NCBI GenBank assembly: GCA_024280415.1
Contig: JAJRQE010000222.1
Location: 1 to 49,515, forward strand
Reading direction: 5' to 3'
DNA length: 49,515 bases
From: Spirochaetota bacterium
GTDB lineage: Bacteria > Spirochaetota > Spirochaetia > B11-G9
Shown here: positions 1 through 49,515 of the stretch, piece by piece
Numbering within the stretch: position 1 is the first letter of the stretch
Layout: each line of letters opens with the position of its first letter
The notes under the pieces: model-generated
What the model was told of the DNA's origin: nothing
The model's database searches: none
What the model saw: the letters and a program-made list of their open reading frames with translations, nothing else
Made by a program: the position numbers and the translations under genes

Positions 1-1310
1 GGGAGAAAAAAATCGGTAGTTTTCTGGAGTTTGATCCTGATCGCGTTTCCGGTATGGGTGATTCGAATGGGATTCTTGGAGGAATTCCCTTTGGTGTAAA
101 GGATAATTTTGCAGTTGAGGGTTTTAATGTTACCTGCGGATCTAAGATTCTTGAGGGGGTTGATGCTCCCTATACTGCTACATCAGTTACCAGGCTTCAG
201 GATGCAGGTGCTGTTGTTGCAGGCAAGACTAATCTCGATGCTTTTGGTATGGGTTCTTCGACTGATAATTCTGCTTTGAAGGTTACAAATAATCCCTGGG
301 ACTTGGCCCGTGTTGCCGGTGGTTCCAGTGGGGGGAGTGCTGCCGCTGTTGCTGCAGGAATTGTTCCCTTTGCTCTTGGTTCCGATACCGGGGGATCTGT
401 CCGTCAGCCTGCTTCTTTCTGCGGTGTCTACGGTTTGAAACCTAGCTATGGGGTTGTTTCCAGGTATGGTCTTACGGCCTATGCTTCCTCTTTGGATGTT
501 GTGGGTGTTATTTCCAGGACTCCGGGAATGGCAAGGGATGTTTTTAATATCATGAAAGGTCAGGATATAAGGGATAATACCTCTGTCAGGCATCCCGGGA
601 GTTCCAACAGGGGCGAAGTTAAGACTGTTGGTGTTTTAAGGGTAGGCAATGGTTCTCTTAGTAATGAAGTTGAACGGTCTTATTCTGGTTCCCGGGAAAG
701 ACTGAAAAATCTGGGGTATACTCTTATTGATATTGATATTCCCTCTATGGAGTATGTTGTTCCGGTGTACTACACTATTGCCACTGCAGAAGCAAGTGCC
801 AATCTTGCCCGGTTTAACGGTTTAAGGTATGGTTACAGGTCTGAAAAGGGTAATGATCCCGGGGAACTTATGCAGAGTTCGAGGGATGAGGGTTTTGGCG
901 ATGAGGTTAAGCTTCGTATTCTCCTTGGTACCTATGTTCTCAGATCCGGATTTCAGGATCAGTACTATCACAGGGCTCAGAAGATACGTACTGCCATTCG
1001 AAACGAGTTTAATTCTCTTTTCAAGACTGTTGATCTTGTAATGATGCCTGTTTTTCCCACTCAGGCTTTTAAGCATGGCTCCGCAGATCTGGATCCCTTC
1101 CAGCAGAAGGTTGCCGACAGGTATACCTGTGCTGCAAATTTAACAGGGCTTCCTGCTTTTGCGGTTCCCAGGGGTGTGGAGAATGGTCTTCCTGTAGGGG
1201 TTCAGTTTATTGCACCTTCCTTTGAGGAGGATAGACTTTTTAATATTGCAGAGGTACTTGAGACAGAATTTTCCGCTCCTGAACCTGATGGGTTCAGGGA
1301 TTGGAGTTAA
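1..1310 (+). CDS. gatA: Glutamyl-tRNA(Gln)/aspartyl-tRNA(Asn) amidotransferase subunit A (5'-truncated by window edge)
   Basis: Amidase-signature subunit of GatCAB, which makes ammonia from glutamine to convert mischarged Glu-tRNA(Gln) and/or Asp-tRNA(Asn). The reading frame is open from base 3 and continues off the left edge, so the ATG at 54 is internal. Counting from that ATG, the catalytic Lys-cisSer-Ser triad is visible: Lys16 in GVKDNF, Ser91 in GGSSGGS, and nucleophile Ser115 in DTGGSVRQPA. The spacing equals that of characterised GatA proteins, so about 45 N-terminal residues lie outside the window. The C-terminal part (NLTGLPAFAVP, GVQFIAP) is normal. gatB follows after a few bases, so the two are co-transcribed; gatC is not in view. 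Identification is secure. Confidence 0.97.
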   Translation, partial: EKKIGSFLEFDPDRVSGMGDSNGILGGIPFGVKDNFAVEGFNVTCGSKILEGVDAPYTATSVTRLQDAGAVVAGKTNLDAFGMGSSTDNSALKVTNNPWDLARVAGGSSGGSAAAVAAGIVPFALGSDTGGSVRQPASFCGVYGLKPSYGVVSRYGLTAYASSLDVVGVISRTPGMARDVFNIMKGQDIRDNTSVRHPGSSNRGEVKTVGVLRVGNGSLSNEVERSYSGSRERLKNLGYTLIDIDIPSMEYVVPVYYTIATAEASANLARFNGLRYGYRSEKGNDPGELMQSSRDEGFGDEVKLRILLGTYVLRSGFQDQYYHRAQKIRTAIRNEFNSLFKTVDLVMMPVFPTQAFKHGSADLDPFQQKVADRYTCAANLTGLPAFAVPRGVENGLPVGVQFIAPSFEEDRLFNIAEVLETEFSAPEPDGFRDWS

Positions 1311-1325
1311 GTTTTGGCAGGATCT

Positions 1326-2792
1326 ATGAAAAATAATAAATATCAGACTTTTATTGGCCTTGAGGTTCATATCCACCTTCTTACAGAATCCAAGGTTTTC
1401 TGCGGCTGTCCGAATGTTTTCGGGAGTGAGCCGAACATAAATGTGTGTCCTGTTTGTATGGGGTATCCGGGTGTTCTCCCCTCTCTCAATGGAGAGGCTG
1501 TGAGAAAGGCTTATCAGGTTGCGATGGCTTTAAACTGCCATCTTAATGAAAAGGCTGTCTTTGAGAGAAAGAACTATTTCTACCCTGATATGCCCAAGAA
1601 CTATCAGATAAGTCAGTTCGAATTTCCCTTTGGAATTAATGGTTATTTTGAGCTTGAGTTGGCAGATGGGAGTAGAAGAAAGATCCGTATTCATGATGTC
1701 CATCTGGAAGAGGATGCCGGAAAGATGATCCATGAGGGGAGTCGTTCCAAACTGGACTACAACAGAGCCGGTACTCCTCTTTTAGAGATTGTTACTGAAC
1801 CGGATCTTGTTACAGGTGATGAAGCGGAAGCTTTCGTACAGCAGTTTAGGCAGTTAGTTCGCTATCTGGGTGTTACTGACGGCAACATGGAAGAGGGAAG
1901 TCTCCGGTGTGATGCCAATGTTTCCATAAACGAGTATGGGAAGGGTCTTGGAACCACAACCGAGGTTAAGAACCTTAATTCTTCGAAATTTGTGAAAAAG
2001 GCACTGGAATATGAGATTAAGCGTCAGTCAAAGGTTATAAACTCCGGAGATAAGATTATACAGGAGACCCGTCTATGGGATGAAGCCAAATCGAGAACAA
2101 GTTCCATGAGAACCAAGGAGTCTTCCAACGATTACCGCTACTTCCCTGAACCTGATCTTCCTCCATACAGACCTGGTGCTGATTTTCTGGAAGATATAAA
2201 GGCTTCACTGATTGAATTCCCCGGGGTCAGAAAGAACCGGATTATCCGGGAATACGGCTTAAATGAACAGCAGTCTCTTTTTGTTACCTCCGAAAAGAGT
2301 ATGGCAGATTTTTTTGAACACACTGTTTCTCTTAAGGGCGGTTCGGACGGTGTGGATAAGGATTTTGCCGGAATGGTTTCCTCCTGGTTAGGTGGAAATA
2401 TCCGGAAAATAGTCAACGATTCGGGGATTCCTCTCGAAAACTCTTATCTGACTCCCCAGGTGGTGTTTTCTGTTCTTGAGATGATTGAGAAAGATGAGAT
2501 TAGTGCGGGTATCGGAAAAAAGATAATTGGTATAATATTCAGGGACGGAGGGGTTCCGACTGATATTGTAAGGGATCTGGGGATGGATCAGATATCAGAT
2601 AAAGGAGAAATTAAAAAAATAGTTTCTGGTATAGTAGATGCTAATCCTAAGGTGGTTGATTCAATTAGGAATGGTGCAGATAAACAGATAGGTTTCTTAA
2701 TGGGTCAGGTTATGAAGGCAACTTCAGGTAAAGCAAACCCTGGAATAACTCAAAAACTAATACGCGAAAAAATTTTTGAAGAGCCGAAATAA
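1326..2792 (+). CDS. gatB: Glutamyl-tRNA(Gln)/aspartyl-tRNA(Asn) amidotransferase subunit B
   Basis: Kinase-like subunit of GatCAB that activates the misacylated tRNA by phosphorylation before amidation. It shows the N-terminal signature GLEVHIHL, a Cys cluster (CGC...CPVC) expected for the bacterial zinc site, KNYFYPDMPKNYQISQFE, RAGTPLLEIVTEPD, and a C-terminal GatB/YqeY helical domain ending in KANPGITQKLI. Length of 488-492 residues is close to the family norm. The start is uncertain: an ATG at 1326 has AGGA only 3 bases upstream, whereas a TTG at 1314 lies 7 bases after GGAG (1303-1306) and would add four residues. The gene sits 3-15 bases after gatA and 66 bases before aspS, so one operon is likely. 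Confidence 0.96.
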   Translation: MKNNKYQTFIGLEVHIHLLTESKVFCGCPNVFGSEPNINVCPVCMGYPGVLPSLNGEAVRKAYQVAMALNCHLNEKAVFERKNYFYPDMPKNYQISQFEFPFGINGYFELELADGSRRKIRIHDVHLEEDAGKMIHEGSRSKLDYNRAGTPLLEIVTEPDLVTGDEAEAFVQQFRQLVRYLGVTDGNMEEGSLRCDANVSINEYGKGLGTTTEVKNLNSSKFVKKALEYEIKRQSKVINSGDKIIQETRLWDEAKSRTSSMRTKESSNDYRYFPEPDLPPYRPGADFLEDIKASLIEFPGVRKNRIIREYGLNEQQSLFVTSEKSMADFFEHTVSLKGGSDGVDKDFAGMVSSWLGGNIRKIVNDSGIPLENSYLTPQVVFSVLEMIEKDEISAGIGKKIIGIIFRDGGVPTDIVRDLGMDQISDKGEIKKIVSGIVDANPKVVDSIRNGADKQIGFLMGQVMKATSGKANPGITQKLIREKIFEEPK

Positions 2793-2805
2793 AGCTGGTA
2801 TAAAG

Positions 2806-2841
2806 CCGGACATAAGTCCGGAAGTAGGCCTGATAGAGGCC
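2806..2841 (+). other. Two tandem mini-hairpins between gatB and aspS
   Basis: CCGGAC-ATAA-GTCCGG (2806-2821) is a perfect 6-bp stem with a 4-base loop. Five bases later, GGCCT-GATAG-AGGCC (2827-2841) is a perfect 5-bp stem. Neither is followed by a T run, so they are unlikely to be terminators. They could be RNA processing or stability elements, or tune aspS translation, since the aspS Shine-Dalgarno AAAGGA begins about 5 bases downstream. Confidence 0.5.
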
Positions 2842-2858
2842 AATTAAAGGACAAGCAA

Positions 2859-4634
2859 GTGAAAATAAAAAGAACGCACAATTGCGGTGAGTTAAGAAAA
2901 GAACATAAAGATGAGTCCATTGCATTGAACGGCTGGGTGGAAAACTATCGCGATTACGGCGGTGTTACCTTTATCGATTTAACCGATAGATGGGGATTAA
3001 CCCAGATTGTTTTTGATCCGTCTATTTCAGGGGAAGTTCATAAGATAGCCCAGTCTCTTAGGAGTCAGGATGTTATCGCAGTTAGTGGCAAGGTAACTTC
3101 CCGTCCTGAAGGGATGGCGAATGATAAGCTCGATACAGGTGAAATTGAGGTTTACGTTACCGAACTTGAGGTTTTAAATAAATCCAAAACACCTCCATTT
3201 GATATTCACCATGCAGAGGATGTAAATCAGGAGGCAAGGCTCAAATACAGATTCCTGGATCTTAGAGGGCATCACCTTCAGCAGAATATGATTTTCAGAA
3301 GCAGGGTTACTAATATTATCCGAAATTTTTTTATAAACAACGAATTTGTGGAGATTGAAACTCCAATTCTTACAAAGGCTACCCCCGAAGGAGCCAGGGA
3401 CTATCTTGTTCCCAGCCGTGTTAACGAAGGTAAGTTTTTTGCACTGCCTCAGAGTCCTCAGCTTTTTAAACAATCCCTGATGATTTCAGGTTTTGACAGA
3501 TACTTTCAGATTGCAAGATGTTTTCGTGATGAGGATCTTCGTGCAGACCGGCAGCCTGAGTTTACCCAGGTAGATCTCGAGATGGCTTTTGTTGATCAGG
3601 ATGACGTTATGGCTGTTATTGAGAATCTCTTTGAGGTTCTCTTTAAAGAGGTTTTTAACAAGGATTTAAAACTCCCTCTTCCGCGAATGACCTATGATCA
3701 GGCAATGCTGGAATACGGTAAGGATGCACCTGACCTCCGCTTTGGTCTTAAGATTGTGGAACTTTCCGATGTTTTTAAAGATTCCGGGTTTGGTGTTTTT
3801 GCAAATGCCATAGCAGACGGTGGTTTTGTAAGGGCTATTAATATTAAAAATGGTGTTGATTCTCTTTCCAGAAAAGATCTGGATGAGATGACTCCTTTTG
3901 TCAAAACCTACAGGGCAAAGGGTGCCGCATGGATTAAGGTTAATGAAGATGGTCCCCAGTCTCCTATTGTCAAGTTTTTTAAGGGTGGGGAGATTGAAGC
4001 TCTCTATGAAAAGATGGGAGCAGAAACAGGTGATGTCCTTGTTTTTATTGCAGATAAAGAATCGGTTGTATGTCAGAGTCTTGGTGCTCTCCGTCTCCAT
4101 TTTGCGAAGAAACTTAACCTGATTGATGAGAATGAACTCAATCTTTCATGGGTTGTGGACTTCCCTATGTTTGAGAAGGATTCCGATGGAAATCCAACCC
4201 CAACACATCACCCCTTTACAGCTCCTAAACCGGAAGATGTCGACAAGCTGGACGAGGATGTTTTTGCAGTTAAATCCAATGCCTACGATATAATTCTAAA
4301 CGGTTCGGAAGCAGGTGGTGGTTCTGTAAGAATTCACGACAATGAGATGCAGCAGAAAATATTTTCCCTTCTGGGTATTGATGAAGAGGAGGCAAGGGAG
4401 AAATTCGGATTCCTCCTGGAGGCTCTTCAGTATGGTGCACCTCCCCATGGAGGTCTTGCCCTTGGTCTGGACAGGATTATAATGCTTTTTCTTAAAGCAG
4501 AGTCTATTCGGGAAGTTATTGCTTTTCCAAAGACCCAGAAAGCAACATGCCTCATGACAGATGCTCCTGGAGACGTATCTGCAGAACAGCTGGAAGAGCT
4601 CTGTATTGAGTCAACAGTCGAACTGGAAGATTAA
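2859..4634 (+). CDS. aspS: Aspartyl-tRNA synthetase (bacterial type)
   Basis: Class II synthetase charging tRNA(Asp). Domain order is bacterial: OB-fold anticodon-binding domain (about 1-110), motif 1 region (IETPILTKATPEGARDYL), motif 2 (FRDEDLRADRQPEFTQVD), the bacterial GAD insertion (about 290-430), and motif 3 (GLDRIIMLF). The 591-residue length is typical. The start is GTG at 2859 with AAAGGA 8 bases upstream. Because it lies in line with gatA-gatB, the enzyme may be non-discriminating and also make Asp-tRNA(Asn) for GatCAB. That is inference from context; no discriminating residue was assigned. Confidence 0.97.
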   Translation: MKIKRTHNCGELRKEHKDESIALNGWVENYRDYGGVTFIDLTDRWGLTQIVFDPSISGEVHKIAQSLRSQDVIAVSGKVTSRPEGMANDKLDTGEIEVYVTELEVLNKSKTPPFDIHHAEDVNQEARLKYRFLDLRGHHLQQNMIFRSRVTNIIRNFFINNEFVEIETPILTKATPEGARDYLVPSRVNEGKFFALPQSPQLFKQSLMISGFDRYFQIARCFRDEDLRADRQPEFTQVDLEMAFVDQDDVMAVIENLFEVLFKEVFNKDLKLPLPRMTYDQAMLEYGKDAPDLRFGLKIVELSDVFKDSGFGVFANAIADGGFVRAINIKNGVDSLSRKDLDEMTPFVKTYRAKGAAWIKVNEDGPQSPIVKFFKGGEIEALYEKMGAETGDVLVFIADKESVVCQSLGALRLHFAKKLNLIDENELNLSWVVDFPMFEKDSDGNPTPTHHPFTAPKPEDVDKLDEDVFAVKSNAYDIILNGSEAGGGSVRIHDNEMQQKIFSLLGIDEEEAREKFGFLLEALQYGAPPHGGLALGLDRIIMLFLKAESIREVIAFPKTQKATCLMTDAPGDVSAEQLEELCIESTVELED

Positions 4635-4646
4635 TTAAAGGTATTT

Positions 4647-5960
4647 ATGACAGATATACTGCTGATTTTTATAGCTTTTCTTATGCTGCTTAATATTATT
4701 ATTACCATTTTTAAGAAGGGGAAGGTGGATCTCCGTTACCAGCTGAAGGAGCTGGAGACAGGTGTTTCCAGGTTCGATGCTGTTCTGGATAAAAGCGGCA
4801 GGGAATTTCGTGAAGAGTTCCGTCTTAACAGGGAGGAGAGCGGCAGGCACTCCTTTAAGAGCAGGGAGGAACTGGCAAATTCCCTACGTTCTTTCGAGGA
4901 GAAATTTAAGGTCTATACAGCAGATCTCAGCCGTCAGCAGGCGGAAATTAGTAGGCTCTCAATGGAGAGAATCGCAGAGATTAAAAATTCCATAAATACC
5001 CATCTCAGAGATATAAGGGAAGACAACAACAGGCAGATTACCGAAATGAGGAAGACTGTGGACGAGAAACTTCAGTCCACCCTTGAAAAACGGATTGGTG
5101 AATCCTTTAAACTGGTAAGTGACCGTCTGGAGCTGGTTCATAAGGGGCTGGGGGAGATGCAGAATATCGCCACAGGGGTGGGAGATCTAAAGAAGGTTCT
5201 TTCCAATGTTAAGACCAGGGGTGTTCTTGGTGAATATCAGCTGGGAAATATTCTGGAGGAGATTCTTGCTCCCGGACAGTATGGTAAAAATGTTGCCACA
5301 AAGAAGGGGAGCCAGGCCAATGTTGAGTATGCAGTAAAACTTCCGGGTCAGGATATTCATAATGAGATCTGGATGCCCATAGATTCCAAGTTCCCGATAG
5401 AAAACTATCACAGACTTTTGGATGCATACGAAACGGGGGATAAACCTGCAATTGAAACAGCCCAGAAGATTCTTACCAAAACTGTTGAGAGTTTTGCAAA
5501 GGATATTCACAATAAGTATATCGATCCTCCCCATACAACTGATTTTGCAATTATGTTTCTCCCTGTGGAGAGTCTCTATGGGGAGATTTTACGTCATCCC
5601 GGACTCTTTGAAACTCTACAGAAGAAGTATAAAATTACAATTACCGGTCCTACAACTCTTTCCGCTTTGCTGAACAGTCTCCAGATGGGTTTCCGGACCC
5701 TGGCGGTACAGAAGAAGAGCAGTGAGGTGTGGAAGGTTCTGGAAGCGGTAAAAACCGAGTTCGGGAAATTTGAGGAACAGCTGGATACTGTTTACAGTCA
5801 TCTTAACAAGGCAAGTAATTCTCTGGGTCTATTAAAGACGACAAGAACCAATGTTATGCTTCGTAAATTAAAGGATGTTGGAACTCTTACTGGTAATGAT
5901 TCAAAATCAGTTCTTGAGATTGACACTCCTGAAGATGACCCCCTGAAAGAGATGCTGTAA
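4647..5960 (+). CDS. rmuC: RmuC-family DNA recombination protein
   Basis: 437-residue RmuC homologue, a family linked to limiting DNA rearrangements, with a PD-(D/E)XK-like nuclease core. It has an N-terminal membrane segment (about residues 3-23), a long coiled coil (about 30-190, rich in Glu/Arg/Lys), then the conserved core with GVLGEYQLGNILEEILAPGQY, WMPIDSKFPIENY and FLPVESLYGEILR. The start ATG lies 12 bases after aspS with AAAGG upstream, so it belongs to the same operon. Assignment rests on the conserved core and the typical architecture. Confidence 0.93.
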   Translation: MTDILLIFIAFLMLLNIIITIFKKGKVDLRYQLKELETGVSRFDAVLDKSGREFREEFRLNREESGRHSFKSREELANSLRSFEEKFKVYTADLSRQQAEISRLSMERIAEIKNSINTHLRDIREDNNRQITEMRKTVDEKLQSTLEKRIGESFKLVSDRLELVHKGLGEMQNIATGVGDLKKVLSNVKTRGVLGEYQLGNILEEILAPGQYGKNVATKKGSQANVEYAVKLPGQDIHNEIWMPIDSKFPIENYHRLLDAYETGDKPAIETAQKILTKTVESFAKDIHNKYIDPPHTTDFAIMFLPVESLYGEILRHPGLFETLQKKYKITITGPTTLSALLNSLQMGFRTLAVQKKSSEVWKVLEAVKTEFGKFEEQLDTVYSHLNKASNSLGLLKTTRTNVMLRKLKDVGTLTGNDSKSVLEIDTPEDDPLKEML

Positions 5961-6044
5961 CATTATTGCTTTTTCTATTGATGAGAAGCTCCACAGAGAC
6001 AGGTTGAAGCAGATTGGTCTGGGATCGGTGTCTGTTTAAAAAAG

Positions 6045-6431
6045 CTATTTAACATCCATATATTTAACAGGAAGAAGTCTGTGGCCTATCATATCAACTG
6101 CAGCCCCGCACTGTTCCAGTGTTATATATCCCAGGAGTGGTTCGTACTCCCCATTGTCAGGTTCCATATCCAGAAAAAGAATTTCATTATAAATTGACCG
6201 GAAACCCTCAATTTTTATTTTCACAGGGCCGCAGATCAATCCTTTTACAATAGATTGTGTTGCAGTCTGAAGTTCTATGGTTTCTTCGGTGCTGAAAGTC
6301 CCAAAACGGCTTTTCCATGCTGACGGCAGGGTAATATAGCTGGCACCTGTATCCACCAGAGCATCTATCTTTACTTTTTTATCCGGTTCAAAAATGTTTT
6401 GAATATCTATTGTGACAACAATTCTTCCCAT
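6045..6431 (-). CDS. Retropepsin-like (clan AA) aspartic protease-family protein
   Basis: 128-residue single-domain protein with the aspartic-protease motif ALVDTGASYITLP near residue 25 and a later GxLGYITLE-like hydrophobic strand (PLLGYITLEQCG), as in retroviral-type, dimeric bacterial aspartyl proteases. There is no signal peptide or membrane segment. The start at 6431 is chosen because GAGGTGG lies 5 bases upstream. An in-frame ATG 21 bases earlier has no ribosome site and seems to fall near a promoter (TTGCCT, 16 bases, TATGCT). It stands alone and converges on rmuC. Substrate unknown; whether it is proteolytically active was not established. Confidence 0.75.
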   Translation of the reverse strand: MGRIVVTIDIQNIFEPDKKVKIDALVDTGASYITLPSAWKSRFGTFSTEETIELQTATQSIVKGLICGPVKIKIEGFRSIYNEILFLDMEPDNGEYEPLLGYITLEQCGAAVDMIGHRLLPVKYMDVK

Positions 6432-6546
6432 GTAATCCACCTCGTTATCCATTACACTATAGCATAATAATGATATGTATAAAGGCAAAAGAATCGAATT
6501 CTCACTCGCTTCTCTTGATTAAGCGTTAGTTTCTTTTAAAAAAAAA

Positions 6547-7560
6547 CTACCCTATAAATTCATTCCCAACCTTTCTGGCTCTCTCTGCCTTATCAAGATC
6601 AATACCAAGTTCAATACCTGTTTCCACAAGGATATTCCACCCTGCGGCAAGTTCAATATAGTTTTGAAAATAGCCTGCTTCGGGAATCTTAATTGTTGGA
6701 AATATAGTTTCCTTTGAAGATATTGCAATAATATTCAGTCCGACACCATCAATAAGGCATTCTTTAAACTTTTCCTCTTCATCTTCGAAGGGATTGATAA
6801 TTATTACAACATCATTTTTATCCATTACCTCTTCTATTCCATGTACTCCGTAGGTACCTTCCAGAAAATCTGATTTTTTATGGGTTATCTCATTTGTTTT
6901 AAGGGTAAGTTCCTCTGCGACACCGTCGTTTCTCCCTGCAAAATAGATTGTCCCAGCATTGGCAATAAGATTGATAAGATACTGATCTATTGTTAATTCC
7001 AGTGCCTCTCTTACTGCTTTTCCAGCTTTGTCTAAACCTTCAATCTCATTTCCCTGATAGGATGAAAAAAGAGCATCATAAAAAAGAGACTGCTCCACAA
7101 CACTTTTGGTTGCTGCCACTGCATTTTCTTTTCCGCAGGTCAGTACCTTTGTTTTTGTGGCGAGTTTTTCCAGAGGGGTGTTTTTATTTGCGCAAATACC
7201 ATAAATTTTATCATTACCCTGTTTTTTCAGGGAGGAGAAGAGTTGGATAAGTTCCTTTGTTTTTCCTGAATTTGATGCACCGAAAACGACAGAGTTTTTT
7301 AAATTGTATTCCAGAGCCTGAGTTCCCCCGTCTGTGTAGACAGCAAGATCTGTTCCCTCTTTCTGAAGATTGTAGAGAGCTCGTTTGGCTGGAAGGATTC
7401 TGCTGCTCCCCTCTCCTGTTAAAAAAATATTATCATTTTCTGATAGAGCTTTAACAAATTCTGAAACTGCGTTTGTATCATAACTTGATATAACGCCAGC
7501 AGTTTCCAGCATCTCTTTGCATAGTGAAAATTTTGAATATTTTTCATAGTTAAGATTCAT
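6547..7560 (-). CDS. SIS-domain sugar-phosphate isomerase/deaminase-like protein
   Basis: 337-residue protein with two SIS (sugar isomerase) folds, like the AgaS/FrlB/GlmS-isomerase group that acts on phosphorylated amino or aminated sugars. Visible motifs are FLTGEGSSRILPAKRAL (first phosphosugar-binding strand-loop), VFGASNSGKTKELIQL and ENAVAATKSVVEQSLF (first SIS), and IYFAGRNDGVAEELTLK with EGTYGVHGIEEVM (second SIS). The ribosome site AGGAG is 7 bases upstream. Its first 11 bases overlap the deacetylase gene, making it the last gene of a three-gene operon. Expected role: isomerising or deaminating an amino-sugar phosphate to feed the phosphofructokinase. The exact substrate cannot be read from sequence. 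Confidence 0.85.
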   Translation of the reverse strand: MNLNYEKYSKFSLCKEMLETAGVISSYDTNAVSEFVKALSENDNIFLTGEGSSRILPAKRALYNLQKEGTDLAVYTDGGTQALEYNLKNSVVFGASNSGKTKELIQLFSSLKKQGNDKIYGICANKNTPLEKLATKTKVLTCGKENAVAATKSVVEQSLFYDALFSSYQGNEIEGLDKAGKAVREALELTIDQYLINLIANAGTIYFAGRNDGVAEELTLKTNEITHKKSDFLEGTYGVHGIEEVMDKNDVVIIINPFEDEEEKFKECLIDGVGLNIIAISSKETIFPTIKIPEAGYFQNYIELAAGWNILVETGIELGIDLDKAERARKVGNEFIG

Positions 7561-8362
7561 TTTTTATCTCCTTTGCTTGCATAGCCGAGCAGGGACGAAG
7601 TCCCGACAGGCTGAATCCTTTTAATTTTTCCTGAATTAATGGCTCCGGATAAAAACCTGCCCCTTTATTTTGCCAGTATGCTTCTGCATATTTTACCCCG
7701 GCCATTTTCCCTGTTTTTAGATCTGTTTCTCTCATGTCACCAAAAAAATCTGTAATGTTGAACATCAGTTCCATTACAGCTTTCTGGGATTCATGACATC
7801 CAAGCATCTCCTTTTTTATATTGAATTTTGTTGTCACATCTATAAAAAAATCAGGATCAGGAATTTTGCCTCCCATATTGTTACGGAATCCAAAGGGTGC
7901 AGAGTAGTAGAGGAGAGGGGTAAGGTCTGTTGGTTTCTCCTTCGAAGGGATGTTTGGGAGGGTGGAAACAATAGCTGCTGCTTCCACAATGGTTGAAGTT
8001 GCTCTGTGATCGGGATGGTAATCAAAGGGGAGGTGAGTAATAATTATACCTGCATTAACCCTTCTTATTAGTGAAGTTACTTTAATTCTGATTTCAGAAT
8101 TATCAAACAGGTATCCGTCTCTTTCGTCAAGGCAGTAGTACTCTGCATCAAGAATTTCTGCAGCCCTGGAAGCTTCTTTTTTTCTGGTTGCAGCTGTTCT
8201 TTTTTCATCTTCGGCAACGCCTCCCATTCCTCCGTTGGTCATGGTTGCAATAACAATTTTAAATCCTCTTTCTCTGAGCAGTGACAGGGTTCCTGAACAA
8301 AAGATCTCAGTATCATCCGGATGTGCCTGAATTGTAAGGACTGTTTTATTAAATTCTTTCAT
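7550..8362 (-). CDS. PIG-L/LmbE-family N-acetylglucosaminyl deacetylase
   Basis: 270-residue zinc-dependent deacetylase of the PIG-L/LmbE family (MshB, BshB, DIG deacetylases). The metal motif AHPDD (residues 13-17) and the downstream HLPFDYHPDHRATS, which supplies further metal and catalytic histidines, are intact. GGAG lies 7 bases before the ATG. The gene overlaps the phosphofructokinase gene by 4 bases and the SIS gene by 11, so translation is probably coupled. With these partners, deacetylation of an N-acetylated sugar or glycoside in a catabolic route is more likely than thiol biosynthesis; that is inference. Confidence 0.9.
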   Translation of the reverse strand: MKEFNKTVLTIQAHPDDTEIFCSGTLSLLRERGFKIVIATMTNGGMGGVAEDEKRTAATRKKEASRAAEILDAEYYCLDERDGYLFDNSEIRIKVTSLIRRVNAGIIITHLPFDYHPDHRATSTIVEAAAIVSTLPNIPSKEKPTDLTPLLYYSAPFGFRNNMGGKIPDPDFFIDVTTKFNIKKEMLGCHESQKAVMELMFNITDFFGDMRETDLKTGKMAGVKYAEAYWQNKGAGFYPEPLIQEKLKGFSLSGLRPCSAMQAKEIKNES

Positions 8363-9567
8363 AAACTTTTCTCCATAAGAGTTGTATCAAGTTCAATATA
8401 ATTTGGAATATTACCAATTAGGGGTTTCATATAAGTAATAAAATTATCGGTCACAAAATTGCCTCTTCCATTTATAAAATCATCGGGCATTTCCTTTGAT
8501 CTTATTGCTACGTTGGAAAGTTTCGTTTTGCCGAATTCGGCTCTGTAGGGATCTTCAGAAACTCTCTCGATTGTAATCATATATCCGCTTTCCCCGGAAA
8601 GTGCCAAATTTACTGCTGCTTTTCCACATAAATATGCTTCTTCAAGGTCTTCAGGAACAGCCCTGTCTATGGCACACATATTGAGGGATTCTGTTATTTG
8701 AAATTCACCACGGTATTCTGTGGCTTCTTTAAGTATTTTATGAACATTAAGTCCGACACTGGCTCCTCCCATAGCTCCGAATTCCCTGTTGTTAAAGGAG
8801 TCTTTTTCCTCTGCTGCACTTACAGGGGTACCATCGGGGTAGAGGATCCCTTCACTTACTACAATGGACACCCAGCCGTACTTATCTATACACTTTTTGG
8901 CATCAAAAATAAATTCTTCTTTGTTAAAAGGACGTTCCGGACAGTAGATTAGATGGGGCGCATCAGATTCTTTTTTCTTTGCCAGAGCTGTTGCAGCTGC
9001 AAGCCATCCTGCATCTCTCCCTATGGTCTGGTATATGACAAATTTATCAACCTTCTGCATATCCCTGGCTAGAACTCCGGATTGTGCAACACTTAGCATG
9101 TTATATCTTGCTGCAGATGGAAACCCAGGGGTGTGGTCTGTCCCAAAAAGATCATTATCCACAGTTTTGGGTATCCCGATTCCCTTTAGATCATAATCCT
9201 GGTTTTTACAGTATTTCTCCACTCTATAGATGGTGTCCATGGTATCATTTCCACCTATCAGGAAAAAATAACGAATATCATATTTTTTTATGAGATCCAG
9301 TATCTTGGGCAGATCCTCTTCCTGTAATTTATATCTGGATGAACCAAGAGCAGAAGAGGGTGTAGTTTTCAGACCTTTAAGTACTACCTGTTTTTGCTTT
9401 CCAAGGTTGATAAGTTTTTCTTCCATAAATCCTTCAATACCGTAGTTCATCCCGTAGATACTCAGTATATTCTCAGATTCAAGTGCTTCGTCTATAATTC
9501 CTGCAAGTGAGGAATTTATTACAGAGGTGGGACCCCCTGATTGTCCAATAAGGATATTCCCTTTCAT
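8359..9567 (-). CDS. 6-phosphofructokinase, PPi-dependent type
   Basis: 402-residue PfkA-superfamily enzyme phosphorylating fructose 6-phosphate. It shows GQSGGPTSVIN, GGNDTMDT, PKTVDNDLFGTDHTPGF and QTIGRDAGWLA. At the two donor-specificity positions it has Asp (GGN-D-T, Gly in ATP enzymes) and Lys (P-K-TVDND, Gly in ATP enzymes), which is the pyrophosphate-dependent pattern. The usual first Asp of GGDD is Asn here. The start at 9567 (MKGNILIGQSGG) is preferred: GGAG lies 9 bases upstream, while the ATG 15 bases earlier has no ribosome site. It is first gene of the operon, with a possible promoter at 9615-9643 (TTGACT, 17 bases, TAGTTT). This may be an accessory copy serving this pathway. 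Confidence 0.88.
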   Translation of the reverse strand: MKGNILIGQSGGPTSVINSSLAGIIDEALESENILSIYGMNYGIEGFMEEKLINLGKQKQVVLKGLKTTPSSALGSSRYKLQEEDLPKILDLIKKYDIRYFFLIGGNDTMDTIYRVEKYCKNQDYDLKGIGIPKTVDNDLFGTDHTPGFPSAARYNMLSVAQSGVLARDMQKVDKFVIYQTIGRDAGWLAAATALAKKKESDAPHLIYCPERPFNKEEFIFDAKKCIDKYGWVSIVVSEGILYPDGTPVSAAEEKDSFNNREFGAMGGASVGLNVHKILKEATEYRGEFQITESLNMCAIDRAVPEDLEEAYLCGKAAVNLALSGESGYMITIERVSEDPYRAEFGKTKLSNVAIRSKEMPDDFINGRGNFVTDNFITYMKPLIGNIPNYIELDTTLMEKSL

Positions 9568-9679
9568 TTTAAAAATCTCCATGATATAAAGTAAAAAATC
9601 ATAAAACTTATTTAAAACTAGATTAGTTAGAAGAATTAGTCAATAAAGTAAGTTGAAATATACGGATATTACCTGGTAT

Positions 9680-9703
9680 TTTCATGAAATAGATATTTAT
9701 GAT
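9680..9703 (+). promoter_or_regulatory. Candidate promoter/operator of the ROK regulator
   Basis: A perfect 10-bp palindrome TTTCATGAAA (9680-9689) lies 8 bases before a -10-like TATGAT (9698-9703). No good -35 is present, so an activator or extended contacts may be needed. The palindrome lies just upstream of the -10 and would suit an autorepressor. Two ATTAGT direct repeats (9622-9627, 9635-9640) in the same intergenic region fall between the -35 and -10 boxes of the opposing operon and could be further operator sites. All of this is inference from position. Confidence 0.35.
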
Positions 9704-9731
9704 AGAGTGGTAAAGTATTCAGGGAGGTTTC

Positions 9732-10931
9732 ATGCTTGCAGATTATGGTAGTATACAGAAAGAGCGGATGGCTGATATTCTTAATACAATTCTTGATTAT
9801 AAAGAGATTACCCGGGGGGAACTTTCCGATATTCTCAATCTCAGTCCCTCTTCCATTGTAAAGTATATTAATAAATTAATTGAACTGGGTCTTGTCAGGG
9901 AGAGTGGGCAGAATAAATCTACCGGAGGGCGGAAATCCATATTTCTTGAGTTTGATCCAGAGGTCGGAGTAAACATTTCTTTTGTATTTAATCTTTCCAA
10001 TATTCATGGAGCTCTGGTAAACCCTGCGGGAGATATAGTTTATGAGATATTTGTTTCGGTAACAAAAGGGATTTTCAGGGAAGATCTATTAAACAGTATG
10101 TATGACATTATCGAGAATCTTCGGGTAAGAGCGGTAGGAATAGGTAAAAGAATATTTGGAATAGGCCTTGGAATGGGAGATTCCATGGATATGGAGAATG
10201 GAATTTCCCATGAATATCTTCTTGCAAGGGAGTGGATTGATGTTCCTTTAAAAAAACTTGTAGAAACCAAGTTCAATATTCCATTTTTTCTTATTAATGA
10301 TATAGATGCTGCTGCACTGGGTGAGAAATTTTATGGCAGGGGAATTAAGATTGAAAACTTTGTTTCCATTTGGTTGTCTGAGACAGTTGGAATGGGGATG
10401 ATCCTGAATAACAGAATCTATTTCGGTAAAAATGGGTCTGTCGGAGAACTGGGACATACAAATGTAATACCGGACGGGGCTTTGTGTACATGCGGAAACA
10501 GGGGTTGTCTGGAAACTGTGGCTACGGAGAATTATATTCTTGAAAAGTGCAGAGAGGGGATAGCAGGCGGAGTTTACAGCGAAATAGCAGATTTGTATGG
10601 GGATAATATTTCGGAATTAAAAATTGAGAATGTTGTAAGAGCCTCCGCTAAAGGGGACAGATTTGTCCGGAATATTTTTCTTGAAGTAGCCTCTTATATA
10701 GGGTTAAAACTGATTGATATAGCAAATATCCTGAATCCTGAGAAAATAATTTTACGGGGATCCATTATTGACGGTAACTATTTTTTATTTACTAATATTG
10801 AGCGGATAGTAAAGACAGGAACCCTTTCCGTTATTTCAGATTCAATCATAATTGAGTACAGTGACGATAGATCTGATATGAGGGTTCCGGGAGTAAGTTC
10901 CTATATTCTAATGAACTATTTTAGGAAATAG
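9732..10931 (+). CDS. ROK-family transcriptional regulator
   Basis: 399-residue NagC/XylR-type regulator. The N-terminal winged helix-turn-helix (about residues 10-65, TRGELSDILNLSPSSIVKYI) is followed by a ROK sugar-binding domain. That domain has the zinc motif region GHTNVIPDGALCTCGNRGCLE (from about residue 241), and AALGEKFYGRG and NPEKIILRGSI also mark the family. The ribosome site GGGAGG lies 4 bases upstream. It is transcribed divergently from the phosphofructokinase-deacetylase-SIS operon across a 164-bp spacer, the usual arrangement for a local sugar-responsive repressor. The inducer is probably a phosphorylated or aminated sugar from that pathway, but this cannot be seen. Confidence 0.9.
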   Translation: MLADYGSIQKERMADILNTILDYKEITRGELSDILNLSPSSIVKYINKLIELGLVRESGQNKSTGGRKSIFLEFDPEVGVNISFVFNLSNIHGALVNPAGDIVYEIFVSVTKGIFREDLLNSMYDIIENLRVRAVGIGKRIFGIGLGMGDSMDMENGISHEYLLAREWIDVPLKKLVETKFNIPFFLINDIDAAALGEKFYGRGIKIENFVSIWLSETVGMGMILNNRIYFGKNGSVGELGHTNVIPDGALCTCGNRGCLETVATENYILEKCREGIAGGVYSEIADLYGDNISELKIENVVRASAKGDRFVRNIFLEVASYIGLKLIDIANILNPEKIILRGSIIDGNYFLFTNIERIVKTGTLSVISDSIIIEYSDDRSDMRVPGVSSYILMNYFRK

Positions 10932-10962
10932 TTCTTGTTCTCCGGCTGTTTTGCTTCTTTTA

Positions 10963-10991
10963 TTGACAAATCATGTTTGGTTGTGTACATT
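10963..10991 (+). promoter_or_regulatory. Sigma-70 promoter of the Phd/PIN operon
   Basis: Consensus -35 TTGACA (10963-10968), a 17-base spacer, then -10 TACATT (10986-10991). Predicted start is near 10998, about 20 bases before the ATG at 11019. The -10 lies inside the left arm of the operator palindrome, so repressor binding would block RNA polymerase. Confidence 0.75.
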
Positions 10992-11004
10992 TAGATGTGC
11001 ACAA
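10981..11004 (+). promoter_or_regulatory. Operator palindrome with paired TGTACA-type cores
   Basis: Arms TTGTGTACAT (10981-10990) and ATGTGCACAA (10995-11004) form an inverted repeat with one mismatch around a 4-base centre. Each arm contains a hexamer of the TGTACA type (TGTACA at 10984-10989, TGTGCA at 10996-11001) with centres 12 bp apart. From memory of the family, YefM-type antitoxins bind paired TGTACA cores at about this spacing. It overlaps the -10, fitting autorepression by the antitoxin-toxin complex. Confidence 0.7.
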
Positions 11005-11018
11005 GAGGGGGCATGGTG

Positions 11019-11249
11019 ATGAAGACCTTACTATTTACAGAGTTTCGTAAAAATGCTTCAGATTTTATTTCTCAGGTAGAGCATGGGGAAACATTGGTTC
11101 TTTTACGTCGTGGTAAACCGGTTGCTGAGGTTATTCCTTATTCGGATGATTTGAAAAAAATACCTTCATGGAAGAAACAGGGAATTCGATTTAAAATTAA
11201 TGGAAGCAATCTAAGTTCTGCCATATTGGATGAAAGGAATGAAGGGTAA
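11019..11249 (+). CDS. Phd/YefM-family antitoxin
   Basis: 76-residue antitoxin with the Phd/YefM N-terminal DNA-binding fold: MKTLLFTEFRKNASDFISQV then GETLVLLRRGKPVAEVIPY, followed by a C-terminal toxin-binding tail. The start at 11019 is preferred because a GAGGGGG stretch (11005-11011) ends 7 bases upstream. An ATG at 11013 is too close to it, and the earliest in-frame ATG (10995) lies within the operator. Its stop shares a base with the toxin start (TAATG), so the two are translationally coupled. It likely represses its own promoter and neutralises the PIN protein. Confidence 0.88.
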   Translation: MKTLLFTEFRKNASDFISQVEHGETLVLLRRGKPVAEVIPYSDDLKKIPSWKKQGIRFKINGSNLSSAILDERNEG

Positions 11250-11668
11250 TGAAAGTTGCAGTTGATTCTTCCGCATTTGTAAAAAGATACATAGAAGAAG
11301 TTGGTAGTGATAAACTTGCAGAGATACTTCCTAATGCCTCGGAGTTAGGACTTTATATAATTTTAGTTCCGGAAGTTACTTCCGGTTTGAACAGGCGATT
11401 GAGAGAGCATCTCGTAGATAATAGAAACTACAATGAGATAAAAACTCAATTACTTGATGATATATCTGATGCAACTATTCTTCAAATAACTCCTGGGGTT
11501 GTATCCCTTTCGGTTAAGCTCCTGGAGAAAAATGTATTACGAGCTATGGATTCATTGCATATTGCATGTGCCTTGGAATGGAAAGCCGATCTTTTTATTA
11601 CTTCAGATAAAAGGCAGTTGGATGCAGCTATAAATTCAGGACTTCAGTGTGAGTTCATTGGTTATTGA
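11249..11668 (+). CDS. PIN-domain (VapC-like) ribonuclease toxin
   Basis: 139-residue single PIN domain with the acidic active site intact: Asp6 (VDSSAFVK), Glu42 (VPEV), Asp101 (AMDSLHIA) and Asp120 (TSDKRQ). This predicts a metal-dependent RNase, as in VapC toxins. It is coupled to the upstream Phd-type antitoxin by a one-base overlap, a VapC toxin with a Phd/YefM-like antitoxin. There is no sign of decay. The RNA target is unknown. Confidence 0.88.
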   Translation: MKVAVDSSAFVKRYIEEVGSDKLAEILPNASELGLYIILVPEVTSGLNRRLREHLVDNRNYNEIKTQLLDDISDATILQITPGVVSLSVKLLEKNVLRAMDSLHIACALEWKADLFITSDKRQLDAAINSGLQCEFIGY

Positions 11669-11685
11669 TTCTGAAAAAAAGTATC

Positions 11686-12576
11686 TTATATCAGATTAAT
11701 TGCTACACTTGCACAATACTCTTCCCCCGGTTCCAGAACTAATACTTTATCAGCATTAAAAGAATTGGGTTTTGAAGTTATTGGTTCAATAGCTATTGAT
11801 TTCCTGTCCGGAGGTACAAACAGCTGTGTATAGTCAAAATTTTTCTGTTCAATTTTTACACTGTAGTCTTTGTTTATAAGAATAGAAATCCCATTTTCCG
11901 GAGCTTTAAATGTATGATCAAGAAAAAAATCTGTAAAAGAAGCCCCTCTTGTAAAATCAAATTTGCTGCCTGTTAATAGAACACCATCTCCAATTGCAAG
12001 AAAGTTTTCATCAATTTCAAAATAGTATGGATATACAGCTTGTAAAGTTGATGATGGATCGGTTTTAAAGTAAGAATGCCAGCCTAAAGCAAAGGGAGTC
12101 GGTATATTCCCTTCATTTATTACAATAAAAGAGATAGTAACTCCTTTATTTTGGAGTTTAATTTCTGTTTTTAGAGATATATCAAAGGGGTATCCCTGAA
12201 TTTGGTCTCTGCCGGTACGCCAAAACATAACTATACTATTCTCTGTTTGTTCGAGTACTTCCACCTCTTTATTATATATAAAACCATGTATTGCACTCTT
12301 GTCTTCAGGGCTGTTTATAAAAAGCTGATATTTTCTACCTTTAAAATAATAGATTCCGTCAGGGATCCGGTCATTAAAGGGAAAGAGAAATCTTCCCTTA
12401 AAAAGAGGGTTGTTCAGTAGGTCATTTTCACTGTCATTATCCAGGATCTGAAAGAGATCTTTTCCTAGCTTAATGGAGGAAACAGTGCCGCCCAGTTCCG
12501 GACATATTTTGATGCTTTCATTGGTTTTAGAATTTATCAGTTTTATAAATCTAATATCTTTTTTATTCCCAGTCAT
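11686..12576 (-). CDS. Aldose 1-epimerase family protein
   Basis: 296-residue mutarotase-fold protein. Likely catalytic residues are His97 (SAIHGF), His167 (GWHSYF) and Glu264 (IAIEPIT), matching the His-His-Glu arrangement of GalM-type enzymes; NDRIPDGIYYFKG is the usual substrate-loop motif. It probably interconverts sugar anomers, but the subfamily is not certain. The gene is alone on the minus strand, convergent with the toxin gene and divergent from the sensor kinase. No convincing ribosome site precedes the ATG. A TATAAC box (12583-12588 on the plus strand, reversed) ends 6 bases before it, so the mRNA could be leaderless. Confidence 0.85.
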   Translation of the reverse strand: MTGNKKDIRFIKLINSKTNESIKICPELGGTVSSIKLGKDLFQILDNDSENDLLNNPLFKGRFLFPFNDRIPDGIYYFKGRKYQLFINSPEDKSAIHGFIYNKEVEVLEQTENSIVMFWRTGRDQIQGYPFDISLKTEIKLQNKGVTISFIVINEGNIPTPFALGWHSYFKTDPSSTLQAVYPYYFEIDENFLAIGDGVLLTGSKFDFTRGASFTDFFLDHTFKAPENGISILINKDYSVKIEQKNFDYTQLFVPPDRKSIAIEPITSKPNSFNADKVLVLEPGEEYCASVAINLI

Positions 12577-12644
12577 ATAGTAGTTATATTATCTCAGGTT
12601 AAAATAAATTCCTACTACATGAAATTACAACGAATTATTCTTCC

Positions 12645-12674
12645 TTGACATCTGCTCTTTACCTGCTCTATGCT
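12645..12674 (+). promoter_or_regulatory. Sigma-70 promoter of the sensor-kinase operon
   Basis: Perfect -35 TTGACA (12645-12650), 18-base spacer, -10 TATGCT (12669-12674). The predicted transcription start (about 12681) is only two bases before the GTG start codon at 12683, so the transcript would be essentially leaderless. Confidence 0.7.
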
Positions 12675-12682
12675 GTGTCAAG

Positions 12683-14818
12683 GTGAAGAGTATAAATCTT
12701 AAAATATCAACAAAAATTATAGTTCTCTTTTTTATGATAATTCTTCTTCACATGATTGTTTCACTTATATCTCTCACTTTTATAATTTCAGAAACCAACA
12801 ATGCCTCTCAGGAAAACCAGATGTTAAAGACGATTGATGGTATTTCCAGTTATCTAAAGAAGATTGTTGTGGATCTGGATCTTAAGGTAAGACTCCTTGC
12901 CGGTCAGAAGAAAGTCATTGAGTATACCGAGTCCGGGCTTAACAGTCTCCTTAACAGAGAACTGGTAATTTACTGGCAGTCTTTAAATATTGACTACATA
13001 TCTGTCTATAAGGGAGATATTTCAAATCTTCCTAATTTTACCCTGGATACCGATAACATTTCCATTATCAGGGATGATATATCCAATCTTGTAAATATAG
13101 GTTCGAATATTCCTCAGAATATACTTTTTATCAATAACCTTATTTCAGCTTTGGAGGGGAATACATCCAGTTTTATCACAGATACTGATAATGCTGTCAT
13201 GCTGGTTGTCGTTTCTCCTATCAAACGGAGCAATCACATTATTGCAGCTTTAGCAATTGGAATACTTCTGGATGAAAAGTTTATTTTGTTTCTGGAGAAA
13301 TTTTTTAATACCCAGATAGTTTTTACCGCAAATGAAATGAAAATAAGCAGCAGTAATATCAGCCCTCAGATGATGGATGCCGTTATTGGGGAGGCCTCTC
13401 CTTCTAACTATTCTGGTAAGATTTTTACCAGTAAGAACTATATTATCGGGCATATTCCTACTTCAATTATAGGGCTGAACGGGGGATACTTTTATTCAAT
13501 TTATGATACTGCAGATTTAAAAAAACAGATAAAGCAGTACAATATTATTTCAATAATTATATCTATCCTTACACTCTCTGCCGCAATGTTTGCAGGTATG
13601 ACATTTTATCGAAGTACTTTTGTCCAGCCTTTTCAGTCTCTCATAGAGGGTATCAATAAAATTTCTGCAGATAATATCTATCCACCTTTCAAATCTCCTG
13701 GAAATGATGAATTTGGGGAGGTAGCAGAGACCTTTAACAATATGTGTCTGGATCTGCAGATCAGAAAGAGAGAGATAGAAAGACTCTCACTCTACAATTC
13801 TCTCATTCTGGAGAATATGAAGTCCGGAATTTTAACAATAAATTTAAAGGGTGAGGTTATAACTGTTAATCCGGCTGCCTGCAGGATAATTAAAGAACTT
13901 GAAAAAGTTAGGGATGGTTATTCGACCCTTACCGGGCTTCCCTCTTCATTCACGGCTCTGATAAGCTCTGTACTATCGGACAGGAAGCATGTGACTAGTG
14001 TTGAACTCAGTGTGAAAACAGGTGGGGTAGATAAAGAGATATCTATAAGCAGTTCAAAACTTAAATCTGAAGGGGGATCAGAAATTGGGATTATTACAGT
14101 TTTTGAAGATATTACAAAAATCCGAAATCTGGAAGACAAGCTGGTTGTATCCTCCAGGCTTGCAGCTCTTGGGGAGATGGCAGCAGGTGTTGCACATCAG
14201 ATACGAAACCCATTGGCAGTAATGAAGGTTTCCATGGAGATGCTAAGGGAAGATCTTGCATATCCTGAAGATGATACTGAAGCAGGGGATTTAACTGGTT
14301 TTATTCTTAACGAAATTGATACTCTGGATTCTGTAGTAAATAATTTTCTTGCATTTGCACGGCCTAATATTGGTAATAAAAGTCCGGAAGAGATTGGGGA
14401 TCTTATTGATTTCTCTGTACGTTCCATTCCTCTGGATAAATATGAAGGGATAAGCCTTGTCAGAGAAGTATCTTCAGGGATAGGAACATATTTATTTGAT
14501 AGGAATCTCATTGTTCAGGCATTTACAAATATAATTGTTAATGCTTTTCAGTGTTCAGAAAAAGGTGATACTATAGTTATCCGTGCCTGGCAGAATAATT
14601 CCAGTCTGAATATTGAGTTTGAAGATGAAGGCTCGGGAATGAATGAAGAGATAATTTCTAAAATATACAACCCTTTTTTTACCACTAAGGAAAGTGGTAC
14701 AGGCCTGGGTCTGTCAATTGTACATAGAATAATTGAAGATCATAGTGGGTCAATTCTTGTGGAATCCGAAGAGGGTAAGGGTACATTATTTAAGGTTGTT
14801 TTTCAGGTGGAATCATGA
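12683..14818 (+). CDS. Membrane sensor histidine kinase (NtrB/AtoS-like)
   Basis: 711-residue two-component sensor. Order: transmembrane helix 1 (about 10-33), extracytoplasmic sensing domain (about 35-285), helix 2 (about 287-308), HAMP linker (about 310-365), PAS-like domain (about 375-480), HisKA with phospho-acceptor His505 in GVAHQIRNPLAVMK, then HATPase with the N box NIIVNAFQCSEKG, DEGSGM, FFTTK and GTGLGLSIVHR. The residue after the His is Gln, not the common Glu (HQIRNP). The GTG at 12683 is the only usable start before helix 1 and has no ribosome site. The last 4 bases overlap the response regulator. It probably senses the sugar or a bound sugar-binding protein. Confidence 0.93.
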   Translation: MKSINLKISTKIIVLFFMIILLHMIVSLISLTFIISETNNASQENQMLKTIDGISSYLKKIVVDLDLKVRLLAGQKKVIEYTESGLNSLLNRELVIYWQSLNIDYISVYKGDISNLPNFTLDTDNISIIRDDISNLVNIGSNIPQNILFINNLISALEGNTSSFITDTDNAVMLVVVSPIKRSNHIIAALAIGILLDEKFILFLEKFFNTQIVFTANEMKISSSNISPQMMDAVIGEASPSNYSGKIFTSKNYIIGHIPTSIIGLNGGYFYSIYDTADLKKQIKQYNIISIIISILTLSAAMFAGMTFYRSTFVQPFQSLIEGINKISADNIYPPFKSPGNDEFGEVAETFNNMCLDLQIRKREIERLSLYNSLILENMKSGILTINLKGEVITVNPAACRIIKELEKVRDGYSTLTGLPSSFTALISSVLSDRKHVTSVELSVKTGGVDKEISISSSKLKSEGGSEIGIITVFEDITKIRNLEDKLVVSSRLAALGEMAAGVAHQIRNPLAVMKVSMEMLREDLAYPEDDTEAGDLTGFILNEIDTLDSVVNNFLAFARPNIGNKSPEEIGDLIDFSVRSIPLDKYEGISLVREVSSGIGTYLFDRNLIVQAFTNIIVNAFQCSEKGDTIVIRAWQNNSSLNIEFEDEGSGMNEEIISKIYNPFFTTKESGTGLGLSIVHRIIEDHSGSILVESEEGKGTLFKVVFQVES

Positions 14819-16152
14819 AAAGAATGCTTATTGTAGACGATGAAGTTAATATGCAGAAAGTTCTGAGTATACTGTTCAGAAGAGAAGGTTATGAGGTTCT
14901 AACGGCTTCAAATGGCGCTGAGGCTCTGAAAATCCTTAGAAAAGAGAGTTCTATAGATCTTTTGCTAAGTGATCTTAAAATGCCTGTTATGGATGGTATT
15001 GAACTCCTGAAACAGCTTAAATCTTCAAAAATACGAATACCTGTAATACTAATTACAGCCTACGGTTCAATTACTGAAGCTGTGGATGCCATGAAACTCG
15101 GGGCAGTGGATTTTATCACAAAACCCTTCAATAAGGAAGATTTGAAAAATATTGTTCATCGTACTGTCTGGGGGAATAAGGGAATAAAGTCAGGCAGGGC
15201 TGAAAATACACGGAATGATGAAGGAGTTATCTATTCAAGCAGTTCCATGGCAAAAATATTGGAGACTGTGCGTAAAATTGCTCCCAGTAATTTATCGATT
15301 CTACTGACAGGGGAGAGCGGTACAGGAAAGGGTATCATTGCCCAGGCCATTCATAACTATGCTTTCCCGGGAACCGGCAGCAGGTCTCCCTTTGTCAGTA
15401 TTAATTGCCCTGCACTTCCAGATACCCTTCTGGAAAGCGAACTCTTTGGTTATAGAAAAGGTGCATTTACAGGAGCCGAGAACGACTTTACAGGGAAAAT
15501 AAGCATGGCCAACGGGGGAACCCTTTTCCTCGATGAAATTGGAGAATTATCTCTTAACGTACAATCAAAATTATTAAAACTTCTGGAGGAGGGAGTCTAC
15601 TCCCCTTTAGGCTCAACTGTTGAATATAAGGCTGATATCCGAATTATCAGTGCCACGAATCAGTCAATACCTGATATGATAACAGAAAAGAGGTTCAGAG
15701 AGGATCTTTACTACCGTATAAACTCCGTAATTCTGGAAATACCTCCTCTAAGGGATAGAAAAGAAGATATTAAACCATTGACTGTTTTTTTTATCAGGCG
15801 GTTTTCGTCTGAGAACAGAAAAAAAATCGATACCATATCCAAAGACGGAATTGATCTCCTATCCTGTCAGACCTGGCCTGGAAATATCAGGGAATTAAGA
15901 AATACAGTTCACAGGGCTGTTGTTTTATCCGGCTCAAATGAACTATCTGTTGAGGATTTTCCGGATTTTGTTAATTCACCTTGGAAACTAACAGCTCTTC
16001 ATTCTGACTCTCTGGCGGGGAAGGAGAGAGAACTGATTCTTAATACTCTTAATAAAAACAGCTGGAATATTTCTGCATCTGCCAGAGTTCTGGATATGTC
16101 CAGGGGATCTCTAAGGCATCGGATCACTAAATATAATCTTCATCCTGGCTAA
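14815..16152 (+). CDS. NtrC-family sigma-54-dependent response regulator
   Basis: 445-residue activator. The receiver domain has Asp53 as phosphorylation site (LLLSDLKMP) and Lys104 (FITKPF). The AAA+ domain has Walker A GESGTGKG, the sigma-54-contact loop GAFTGA, and Walker B GTLFLDEIGE. A Fis-type helix-turn-helix lies at the C-terminus (WNISASARVLDMSRGSLRHRI). It starts inside the kinase gene (ATGA overlap), so the pair is co-translated. A perfect -24/-12 promoter lies about 100 bases past its stop, in front of the ABC transporter, which is therefore its probable target. Confidence 0.95.
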   Translation: MKRMLIVDDEVNMQKVLSILFRREGYEVLTASNGAEALKILRKESSIDLLLSDLKMPVMDGIELLKQLKSSKIRIPVILITAYGSITEAVDAMKLGAVDFITKPFNKEDLKNIVHRTVWGNKGIKSGRAENTRNDEGVIYSSSSMAKILETVRKIAPSNLSILLTGESGTGKGIIAQAIHNYAFPGTGSRSPFVSINCPALPDTLLESELFGYRKGAFTGAENDFTGKISMANGGTLFLDEIGELSLNVQSKLLKLLEEGVYSPLGSTVEYKADIRIISATNQSIPDMITEKRFREDLYYRINSVILEIPPLRDRKEDIKPLTVFFIRRFSSENRKKIDTISKDGIDLLSCQTWPGNIRELRNTVHRAVVLSGSNELSVEDFPDFVNSPWKLTALHSDSLAGKERELILNTLNKNSWNISASARVLDMSRGSLRHRITKYNLHPG

Positions 16153-16182
16153 ACTTAGCCATCCATTAGCCAATGTTAGCCG
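16146..16182 (+). promoter_or_regulatory. Candidate enhancer: phased TTAGCC repeats
   Basis: TGGCTAA (16146-16152) and TTAGCCA (16155-16161) form a perfect 16-bp palindrome. TTAGCCA recurs at 16166-16172 and TTAGCC at 16176-16181. The three direct half-sites are 11 and 10 bp apart, i.e. on one helix face. They lie about 97-133 bp upstream of the predicted sigma-54 start, the normal enhancer distance for NtrC-type proteins. The first arm includes the stop codon of the regulator gene. Eight Ts (16183-16190) follow, so the same DNA could also work as a terminator, pairing GGCTAA with the last TTAGCC. Confidence 0.6.
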
Positions 16183-16252
16183 TTTTTTTTAGCAGCCTTT
16201 CTTTTTTTTACTGCCAGATCCAATTTAAGGTATTCTAAAGCCTTTTTATCCT

Positions 16253-16268
16253 TGGCACAGAATTTGCT
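16253..16268 (+). promoter_or_regulatory. Sigma-54 (-24/-12) promoter of the ABC sugar operon
   Basis: TGGCAC (16253-16258), five bases, TTGCT (16264-16268) matches the RpoN consensus exactly, with the GG and GC dinucleotides 12 bp apart. The predicted start is near 16279, giving a 22-base leader that carries GGAGG before the ATG at 16301. It lies directly downstream of the gene for a GAFTGA-containing activator. Confidence 0.88.
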
Positions 16269-16300
16269 GTATATATTCAAAATAAATTTTGGAGGATGCG

Positions 16301-17578
16301 ATGATAAAACGAATTAGTGTATTGCTTGTGGTGTTGCTTGTTTTTGGTACATTTACATTGAGTGCCGGTGGGAATAAGGAAGCAGCAGCAGATGGAAAGG
16401 TTCAGATTACCTTTACAAGCTGGCGAACAGAGGATATTGAGAGAATGAACAGAATAAATGCTGTTTTTATGGAAAAAAATCCTAATATCGAAGTACTGTT
16501 CCAGCCAATCAACGATAATGAGTATGATGCTCAGATGAGAGCCGGCCTTGAAACTGGAACAGGTGCAGATATTATCTTCTTAAGATCCTACGATACAGGC
16601 CGGATTGTATATGACGGCGGATCAATCTATGAACTGAACAAAGATTTACCGAATCTTGAAGGTTTTCCCTCTGCTGCAGTTAAGGCATGGTCTACAGAAG
16701 ACGGAAAAATTTATGCTGTTCCATCTGTCGGGGTAACTCACGGTGTTTACTATCATAAGGATATTTTTGACAAGTACGGTCTTAAAGAACCCGAAACCTG
16801 GGATGAGTTTATTGCTGTTGCTCAGACTCTAAAAGATAATGGTGAAGTTGTTTTTGCCCAGGGTGCTCTTGATGACTGGACTTCCTATGAAGTTGTATTC
16901 AGTGGCCTGGGTCCCAACTTTTACGGTGGAGAAGAATCAAGACAGAAACTTATTACAGGCGAAATGAAACTTACAGATAAACCTTTTCTGGATGCATTCA
17001 GGGCAGTTGATCAGCTTCAGCAGTTTTTCCCAAAGGGATATGAGGCTCTTGACTATGTAAGTATGCAGACAATGTTCGGTACCGGTCAGGCTGCAATGTT
17101 TATGGGCGGCTCCTGGGAACTAGGTATTCTTGAAGATCTTGGTTCAACAGATCTGGGCTGGTTTGCTCCTCCTGTAAAGGAAAAGGGAGATACTCTGCAG
17201 TACTGTTTCCATGTAGATGCTGGTATTGCTCTGAATAAGAATTCTGAACATCTTCCCGAAGCTCTTGAATATATTAAATGGGTAAGTTCTCCTGAATATG
17301 CTCAGCTGCTTATGAATGAACTTCCTGGGTTTTTCTCCTACACTCCTGGTGATTATCCGCTTACGAATGCCATTGCGAAAGAGATGATTGGTGCTGCCAG
17401 CGATGCGGTTCTTACTGTAAGAACTGTATGGGAAAAAATGTCTGCACAGTCTCCCAGTGGTAATGCCCTTATGGGTGAAGCTCTTCAAAAGATGTGGAAA
17501 GATGAGTTTACTCCCGAAGAAGCAGCCTCATTTGTACAGGATGGACTTGCTACCTGGTACAAACCTTTTATGAAATAG
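16301..17578 (+). CDS. Sugar ABC transporter substrate-binding protein
   Basis: 425-residue family-1 (MalE/UgpB-like) extracellular solute-binding protein. It has an N-terminal signal peptide (about residues 1-23, MIKRISVLLVVLLVFGTF) ending in LSAGGNKEA, with no lipobox cysteine, so it should be released into the periplasm rather than lipid-anchored. Family motifs include ITFTSWRTEDIERMN, GTGADIIFLRS, YAVPSVGVTHGVYYHKDIFDKYGL and QAAMFMGGSWELG. The start is ATG 16301, with GGAGG 5 bases upstream. Expression should be driven by the sigma-54 promoter. The ligand is a sugar or glycoside; it cannot be specified from sequence. Confidence 0.93.
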   Translation: MIKRISVLLVVLLVFGTFTLSAGGNKEAAADGKVQITFTSWRTEDIERMNRINAVFMEKNPNIEVLFQPINDNEYDAQMRAGLETGTGADIIFLRSYDTGRIVYDGGSIYELNKDLPNLEGFPSAAVKAWSTEDGKIYAVPSVGVTHGVYYHKDIFDKYGLKEPETWDEFIAVAQTLKDNGEVVFAQGALDDWTSYEVVFSGLGPNFYGGEESRQKLITGEMKLTDKPFLDAFRAVDQLQQFFPKGYEALDYVSMQTMFGTGQAAMFMGGSWELGILEDLGSTDLGWFAPPVKEKGDTLQYCFHVDAGIALNKNSEHLPEALEYIKWVSSPEYAQLLMNELPGFFSYTPGDYPLTNAIAKEMIGAASDAVLTVRTVWEKMSAQSPSGNALMGEALQKMWKDEFTPEEAASFVQDGLATWYKPFMK

Positions 17579-17595
17579 ATCACTTTTTTAGTGTA

Positions 17596-17635
17596 TAGAG
17601 CTTCTTGCAAAACTATTGCTTTTCAAGAAGCTCTA
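17596..17635 (+). other. 12-bp perfect stem-loop after the binding-protein gene
   Basis: TAGAGCTTCTTG (17596-17607) pairs perfectly with CAAGAAGCTCTA (17624-17635) around a 16-base loop. The following T run is short, so partial termination or 3'-end protection is more likely than full termination. It is the first of two hairpins between the binding-protein and permease genes. Confidence 0.7.
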
Positions 17636-17649
17636 CAGTTTTAAAATTT

Positions 17650-17677
17650 CTGCCTGGAATCTTTCTGTTCCAGGCAG
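17650..17677 (+). other. Second perfect stem-loop before the permease genes
   Basis: CTGCCTGGAA (17650-17659) pairs perfectly with TTCCAGGCAG (17668-17677) around an 8-base loop, 14 bases after the first hairpin. It ends 26 bases before the permease ATG. Together they resemble the stabilising intercistronic hairpins that keep binding protein in excess of permeases in maltose-type operons. Confidence 0.7.
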
Positions 17678-17703
17678 CTTTGTAGATATAAACAGGAGTT
17701 GTC

Positions 17704-18627
17704 ATGACTGGAAACAAGGCCGGAAAAGTGAAACCCTTTATGGTTTTCTTTCTTTTACCGTCAATTTTGATATATACAGGGTTTTTACTATTGCCCATTC
17801 TGGATTCCATGCGTCTTAGTTTTTATTCAGGAAGTGGTCTTATTCCGGATAAATTTGTAGGTTTTGATAATTATGTAAAACTGTTTACCAGGTTTCCATT
17901 TAAAAATAGAATGCTGAATGCCTTTTCGAATAATATAAAATTCTTTTTTATTGTAACTTTAATCCAGAATATTTTTGGGTTTTTTATTGCATTTTTTGTT
18001 ACAAGAAAGATTATTGGAAAGGGCTTTTTTAGAAAGATCAGCTTCCTCCCTACAACCTTGTCCGTTTTAGTTGTTGGTTTTCTTTTTAAGCTTATACTTA
18101 ATCCTGTATGGGGTATTTTTGATAAGATGCTTGCTGCAGTCGGTCTTGATGAATTAATTCGTCCATGGCTGGGTGATCCATTAACAGCTCTGCCTGTTCT
18201 TGCCATAGTTGTCAGCTGGCAATTTATGGGAGAGTCTGTCCTATTCTATACTGCAGGTATCGACGCCATTCCGGAAGAAGTCACGGAAGCTGCACTTATA
18301 GATGGAGCGACTCCTCTTCAGGAATTGTGGTATATAATACTTCCTTCGATTCTGCCTATAATAGGTATTGTTACAATCCTGATCTTTATTGGAGATTTTA
18401 CCCAGTTTGATATTGTCTATGCAATGTCCACAACTATGGCAAATCCAGCTTACGGTACAGATCTGTTCGGATCCCTCTTCTACAGGACAGCTTTTTCGAC
18501 TCCGGTACGGGGCGGCTGGGGCATGGGTATGGGAGCCGCAGTATCTACTGTAATGTTTGTTATTGTATTTACGGGTGTCATGGTCTGGCTTTACTTCTTT
18601 AAGCTTAAGGAGAAGAAAAATGACTAA
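17704..18627 (+). CDS. Sugar ABC transporter permease (MalF-like)
   Basis: 307-residue inner-membrane permease of the binding-protein-dependent sugar transporter family. It has about six hydrophobic segments (the first at about residues 12-32) and the EAA-type cytoplasmic loop AIPEEVTEAALIDGATPLQEL near residue 190, which contacts the ATPase. AGGAG precedes the ATG. Its 3' end overlaps the next permease by 8 bases. No ATP-binding subunit is encoded nearby, so a shared MsmX/UgpC-type ATPase elsewhere probably energises it. Confidence 0.93.
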   Translation: MTGNKAGKVKPFMVFFLLPSILIYTGFLLLPILDSMRLSFYSGSGLIPDKFVGFDNYVKLFTRFPFKNRMLNAFSNNIKFFFIVTLIQNIFGFFIAFFVTRKIIGKGFFRKISFLPTTLSVLVVGFLFKLILNPVWGIFDKMLAAVGLDELIRPWLGDPLTALPVLAIVVSWQFMGESVLFYTAGIDAIPEEVTEAALIDGATPLQELWYIILPSILPIIGIVTILIFIGDFTQFDIVYAMSTTMANPAYGTDLFGSLFYRTAFSTPVRGGWGMGMGAAVSTVMFVIVFTGVMVWLYFFKLKEKKND

Positions 18628-19459
18628 ACATATTTTTAAACGCCGATTTACCAATACAATTCTCTTTGCTTTTCTCTCTCTGTATGCTGTATCTATTCTT
18701 TATCCGATAATATTGATGTTTCTAACATCTTTTAAAACAACCAGAGAGATTTTTACAAACCCCTTTGGTCTTCCTGCTTCCTTTGAGTTTACGAGTTATA
18801 TAAAACTCCTGACTGTTTCCAACTATCTTACATACTTTAGAAACAGTATTTTTGTAACAATAATTTCTCTGGGAACCATAATTGTAATTACTTCAACCGC
18901 ATCTTTTGTCCTTGCCAAGTATAATTTTAAGTGGAAGAATTTCCTGTATCTGTTCTTTGTTGCAGGGATGATAATCCCCATAAGACTGGGGACTATAAGT
19001 ATTCTTAAACTGATGATCGGGATGCATGCAAATGATACCTTGTTTTCTGTAATTATAGTAGGGATTGCTGTTGGTATCCCTTTTGGAATTTTTATACTTA
19101 CAGATTTTATAAAGATGATTCCTGAAGAGCTGAGTGCTGCGGCCAGAATAGACGGATGCAGCGAGCCTGCTATCTTCAGGATTGTAGTTATACCTCTTCT
19201 GAGACCTGCTCTGGCGGCTGTGGCAATAATTAATTATATTCCAATATGGAACGACTTTTGGTTTCCCCTGGTTTTTCTTAAATCAGACAGTGTAAAAACA
19301 GTACCTTTGGCTACGGCTCTTCTGTTCGGGCAGTATCAGACAAACTATGCCCTTGTTTTTGCTGTCCTTTCTATGGCATCAATTCCTGTAATGCTTTTTT
19401 ATATTATTTTTTCCAAGTATTTTGTACAGGGTCTCTCTTCAGGAGCATTAAAGGGATAA
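18620..19459 (+). CDS. Sugar ABC transporter permease (MalG-like)
   Basis: 279-residue second permease, with six predicted membrane segments and the EAA loop MIPEELSAAARIDGCSEPAIF. The start MTKHIFKRRF at 18620 follows AAGGAG by 7 bases and overlaps the preceding gene by 8. A longer in-frame extension to 18557 lacks a ribosome site. The extracytoplasmic NPFGLPASFEFTSYIKLL region is typical of MalG-family proteins. It partners with the MalF-like subunit as a heterodimer. Confidence 0.92.
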   Translation: MTKHIFKRRFTNTILFAFLSLYAVSILYPIILMFLTSFKTTREIFTNPFGLPASFEFTSYIKLLTVSNYLTYFRNSIFVTIISLGTIIVITSTASFVLAKYNFKWKNFLYLFFVAGMIIPIRLGTISILKLMIGMHANDTLFSVIIVGIAVGIPFGIFILTDFIKMIPEELSAAARIDGCSEPAIFRIVVIPLLRPALAAVAIINYIPIWNDFWFPLVFLKSDSVKTVPLATALLFGQYQTNYALVFAVLSMASIPVMLFYIIFSKYFVQGLSSGALKG

Positions 19460-19463
19460 TAAA

Positions 19464-20495
19464 ATGACTTTTCCCAAAATTAATAGAGAACCTGATTTTA
19501 ACCGTTTATTAAAGGTATTAAAGAGGGAACTGACTGATGTTCCTGTTCTCTTCGAATATTTTATGAATAGTACGGTATATAACATACTTACTGTAGATGA
19601 AGAGCTTCCCTCAGAAGAGATTCTTAGGGATCGTGTGAAAACTACATTGGCCTTTAAAAATGCCGGATATGATTATGCTGTCTTTGAACCTCCTGCTGAA
19701 TTTGCTTTCTATTTCAGAGAGGAAAAAGATAGTGCATCGGTTTCACTTAACGACGGAGCTGGTATAATATCACGGGAAACTTTTAATCGGTATTCCTGGC
19801 CGGATCCAAAAAAGATAGATTTGTCTATTCTGGATAGAATGAAGCCTTTCATTCCTGAAGGGATGAAGCTTGTTGCATCCGCTCCTGATGGTGTGGAAGA
19901 AACTGTTATTGAACTTGTAGGATATGAGAATCTTTGTTATATGATTGTTGATGAACCGGATCTGGTTGGAAATATATTTGATGCAGTAGGTCAGAGATTA
20001 CTGGACTATTATACCAGAATTGCAGAATACGACATTGTTGGCGCATGTATAAACAATGATGACTGGGGATTTAATACCCAAACCCTTATTTCTCATGACG
20101 ATATGGAAAGATGGCTTTTCCCATGGCATAAAAAGATAAATGATATAATACATGCTGCGGGTAAACCTGTAATACTTCATTCCTGCGGAAATATTTACCC
20201 TCTGATGGATCGTGTTATAGATTACCTTAATGTTGATGGTAAGCATTCATTTGAGGATTCAATTATGCCTGTGGAAGATGCATGGGATAAATACCATGAC
20301 AGGATTTCGATATTAGGTGGTATTGATGTGGATTTTGTCATTCGAAATACACCGGAAGATGTTTATAACAGAAGTAAGGCAATGCTGGAAAGAACAAGTC
20401 TGGGGGGAGGTTATGCTCTAGGAACGGGGAATTCTGTTCCGGAATATGTACCGCCTGAGAATTACTTCGCCATGATCAGGGCTGCTTTTGAATAG
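19464..20495 (+). CDS. Uroporphyrinogen decarboxylase (URO-D) family protein
   Basis: 343-residue TIM-barrel protein of the URO-D/corrinoid methyltransferase superfamily. Visible are a central GACINNDDWGFNTQTLIS, VILHSCGNIYPLMDRVID (the His-x-Cys zinc-site region of MtaA/MtbA-type enzymes), KHSFEDSIMPVEDAW, and a C-terminal GGGYALGTGNSVPEYVPPEN. It is not a typical HemE. It starts 4 bases after the permease stop, so it is the last gene of the sugar operon. A methyl transfer or demethylation of the imported compound is conceivable, but no function is established from sequence. Its stop lies 8 bases before the left island repeat. Confidence 0.8.
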   Translation: MTFPKINREPDFNRLLKVLKRELTDVPVLFEYFMNSTVYNILTVDEELPSEEILRDRVKTTLAFKNAGYDYAVFEPPAEFAFYFREEKDSASVSLNDGAGIISRETFNRYSWPDPKKIDLSILDRMKPFIPEGMKLVASAPDGVEETVIELVGYENLCYMIVDEPDLVGNIFDAVGQRLLDYYTRIAEYDIVGACINNDDWGFNTQTLISHDDMERWLFPWHKKINDIIHAAGKPVILHSCGNIYPLMDRVIDYLNVDGKHSFEDSIMPVEDAWDKYHDRISILGGIDVDFVIRNTPEDVYNRSKAMLERTSLGGGYALGTGNSVPEYVPPENYFAMIRAAFE

Positions 20496-20503
20496 TTTGT
20501 TTC

Positions 20504-20561
20504 AGATTTTAAGAAAAAATCTTGCAATTTCAAAATATATTGATAGTCCTGCAACATCGAT
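20504..20561. repeat. Left 58-bp direct repeat (orphan mgtE 3' end; att-like)
   Basis: Identical at all 58 positions to 29431-29488. Read on the minus strand, it encodes the last residues of MgtE (DVAGLSIYFEIARFFLKI) and then a TGA stop formed with the outside bases. The outer edge contains AGATTTT-aagaa-AAAATCT, a short inverted repeat that could be a recombinase core or a weak terminator. Similarity stops abruptly at both ends. Confidence 0.9.
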
Positions 20562-20656
20562 ATGGATAGTATTATATTGTAAGGCTGTAATAAACCCGAT
20601 ATAAATGAGGGAAAAATAAAAAATTCCGATAATTACAAGAAATAAAAAAAAATTAC

Positions 20657-20684
20657 TTGATTTTAATATTAAGTTCATTACAAT
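20657..20684 (+). promoter_or_regulatory. Promoter of the X1-X2 genes
   Basis: -35 TTGATT (20657-20662), 16-base spacer, -10 TACAAT (20679-20684). The predicted start is near 20691, followed by AGGAGG before the ATG at 20715. It lies wholly inside the island. Confidence 0.5.
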
Positions 20685-20714
20685 AGGTATATAAGGAAAT
20701 TCAGGAGGATTTGC

Positions 20715-21413
20715 ATGGATAAGCAACAAGAACAAATTATCGACGATGCCTGGAGCAGAGAATCGATAATGGAGGTGGAAATCTCTATCATTGAGAGGAT
20801 GATTGGCTGTCGTACAGTCGAAGCAGTTGAAGCTTCAATTAGCTACGCACAATTCCTCAGATTGTCCGGTTTAACTAATGATAATTATCCGCTATTTTTA
20901 AGATTACTTGAAGTTGAGAACCATTGGGTTATTGATTCTTTGGTAGGTATCAAAGATCCATTTCTTTATCTAAGTTCAATTCATCCAAATAATTATATTA
21001 TTCTAAGCAGTTATAGACTTCTTACAGCTTGGCATCCAGGTGGTATTTACCCAAAAACTCTGGCAATTATTTTAGGTGTATTACAAGCTTCTTTCAGTTC
21101 ACCAAAAGATGGTTTCAAAATTTACAATGTTAGTATTAACGATGTTAATAATCTTGGAAAACATCTAAATAAGGAATTGGGTCAGGATGATCCCAATAAT
21201 CGTTGTATTTTAGATATTCTGGATAGGCTGGGTTCATTAGCTGGTACTTCAAGTGATTCAAATATTGAACAGATGGCAAGACAGTCTAACAGTATAAGAA
21301 CGTTTTTCTTTGATAAGAGAAAAAAAATGGAGGATATCATACCTCAGGTACTGCTTGTTAAATCTGATTATATTGCAAAAGAGATAGCCCCAGACAAAGT
21401 TTACGTAGATTAA
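20715..21413 (+). CDS. Island family X protein, copy 1 (X1)
   Basis: 232-residue, mostly helical, soluble-looking protein; I do not recognise the family. It shares a common plan with three other genes in the island: a variable N-terminus of about 40 residues, a core with SYAQFLR and DNYPLFLRLLEVENHW, then a HPGGIYPKTL/IILG block, DVNNLGKHLN, ILDILDRLGSL, and NSIRTFFFDKRKKMEDIIPQVLL near the end. It has no signal peptide, membrane segment or catalytic motif that I can identify. AGGAGG precedes the ATG. It heads a run with X2 (21-bp gap). Confidence 0.8.
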   Translation: MDKQQEQIIDDAWSRESIMEVEISIIERMIGCRTVEAVEASISYAQFLRLSGLTNDNYPLFLRLLEVENHWVIDSLVGIKDPFLYLSSIHPNNYIILSSYRLLTAWHPGGIYPKTLAIILGVLQASFSSPKDGFKIYNVSINDVNNLGKHLNKELGQDDPNNRCILDILDRLGSLAGTSSDSNIEQMARQSNSIRTFFFDKRKKMEDIIPQVLLVKSDYIAKEIAPDKVYVD

Positions 21414-21434
21414 GCAGATTGAGGAGTTAGAAAA

Positions 21435-22208
21435 ATGAAAGAACTTTTTGAAAAAAAACAGAGTTGGTCTCAGGAAGATATAGCCATTATTGAATATGGT
21501 TTATTAAAAGGATTAATGGGAGTTAGAACTACTGAAGCTGTAGAATCAGCTGTAACATATGGAAAATATCTAAATAGTCTGGGAATTACTAATAGTAACT
21601 ATCCTATATTTTTAAAAGTATTGGGTGTAAGGAATCATCATGTAATTGATGGACTTCTAGGAACAAGAGATCCCTTTCTTTTTATGAGTTCCATTCAGCC
21701 TAATTATTTTATAGTAGCTACATGTTTTAGCTTTTTGGCTAAGTATCATCCGGCAGAGATTTATTCAAAAACATTAGGAATAATTCTTGGTGTTTTTCAA
21801 GCTGCATTTAATACCCCCCTGGATGGTTATAAGCTTTATCCGCCAACAATTGCAGATGTAAATAGTCTTGGTAAGCACCTTATTGAAGAAAAAGGTCAGG
21901 ATGATCTTTTAAATAGAAGTATTCTCGATGTTTTGGATAAACTAAGTGAGCTGGAAGGTCAGCACATAGATGAAGATATGGAAGATCTTGCTGTACATGC
22001 ACATAATATAAGGAACAATTTCTTCGATTCAACAAAAAGACTTGTAGATGTAATTCCAAATGTTATTCTGAAATCAGAACCAAATTTAGATCCGGAAATT
22101 GATCCAAGAGAATTAAAAACACTTAGTGAAGCTGAAACATCAGGGACAAAATCTAAACCTAAGACACCTCCTAAGGGTAAGGCTTCAGAATCTGAAGAAA
22201 CAGAGTAA
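21435..22208 (+). CDS. Island family X protein, copy 2 (X2)
   Basis: 257 residues, the longest of the four paralogues. The core aligns with X1 (SNYPIFLKVLGVRNHHVID, HPAEIYSKTLGIILGVFQAAF, DVNSLGKHLIEEKGQDD, HNIRNNFFDSTKRLVDVIPNV). It adds a Lys/Pro/Ser/Glu-rich C-terminal tail of about 30 residues that is probably disordered. GAGGAG lies 8 bases upstream. A strong stem-loop (22223-22260) follows the stop, so transcription from X1-X2 may end here. Function unknown. Confidence 0.8.
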   Translation: MKELFEKKQSWSQEDIAIIEYGLLKGLMGVRTTEAVESAVTYGKYLNSLGITNSNYPIFLKVLGVRNHHVIDGLLGTRDPFLFMSSIQPNYFIVATCFSFLAKYHPAEIYSKTLGIILGVFQAAFNTPLDGYKLYPPTIADVNSLGKHLIEEKGQDDLLNRSILDVLDKLSELEGQHIDEDMEDLAVHAHNIRNNFFDSTKRLVDVIPNVILKSEPNLDPEIDPRELKTLSEAETSGTKSKPKTPPKGKASESEETE

Positions 22209-22222
22209 AAAAACTTTCTGAT

Positions 22223-22260
22223 AAATAACGTACCTGTCTTATACTGACGGTACGTTATTT
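22223..22260 (+). terminator. Stem-loop terminator between X2 and X3
   Basis: AAATAACGTACC (22223-22234) and GGTACGTTATTT (22249-22260) are perfectly complementary, and the T-rich sequence TTTTTAC ends the right arm. An inner GTC/GAC pair extends the stem after a bulge. It suggests X3 is separately or only partly transcribed from X1-X2. Confidence 0.7.
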
Positions 22261-22285
22261 TTACTACTGATCAAGGAGATTTATC

Positions 22286-22969
22286 ATGCAGAGATGGGAA
22301 GAGAGGGGTTGGAGGGAAGAGGATCTTGATAAGCTCGAACTTGCTTTTCTAAAAGATATTTTTAAAATAGAACAAGGTGAAGGTGTTAGTGCTACAATAA
22401 GCTATGCTAAGTTTTTAAACTTTATAGGTGCAAATTCTGATAATTACCCCATCTTTTTAAAGATAATAAGTATGAGAAACCATTGGGTCGTTGATGCTCT
22501 TATAGGTGATAATGATCCCGCTACTTTTTTTAGTCATGTTCAAATGAATTATTTTATTATAAAAGAATGCTTTGAAGCTTTTAAAGTTGCACCCAGGGGA
22601 GGAATTTATCCCAAAAGTCTTGAAGTGTTTTTAGGGATGCTTGAGGTTACATACAGGAATCAACTAGAAGGTTATAGAGTGTATCCATTAACTATTACAG
22701 ATGTAAACAATTTGGGAAAACATCTCAATGAGGAAAAAGATCAAAAAGATTCATTAAATATGATTATACTTACAATTCTGGATAAAATTGCTTCTTTAAT
22801 TGATCCTGGAAGAGAAGAGGAAGATAAGGATATTATTGCTGTTGCTACCCAGGCTAATAATATTAGAGGGAAATTTCTTGACTTTACAAAAAGTCTTAGA
22901 GAAGCTATTCCTGATTTACTTCTTGAAACTTCAGATTATGCCACAAATGAAATTAAACCTGCATCATAA
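22286..22969 (+). CDS. Island family X protein, copy 3 (X3)
   Basis: 227-residue paralogue with the same core as X1 and X2 (SYAKFLNFIGANSDNYPIFL, GGIYPKSLEVFLGMLEVTY, TDVNNLGKHLNEEKDQKD, NNIRGKFLDFTKSLREAIP). It diverges most in the GDNDP-to-HPG section, where VAPRGGIYPK replaces the usual WHPGxIY. AAGGAG lies 7 bases before the ATG. It is the last plus-strand gene of this half of the island and converges on the pseudokinase gene. No known function. Confidence 0.8.
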   Translation: MQRWEERGWREEDLDKLELAFLKDIFKIEQGEGVSATISYAKFLNFIGANSDNYPIFLKIISMRNHWVVDALIGDNDPATFFSHVQMNYFIIKECFEAFKVAPRGGIYPKSLEVFLGMLEVTYRNQLEGYRVYPLTITDVNNLGKHLNEEKDQKDSLNMIILTILDKIASLIDPGREEEDKDIIAVATQANNIRGKFLDFTKSLREAIPDLLLETSDYATNEIKPAS

Positions 22970-22984
22970 TAATATATAGGAAAT

Positions 22985-23060
22985 ATAAATAAACCTGTTT
23001 TTTTTATTGGAGCTAAAGTCACCAACTTTGGAGGTGGCTTTAGATTGCGGGTTTATTTAT
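22985..23060. terminator. Nested stem-loops between converging X3 and pseudokinase genes
   Basis: The outer arms ATAAATAAACC (22985-22995) and GGTTTATTTAT (23050-23060) match perfectly. The inner arms CTAAAGTCACC (23013-23023) and GGTGGCTTTAG (23033-23043) pair over 11 bp with one G-U. The outer right arm contains the pseudokinase stop codon. It is likely a terminator, with a weak U tract on the X3 side. Confidence 0.6.
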
Positions 23061-24807
23061 TTAACAATCCATACAATTTAGATTTTAAATATAATACTAT
23101 TTTTTTAAATAAGGATATATTCTTTAGTGTTCTTTCTGTTTTATTTTCTAAATCGATACTATTGGGATCAGAAGCAGTATTTAGAGATTTAATTAATTCA
23201 TTATTAATTTCTTTGCTTTTTTTTGGCATAATAGAGTCAATTTTTGCAAGTTTAATAAGTATATCTGTAGAATCTGTTTTTGTGTAATGGTCATCCAGTT
23301 GCTTTAATTTATTATCCAAAATATTCTCGAGTTCTTTAGTAAAATATTTATCAGGTAGATCGTGTTCTTTATTATTGAATTTAGTTATTATTTCATAATT
23401 TTTGTAATATTCTCTATTTTGTAAATAGTTCTTAAAGATTGTAAGAGTCTTTTGTAAAGTACTATCTGTACTAATTATTTCAATATTACTAATATTTTTG
23501 TCATAGTCCGGAAAAGTGACATTTTTTTCTTGATTTTCAGAAGCAATAGAATTATTAATATTAGAGATTGTTGATTCTATTGGTTTATTCTCATTAGCTA
23601 ATTTCCTGTAATGGTTTTCTATTTCAATTAGTATTTGTGCAGTTTTTCTATTATTCGTTAAAGATCTGTCCTGGAAACTTAATATCTTACTTTCTTCAGA
23701 ATTATTTACAATTTCATCCACTGTATCTGTTTTATTTACAGTTTGAGGTAGATAAAACTCATTATTCAAATCTGAAATATGTTTGCTTGTGTCTTTTCTT
23801 TTTCTCCTTCTGGAAAAAAATGATATTATGGAAGGAAGTGTATGCAGTAAGCGGAAATGTATTTTAGATCCAATATTATTTTTTTGTATAATTGATTCTT
23901 TTTTGTCTACTTCGGGTAGAATTATTGGTTCAAGCACAGCTTCTTCCTTCCAGTTATTATATTCAGGTATATCAAAGCTAGCCTGATCTGTGTAGGTGGA
24001 GTTAAAATTCTTATCAAATACATTTTTAGGTTTATTATTTCCGATAAAAAATAATTCAAATAATGCTGTAACATCATCTATTGTTTTAAACGATTCGGGA
24101 TTATCAATTAACATGTTTATATTTTTCGTAATAATATTTTTATCACTCACATTATTAAAATTACATAATGAGGAAATTTTAATTAAAATCTTTCCAAAGG
24201 CGTAAATATCGTCAGATAAATTCTTTACGAGATTAGTTTCAAAAGATATATTATTGCTTTTGGAATAAAAATTCCTATAATTTATAATTTCATTTTCAGA
24301 TAAAAGTGAATTCACTATAGAATTTATACCTATGTTACAAAGCTTAACATTGGTATCTTCCTTCCATTGTAACGGAATAAGTATCTCTTCGGGAGTAAGA
24401 AAAAGATGGCTGTGACCTGCATTCTCCAGAGCATTTAATCCATTCAGGGTATCTTCTATTATCTGAATTAATATATTAAATGGAATTAAACGTTTTTCTT
24501 CAAGCCATAAAGATAAGGGGAAATGATCTGATTCATAGTAGCTTTGATATAGGATATTCTCATGGAAATTCGTTTCAAAGGGGATATAAAGATAGGGTGA
24601 GTTCATACGATATAAATCAATTGAAAGCATTTCATAATTTTTTAACTGAATATCTGTTAATGAATTAATATCTCCCTTAAAAAAGGCGAGATGGAAAATA
24701 CTTGCACTATATACAGCCTTTGCATTCATAAATATAAAAAAAGTATTTTCGAAAATCTTTTTATCTATAATATAGCAATTATTAACTGAAGCACTATTAA
24801 AATTCAT
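23053..24807 (-). CDS. Protein-kinase-like pseudokinase of the island
   Basis: 584 residues from the ATG at 24807, which lies 7 bases after the upstream kinase gene stop; a longer in-frame reading overlaps that gene. Residues about 1-245 follow the eukaryote-like kinase C-lobe. HLFLTPEEILI (134-144) occupies the HRDxKPxNIL position, VKLCNIGI (154-161) the DFG strand, and SDDIYAFGKILIKI (198-211) the helix-F signature. The catalytic Asp is Phe136, the Asn of the loop is Glu141, and the DFG Asp is Asn158, so phosphotransfer is not expected. The remaining 340 residues are Asn/Lys/Ile-rich, with a basic RRRKRKD patch and a helical C-terminus. It probably binds a partner or acts as a scaffold. Confidence 0.7.
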   Translation of the reverse strand: MNFNSASVNNCYIIDKKIFENTFFIFMNAKAVYSASIFHLAFFKGDINSLTDIQLKNYEMLSIDLYRMNSPYLYIPFETNFHENILYQSYYESDHFPLSLWLEEKRLIPFNILIQIIEDTLNGLNALENAGHSHLFLTPEEILIPLQWKEDTNVKLCNIGINSIVNSLLSENEIINYRNFYSKSNNISFETNLVKNLSDDIYAFGKILIKISSLCNFNNVSDKNIITKNINMLIDNPESFKTIDDVTALFELFFIGNNKPKNVFDKNFNSTYTDQASFDIPEYNNWKEEAVLEPIILPEVDKKESIIQKNNIGSKIHFRLLHTLPSIISFFSRRRKRKDTSKHISDLNNEFYLPQTVNKTDTVDEIVNNSEESKILSFQDRSLTNNRKTAQILIEIENHYRKLANENKPIESTISNINNSIASENQEKNVTFPDYDKNISNIEIISTDSTLQKTLTIFKNYLQNREYYKNYEIITKFNNKEHDLPDKYFTKELENILDNKLKQLDDHYTKTDSTDILIKLAKIDSIMPKKSKEINNELIKSLNTASDPNSIDLENKTERTLKNISLFKKIVLYLKSKLYGLLNK

Positions 24808-24814
24808 GTTAATC

Positions 24815-25735
24815 TTATCTCTTGTAATAATCAGTAAACGACTTGCCAAGACCGGCATATCTTGCATCAACTTCTTTTTCTTTAGCAAGATCTTTCTCTT
24901 TAAACCAGGTTCTGAAATACTTATTAAGATAATTTCTTCGTTTGTCAAAATTATTTACTATTAAATTAACAGCAGTTTCTGTATTATCGAAAATTTCTTT
25001 CGTGAAAACTGTATTACAAATTCCCTTTAGTACAGATTTTTTAATTTTCATCATTATATTCAATCGCTGTTCAAAATCTTCAATAGAAAACATTTCAAAA
25101 TTTTCGGGTTTAAGCAATGTAAGAAATCTGGTTTTTTCTTCTCTATGCCAACCAAACTTATCTTCCATACCGTGAATTTTCATTTCTTCTGTTTCCATGT
25201 CAGCTTTATCATAATCTATTACAACAATATAAGGTTTGCTATCATCGTCATGAATAACCATATAATTATTGGGATTTCTATCTTCATCAAAAAATAGCCA
25301 TCTATTAATTAAGTCATTACCAAGCATTTTCATAAAAGGTGGATCAAGATAATTATAGCTACCAATCTGCATGGCATTTTGAATATATTTTGTAGAACGA
25401 TAAAACTTACCTTCATGCTTAACAAGAATTGTAGGTGCAGCAGGAGTTTTCATAAGAAAATCAATATAAAAAGCTATTTCCTGGTATTTATGCATAGGTG
25501 CTTCGCTGTCTGGTATATATTTCATCAACCATGGATCACCATTTTTATCAGTTGCTCCAGTATAGCCGCGTATCTTAGCTGTAAAGGGTACAATGGATTC
25601 ATCCCCAAAGTTATTTAGTTCCAAATGGTCTAATGTAGCTACAACTTCATCTATAGAATTATCCAGATATAAATATTTTCTAATTTTTTTATCTACAATA
25701 ACATCATGTATTAACATATTTGTTTTATCTGCCAT
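24815..25735 (-). CDS. Atypical (PI3K/HipA-fold-like) kinase of the island
   Basis: 306-residue soluble protein with the residue pattern of atypical kinases. Lys72 in GDPWLMKYIP may be the ATP Lys, Glu86 in KYQEIAFYIDFLM the helix-C Glu, Asp152-Asn157 in EDRNPNNYMV the catalytic loop (compare DRHxxN of PI3/4-kinases), and Asp174 in VVIDYDKAD the metal-binding Asp. These are by-eye assignments; the family is not certain. All key positions are occupied, unlike the adjacent pseudokinase. AGGAG lies 7 bases before the ATG. It lies between the PPP phosphatase (19-bp gap) and the pseudokinase (7-bp gap), suggesting one transcript and opposed kinase/phosphatase activities. Confidence 0.6.
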   Translation of the reverse strand: MADKTNMLIHDVIVDKKIRKYLYLDNSIDEVVATLDHLELNNFGDESIVPFTAKIRGYTGATDKNGDPWLMKYIPDSEAPMHKYQEIAFYIDFLMKTPAAPTILVKHEGKFYRSTKYIQNAMQIGSYNYLDPPFMKMLGNDLINRWLFFDEDRNPNNYMVIHDDDSKPYIVVIDYDKADMETEEMKIHGMEDKFGWHREEKTRFLTLLKPENFEMFSIEDFEQRLNIMMKIKKSVLKGICNTVFTKEIFDNTETAVNLIVNNFDKRRNYLNKYFRTWFKEKDLAKEKEVDARYAGLGKSFTDYYKR

Positions 25736-25754
25736 AAAATAACTCCTATTCTTT

Positions 25755-26636
25755 TTAATCAGTTACTGCAAATTTTGACTGTATTTCACCATTATTTATT
25801 AAAAGATAAGGCCCCTTGGTTCCAATATTTGTATATACAATATAGTGATTTTTAATACCTATAATATCTTTCCAAATGCCAGATCTGTCTCCTGTCCCCC
25901 ACATAGGGTTGTGACCGACAATAAAAGGTGTCATTTCAGATAAACCCATTCTTTTGTTCATTTTTCTAATATCGGCTTCACCATATTCTTTCATGCTTGG
26001 GGTGCCTCTGAATTCATGAAGGCGGTTCCAGATTAATTGATGATAATAATCAGGACTGTCAACAATATTTATTATTTCTTCCCTGGTTGCTCCAAATCTA
26101 ATTGGTCCGCCATGAGTAATAACAAATCCATTCCCTATTATATATACAGGTAAAGATTCAAAAAAATCATTGACAGTTTCAACGTAAGCTTCACCACGAT
26201 GTTCAAGAAGATAGTTTTTAAACTCAAGACCCTGTTTTATTGCACTTTTGGCCAGTCTTGAGTCAAAGGTATCATGATTTCCTCTTATATAGATAATATT
26301 ATCTTTGTATTTTGTAAATAATTTAAAAACCTCTTCCAGTACAAGTAAAGAGGTTTCCATTTCCAACATTTGACCTATCTGATCATTGTGCATTCCATCA
26401 CCAACAATAATTAGAAGTAAAGTATTATTTTTAAGCTTTTTGGCATTATCTTCATGTGCTACTATTGCTTTTAAATTTTCAATGCTTCCATGAAGGTCAC
26501 CGATAACTATAACTTTTTTTTTATCTTTAGATAGATCTATTAAACCACCAGGATCACCATATTTATTTTTAATTCTATAAGGGTTGTTTCCAACAACAGA
26601 GATAATTTTTTTAATCTCCTTTGCATTTATAACCAT
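25755..26636 (-). CDS. PPP-family (calcineurin-like) metallophosphatase
   Basis: 293-residue metallophosphoesterase resembling Ser/Thr protein phosphatases. The dimetal motifs are in order: GDLHG (46-50), GDG (79-81; GDxxDRG is altered to GDGMHND), RGNHD (118-122), THGG with His175 and GHNP with His242. All metal ligands appear present. AGGAGG precedes the start. It lies in a minus-strand run after X4 (90-bp gap with its own -10 box) and just before the kinase gene, so removing phosphates placed by that kinase is the natural hypothesis. A nucleotide or other phosphoester substrate remains possible. Confidence 0.85.
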   Translation of the reverse strand: MVINAKEIKKIISVVGNNPYRIKNKYGDPGGLIDLSKDKKKVIVIGDLHGSIENLKAIVAHEDNAKKLKNNTLLLIIVGDGMHNDQIGQMLEMETSLLVLEEVFKLFTKYKDNIIYIRGNHDTFDSRLAKSAIKQGLEFKNYLLEHRGEAYVETVNDFFESLPVYIIGNGFVITHGGPIRFGATREEIINIVDSPDYYHQLIWNRLHEFRGTPSMKEYGEADIRKMNKRMGLSEMTPFIVGHNPMWGTGDRSGIWKDIIGIKNHYIVYTNIGTKGPYLLINNGEIQSKFAVTD

Positions 26637-26646
26637 TATACCTCCT

Positions 26647-26671
26647 AGGTTAACCTGAAATAATTATAACA
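26647..26671 (-). promoter_or_regulatory. Extended -10 promoter and palindrome before the phosphatase gene
   Basis: Read on the minus strand, TGTTATAAT is an extended -10 (TATAAT at 26668-26663). Starting near the predicted transcription start is a perfect 10-bp palindrome AGGTTAACCT (26647-26656), in a position to act as an operator. The ribosome site AGGAGG follows. This could uncouple the phosphatase-kinase-pseudokinase genes from X4. Confidence 0.5.
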
Positions 26672-26726
26672 GAAAAATCTTTTAAATTATAGAAAAAAAC
26701 TATATATTGCTATAGATTTGGTATTA

Positions 26727-27431
26727 TTATTTTATTTTTGAAGTAAAATCAAAAAAATCTTTGGTTGGTGAGATTTCAACATCTTCCCTCTTTAACCTAA
26801 TAAGAAGTACTTCAGGTATAATATTTGTTAAATTTTTGGTATTATCAAAAAATCCATCACGAATGTTGAAAGATTGTTTCGATATATTTATTTTTGCTCC
26901 GCTTCGCTCATATTCACCTAACTGACTCATTCTATCCAGAATTTCTAATATCGATGAATTAGTATTTTCCAGCTGATCATTATCTTCATTTAAAAATTTA
27001 CCAAGATTTTGAAGGTCTGTTATATTTAGTGGATAAATATTATAACCATCATCAGAACGATGGTAGGAATACTCTACAATCCCCAATATTGAAAGAAGTA
27101 CTTTAGAATAAATTTGGCCAGGATGCCAGGCAGAAAGAAGATCGAAAGCTCTTTCAATAAGGAATCGATTAGGTTTAATGGTGGAAAAAAGTAATCTAGG
27201 GTCTTTATCTCCAATTAGTTCGTCCACAACCCATTTGTTATTAGTCTCAATAATTTTTAAAAATAAAAGGTAGTTTCTTGAAGTTATACCAACATGTCGT
27301 AGGTATTTTGCAAATGACATAGACGAGCCTACCTCCATTGTGGTAGCTGTGCCAAATATACCATTGAGTATAATATCCCTGTTTTTGTGGATAATACTAT
27401 CCATTTCCTCGAAAGGAAATGCATCCTGCAT
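26727..27431 (-). CDS. Island family X protein, copy 4 (X4)
   Basis: 234 residues from the ATG at 27431 (MQDAFPFEEMDSI). That start is preferred over 27479 because AGGA lies 9 bases upstream and the N-terminal length then matches the other copies. The core is shared with X1-X3: SFAKYLRHVGITSRNYLLFL, AWHPGQIYSKVLLSILGI, TDLQNLGKFLNEDNDQ, ILEILDRMSQLGEYE, SFNIRDGFFDNTKNLTNIIP. It heads the minus-strand run leading to phosphatase, kinase and pseudokinase. That ties the X family to the phosphorylation genes; X proteins could be substrates or adaptors. Function unknown. Confidence 0.8.
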   Translation of the reverse strand: MQDAFPFEEMDSIIHKNRDIILNGIFGTATTMEVGSSMSFAKYLRHVGITSRNYLLFLKIIETNNKWVVDELIGDKDPRLLFSTIKPNRFLIERAFDLLSAWHPGQIYSKVLLSILGIVEYSYHRSDDGYNIYPLNITDLQNLGKFLNEDNDQLENTNSSILEILDRMSQLGEYERSGAKINISKQSFNIRDGFFDNTKNLTNIIPEVLLIRLKREDVEISPTKDFFDFTSKIK

Positions 27432-27549
27432 GTTTTTTTGTCCTGTTTTTACCTTTTTCTGTAATATTAGTATCGTCATAGTACCTTATAAAATAAAGTT
27501 CACATGAAAAGAAATTAAATATAGTGATTTTAATTATATATACCGAAGA

Positions 27550-27555
27550 TAAAAT
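27550..27555 (+). promoter_or_regulatory. -10 box placed for a leaderless transcript
   Basis: TAAAAT ends 6 bases before the ATG at 27562, so transcription would begin on the start codon. No -35 consensus and no Shine-Dalgarno sequence is visible. Confidence 0.35.
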
Positions 27556-27561
27556 TAGAAT

Positions 27562-29397
27562 ATGAATTGGAAAAAGGAAATAGACGAATTATTTAAACTG
27601 GCATCTCTGCATTCCTGGTGCAGTCAGGTTAACGATTTAATTGTTGAGTTTAACAATAAACATAAAAAAAATAACTTAATAGTAGCTTATTTAGTTTCTA
27701 AGCTTAAGGAAAAGAATCTTCCAGGTGAATACTATATTTTGTCTCTGGTACTACTAAATTATCAGGATTATCCTACAAAAGATATTATAGAATTAGCTAT
27801 CAGCTCTTTATACGGTAAGTTAAATAAAAATGATATTCTTTTCTTTAAGGATCATCTGTTTTCCGGTAATTTCCCTCTTTCATCCAGGCTTAGCGAAGAT
27901 ATTACTAATAGATCCTTTCTTTCTTCCAAAGTAGCAATAAAAAAAGCTATGGAAATTGATTCAGTAATATCAAAAAATAATCCAATTATAACAGTTTTGT
28001 ATATGAACTTTATATTAAGTCGCGTGGATATGAATGAAGAAAATAGAGCCATGGTTGCCTTTTTATTGCTCCGGCTTGATGTTGAGCTTCCAAAAAGTTT
28101 AAATGAAAGAGTATTTAAGTACTTAGTTGAGTATAAAGATATTATTCAGGAATTACTTCAAGAGGAGAATGGTGAAACTATAATTATAGATGATATATAT
28201 AGTATAAATGAAAATATTAAAAAGATTCAAATTATACAAAAAGAGAATATTTTAGAAAAGGGAAATATCCCTGAAAGTAATTCAGTATCAGATCAGGAAA
28301 TTATTTCTGAAAACATAAAACCAGAAAATTTAAAGCTGCATAAGATAACAGGATCTGGTATAAGTATTCTAGAATACTCTACCATTAAAACAAAAACAAA
28401 TCATGAAAATACAACTTTATATAAAGAAGAAAAAAAGAGTCCCAAAATAGATATAAGTTATTTATCAGATAATATTCAAATAAAAGATAAATCAAATTTG
28501 AATAAAATGCTGTTATTAAAAAAAGATAAAATACATAAAGTTAAAAATCTGAAAGGAGATATAGAAGAAAAAATCAGATCTAAAAAAACTAAAAATCAAT
28601 CTAAAGAAGTAATAGATATAAGAAAACAAACAAAATCAGATAAAAAAGAATTATCTTCTGTTATAACAAATTTAAAAAGGAATAAAACAAATATTTTTGA
28701 TAAATCAAAAAAAAGTAAATTTGTTAACAAGACAGATATTGCGAAAAAAAGCTGGATAATAGGATTGAAGAAAAATAAGCGAATTTTAGAAAGCATTTTA
28801 GTGGGAGTTGAAAAAAATAAGACATCCATGATAGTTTCCATTACAAAAAATATCAATTTAGGTAGAAAAATATCTGTTTTTAACAAAAGATTATTAAAGA
28901 AATATATATCTGCAGGTATTGTAATAATTCTGTTTATAACTATTGCTGGACTCAAATACACTAAGTCAGTTGCAAGAGATTCTAAAGATTTGAGTTTAAA
29001 TATTATAAATGATGGCTTAATTCAAGATAAGAATTTGCTTGAGTCAGAGAGCCTGGATAACGGAATTGAATTTGTTATACCAGAAACAGATGAAACTAAA
29101 AAAGAATTAGATATAATATATCAAGAGGATATTAAGAACATTATTCCGAAGGATTTTCCACTAAATATTTCAATTAAAAATAATAAAATTATATGGGTAG
29201 TAAAGGAAGGTGAGTCTATTACAGACCTTTTTCTTGCTTTACAGGGGAATAGGCAGAATTTCAAAAATACAGCTTTAGAGAAAATTTCTAATATAACTTG
29301 GGAAAAGTTTTTTACAATTTTTAAAAATAATAATCCTGTTAGAGATTCCTATCACATAATTTATCCGGCAGAAATATTTGAATTACCTATATATTGA
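27562..29397 (+). CDS. Island membrane protein with Lys-rich linker and LysM-like C-terminus
   Basis: 611 residues. Residues 1-200 form a helical, possibly repeat-type cytoplasmic domain; about 205-440 are Lys/Ser/Asn-rich and probably disordered; one transmembrane helix lies at about 447-466 (AGIVIILFITIAGL). The outer part ends in a domain (about 540-611) beginning WVVKEGESITDLFLAL and ending NNPVRDSYHIIYPAEIFELP. This resembles LysM modules (VKxGDTLxxIA...NPxxIYPGQxLxIP), implying contact with peptidoglycan or a periplasmic glycan. It is divergent from X4 with a short spacer and has no ribosome site. It may link the cytoplasmic island proteins to the cell wall. Confidence 0.7.
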   Translation: MNWKKEIDELFKLASLHSWCSQVNDLIVEFNNKHKKNNLIVAYLVSKLKEKNLPGEYYILSLVLLNYQDYPTKDIIELAISSLYGKLNKNDILFFKDHLFSGNFPLSSRLSEDITNRSFLSSKVAIKKAMEIDSVISKNNPIITVLYMNFILSRVDMNEENRAMVAFLLLRLDVELPKSLNERVFKYLVEYKDIIQELLQEENGETIIIDDIYSINENIKKIQIIQKENILEKGNIPESNSVSDQEIISENIKPENLKLHKITGSGISILEYSTIKTKTNHENTTLYKEEKKSPKIDISYLSDNIQIKDKSNLNKMLLLKKDKIHKVKNLKGDIEEKIRSKKTKNQSKEVIDIRKQTKSDKKELSSVITNLKRNKTNIFDKSKKSKFVNKTDIAKKSWIIGLKKNKRILESILVGVEKNKTSMIVSITKNINLGRKISVFNKRLLKKYISAGIVIILFITIAGLKYTKSVARDSKDLSLNIINDGLIQDKNLLESESLDNGIEFVIPETDETKKELDIIYQEDIKNIIPKDFPLNISIKNNKIIWVVKEGESITDLFLALQGNRQNFKNTALEKISNITWEKFFTIFKNNNPVRDSYHIIYPAEIFELPIY

Positions 29398-29428
29398 AAT
29401 AGTGATTATATAGGGTTGTTATAAAATT

Positions 29429-30775
29429 CTAGATTTTAAGAAAAAATCTTGCAATTTCAAAATATATTGATAGTCCTGCAACATCGATTACAGTGGCCAT
29501 AAGGGGACCCGACATAACTGTTGGGTCATAACCCATTCTGTGTATCAGAAGAGGAGCAAGGGTTCCTATCATATTGCTGATAAGTACTACGAAAATAAGC
29601 GATGTTCCTACAATTAGCCCCTGTTCAAGACCGAGTCCCGGGGGGAGAATTATTGATCGAAGTATAATTACCAACCCTGTTATTATACCCATCATTATTC
29701 CTACAAGCAGTTCCTTGACCATAATTACACCTATCTCACGGAACTGGATCTCTCCTGTTGCAAGACCCCTGATCATAAGTGTGGAAGACTGACTCCCGGC
29801 ATTTCCCCCGGTCTGGGTTATTACAGGCATGAAGATAAAGAGAAAAGCAGCACTTATTATTACTCCCTCGTAATGGTTAAGGACATTAGTCGTAATAGTT
29901 CCTACAAGAAGGAGAACTATCAGCCAGGGCACTCTCTTTTTTACCAGACCCCAGATGGAGGTTGTCATGTAGCTTTCGGCTTCTCCTGACATGGCACCCA
30001 TTTTGTAGACATCCTCTGTCTGTTCTTCCCTGATTACATCCAGAACATCATCAAATGTTATATCTCCCAGGAGAACATTATTCTGGTCAACTACAGGAAG
30101 AGATACAAGATCGTTTGCTTCCAGTATTTTTGCTGCTTCCTCCTGGTCGGTATCTTCACGTACGGATATTACCCTTTCGTCCATAATATCTGAAATCTTC
30201 CAATCATCATTCGCAGACAGGATATTCTGAATAGATACTATTCCAATTAACCTCTGTAAATTATCAAGTACATAAATATTGTAGAGGAGTTCCACTTCGT
30301 CTGCATTTTTCCGGATAAACTCAAGAGCCTGTGAAACTTTTATGCTTGAGCGAATTGCCAGATATCTTGGATTCATTATTCCTGCTGCATCATCCTCGTC
30401 GAAACGGAGAAGAAAAAGGGTTTCTTTTTTTACCTCGTCACTCAGGCTTTCCCAGACTGCGTTCCTGACATCAGGATTAACACTCTGAACAATATCCACG
30501 AGATCATCGGGTTCCATCTCCTTGAACAATTCCTTCTTATTTTGCTCAGAGAGGGTGTGAAGTATCCTTTCCTGCTGTGGATCAGTAAGTTCTGTAATAA
30601 GATCTATTTTTTTTTCCAATGGGAGATTAAGAAAAACAAGGGTTTCCTCTTCTTCTGAAAGTACACGCCATTCTTCAGTCAGTTCGACAATATCAACTTC
30701 TTCGAGGAGTTCCCGTATCCGAACAGGATCCAGCATCTCTTTATACTCCCGTAAATGTTCAATCCATGTGCTCAT
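29429..30775 (-). CDS. mgtE: Magnesium transporter MgtE
   Basis: 448-residue Mg2+ channel. The N-terminal superhelical domain (about 1-130, with MEPDDLVDIVQSV) is followed by paired CBS domains (about 135-255), then five membrane helices with the signature TQTGGNAGSQSSTLMIRGL. GCAGGAG lies 7 bases upstream, and the start overlaps the murB stop (ATGA), so it is co-transcribed with murB. Its last 58 bp are duplicated at the far end of the island. The coding sequence is complete, so insertion did not inactivate it. Confidence 0.96.
   Translation of the reverse strand: MSTWIEHLREYKEMLDPVRIRELLEEVDIVELTEEWRVLSEEEETLVFLNLPLEKKIDLITELTDPQQERILHTLSEQNKKELFKEMEPDDLVDIVQSVNPDVRNAVWESLSDEVKKETLFLLRFDEDDAAGIMNPRYLAIRSSIKVSQALEFIRKNADEVELLYNIYVLDNLQRLIGIVSIQNILSANDDWKISDIMDERVISVREDTDQEEAAKILEANDLVSLPVVDQNNVLLGDITFDDVLDVIREEQTEDVYKMGAMSGEAESYMTTSIWGLVKKRVPWLIVLLLVGTITTNVLNHYEGVIISAAFLFIFMPVITQTGGNAGSQSSTLMIRGLATGEIQFREIGVIMVKELLVGIMMGIITGLVIILRSIILPPGLGLEQGLIVGTSLIFVVLISNMIGTLAPLLIHRMGYDPTVMSGPLMATVIDVAGLSIYFEIARFFLKI
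29431..29488. repeat. Right 58-bp direct repeat (native mgtE 3' end; att-like)
   Basis: Perfect copy of 20504-20561. Here it is continuous with the rest of mgtE and supplies its final 19 codons; the stop (TAG) is completed by two island bases. This is the expected position of the gene-proximal attachment site. Confidence 0.9.
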
Positions 30776-31710
30776 ATACTTTCTCCTGCATCCCAGTCTC
30801 CAACAAACTGAATTTCCGGTTCAAGCAAAAACCCTAGTTTTTCAAAAACAGTTTTTCGGATATATTCCACTATTCCCCTGATATCAGAAGATTTTGCATC
30901 TTTTCTGTTCACTATAATATTTCCGTGGTAATCTGCAACCTGGGCACCTCCCAATGTAAATCCCTTCAGACCCAGGGAATCAATTATTGCTCCAGTCGGC
31001 ATACCAAATGATCTGTTGTTCTTAAAGACCGAACCCGCACTTGGATATTTATAGTGCCCTTTCTTTTCCCTGTCCCCCCTGTTTCTGTTCATCCTGTTCC
31101 AAATTTTCTTCTTGTCCTCATTCTTCAATTTGAATGATGCAGAAAGAATAACCATATCTGAATCCTGGAAAGGTGATTTCTTATAGGAAAAATTGTTTGA
31201 AATAATATCAGTATCCATGCTTTTCATGTTAAGCGAATTATCCAGATATATAACTTCTGTCATAATGTCAGAGATTGAAACTCCATAACATCTCGCATTC
31301 ATCCATACAGCTCCGCCTATAGTCCCGGGCATCCCGTATATAAAATCCAGACCTGCAAGTCCCTTTTCTGCAGTAATTTCAGCAAGCCTGCTTATTGTGA
31401 ACCCTGCTTCTGCAGTGCATATACTATTGTTAAAGCTAATTTTTTTCAGTTCCTGAAGGTTCATAACGATTCCTCTTATTCCTCTGTCCGATACAACTAT
31501 ATTTGCTCCTCCTCCCAGGATAAAGAAAGGGAGATTTTGATTTTTTATAAAATCAAGGAGTTTTCTTAAATCATCCACATTCCCTGGGGTGACAAATAAA
31601 TCAGCAATACCCCCTGTTCTAAAGGTTGTATAATCGGCCATAGGAACATTTTCACGGATTTTACCCGAAATATTGATTTTTTCCAGTTTTTTACGTACAG
31701 TTATCTTCAC
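30772..31710 (-). CDS. murB: UDP-N-acetylenolpyruvoylglucosamine reductase
   Basis: 312-residue MurB, the FAD-dependent second step of UDP-MurNAc synthesis. Visible motifs: TTFRTGGIADLFVTP (FAD-binding start), ILGGGANIVVSDRGIRG, GLAGLDFIYGMPGTIGGAVWMNARCYG, SAGSVFKN (catalytic Ser) and a C-terminal GFLLEPEIQFVG with the catalytic Glu. The start is taken as GTG at 31710: a longer in-frame reading runs into cysS, and no ATG fits. There is no ribosome site, and the -10 box (TATTAT) ends 6 bases before the GTG, so the message is probably leaderless. Confidence 0.93.
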   Translation of the reverse strand: MKITVRKKLEKINISGKIRENVPMADYTTFRTGGIADLFVTPGNVDDLRKLLDFIKNQNLPFFILGGGANIVVSDRGIRGIVMNLQELKKISFNNSICTAEAGFTISRLAEITAEKGLAGLDFIYGMPGTIGGAVWMNARCYGVSISDIMTEVIYLDNSLNMKSMDTDIISNNFSYKKSPFQDSDMVILSASFKLKNEDKKKIWNRMNRNRGDREKKGHYKYPSAGSVFKNNRSFGMPTGAIIDSLGLKGFTLGGAQVADYHGNIIVNRKDAKSSDIRGIVEYIRKTVFEKLGFLLEPEIQFVGDWDAGESI

Positions 31711-31715
31711 AGATT

Positions 31716-31722
31716 TATAATA
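31716..31722. promoter_or_regulatory. Shared symmetric -10 of divergent murB and cysS
   Basis: The seven bases TATAATA read TATAAT on the plus strand (31716-31721, for cysS) and TATTAT on the minus strand (31722-31717, for murB). Predicted starts are near 31728 (28-base cysS leader) and on the murB GTG at 31710. -35 boxes are weak on both sides. Confidence 0.5.
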
Positions 31723-31755
31723 TGAAAAATCTGTAAATATTAACAGGGGAATGTA

Positions 31756-33168
31756 ATGAAACTTAATTTTTTTAATACTATGGGTAGATCTGTGCAGGAT
31801 TTTAAAACTCTGGAACCAGGTGTTGCAAAACTCTACTGCTGTGGTCCCACTGTTTATAATTATGCTCATATAGGAAATCTAAGGGCCTATCTTTTCGATG
31901 ATATCCTTAGAAGAGTCCTGGAATATGCGGGATACAAAGTTGATCATGTAGTCAATATTACCGATGTAGGGCATCTGACTGATGATAATGATGAAGGTGA
32001 AGATAAAATGGTAAAAAGTTCCAGAGAAACGGGAAAATCTGTCTGGGATATAGCGGAATTTTATACAGAAGCTTTTTTCAAAGATATTGATTCTCTGAAT
32101 ATAATCCGTCCCACTGTAACTCCAAAGGCTACTGATCATATAAATGAGATGATTGCAATGATTAAGCGTCTTGAGGAGAAGGGATTTACCTATGAGGCTG
32201 GAGGGAATATCTATTTTAATATAGATAAATCTCCTGACTACGGAAAACTTGCTTTAAGAGATCGGCAGGATCTTCATGCAGGAGCCAGGATTAAAGTAGA
32301 CAGTAATAAGAAGAATCCTCACGATTTTGTTTTATGGTTTACAAGATCAAAGTTTGAGCATCAGGCTATGGTCTGGGACAGCCCCTGGGGCAGGGGATAT
32401 CCCGGCTGGCATATAGAGTGTTCTGCAATGAGTATGAAGTATCTTGGTGAGCAGTTTGATATCCACTGTGGTGGAATTGATCATATTTCAATTCACCATA
32501 CAAACGAGATAGCCCAGTCAGAAGCCGCAACAGGCAGAAAATGGGTAAACTACTGGATGCATAATGAGTTCCTGATTATGAACAAGGGAAAGATGGCAAA
32601 ATCTTCAGGAAATTTTCTTACCCTTGATTCTCTTGCAGATGACGGTTTTAGTCCACTGGATTACAGATATTTTACTCTGGGAGGTCATTATCGGTCTCAG
32701 CTTCAGTTTTCAAAGGAATCTTTATCTGCAGCTGCCAGAGCCAGGAAGAATCTGTTTGATAAGGTTATTAGACTCAAAGGGGAAACAAATAATACACCTT
32801 CGTCTATTATAAGTCAGGAGGGTCAGATATATATTAAGAACTTTCAGGAGCATCTTTCCACCGACTTGAATACTCCAAGGGTTCTCGGAGAACTCTGGCT
32901 CATGCTGAAGGACGTCGGTCTTGGCTCCCAGGATAAACTGGCAATTATATATGAATTTGATAAGATCCTGGGGTTTAACCTGGAGAATCTGGAAGAAGTT
33001 GAGGCGGAATCTCTGGACTCCGACATTCTGGAACTGATAGATTCCAGAAATAATGCCAGAAAAGAGAAGAATTGGGAGAAGGCTGATAAGATGCGGGATA
33101 TACTTCTTGAGAAAGGAATTATCATTAAAGATACACCTAACGGTACAGAGTGGACCAGAAATGTGTAA
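31756..33168 (+). CDS. cysS: Cysteinyl-tRNA synthetase
   Basis: 470-residue class I synthetase. Zinc ligands and the HIGH region appear in [20 protein letters not shown] (HIGN about 38-41). [10 protein letters not shown] and [10 protein letters not shown] complete the zinc site, and KMAKSSGNF (about residue 279) is the KMSKS loop. The C-terminal helical anticodon-binding domain is present ([20 protein letters not shown]). The ribosome site AGGGGA lies 5 bases upstream. It is divergent from murB. Confidence 0.96.
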
Positions 33169-33180
33169 CCTTATTTTTCC

Positions 33181-33186
33181 TATGTT
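33181..33186 (+). promoter_or_regulatory. -10 box placed for a leaderless ECF sigma transcript
   Basis: TATGTT ends 6 bases before the ATG at 33193. There is no Shine-Dalgarno in the 25 bases after cysS. The -35 region is not consensus, so alternative sigma use or read-through from cysS is possible. Confidence 0.35.
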
Positions 33187-33192
33187 GTTTGC

Positions 33193-33720
33193 ATGGATAT
33201 AGAGGGGAATGTTCCCTACACTTTTAGAGAAGTGTACGATGATGTTTTTCCTGTTCTCCTTAAAGTGGTCTTTCATATAGTGAGGGATATGGGAGCAGCA
33301 GAAGATTTATGTCAGGAGGCTTTTCTTCGGTATTATAACAAGCGTATTCCTCTTCCCAGTGTTTCTGAGAGCAGATACTGGTTAATTCGAGTTGCGAAGA
33401 ATCTTTCATTTAACTATCGCAAGAGAAAGGGTCGTGAATCAGTTGCTGTAGACAGGATAAAGCTCGAATCTAAGAGTGTTCAGTCTGACAGTCAGGAAGA
33501 TCTTATAAGAGAGGAAGATAAAATTGTGATAAGGGATGCTGTAGATTCCCTTCCTGTTAAATACAGGTCAGTTTTGGTTCTAAAAGAATATGGAGAATTA
33601 AATTACAAAGAAATTGCAAAAATATTACATATTTCTGAAAACAATGTTAAAATAAGAGTTCATAGAGCGAGGGTATTGTTGGAAAAGAAGCTGAGTATTG
33701 GAGATTTTCATGTGTTTTAA
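33193..33720 (+). CDS. ECF-type RNA polymerase sigma factor
   Basis: 175-residue sigma-70 family protein with only regions 2 and 4. Region 2 (about 12-78) has DMGAAEDLCQEAFLRYY and WLIRVAKNLSFNYRKRK. Region 4 (about 108-170) has DSLPVKYRSVLVLKEYGELNYKEIAKIL and NNVKIRVHRARVLLEKKL. The anti-sigma gene overlaps its 3' end by 11 bases. It is followed by envelope genes, so it probably drives an envelope-stress or surface response. No ribosome site; see the leaderless-start note. Confidence 0.92.
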   Translation: MDIEGNVPYTFREVYDDVFPVLLKVVFHIVRDMGAAEDLCQEAFLRYYNKRIPLPSVSESRYWLIRVAKNLSFNYRKRKGRESVAVDRIKLESKSVQSDSQEDLIREEDKIVIRDAVDSLPVKYRSVLVLKEYGELNYKEIAKILHISENNVKIRVHRARVLLEKKLSIGDFHVF

Positions 33721-34267
33721 TGAACAGATCCTTTCGGCCTTTGTCGATGGAGAATTGAGTGAAGAGCAGGGTGAAAGTATTGAATCTCATCTGTTAGGGT
33801 GCGGGGCTTGCAGATCCCGGGTGGAATTTTACGGAATTTTGACAGAAAAGGTAAAATTTTCCGGAGTTGATACTTCGACTTTTATTCAGGAAAGTATATG
33901 GACAAGGTTGGGGCATGCTACCTCTACCAGCAGCAGGCTGGGCTTCTGGCACAGAAGATTTTTTCTTGCTCCATCAGTTATGGTTAGTCTTTCGTTTATG
34001 TTTATTGCGGTTATTGGTATTGGTTTTTTTCTCCTTTTCCAGGACAATGGGAGCAATGCTTTTTATGTTTCCAATGCCGATGAACCTTTCCCGTCTGAAA
34101 ATTTTCCTGTTAATATTCCAGTTGACAGTATTGAGCAGATACTGGCCTATTTTGATATTTATGATGAACCAATGGAGGTAGTTATTCAGCTTCCTGATTC
34201 TTCCTCTTTTACAATACAGGGGGAGCCCCTGTTTCTCCTTAAAGCAAATTATACAGTCGGATACTGA
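33710..34267 (+). CDS. Zinc-finger anti-sigma factor, membrane anchored
   Basis: 185 residues from ATG 33710, which has GGAG 6 bases upstream; an earlier in-frame TTG (33698) overlaps that site and is rejected. The N-terminal zinc-binding anti-sigma motif is visible as FVDGELSEEQGESIESHL then GCGACRSR (HxxxCxxC). A single transmembrane segment lies at about 83-107 (VMVSLSFMFIAVIGIGFFLLF), followed by a periplasmic domain of about 75 residues. It should hold the adjacent sigma factor at the membrane until a signal arrives. Confidence 0.88.
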   Translation: MCFNEQILSAFVDGELSEEQGESIESHLLGCGACRSRVEFYGILTEKVKFSGVDTSTFIQESIWTRLGHATSTSSRLGFWHRRFFLAPSVMVSLSFMFIAVIGIGFFLLFQDNGSNAFYVSNADEPFPSENFPVNIPVDSIEQILAYFDIYDEPMEVVIQLPDSSSFTIQGEPLFLLKANYTVGY

Positions 34268-34268
34268 T

Positions 34269-34748
34269 TTGGGCAGGAGATTATTATTTCTACTCATTCT
34301 TCCATATATTCCTTCGTTTCTCTTTGGGATAGATATTAATGATGCCCTTCGGTATCTCGAAAAGAATGCTTTGAATATCGAAATTATTACAAGAGTTGTT
34401 GATGATAAGGGCTCAGTTGTCTGGAATACAGAGATGAGTCGTATAACCATAAGCGGTAAATCTGTAAAGGTGAAGCTTTCCGGAGTAAACATACTTGTTA
34501 TAACAGATATAACTCCTTATATTATGAACGACAGCACAATCCTCCTGGTGTCCCAGGGGGAAGTATGGGTTGGTTCTTCTGATTCTGATGAGATGGTTCA
34601 CTACAGTACTATTAAGAGTCTGCCTGTAAATCCCGGGGAAAGTGTTTTGTTCTTTCCTCTTGGAGTAGTTAAGACATCGGAAACAAAGATTTACAATATA
34701 GAACTGGAGATCCAGGTTCACCTTAAAAACGACAATCCGGGAAACTAA
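34269..34748 (+). CDS. Exported protein of unknown function downstream of anti-sigma factor
   Basis: 159 residues starting from a TTG one base after the anti-sigma stop; no ATG is available. An N-terminal signal peptide (about 1-20, RRLLFLLILPYIPSFLFG) precedes a beta-rich domain of about 135 residues with alternating hydrophobic strands (VKVKLSGVNILVITDI, ILLVSQGEVWVGS). I do not recognise the family. It lies between the anti-sigma and transglutaminase-like genes (7-bp gap to the latter), so a role in the same envelope process is likely. Confidence 0.65.
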   Translation: MGRRLLFLLILPYIPSFLFGIDINDALRYLEKNALNIEIITRVVDDKGSVVWNTEMSRITISGKSVKVKLSGVNILVITDITPYIMNDSTILLVSQGEVWVGSSDSDEMVHYSTIKSLPVNPGESVLFFPLGVVKTSETKIYNIELEIQVHLKNDNPGN

Positions 34749-34755
34749 TATAGCG

Positions 34756-36375
34756 ATGATAAAATTAAAACATTCTGCACTGCTGCCCGTAGGCATATTT
34801 ACAATACTTCTGGTTATCTATCTTATATCGTCTTTTTTAACAGGGAGCAGTCCGGTTATAGAAAAAATAGTTCCCTCTGTAGCATTTCCCGGAGAGGAGA
34901 TTCTCATCGAGGGAAGGAACTTTGGAAGCAGTACAGAAGATGGATTTGCTATAATTGCAGGAATAAGACCAACATTATCCAGTTATTCGGAATGGAGTGA
35001 TACCAGGATCAGGCTAAAGGTTCCTGATGGAGTTGGCTCCGGCAGGCTTTTTGTGAAGACCCGAAATAAACTTAGTAATGGTCTTCTTTTCACTAACAGA
35101 GAGCATATACCTGTGCTTGTTTCCGGACCCGCAGGACCCGGTCAGCCTTATATTGAAGATATATTTCCGAAAAAGGGATTTGTTGGTGAACGTGTTACAT
35201 TAAAAGGTTTGAATCTTGGCGGCGAAAGAGGAACAAGTCAGGTTTTGTTCTCTTTCTTCTCCTCTGACAATACTAAGAATGTGGCCTGTTCTGATCTTGA
35301 TTTTGATTATATAACCTGGGGGGATCATGAAATTTCAGTATATGTTCCCGACGGAGCAACTTCCGGGAGCGTGACCATAAGTACAGACAGGGGTTTGAGT
35401 AATTCAATCTATTTTGAAGTAACCCATCCCTACGGAACGAAGCAATTTAATCAGCAGCGAGGATACCAGCTGCAGTACGGAGTTACAGTTTCCAATGTCA
35501 TTTCTGAGCCCGGAAGTTCTATACAACTTTGGGTTCCTGTCATTCAGCCGGGTCTTGCACAGAGAGATGTGGAATCTGTTTATGAGCCGGAACCAATCTG
35601 GGAAAACTACAGAGGGTTAAACAGATACAATCTTGAGAAACTCCAGCCCTGGAATGAATACACCTTAACACAGACTTATTGGTTCGAACGATATGCAGTC
35701 GAAACTGATATAAGCACATCTACTATTTCCGGTGTATTTGATCAGAAAAGAAAACTTGTCAGCTACTATACCAGCGGTGATGATCTTATTCCTGTTAATA
35801 ACAGAATTATAAGAGATGTAGTTAAATCAATTGTAGGCAGAGAGAAAAATCCATACTACAAAGCTAAAAAATTATATGAATATCTTCTGCGTCGACTCGA
35901 ATATATATCTGACGGCGGTAGCGGCACTGCTATAGATGCTCTGGATGCCAGAAAAGGAGATGCTTACGATTATGCTGTACTTTTCACGGCTCTTGCCAGA
36001 CAGGCAGGTATTCCTGCAAGGCCTGTTGCAGGATTCCTTGTCTATGGCAATAAAGAAACAATAAATCACTGGTGGTCGGAATTCTACATAAATGGTATTG
36101 GCTGGATACCTGTGGATCCTGCTATGGGGGATGATATGAATCTTTCCGATCTGCCTGTCAGAGAGAGCAACAGTGACTATTATTTTGGAAATATAGGGAG
36201 TCAGCACATATCTTTCTCAAGAGGCATTATCAATATTGAAAAGATTACTCCTGATGGAACTGTGGAAGTAAAGGAAAGATTCTATTCATTTCAGACAATT
36301 CATGAGGAAGTATCCGAGGGGGTAGATAACTACAGAGCTGTCTGGAGTCCTGTAACGATTGTGAATTGGTGGTAG
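34756..36375 (+). CDS. IPT/TIG-domain transglutaminase-like protein lacking the catalytic Cys
   Basis: 539 residues: N-terminal membrane anchor (about 8-29), two IPT/TIG-type immunoglobulin-like domains (about 33-115 and 132-225, IEKIVPSVAFPGEEILIEG and IEDIFPKKGFVGERVTLKG), then a beta-sandwich and a transglutaminase-like domain (about 350-475). The domain has RKGDAYDYAVLFTALARQAG, NHWWSEFY and WIPVDPA: His438 and Asp454 are present, but the usual nucleophile Cys is Ala403. It is therefore predicted to be catalytically dead and may be a binding or structural protein. It lies outside the cytoplasm, in the sigma/anti-sigma cluster. Confidence 0.8.
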   Translation: MIKLKHSALLPVGIFTILLVIYLISSFLTGSSPVIEKIVPSVAFPGEEILIEGRNFGSSTEDGFAIIAGIRPTLSSYSEWSDTRIRLKVPDGVGSGRLFVKTRNKLSNGLLFTNREHIPVLVSGPAGPGQPYIEDIFPKKGFVGERVTLKGLNLGGERGTSQVLFSFFSSDNTKNVACSDLDFDYITWGDHEISVYVPDGATSGSVTISTDRGLSNSIYFEVTHPYGTKQFNQQRGYQLQYGVTVSNVISEPGSSIQLWVPVIQPGLAQRDVESVYEPEPIWENYRGLNRYNLEKLQPWNEYTLTQTYWFERYAVETDISTSTISGVFDQKRKLVSYYTSGDDLIPVNNRIIRDVVKSIVGREKNPYYKAKKLYEYLLRRLEYISDGGSGTAIDALDARKGDAYDYAVLFTALARQAGIPARPVAGFLVYGNKETINHWWSEFYINGIGWIPVDPAMGDDMNLSDLPVRESNSDYYFGNIGSQHISFSRGIINIEKITPDGTVEVKERFYSFQTIHEEVSEGVDNYRAVWSPVTIVNWW

Positions 36376-36401
36376 AATTAAATTTGATACTTTTGGCAGA
36401 G

Positions 36402-36429
36402 TTGAATAGATAATTTGAAATGGTATAAT
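36402..36429 (+). promoter_or_regulatory. Upstream promoter P1 of the cNMP-protein gene
   Basis: TTGAAT (36402-36407), 16 bases, perfect -10 TATAAT (36424-36429). It would give a leader of about 135 bases before the ATG at 36571. Confidence 0.55.
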
Positions 36430-36510
36430 TGCAAATATGATAGTAAAATAGTAGTGGTAATGGAAAAATGTACCGAAGATAATATAGGAGTTGTAAGTTA
36501 AGTTTTCTAA

Positions 36511-36540
36511 TTGACAAAAGAGCAAGATGGCTCCTATACT
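36511..36540 (+). promoter_or_regulatory. Proximal promoter P2 of the cNMP-protein gene
   Basis: Perfect -35 TTGACA (36511-36516), 18-base spacer containing the small inverted repeat GAGC-aagatg-GCTC, -10 TATACT (36535-36540). The predicted start is near 36547, 24 bases before the ATG. Confidence 0.7.
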
Positions 36541-36570
36541 TAGTCAAGAAATTAGTATTTCGGGTGGTTT

Positions 36571-37803
36571 ATGATAAATCCTTTGCAGCTTTCACTGGTT
36601 AATTTTCGAAAAGGTGCCTATATTATCGTTGAGGGTAAGCAGAAGGCTGATTTTTTCTATATTATACGTCAGGGGAATGTGCGTATAAGTAAAGAAGTTA
36701 AAGTTGTTGAAGAAGAGGGCGGTGATATTCTGAAACCCGGAGATTTTTTCGGTGTAGTATCCACTATGTCATCTCATAGTCATATCGAGACAGCCCAGGC
36801 TGTTACAGATGTTGTTCTTATTTCTGTACACAGAGATCAGTTCGGTCTCCTTATCGAGAAGAATACACCTGTTGCAATGAAAATAATTCAGCAGTTTAGC
36901 AAAAAAATGCGTTTTCTGGATGAAGCCCTTACCCGTATTGCCCTTAAAAGTACTGCTAATGATAATCCTGACCATCTTTTCAAGGTAGCAGAGTACTATG
37001 CAAGGCAGAGTCAGTATAATCATGCCTATTACGCTTACCACCAGTATATAAAGTATTGTCCGGATGGATCTAATATACAAACTGCCAGAGAAAGAATGGG
37101 GAAGATTAAACCATATTCAAAGGCAGTATTCCTGGATGGAAGCAGTGAGGAGTTTACCAGGAGTTATCCGAAAAATACTATGGTATTCTCAGAATGTCAG
37201 CCTGGACAGGAGCTCTACATTATACAGAAGGGTAGTGTTAAAATAACAAAGATCGTAAACGATAATGAGGTAATGCTTGCACTCCTGAAACCGGGAGATA
37301 TTTTTGGAGAGATGTCACTTCTTGAGGATAAACCCAGAAGTGCTTCTGCAATCGCCCATGAAGATGCAGTCCTCCTGGCTGTAAATAAAGCAAACTTCAA
37401 ACGAATGGTTTCTTCTCAGCCTCAGATAATTACCAGATTGACTCAGCTGCTGTCTGAGCGAATATGGTTCATCTATAAACAGCTGGCAAACACCGAGATA
37501 AGTAATCCTCTTGGACGACTTTATCATGCTTTGTGGATTCAGCTTGAAAAGTTAAGAGTTCCGATAACAAATGATCCCTTCTCTTTCGATTTTGGAACTA
37601 AAGAGTTAATCAATATGGTTGGCCTTTCCAAGGGAGAAGGTAATACTCCTATAAGGGAACTCCTTCAAAACACTAAATTTCGTCTTATCGATAATAAGAT
37701 TCGGGTATCTGATGTAGAAGAAGTTGAAAAGCAGGCAAGCTATTATATGAAAATGGAAAGAATTTCCAGGGCAAGAAGAGCTGCTTCCGCCAACCGACGA
37801 TAG
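36571..37803 (+). CDS. Protein with two cyclic-nucleotide-binding domains
   Basis: 410 residues: cNMP-binding domain 1 (about 5-115, GAYIIVEGKQKADFFYIIRQG, LKPGDFFG), a helical TPR-like linker (about 135-180, YYARQSQYNHAYYAYHQYIK), and domain 2 (about 200-310) with PGQELYIIQKGSVKI and the phosphate-cassette-like GEMSLLEDKPRSASA. A helical, wHTH-like C-terminus of about 90 residues ends in a basic tail (RARRAASANRR). Domain 2 looks able to bind cAMP or cGMP; domain 1 lacks the Arg cassette. It could be a CRP-like regulator or an adaptor. GGGTGG is the likely ribosome site. Confidence 0.85.
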   Translation: MINPLQLSLVNFRKGAYIIVEGKQKADFFYIIRQGNVRISKEVKVVEEEGGDILKPGDFFGVVSTMSSHSHIETAQAVTDVVLISVHRDQFGLLIEKNTPVAMKIIQQFSKKMRFLDEALTRIALKSTANDNPDHLFKVAEYYARQSQYNHAYYAYHQYIKYCPDGSNIQTARERMGKIKPYSKAVFLDGSSEEFTRSYPKNTMVFSECQPGQELYIIQKGSVKITKIVNDNEVMLALLKPGDIFGEMSLLEDKPRSASAIAHEDAVLLAVNKANFKRMVSSQPQIITRLTQLLSERIWFIYKQLANTEISNPLGRLYHALWIQLEKLRVPITNDPFSFDFGTKELINMVGLSKGEGNTPIRELLQNTKFRLIDNKIRVSDVEEVEKQASYYMKMERISRARRAASANRR

Positions 37804-37839
37804 AATCCATTTAGCAGCAGGCAGTTACATTCCTCAAGG

Positions 37840-37868
37840 TTGATAGAGTTTCTCTACTCTGATATTAT
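37840..37868 (+). promoter_or_regulatory. Promoter of valS
   Basis: -35 TTGATA (37840-37845), 17-base spacer, -10 TATTAT (37863-37868). The predicted start is near 37875, leaving a 47-base leader with AGGAG before the ATG. The leader is too short for a T-box. Confidence 0.65.
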
Positions 37869-37921
37869 GGCGCCCATAGTAAAATAAACTAAGTATGATT
37901 TTTACCTGACAGGAGTGGCGG

Positions 37922-40584
37922 ATGAATGCTGTTGAACTTGATAAAGTTTTTAATCCGGGAGATTTTGAAGACCGGATATATAAATACTGGATGGATAACG
38001 ATTTGTTTTCGCCTAAAGGGAGTGATGATCCGGAAAAAAATAATAATCCCTTTACAATAGTAATTCCTCCTCCTAATGTTACAGGTGTACTGCACATGGG
38101 GCATGGCTTAAATAATGTTCTTCAGGATATTTTAATCCGATACTATAGAATGACGGGTCGACCTACCCTGTGGCTTCCGGGAACAGATCATGCGGGAATA
38201 GCCACCCAGAATATTGTAGAAAAAAAGCTGAAGGCAAAGGGTATTGCCAGACTCGATCTCGGCCGGGAAAAATTTGTAGAGGAGACCTGGAGGGTAAAGG
38301 ATGAACATCATTCCATAATTACAAAGCAGCTTCAGAAAATGGGGGCTTCCTGTGACTGGAACAGAGAAAGATTTACCCTGGATGAGGGGCTTTCAAAAGC
38401 TGTAAGGGATGTGTTCGTAACCCTTTATGAAAGGAAATTAATTTATAAGGGTAAATATCTTGTTAACTGGTGTACTTCCTGCGGAACCGCCCTTTCAGAT
38501 GATGAAGTTGAGCATAGTGAAGAATCCGGAAGCCTTTATCATCTATCCTATCCTCTTGCTGACGGCAGCGGAATAATTGAAATTGCGACAACCAGACCGG
38601 AAACAATGTTTGGTGATACTGCAATTGCTGTTCATCCCGGGGATGGCAGGTATACAGATCTCATTGGAAAAGAAGTACTTCTTCCCCTTACTACAAGAAA
38701 ATTCAAAATAATTGCAGATAGTTATGTGGACAGAGATTTTGGTTCCGGTGCTTTGAAAATAACACCCGGACATGATCCGAATGATTGGGAAATTGGGAAC
38801 CGGCACAATCTGGAAAGAATTAATATCCTCAGCGAGGACGGAACACTCAACAGTAATGTACCCGAAAAATATCGGGGAATGAATTGCAGTGACGCAAGAA
38901 AACTAGTTGTTAAAGACCTGGAGCAAAATGGAGTATTAATTAACAGGCAGGATCATAATCATCAGGTTGGACACTGCTACAGGTGTCATACTGTAATTGA
39001 ACCATATATGTCGGAACAGTGGTTTGTCAGTATGTCTGGTATGGCCGAAAAAGCTCTGAAGACTCTGGATAATGACAGGATCAGGTTTTATCCAAAAAAA
39101 TGGGAAAATACATATAAACACTGGCTTACTGGAATAAGGGACTGGTGTATAAGCCGTCAATTGTGGTGGGGACATAGAATCCCTGTTTGGTACTGCTCTG
39201 ATTGTGATGAGATGATAGTTTCAAAAACTGATATTTCCGAATGTTCTAAATGCGGCGGTACAAACATAAAGCAGGATGAAGATGTTCTGGATACCTGGTT
39301 TTCGTCATGGCTCTGGCCTTTTTCAACCCTTGGCTGGCCGGATAAAACAGATGATTTTAATAAATTCTTTCCCACATCAACACTGGTAACCGGGTACGAT
39401 ATAATATTTTTCTGGGTTGCCAGAATGATCATGGCTAGTGAGGAATTTCTTGATACTGCTCCCTTCCGGGATATCTATATAACAGGACTGGTTCGTGACA
39501 GGAAGGGACGTAAAATGTCCAAATCTCTAGGAAACGGTCTTGATCCACTTGAGATTGTAGAGGAGTTTGGTGCTGATGCTATGAAATTTACTCTTGTTTT
39601 CCTTGCAGCCCAGGGACAGGACATACTCATAGACAAAGATGCATTTAAATTTGGTTCTAAATTTGCAAATAAAATATGGAATGCAACCAGATATATGCTG
39701 ATGAATCTAAAAGATCGGAATTTACTGGCAGATTCAGAATATGAGCTGGAAGATGCAGATAAATGGATCTATCACAAAATAAACAGTGCAGCAGGAATAG
39801 TAAAAAGTTCAATAGAAAGTTATCGCTTTAACGATGCGGCTCAGATTGTATATGAGTTTTTCTGGAACGATTTGTGCGACTGGTACCTGGAAGCTTCAAA
39901 GCTTAATCTTTACAGTGATGATGAGTATAAAAAGAACAGAGCTATAACAATTCTCATTAATCTTCTTGAAGAATCTCTAAGACTTCTTCATCCATTTCTC
40001 TCGTTCATTACAGAAGAAATATATCAAAAATTACCAAACAGCAGAGAAAATATCATTACAGCACCTTATCCGGAGAGAGTTGATTCAAGAAATTATCCTG
40101 AAGTTGCAGAAAAATTTGAACTACTTCAGGATTTAATAAGGGGTATCCGTACAATACGAAGTGAATTTACAATTACTCCTGAACGAAAAATACCAATAAC
40201 TGTTTCAATGGATGAAGATTTTATAGCAGCTGACCTTTTTGTCGAGTATTCTACTCTAATAAAATCTCTGACCAGAGCTTCGGATCTTACAATTAAAAAG
40301 GAAAACCTGATACTGCCGGGAGTATTCCTGTCCCGGGAAAAGGATTTGAAGCTTTTATCTATATCAGTGATATTATTGATATTCCTCTTGAGATTGCCAA
40401 GCTTAAAAAAGAGGAGAAAAAAAATAATAAGCTTCTTGAGACTACTAAAAATAAGCTTAAAAATAGTAAGTTTCTGGATAATGCTCCGGATGAAGTAGTA
40501 GAAAAAGAAAAAGAAAAGCTTAATGAGTTTAAGGAACGTAAGATGAAGATTTCAGGTTATCTTGAAGAGTTGCAAAAAGACTAA
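37922..40584 (+). CDS. valS: Valyl-tRNA synthetase, frameshifted near the 3' end
   Basis: Class I synthetase. HMGH (about 58-61, PPPNVTGVLHMGHGLNN), an editing domain with TTRPETMFGDTAIAVHP, SRQLWWGHRIPVWYC, and KMSKSLGN (about residue 530). The uninterrupted frame stops at 40498 with a nonsense-looking tail. A -1 shift at the A run 40338-40341 restores the normal end: GFEAFIYISDIIDIPLEIAK, the tRNA-binding coiled coil and NAPDEVVEKEKEKLNEF, ending at 40584 (about 887 residues). One missing A in the run would explain it. As this enzyme is essential, a sequencing error is likely; a real truncation would remove most of the C-terminal arm. AGGAG precedes the ATG. Confidence 0.93.
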
Positions 40585-40602
40585 AATTCTAAGAGTTTAC
40601 CC

Positions 40603-40630
40603 TTGCAATATATGGAATATATGATATAGT
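40603..40630 (+). promoter_or_regulatory. Promoter of glyA
   Basis: -35 TTGCAA (40603-40608), 16-base spacer, -10 TATAGT (40625-40630). The predicted start is near 40637, giving a structured leader of about 90 bases. Confidence 0.6.
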
Positions 40631-40638
40631 GTTTGTAA

Positions 40639-40704
40639 TTTAACTAAATAAATTGCGCTTATATTTGCGAAAAGCTATAAAAATTGTTCGAATTTTTAGT
40701 TAAA
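40639..40704 (+). other. Structured 5' leader of glyA
   Basis: TTTAACTAAA (40639-40648) pairs perfectly with TTTAGTTAAA (40695-40704), closing a multi-helix region. Within it, AAAAATT-gttcg-AATTTTT forms another perfect hairpin that overlaps the right arm of the outer stem, so the two would compete. It starts at the predicted +1 and ends 12 bases before AGGAG. No known glycine or folate riboswitch core was recognised. Confidence 0.4.
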
Positions 40705-40727
40705 ACTAAAATTATCAGGAGTTATTG

Positions 40728-42248
40728 ATGGAAAAGTCAGCAGTTTATGATTATATTTCAGGGAAGGATCCAAAGGATCTGAGTGCCGATTTTCTTGCCT
40801 ATCTTTCTGCTTTGGATCAGGTAAATAAAGTTTCTAAAAGCACTGCGTCTTCAATTGTTAAGGAACTTGAGAACCAGAGAACGAGTCTTAAACTTATTGC
40901 CAGTGAAAATTTCACATCCCTGCCTACTCAGTTTGCAGCAAGTAATTTGCTCACAGATAATTATGCCGAAGGTTTTCCATATCATCGGTTTTATGCAGGT
41001 TGTGATAATGTTGATGATATTGAGGCTACTGCTGTAGAACTTGCCAAAAAAATATTTGGTGCTGAACATGCTTTTGTACAACCCCATAGTGGTGCCGATG
41101 CGAATCTTATAGCATACTGGGGAATCCTTACAACAAAAATTGAAATCCCCATGCTTGAGGGTATAGGAGAAACAAATCCAGCACATTTAACAGATGCTCA
41201 GTGGGCAAAAGTAAGGGAAGCCCTCGGGAATCAGCGTTTACTGGGTCTGGATTACTACTCCGGAGGACATCTTACCCATGGATATAGGTTTAATTTATCT
41301 GCTAAGATGTTTGACGCATATACCTATAAAGTAAATAAAGAAACCGGTGTTCTTGATTATGATGAAATTGAAAAACTTGCCATGGAAATTAAGCCTCTGA
41401 TTCTTTTGACAGGATACAGTGCATATCCAAGGCTTATCAATTTTAAGAGAATGAAAGAAATTGCGGATAAAGTTGGAGCCGTTTTTATGGTCGATATGGC
41501 TCACTTCTCCGGTCTTGTTGCCGGGGGTGTTATGACTGGTGAGTATAATCCTATTCCCTATGCAGATGTTGCTACAACAACAACCCACAAAACTTTAAGG
41601 GGTCCAAGAGCTGGACTTGTTCTTTGTACAAACGAGTTTAAAGATTCCATGGACAAGGCCTGCCCTCTGGTAATGGGTGGCCCTCTTCCCCATATTCTTG
41701 CAGCTAAAGCAGTTGCATTGACCGAGGTTGATACTCCGGAATACAAAGAGTATGCACATAATATTGTTAAAAACTCACAGGCTCTTGCAGCTGCGCTGCA
41801 GGCAGAAGGCCTGAAAATAGCAACTGGTGGAACAGATAATCATCTAATGCTTGTTGATCTTGGCGATACAGGACTTAACGGACGTCAGGGTGAATCTGTT
41901 CTTAGACTGTGTAACATTACCTGTAACAGAAATGCTCTTCCCTTTGATGTAAATGGACCATGGTATACAAGTGGACTCCGTATAGGTACTCCTGCGGCAA
42001 CTACACTTGGAATGACAACAGATGATATGAAGGAAATTGCTTCTATTATTGCCTACATTATAAAGAATACTAAACCTTCAACTATAAAGAAGGGAAAAAA
42101 TGAAGGTAAGCTAAGTAAGGCTAAATTTGATATTTCTGAGGAAACTGTAGCTGCTGCTAAAGCAAGAGTAAAAGCTGTAGTTGAAAAATATCCTGTTTAT
42201 CCTGAACTGGATCTTGATTTTATGAAAAAGTATTACGTTGTTGATTAA
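40728..42248 (+). CDS. glyA: Serine hydroxymethyltransferase (long form)
   Basis: 506-residue PLP enzyme converting serine and tetrahydrofolate to glycine and methylene-THF. Visible motifs: LKLIASENFTS, GCDNVDDIEATAVELAKKIF, VQPHSGADANLIAYW, the HFSGLVAGG strand, TTTTHKTLRGPRAG with the PLP Lys, and the C-terminal GLRIGTPAATTLGM. It is some 80 residues longer than E. coli GlyA, owing to an N-terminal extension and an insertion after the HSGADAN motif, as in Treponema and Chlamydia enzymes. The start is ATG 40728 (AGGAG 6 bases upstream) rather than the TTG just before it. Confidence 0.95.
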   Translation: MEKSAVYDYISGKDPKDLSADFLAYLSALDQVNKVSKSTASSIVKELENQRTSLKLIASENFTSLPTQFAASNLLTDNYAEGFPYHRFYAGCDNVDDIEATAVELAKKIFGAEHAFVQPHSGADANLIAYWGILTTKIEIPMLEGIGETNPAHLTDAQWAKVREALGNQRLLGLDYYSGGHLTHGYRFNLSAKMFDAYTYKVNKETGVLDYDEIEKLAMEIKPLILLTGYSAYPRLINFKRMKEIADKVGAVFMVDMAHFSGLVAGGVMTGEYNPIPYADVATTTTHKTLRGPRAGLVLCTNEFKDSMDKACPLVMGGPLPHILAAKAVALTEVDTPEYKEYAHNIVKNSQALAAALQAEGLKIATGGTDNHLMLVDLGDTGLNGRQGESVLRLCNITCNRNALPFDVNGPWYTSGLRIGTPAATTLGMTTDDMKEIASIIAYIIKNTKPSTIKKGKNEGKLSKAKFDISEETVAAAKARVKAVVEKYPVYPELDLDFMKKYYVVD

Positions 42249-42268
42249 AACTATTAAATGTTAGTTAT

Positions 42269-42302
42269 AAACCGGTGTAATTAAACTGCACCGGTTTTTT
42301 TT
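42269..42302 (+). terminator. Rho-independent terminator of glyA
   Basis: AAACCGGTG (42269-42277) and CACCGGTTT (42289-42297) form a 9-bp perfect stem with an 11-base loop, running into a T tract up to 42302. The right arm overlaps the last codons of the opposing U32 gene. Confidence 0.9.
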
Positions 42303-43480
42303 CTAAGGATATATCCCTCTTTAACAGGTAGCTTAGTCTCCAGGGTATAAACTTTCCCATGATCAGCTTTTTCCACTCTAATTCCATCTTTATCATAAAG
42401 AGTGTAGTTACTGTCCTTTAAAAAAAGAACATCAGGGCCTATATACTCAATTTCATTCTCACTTTTAATCTGATTTTTTACAATTAGTTCAAAGGTATTG
42501 TGCCCTGTTTTACTACCAATAGAGCCAAGGAAAGTATATTCTCTCTCATAGCTTATTTTTGTTACTTCGTCCATCTCCTCTTTACCAAAGTAAAAACCTG
42601 TAGAAAATTCTCTATGGCTTACCTTAAATAATTCTTCTCTAAATCCTTCCATGTTTTCTATCTTTTGACCAGCAAGGGAATCGATCATCTTCCTGTAAGC
42701 CCTTGTAACAACAGCAGCATAGTAAATTGATTTCATTCTTCCTTCAATTTTAAGAGAGTCTACTCCTGCGTCTTTAAACTTATCAATATGGTCAATAAGA
42801 CACATATCTTTTGAAGACATTACGGTTGTAAAGTTATCTCCCTGCTCAACAGGCATATACTCTCCAGGGCGCTGTTTTTCCTCCAGTACCCGGTATGTCC
42901 ATCTGCAGGAATGGGCACAGTCCCCCTGGTTGGCACTACGGTTCGACATCTCTTTGCTTAGAAAGCATCGTCCTGAATATGCAATACACATTGCTCCATG
43001 TACGAAAGCCTCTAATTCAATTTCAGGCAGATAGTCACGAATTTCCTTTATCTCATCCAGGGGAGTTTCTCTGCCCAGAATTATACGACTGAAACCGAGG
43101 TCAGAATAGACTTTTGCAGATTCCTTATTTATACAGTTTGCCTGGGTACTTAAATGAAGGGCAGTATCGGGGAAATATTTACGGAGAGTAGGTAAAACCC
43201 CCAGGTCACTTATAATAAATGCATCAAAGGGGTATAGTTTCAGATAATCGATATTTTCTTCAAGGGTTCGTAGCTCATTATTGTGAAAAAAAATATTCAG
43301 GGCTCCGAATAGTTTTTTATCACCCTTTATTTCAGCAATTTTGTTCCAGTCATCCCCTTTGAAATTATCTGCTTTTGCTCGAAGTGAGAAATTTTTAATA
43401 CCAATATAGGCGGCATCTGCACCATACCTGTATGCATAGTAGAGTTTTTCGATATTACCTGCAGGATCCAGTAATTCCAT
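42281..43480 (-). CDS. U32 peptidase-family protein (TrhP/YegQ-like)
   Basis: 399-residue protein with the U32 family start MELLDPAGNIEKLYYAYRYGADAAYIG and the Cys-containing signature LEAFVHGAMCIAYSGRCFLS, followed by NQGDCAHSCRWTY with additional cysteines for a probable iron-sulfur cluster. KDMCLIDHIDKFKDAGVDSLKIEGRMKS is the second conserved block. Known members hydroxylate tRNA or rRNA bases rather than cleave peptides, so an RNA-modification role is favoured over protease; which RNA is unclear. AAGGAG lies 8 bases before the ATG. It lies 58 bases upstream of the lon 3' end on the same strand. Confidence 0.88.
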   Translation of the reverse strand: MELLDPAGNIEKLYYAYRYGADAAYIGIKNFSLRAKADNFKGDDWNKIAEIKGDKKLFGALNIFFHNNELRTLEENIDYLKLYPFDAFIISDLGVLPTLRKYFPDTALHLSTQANCINKESAKVYSDLGFSRIILGRETPLDEIKEIRDYLPEIELEAFVHGAMCIAYSGRCFLSKEMSNRSANQGDCAHSCRWTYRVLEEKQRPGEYMPVEQGDNFTTVMSSKDMCLIDHIDKFKDAGVDSLKIEGRMKSIYYAAVVTRAYRKMIDSLAGQKIENMEGFREELFKVSHREFSTGFYFGKEEMDEVTKISYEREYTFLGSIGSKTGHNTFELIVKNQIKSENEIEYIGPDVLFLKDSNYTLYDKDGIRVEKADHGKVYTLETKLPVKEGYILRKKTGAV

Positions 43481-43538
43481 TATGTATTCTCCTTGAATAA
43501 GTAGTTTTTTTCCGGAGAATGATCTATAAAAATTATGG

Positions 43539-45878
43539 TTAGAAAATTAATTTTATTACTTCCTCCAGAGTTGTAACAGGAAAGAATTTAATCCCTTTCT
43601 GTATATGTTCCGGTATCTCTTCCAGATCCCGCTGATTGGCATCTGGTATAATTATTGTCTTTATTTTATTTCTTCTCGCAGCTATAGTTTTCTCTTTTAG
43701 ACCACCTATGGGAAGAACCTTTCCGGTAAGGGATAGTTCTCCTGTCATTGCAAGATTATTTTTAATCTGCCTGCCTGTAGCAACTGATAGCAAGGTGCTT
43801 GCCATAGTTATACCCGCTGAGGGTCCGTCCTTTGGAGTTGCCCCCTCAGGAATATGAAGATGAAGTGTGTTTTTTTCAAAATACTCAGGACCGATATTAA
43901 AATTACCGGCTATATGTTTAACATATGAGTAAGCAATATTTGCAGATTCCTTCATAACATCACCCATCTGACCCGTAAGTTTAATTCCACCCTTACCGGG
44001 GATATTTATAGCCTCGATCAGGAGAGTATCTCCACCAAAGTTTGTCCAGGCCAGACCTATTGCCATTCCGGGTTTTTCGATTTTCTTGATCTCCTCTTCA
44101 CGGAATACCGGTTTACCCAGATAGTCGGTCAGGTTTTCGGAATTAAGCTTAAAGGGGGATTTTTCCTCTTTTAAAACCAATTTTTTTGCTATTTTACGAT
44201 GAATTTTATCCAGTGCCTTTTCGTAATTTCTCATTCCTGCTTCCCTGGCATAGTTAACAGATATGGTACTGAGTGCTGATTTGTTGTAACGAACATCCTT
44301 CCTTTTTAAACCTGATTTTGAAAGGGATTTAGGGATAAGATATTTTTTTGCAATTGCAATTTTTTCCTCTTCAATGTATCCGGATAATCTAATAACCTCC
44401 ATACGATCAAGAAGAGGTCTCGGTATAGTATCAAGTGTATTTGCTGTTACTATAAAAAGTATATCCGAGATATCAAAGGGTGTATCCAGGTAATGATCCC
44501 GAAAAGCATAGTTTTGTTCAGGATCCAGAACCTCAAGAAGTGCAGAAGAAGGATCTCCCTGGTATGAGGATCCCATTTTGTCAATTTCATCTATCATAAA
44601 AACCGGATCGCTTGATTTTACAATTTTAAGACCCTGGATAATTTTTCCAGGCATTGCTCCGACATAGGTTCTTCGGTGTCCCTTTATTTCTGCTTCATCT
44701 CTCATTCCTCCGACTGAAAAACGAAAGAATTTTTTATCCAGTGCTCTGGCAATAGATATTCCTACAGATGTTTTACCAACTCCCGGAGCTCCAACCAGAC
44801 ATATTATTGATCCTTTTGTATCTTTCTTCAGTTTTCGGACAGCTAGGTATTCGAGTATACGCTCTTTTACATCTTCCAGGCCGTAATGATCCTTGTCGAG
44901 GATCTCCTTGGATTTTTCAAGATCAATATCTTTATGCCCGGACTTTATCCAGGGAAGAGAAGTAATGGTGTCCAGATAGTTTCTGGTAACAATATATTCC
45001 GAAGCATTGGGATCCATCATGGAAAATTTTTCAAGTTCCCGTTCTACCTGCTCCTTGACCTCACCTTCAAAATTTAATTTTTCTATGGCCTCTTTTAAGC
45101 GATTATATTCACTGCTTTTTGAGTCTACAACCATACCCAGTTCCTGCTTAATCGCTTTAAGCTCCTCTTTTAGGAAATAATCTCTCTGGCTCTTCTCAAT
45201 TTTTTCATTGATCTGGTTCTGTATTTTTTTCTGTATTTTAAGAAGTTCCTGTTCCTTTTTAATAAAAACCAGGACATCTTCCATTCTTTTTTGTACATCC
45301 AGTGTTTCCAGGATATTCTGCTGAACTTCGCGCTCCGTATTTAAAATTGATGTAATAAAATCAGCAATTTTACCAGGGTGGTCAATATTGACCATATTCA
45401 GCCTCATCTCTTCAGAGAAAAGCGGGTTGTTTTCCGATAACTGTTTCATTTCTGAAAGGAGAGATCTTGTTAATGCCTTAACCTCGATGGTTTTATCATT
45501 TTCATCTTCAAGGTATTCAATAGCGGCAACTGTCGGCCCAGAATCGGATAAAAATTTCTTTACTCTGAAACGCTTAAGGGTGGATATAAATATATTAACA
45601 CCTCCGTCCGGGAGGTTGATTTTTTTTACTATTTTTGCAGCAGTTCCAATACTGTACAGTGAACCTGTTGCGACATCTTCATTTTCATCATCTTTGTCCA
45701 GAAGCAGCCCAATCATACTGTCGGCGGCCAGGGCAAGTTCAATGATTTCAAGGTCATGGGAAGATTCAATGATAAGAGGGGTGAAGATTCCCGGGAATAT
45801 CGGTTTTCCCACCAAAGGAATTATAAAGAGTTTATTTGGTAATAGCTGTTCCACTGGAATAAGTTGTTTCTCTAGCAT
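43539..45878 (-). CDS. lon: ATP-dependent protease Lon
   Basis: 779-residue LonA: N-terminal substrate domain (about 15-205), coiled coil (about 205-290), AAA+ module with Walker A GAPGVGKT (363-370) and Walker B PVFMIDEIDKM, and a C-terminal Ser-Lys protease domain. That domain has PKDGPSAGITM (catalytic Ser near 685) and LKEKTIAARR (catalytic Lys near 728). It degrades misfolded and regulatory proteins in the cytoplasm. GAGG precedes the start. It is divergent from recO, with a palindrome in the spacer that does not match the CIRCE heat-shock element. Confidence 0.97.
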   Translation of the reverse strand: MLEKQLIPVEQLLPNKLFIIPLVGKPIFPGIFTPLIIESSHDLEIIELALAADSMIGLLLDKDDENEDVATGSLYSIGTAAKIVKKINLPDGGVNIFISTLKRFRVKKFLSDSGPTVAAIEYLEDENDKTIEVKALTRSLLSEMKQLSENNPLFSEEMRLNMVNIDHPGKIADFITSILNTEREVQQNILETLDVQKRMEDVLVFIKKEQELLKIQKKIQNQINEKIEKSQRDYFLKEELKAIKQELGMVVDSKSSEYNRLKEAIEKLNFEGEVKEQVERELEKFSMMDPNASEYIVTRNYLDTITSLPWIKSGHKDIDLEKSKEILDKDHYGLEDVKERILEYLAVRKLKKDTKGSIICLVGAPGVGKTSVGISIARALDKKFFRFSVGGMRDEAEIKGHRRTYVGAMPGKIIQGLKIVKSSDPVFMIDEIDKMGSSYQGDPSSALLEVLDPEQNYAFRDHYLDTPFDISDILFIVTANTLDTIPRPLLDRMEVIRLSGYIEEEKIAIAKKYLIPKSLSKSGLKRKDVRYNKSALSTISVNYAREAGMRNYEKALDKIHRKIAKKLVLKEEKSPFKLNSENLTDYLGKPVFREEEIKKIEKPGMAIGLAWTNFGGDTLLIEAINIPGKGGIKLTGQMGDVMKESANIAYSYVKHIAGNFNIGPEYFEKNTLHLHIPEGATPKDGPSAGITMASTLLSVATGRQIKNNLAMTGELSLTGKVLPIGGLKEKTIAARRNKIKTIIIPDANQRDLEEIPEHIQKGIKFFPVTTLEEVIKLIF

Positions 45879-45920
45879 GGTTCCTCGTAATTATTAATAT
45901 ATTTTCATAGCTTCAGAAAT

Positions 45921-45961
45921 TTATTTTACTGGCAGCTGCTTGTTCAGCATTAGTAAAATAA
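45921..45961. promoter_or_regulatory. Palindromic element in the lon-recO spacer
   Basis: TTATTTTACT (45921-45930) and AGTAAAATAA (45952-45961) are perfectly complementary arms 21 bases apart. They enclose a smaller GCTG-cttgtt-CAGC repeat and an 8-bp palindrome GCAGCTGC. It begins 43 bases upstream of lon, a position consistent with an operator or leader hairpin. The other half of this 245-bp spacer is AT-rich with little else visible. Confidence 0.4.
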
Positions 45962-46086
45962 TGATAATATTTCTATTGAGCAACTAAAATAATAGAGCTT
46001 TTTGTGCTTTTATACAAAAACCAGTATAAATATAAGAAAAATTTGGTAAACCTTATGTACATTATAAAAACAATTCAAATTTATAC

Positions 46087-46115
46087 TATACATGTTAAAG
46101 TGCTTTCCTTATCAT
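46087..46115 (+). promoter_or_regulatory. Promoter of recO, placed for a near-leaderless transcript
   Basis: TATACA (46087-46092), 17-base spacer, -10 TATCAT (46110-46115). The predicted start at 46122 is two bases before the ATG at 46124. No Shine-Dalgarno precedes the ATG. Confidence 0.5.
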
Positions 46116-46123
46116 TGCTTTGG

Positions 46124-46885
46124 ATGAACCGGAATCTTAGAACAGACACTATTATACTACGAAGCAGGAGGATTGGAGAACTCCATAAGGGACTTTCCTG
46201 TCTTACCAGAGATGCAGGTGTACTGGAAGTAATGGCTTATGGTGCAGGGAAAGGGAAGAGTAAGCTGTCCGGGATGATAGATCCTTTTTCACTTCTCTAT
46301 TTCTATTTATACTTTGATCCGGTTAAAGATAATTATAAGGTTACAGATATTGAGCAGCTGAATGTTTTTCCTGAAATACGAGCATCTTTGGATAAGTTCT
46401 ATACTGCATCATTCTGGGCAGAACTGATTTTAAGAACATTTTCCGGAGGAGGGGAATCTGAGCAGATCTATCCTCTCCTGGCTGATAGTCTGAAAATACT
46501 CAATTACTCTGCTGAAAAGGATCATATTCTTATACTCCTTCAGTTTATATGGAGATATCTCGGTATTGCAGGATTTACTCCCGATATAGAGAACTGCGGC
46601 CGTTGCGGCTGCTCACTATCCCGGATTCCTTCACTATGGTACAGTGAAGCCGAAAATTACTTTCTCTGTAATGATTGCGGAGCCGGGAATTTTTTTATTA
46701 CAATCTCTCCCGGAGGAGTCAGGTATTTAAAGCATACCGCCTCACTAGATATCTCAGGGAGTATGAAAATCGGGCTTGATAAGCGTTCAGCTGAATCACT
46801 TAGAAGAGTATTGCTTGCAATGATACAGGGGATTGTTGAATACCCCCTTAATACTTTAAAAAAAGGATTACTCTACAATATGTAG
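46124..46885 (+). CDS. recO: DNA repair protein RecO
   Basis: 253-residue RecO, which loads RecA with RecR. The N-terminal OB fold begins RTDTIILRSRRIGELHKGLS and continues GVLEVMAYGAGKGKSKL. The helical domain carries a zinc-type cluster, CGRCG then LCNDCG. The start MNRNLRTD at 46124 is chosen by family fit; a 40-residue in-frame extension to 46004 is low-complexity and non-conserved. It is followed 20 bases later by recJ. Confidence 0.88.
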   Translation: MNRNLRTDTIILRSRRIGELHKGLSCLTRDAGVLEVMAYGAGKGKSKLSGMIDPFSLLYFYLYFDPVKDNYKVTDIEQLNVFPEIRASLDKFYTASFWAELILRTFSGGGESEQIYPLLADSLKILNYSAEKDHILILLQFIWRYLGIAGFTPDIENCGRCGCSLSRIPSLWYSEAENYFLCNDCGAGNFFITISPGGVRYLKHTASLDISGSMKIGLDKRSAESLRRVLLAMIQGIVEYPLNTLKKGLLYNM

Positions 46886-46905
46886 AACAGGTAATGGAAT
46901 AAGAT

Positions 46906-49026
46906 ATGATATGGAATAAGAAAAAAATCGATTCTGATTCTGTGAAGGTTCTGGCAAAAAAATATAGCCTCGATCTTCTTACAGCATCAATTTTTTCACG
47001 TAGGGGAATTACTGAATCTGAGGATATGAAGTTTTATCTGGAAAATGATCTCAGATTTACCCATAATCCTTTTCTTTTTGAAGAGATGGAAGATGCGGTT
47101 GACAGAATCCTCCAGGCCGCTGATGAGGGTGAAAAGGTAAAGATATTCGGAGACAGGGATGTCGACGGTATAACTTCTACGGTAATTCTCAGGAAAGGGC
47201 TTGGAAGTCTCGGGATTGATGCTGACTGGTCTCTTCCTGTTGGAAATGATCCCTATGGACTGACAATTGAAGGGGTGGATAAATTTGCAGATGAAGACGG
47301 AACTCTTATTATTACTGTAGATTGCGGAATCTCAAATATTAAGGAGATTGAATATGCCAGGGAGAAGGGAATTGATACAATAATAATTGATCACCATCTT
47401 CCTCCGGAAGAGATTCCTCCTGCTGTAGCAATAATAAATCCAAAAAGTAACGATTCCTGTTATCCCTTTAGAGATCTTGCAGCCTGCGGTGTAGTCGCTA
47501 AAGTTGTCTGGGCTCTCTCCTTTGCCAAAAATGAGTTGTACAAATCTGAAATAGTTTTAATGAATATTCGCCCTGGGAATGATACCTTTATCATCGATGC
47601 TGTCAGATTGCTGAATATGGTTGAGATTGAGCGGATTTCTGAAAATATTGTTCCTGGTGTGGTTAGGGTTGAGCAGACAAGACTCGGGGAGTTTCTCTAC
47701 AATCGTCAGATTATTATCTATGACGAGAAAATTCAGACCGGAATGCTTAAAAAGGTATTTGGCGCAGATACTATGTTTGAGCTCATGGATATTGCTCCCA
47801 TGATATGGGAAAAATTTCCTGGTTTGAAAAATATGAGTATTCTGGAGATGAGGGAAAAGAGCAGATCTTCGAAGTACCGTGACAGAAGTCCTGAAGAAAT
47901 TGATGTGTTTTTGAATCTTATGAATGCATACATTTATGGAAAGATTGAACTCATGAAAACTAATTTTGAAGATATACTTGATCTTGTAGCTCTTGGTACA
48001 CTTGCAGATATGATGCCCCTTAGGGATGAAAATAGAATACTGTTAAAGCATGGTATGAAGCTGATAAATAATTCAGAAAACCCCGGTTTGAGAGAACTGC
48101 TGTTTAAACAGAACCTTCTGGGGAAACAGATAAGCACTACCGATCTGGGGTGGCAGATAACGCCTGTAATAAATGCATCCGGCAGGTTGGGACAACCATG
48201 GAAGGCTGCAGAATTATTTATCAGCGAAGATCCTGTAGTTCAGAAGCAGATGGCCGAAGAGCTTGTGAGTATGAACAAGGAGAGAAAAAAACTCGGGGAA
48301 TCTGCCTGGAAATCTGTGTTTCCAAAGGCAGGAAAAAGTTTCAAAGAACTTAACGAAAAGATGATTCTCGTTGTGGATAAAAATATTCATCGGGGAATAA
48401 CCGGCATTATTGCGTCGAGACTTGCCAGAACATTCGGGGTGCCTGCAGGTGTTGTTGCATATCTGGATAATAATCTTGTTGGTTCCATGAGAAGTGCAGG
48501 AGGGGTAAATGTCAAACAGTTTCTCTCCAGGCTGGAAAAGTATTTCATTGATTATGGAGGTCATGATTATGCAGCAGGCTTTAGTTTTACTGCAGATAAA
48601 CTTGCGGATCTTGAACGGGACTTTTCTAAAGAGGCAGCTAAGCTTCTAATCCCGGAAGAATCAGTAGAGTCCCTGGATATTGATGCTGAACTCCCTGTTA
48701 GGTATATGACTCCCGAAATTATCTCTATCGTAGAAACTTTTGAACCCTATGGAGAGGGAAATCCTCCTCTTGTTTTCCTTTTAAAGGGGATCATTCTTCA
48801 GAACATCGAAATAGTCGGGAGAACCGAGCAGCAGCATGTAAAAATGCTGGTTAATACAGGAGCTCACCGGTGGCCTGCCATCTATTGGAGGGCTGCGGAA
48901 AAGGTTAATGTTGAGTTTACAGCAGGAGAAAAAGTAGATATAGTTTTCAGACTTGGAAGAAACTACTTTCAGAATGTTGAGAAGCTTCAGCTTACTGTAA
49001 TGGATATAAAAAGATCTGGTGTATAG
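46906..49026 (+). CDS. recJ: Single-strand exonuclease RecJ with a large insertion
   Basis: 706-residue DHH-family 5'-3' exonuclease. Motifs: FGDRDVDGITS (81-91; the usual DYDADG/DYDVDG has Arg for Tyr), TVDCGISN (138-145), IDHHLPPEE (161-169), DLVALGTLADMMPL (359-372), the DHHA1-type GGHDYAAGF, and a C-terminal OB domain. It is about 130 residues longer than typical RecJ. The excess lies at about 210-350, between the DHH subdomain and the LVALGT motif. Co-directional with recO (20-bp gap), giving a recombination-repair pair. Confidence 0.93.
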   Translation: MIWNKKKIDSDSVKVLAKKYSLDLLTASIFSRRGITESEDMKFYLENDLRFTHNPFLFEEMEDAVDRILQAADEGEKVKIFGDRDVDGITSTVILRKGLGSLGIDADWSLPVGNDPYGLTIEGVDKFADEDGTLIITVDCGISNIKEIEYAREKGIDTIIIDHHLPPEEIPPAVAIINPKSNDSCYPFRDLAACGVVAKVVWALSFAKNELYKSEIVLMNIRPGNDTFIIDAVRLLNMVEIERISENIVPGVVRVEQTRLGEFLYNRQIIIYDEKIQTGMLKKVFGADTMFELMDIAPMIWEKFPGLKNMSILEMREKSRSSKYRDRSPEEIDVFLNLMNAYIYGKIELMKTNFEDILDLVALGTLADMMPLRDENRILLKHGMKLINNSENPGLRELLFKQNLLGKQISTTDLGWQITPVINASGRLGQPWKAAELFISEDPVVQKQMAEELVSMNKERKKLGESAWKSVFPKAGKSFKELNEKMILVVDKNIHRGITGIIASRLARTFGVPAGVVAYLDNNLVGSMRSAGGVNVKQFLSRLEKYFIDYGGHDYAAGFSFTADKLADLERDFSKEAAKLLIPEESVESLDIDAELPVRYMTPEIISIVETFEPYGEGNPPLVFLLKGIILQNIEIVGRTEQQHVKMLVNTGAHRWPAIYWRAAEKVNVEFTAGEKVDIVFRLGRNYFQNVEKLQLTVMDIKRSGV

Positions 49027-49059
49027 GCCTGTGGTAGCAATTGTTTGAAAATAGCTTTA

Positions 49060-49515
49060 ATGAATAGTATAGAAATAAAAATATTGTATGTTCTCGTAGT
49101 TATGCTTCTTTTACCGGCTGTTGTAACAGATGCTGCAGACAGAAATTCCCCGGAGGTTCCACTTTATTATAATACGGAATTTAAAAGAGGAGAAGTTGTT
49201 ACCGTTCTGATTTCAGAAACGGAATCCCTATATACTCTGGAACTTGTAAGCAGTTTAGATAAAACCATAACAGATACTGTCTTTTTTTCATTAAGATTAG
49301 ATGGATACAGTTATCAGGCCGCACTGCTGGGACTGGATTCAACCCTCGTTCCGGGGGGATACATGTTACTTGTTAAAGATGAAATAGGTGTAGTCATAAT
49401 GGCTGCGAGTATCGTTGTATCTGAAAATGACTTCAAAAAAGAAGATATTTCTCTTAATTATGAAAAGAGTTCTCTTAGAACAGATCCTGATCCTGAAATT
49501 GTTAACCAGGCAGTA
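49060..49515 (+). CDS. Exported protein, N-terminus of a probable M23 peptidase (3'-truncated by window edge)
   Basis: At least 152 residues are visible; the frame remains open at the right edge. An N-terminal signal peptide (LYVLVVMLLLPAVVTDAAD) is followed by a beta-sandwich-like pre-domain (EFKRGEVVTVLISETESLYTL, VPGGYMLLVKD) and then FKKEDISLN and SLRTDPDPEIVNQA. The last pieces resemble spirochaetal M23 (LytM) proteins upstream of their peptidase domain, which would be outside the window. The start could be TTG 49045, giving five more residues; neither start has a ribosome site. Family call is tentative. Confidence 0.6.
   Translation, partial: MNSIEIKILYVLVVMLLLPAVVTDAADRNSPEVPLYYNTEFKRGEVVTVLISETESLYTLELVSSLDKTITDTVFFSLRLDGYSYQAALLGLDSTLVPGGYMLLVKDEIGVVIMAASIVVSENDFKKEDISLNYEKSSLRTDPDPEIVNQAV

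Follow-up and report, generated by a model that had tools for sequence, protein, structure and literature searches.

A module of Spirochaetota combining a HipA-fold kinase, a PPP-family phosphatase and a pseudokinase with four paralogous helical proteins on an apparently mobile island

In the eukaryotic LKB1-STRAD-MO25 complex, a pseudokinase and a helical scaffold protein activate a kinase (PMC2686265). The locus described here is similar to it in combining a kinase, a catalytically dead Hanks-type kinase and candidate helical partners, which we call the X proteins (X1-X4). The active-looking kinase of our locus, however, has the HipA fold, and armadillo proteins were not matched significantly when the model of X1 was compared with the PDB by Foldseek; the parallel is a functional analogy, not homology. 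The families of bacterial Ser/Thr pseudokinases ActPs1-3, GLW, CP1, DLHK and DYD likewise have the Hanks fold and degraded catalytic motifs, but CP1 members carry COG3899, which is not seen in our island, and the word "spirochaete" is absent from the review of these families (PMC12599244). HipA and CtkA (PDB structures: 3tpt and 3akl) share the fold of our active-looking kinase and are its top Foldseek matches (probability 1.00). Their TM-scores to it are nevertheless only 0.38-0.49, at about 10% sequence identity, it has no match to the Pfam HipA family, and it lacks a HipB partner, its actual partners being unlike those of a toxin-antitoxin system. The Rsb partner-switching system (RsbW, RsbV/STAS, SpoIIE) comes into comparison because X1 and X2 lie within such an operon in other spirochaetes (see below), whereas the island itself has no RsbW, STAS or SpoIIE, and carries the HipA-fold kinase and a PPP-family phosphatase. 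Kiwa and other systems in PADLOC are also small mobile cassettes, and KwaB weakly matches part of the kinase (23 bits), but the match spans positions 3-120 of the 292 in the KwaB profile, and neither KwaA nor another defence component is present. The folds of the enzymes are not new; neither the X family nor the gene set nor the interchange between two phospho-switches was found in the libraries and open-access papers searched, and no description of the module was found in the open-access literature.

The analysed stretch of DNA, hereafter the window, is 49,515 nt long and comes from an uncultured Spirochaetota bacterium (B11-G9; contig JAJRQE010000222.1 of GCA_024280415.1). Positions 20715-29397 are filled by eight genes, all with intact ORFs and all located where the original prediction had placed them; the ORF list contains no further convincing gene in this region, and its GC content is 29%, vs 39% in the window flanks. 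X1 (20715..21413, 232 aa), X2 (21435..22208, 257 aa, with a short charged C-terminal tail) and X3 (22286..22969, 227 aa) are on the forward strand. The pseudokinase (23053..24807, 584 aa, with a long variable C-terminal region), the kinase (24815..25735, 306 aa), the phosphatase (25755..26636, 293 aa) and X4 (26727..27431, 234 aa) are on the reverse strand, and a membrane protein (27562..29397) is again on the forward strand. The coordinates of the pseudokinase and X4 use the family start, and the mechanical ORFs extend to 24948 and 27479, respectively; with family starts, the predicted gaps of 90 bp (X4 to phosphatase), 19 bp (phosphatase to kinase) and 7 bp (kinase to pseudokinase) are exact. 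Scans for promoters and terminators gave numbers of matches near chance, and it is from such a consensus scan that a candidate X1 promoter comes (TTGATT-16-TACAAT, 20657..20684, forward strand); the TTGATT..TTACAAT pattern is also kept upstream of X1 in loci L036 and L138.

X1-X4 align over their full length with about 50 invariant columns, X2, X3 and X4 being 39-46% identical to X1, and no further member of the family was found in the genome, which is 3.9 Mb in size. In a phylogenetic tree, they resolve as four deep orthologous groups, that of X3 comprising 44 loci. Complete loci typically carry one gene from each group, which, together with the depth of the groups, is the signature of non-redundant subunits. 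X1 is confidently predicted to be all-helical (AF2, pLDDT 93.7). Foldseek comparison of this model with PDB and BFVD retrieved only insignificant matches to helical repeats, with TM-scores of up to 0.46, and comparison of the X profile with PDB gave no match. Nothing credible was found for X in Pfam, NCBIfam and PADLOC (searched with all eight proteins), in PHROG (six of the eight), or in Pfam when 100 members of the family were used. We considered the Ser/Thr-rich tail of X2 as a universal phosphorylation site and rejected it, since the tails are too variable.

The kinase, probably specific for Ser/Thr, was modelled by AF2 with pLDDT of 88.9, its best Foldseek matches being CtkA and HipA; the conserved Asp and Asn of the HipA-fold catalytic motif are in place, and the motif, DEDRNPNNY, is found in 21 out of 21 relatives. 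The phosphatase belongs to the PPP family (Pfam PF00149, E 8.4e-14) and has the complete set of metal-site motifs (GDxH, GD, GNHD/E, H, GH); its ligand motifs GDxH, GD, GNHD, H and GHN are invariant in 16 relatives. Comparison of the pseudokinase family profile with PDB retrieves StkP/PrkC-type kinases (E 7e-38), indicating homology to the Hanks kinases, and neither the HRD-Asp nor the DFG-Asp is present in any of its 22 relatives. The original prediction of a kinase and a phosphatase beside a dead kinase agrees with this pattern, in which the catalytic motifs of the first two proteins are intact, making them active as far as sequence can tell, and those of the third are lost. No sequence homology between the kinase and the pseudokinase was found.

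The membrane protein consists of a helical-looking N-terminal domain of about 205 aa, a basic linker, one clear transmembrane segment at approximately 444-462, and a C-terminal domain. The region preceding the transmembrane segment has a net charge of +27, and this positively charged linker suggests that the protein is probably oriented with its N-terminus inside; the C-terminal domain is probably extracytoplasmic. Its description as LysM-like is not confirmed: none of eight C-terminal domains matches Pfam LysM at E<=10. Homology between the N-terminal domain and X, suggested by eye, was rejected by profile comparison.

The X family is present in 20 of 393 Spirochaetota genomes, its genes being clustered where contigs permit. 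Across the genome collection, it occupies 49 loci, some of them in records labelled SAR324 and Deltaproteobacteria; genome G371 has one module copy. The kinase occurs in 17 of these 393 genomes, every one of them belonging to the 20 that are X-positive (Fisher p 4.5e-27, which overstates independence because the genomes are related). Two of the three X-positive genomes that lack a kinase match are 81-83% complete with short contigs, and the third, G362, apparently has a degenerate copy. Matches to the membrane protein with E<1e-10 are confined to X-positive genomes. The co-occurrence of X and kinase is near-absolute, as expected if the genes form a multi-gene system, and separate occurrence of the families on a scale that would contradict such a system was not seen. 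In addition to the arrangement seen in the window (architecture A), there is a single-strand version, X4-PPP-kinase-X1-X2-X3-pseudokinase (B), and there are loci with additional X copies (C and D), which have the kinase close by, except that in SAR324 it is encoded at another place in the genome. The separation of the kinase gene from the X cluster in SAR324 counts against a joint signalling module, as does the pseudokinase being absent or unrecognised in some loci. The genes nevertheless travel together across many environmental spirochaetes, and the module is therefore real, selectively maintained and undescribed; its role is probably in signalling. In one locus (L043:10001-11329), X1 and X2 are fused in frame in a single ORF; kinase and phosphatase were not found there, and this copy is probably degenerate. 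In SAR324 (L157, L158, L159), the kinase that lies away from the X cluster is near a gene for a DHH-type phosphoesterase-like protein.

In other spirochaetes, which lack the module's kinase and phosphatase, X1 and X2 occur alone, within an operon with an RsbW-type HATPase (architecture E). The gene order is RsbW-type HATPase, 81-aa protein, X1, X2, 362-aa protein, STAS, hydrolase, STAS; the operon is conserved (L065, L067, L069, L071-L074), with SpoIIE and ParA nearby in the longer loci. The X pair is thus joined to two unrelated Ser/Thr phospho-switches, one in the island and one in this operon. The kinase is absent from three genomes with this operon, and a search for the 362-aa protein, run without a positive control, gave no match in 14 module-bearing genomes, so that the two settings look like alternatives. 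Genes for FGE-domain proteins are also found near the operon in the longer loci of this type.

The island is flanked on both sides by a perfect 58-bp direct repeat, which had been missed in the original prediction. The left, attL-like copy (20504..20561) is between a UroD-like gene and X1, and the right, attR-like copy (29431..29488), identical to it in 58 of 58 positions, is the 3' end of mgtE. In the congener G397, the UroD-like gene and mgtE are approximately 0.7 kb apart on one contig, the module is absent from this site, and the junction has a single copy of the 58-bp sequence, 84% identical. The island shows two marks of an integrative element or genomic island: repeated sequence at the 3' end of a gene, and a related genome in which the site is unoccupied. 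Two small genes, encoding a 150-aa nucleotidyltransferase-like protein and a protein of 67 aa, replace the module at this junction (L119, G397:C231, reverse complement 3359-3947), which suggests that the 3' end of mgtE is an insertion hotspot. In G394-G397, the module is downstream of the iorAB-acs genes, and in G396 its other end adjoins tRNA-Asn. The acs-tRNA-Asn junction is empty in G398 and G256 (G398 has no X match but is 68% complete), and the genome that contains the window has a Memo-like gene directly after acs. The acs-tRNA-Asn junction (L036, L138, L147, L148, L149) provides another insertion site, adjacent to a tRNA gene. The kinase and phosphatase are 85% and 88% identical to those of G397 in the window and 89% and 87% identical in G395, although AcsA is 80% identical to that of G397 in the window's genome vs 91% in G395. 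Because the two enzymes are about equally close to G397 and AcsA is not, the module has probably moved from one congener to another, landing at mgtE. The repeat, the relocated site and the presence or absence of the module beside tRNA-Asn all favour the earlier view that it is mobile. There is no integrase or recombinase among the eight genes (ORF list; Pfam scan), and no att-like repeats of note were found within 2.5 kb of the other module loci.

We propose, with roughly even confidence for and against, that the module is a reversible Ser/Thr-phosphorylation switch acting on a membrane-tied hetero-assembly of X proteins, with the kinase tuned by the pseudokinase and a helical scaffold. X1-X4 would form a cytoplasmic hetero-oligomeric helical scaffold. 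The HipA-fold kinase would phosphorylate one or more Ser/Thr residues in an X protein, in the membrane protein's basic linker or in the tail of the pseudokinase, and the PPP phosphatase would remove this phosphate. The dead Hanks kinase, together with the helical X partners, may set the activity of the kinase in a manner resembling the action of STRAD and MO25 on LKB1, and the membrane protein may couple the assembly to the cell envelope, the signal passing either in or out. A signalling module is supported by the co-occurrence of the genes, the deep X groups, the X1-X2 fusion, the active-site motifs, the Rsb-type operon and low dN/dS values. Specifically, the occurrence of X1-X2 near either switch, the four X subunits, the kinase with its dead counterpart and the membrane connector suggest that X proteins assemble at the envelope under the control of phosphorylation.

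Selection on the module bears on this proposal and on its rivals. The values of dN/dS, which are rough because several genes have a nearly saturated dS, are 0.016-0.07 for X1-X4, kinase and phosphatase, indicating strong purifying selection, and are 0.33 for the pseudokinase and 0.26 for the membrane protein. X1 is 97-98% identical to its orthologues in G394, G395 and G397 (dN/dS 0.035), and X4 is 94% identical in G397 (dN/dS 0.016). That the island is decaying or hitchhiking, and has no function for the host, is hardly credible: the missing integrase and the apparently degenerate L043 copy, with its fused X1-X2 and no kinase or phosphatase found, would fit, but the window has eight intact ORFs, the orthologous groups are old, and dN/dS far below 1 already contradicts such an explanation. 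Another reading is anti-phage defence or abortive infection, with a HipA-like kinase triggered by phage; the original prediction had named defence as a frequent role of compact mobile kinase modules. Kinase modules occur in defence systems, and the mobility, the att-like repeat, the patchy distribution and the relocation between congeners are of the kind expected of them. Positive evidence, however, did not emerge: PADLOC gives no more than the KwaB match to the kinase, weak at 23 bits, and an AbiH match to the phosphatase that is weaker still, the island encodes neither a nuclease nor another effector, and no phage, plasmid or viral homologues came up when the kinase was compared with viral contigs and X2 with phages and plasmids. 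The X proteins and the kinase, moreover, are not fast-changing, and their very low dN/dS is no less compatible with signalling or a housekeeping function than with defence. We regard the defence reading as improbable.

More improbable still is a HipA-type toxin-antitoxin system in which the remaining proteins serve as antitoxins. The HipA/CtkA fold of the kinase is in its favour, and addiction could maintain an island that has no integrase, but there is no HipB-like DNA-binding (HTH) partner in the island, the module has a dedicated PPP phosphatase and four conserved X paralogues, and in SAR324 the kinase is apart from X without loss. It is less difficult, if still unlikely, to imagine that X1-X4 build a cell structure, such as a ring, a filament or a scaffold linked to the envelope, and that phosphorylation switches its assembly; the enzymes would then serve this structure and not signalling at large. 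Four paralogues are inherited together, X1 is 97% identical between genomes in which AcsA is only about 80% identical, a membrane anchor is present, and a ParA-type ATPase is found beside the X1-X2 operon variant; against this, neither PDB nor BFVD has a structural protein that matches, and there is no match to a known filament or microcompartment family.

Going beyond the phosphorylation switch itself, we tentatively suggest, with somewhat more doubt than confidence, that the module may represent a new machine, in which a four-subunit X scaffold has a pseudokinase regulator and the core pair is controlled interchangeably by HipA-fold/PPP or RsbW/SpoIIE enzymes, and which would be a bacterial analogue of the kinase-pseudokinase-helical scaffold complexes. 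The module is widely shared and undescribed, and nothing in the searched libraries matches the protein family at its core. On an island the size of an operon, it unites, in bacteria, a kinase that looks active and its cognate phosphatase with a dead kinase that is conserved and with a putative helical scaffold. If our proposal is correct, HipA-fold kinases gain a role outside toxin-antitoxin systems. Divergent X relatives of 188-189 aa are encoded at L090:9186-9755, L091:8859-9425 and L068:16687-17256, and the stand-alone genes in L090 and L091, which are outside modules, have no neighbours in common. In another locus (L077:14723-16126), a second copy of the PPP phosphatase apparently has a pair of CBS domains in front of it, as judged by eye, hinting at control of the phosphatase by nucleotides.
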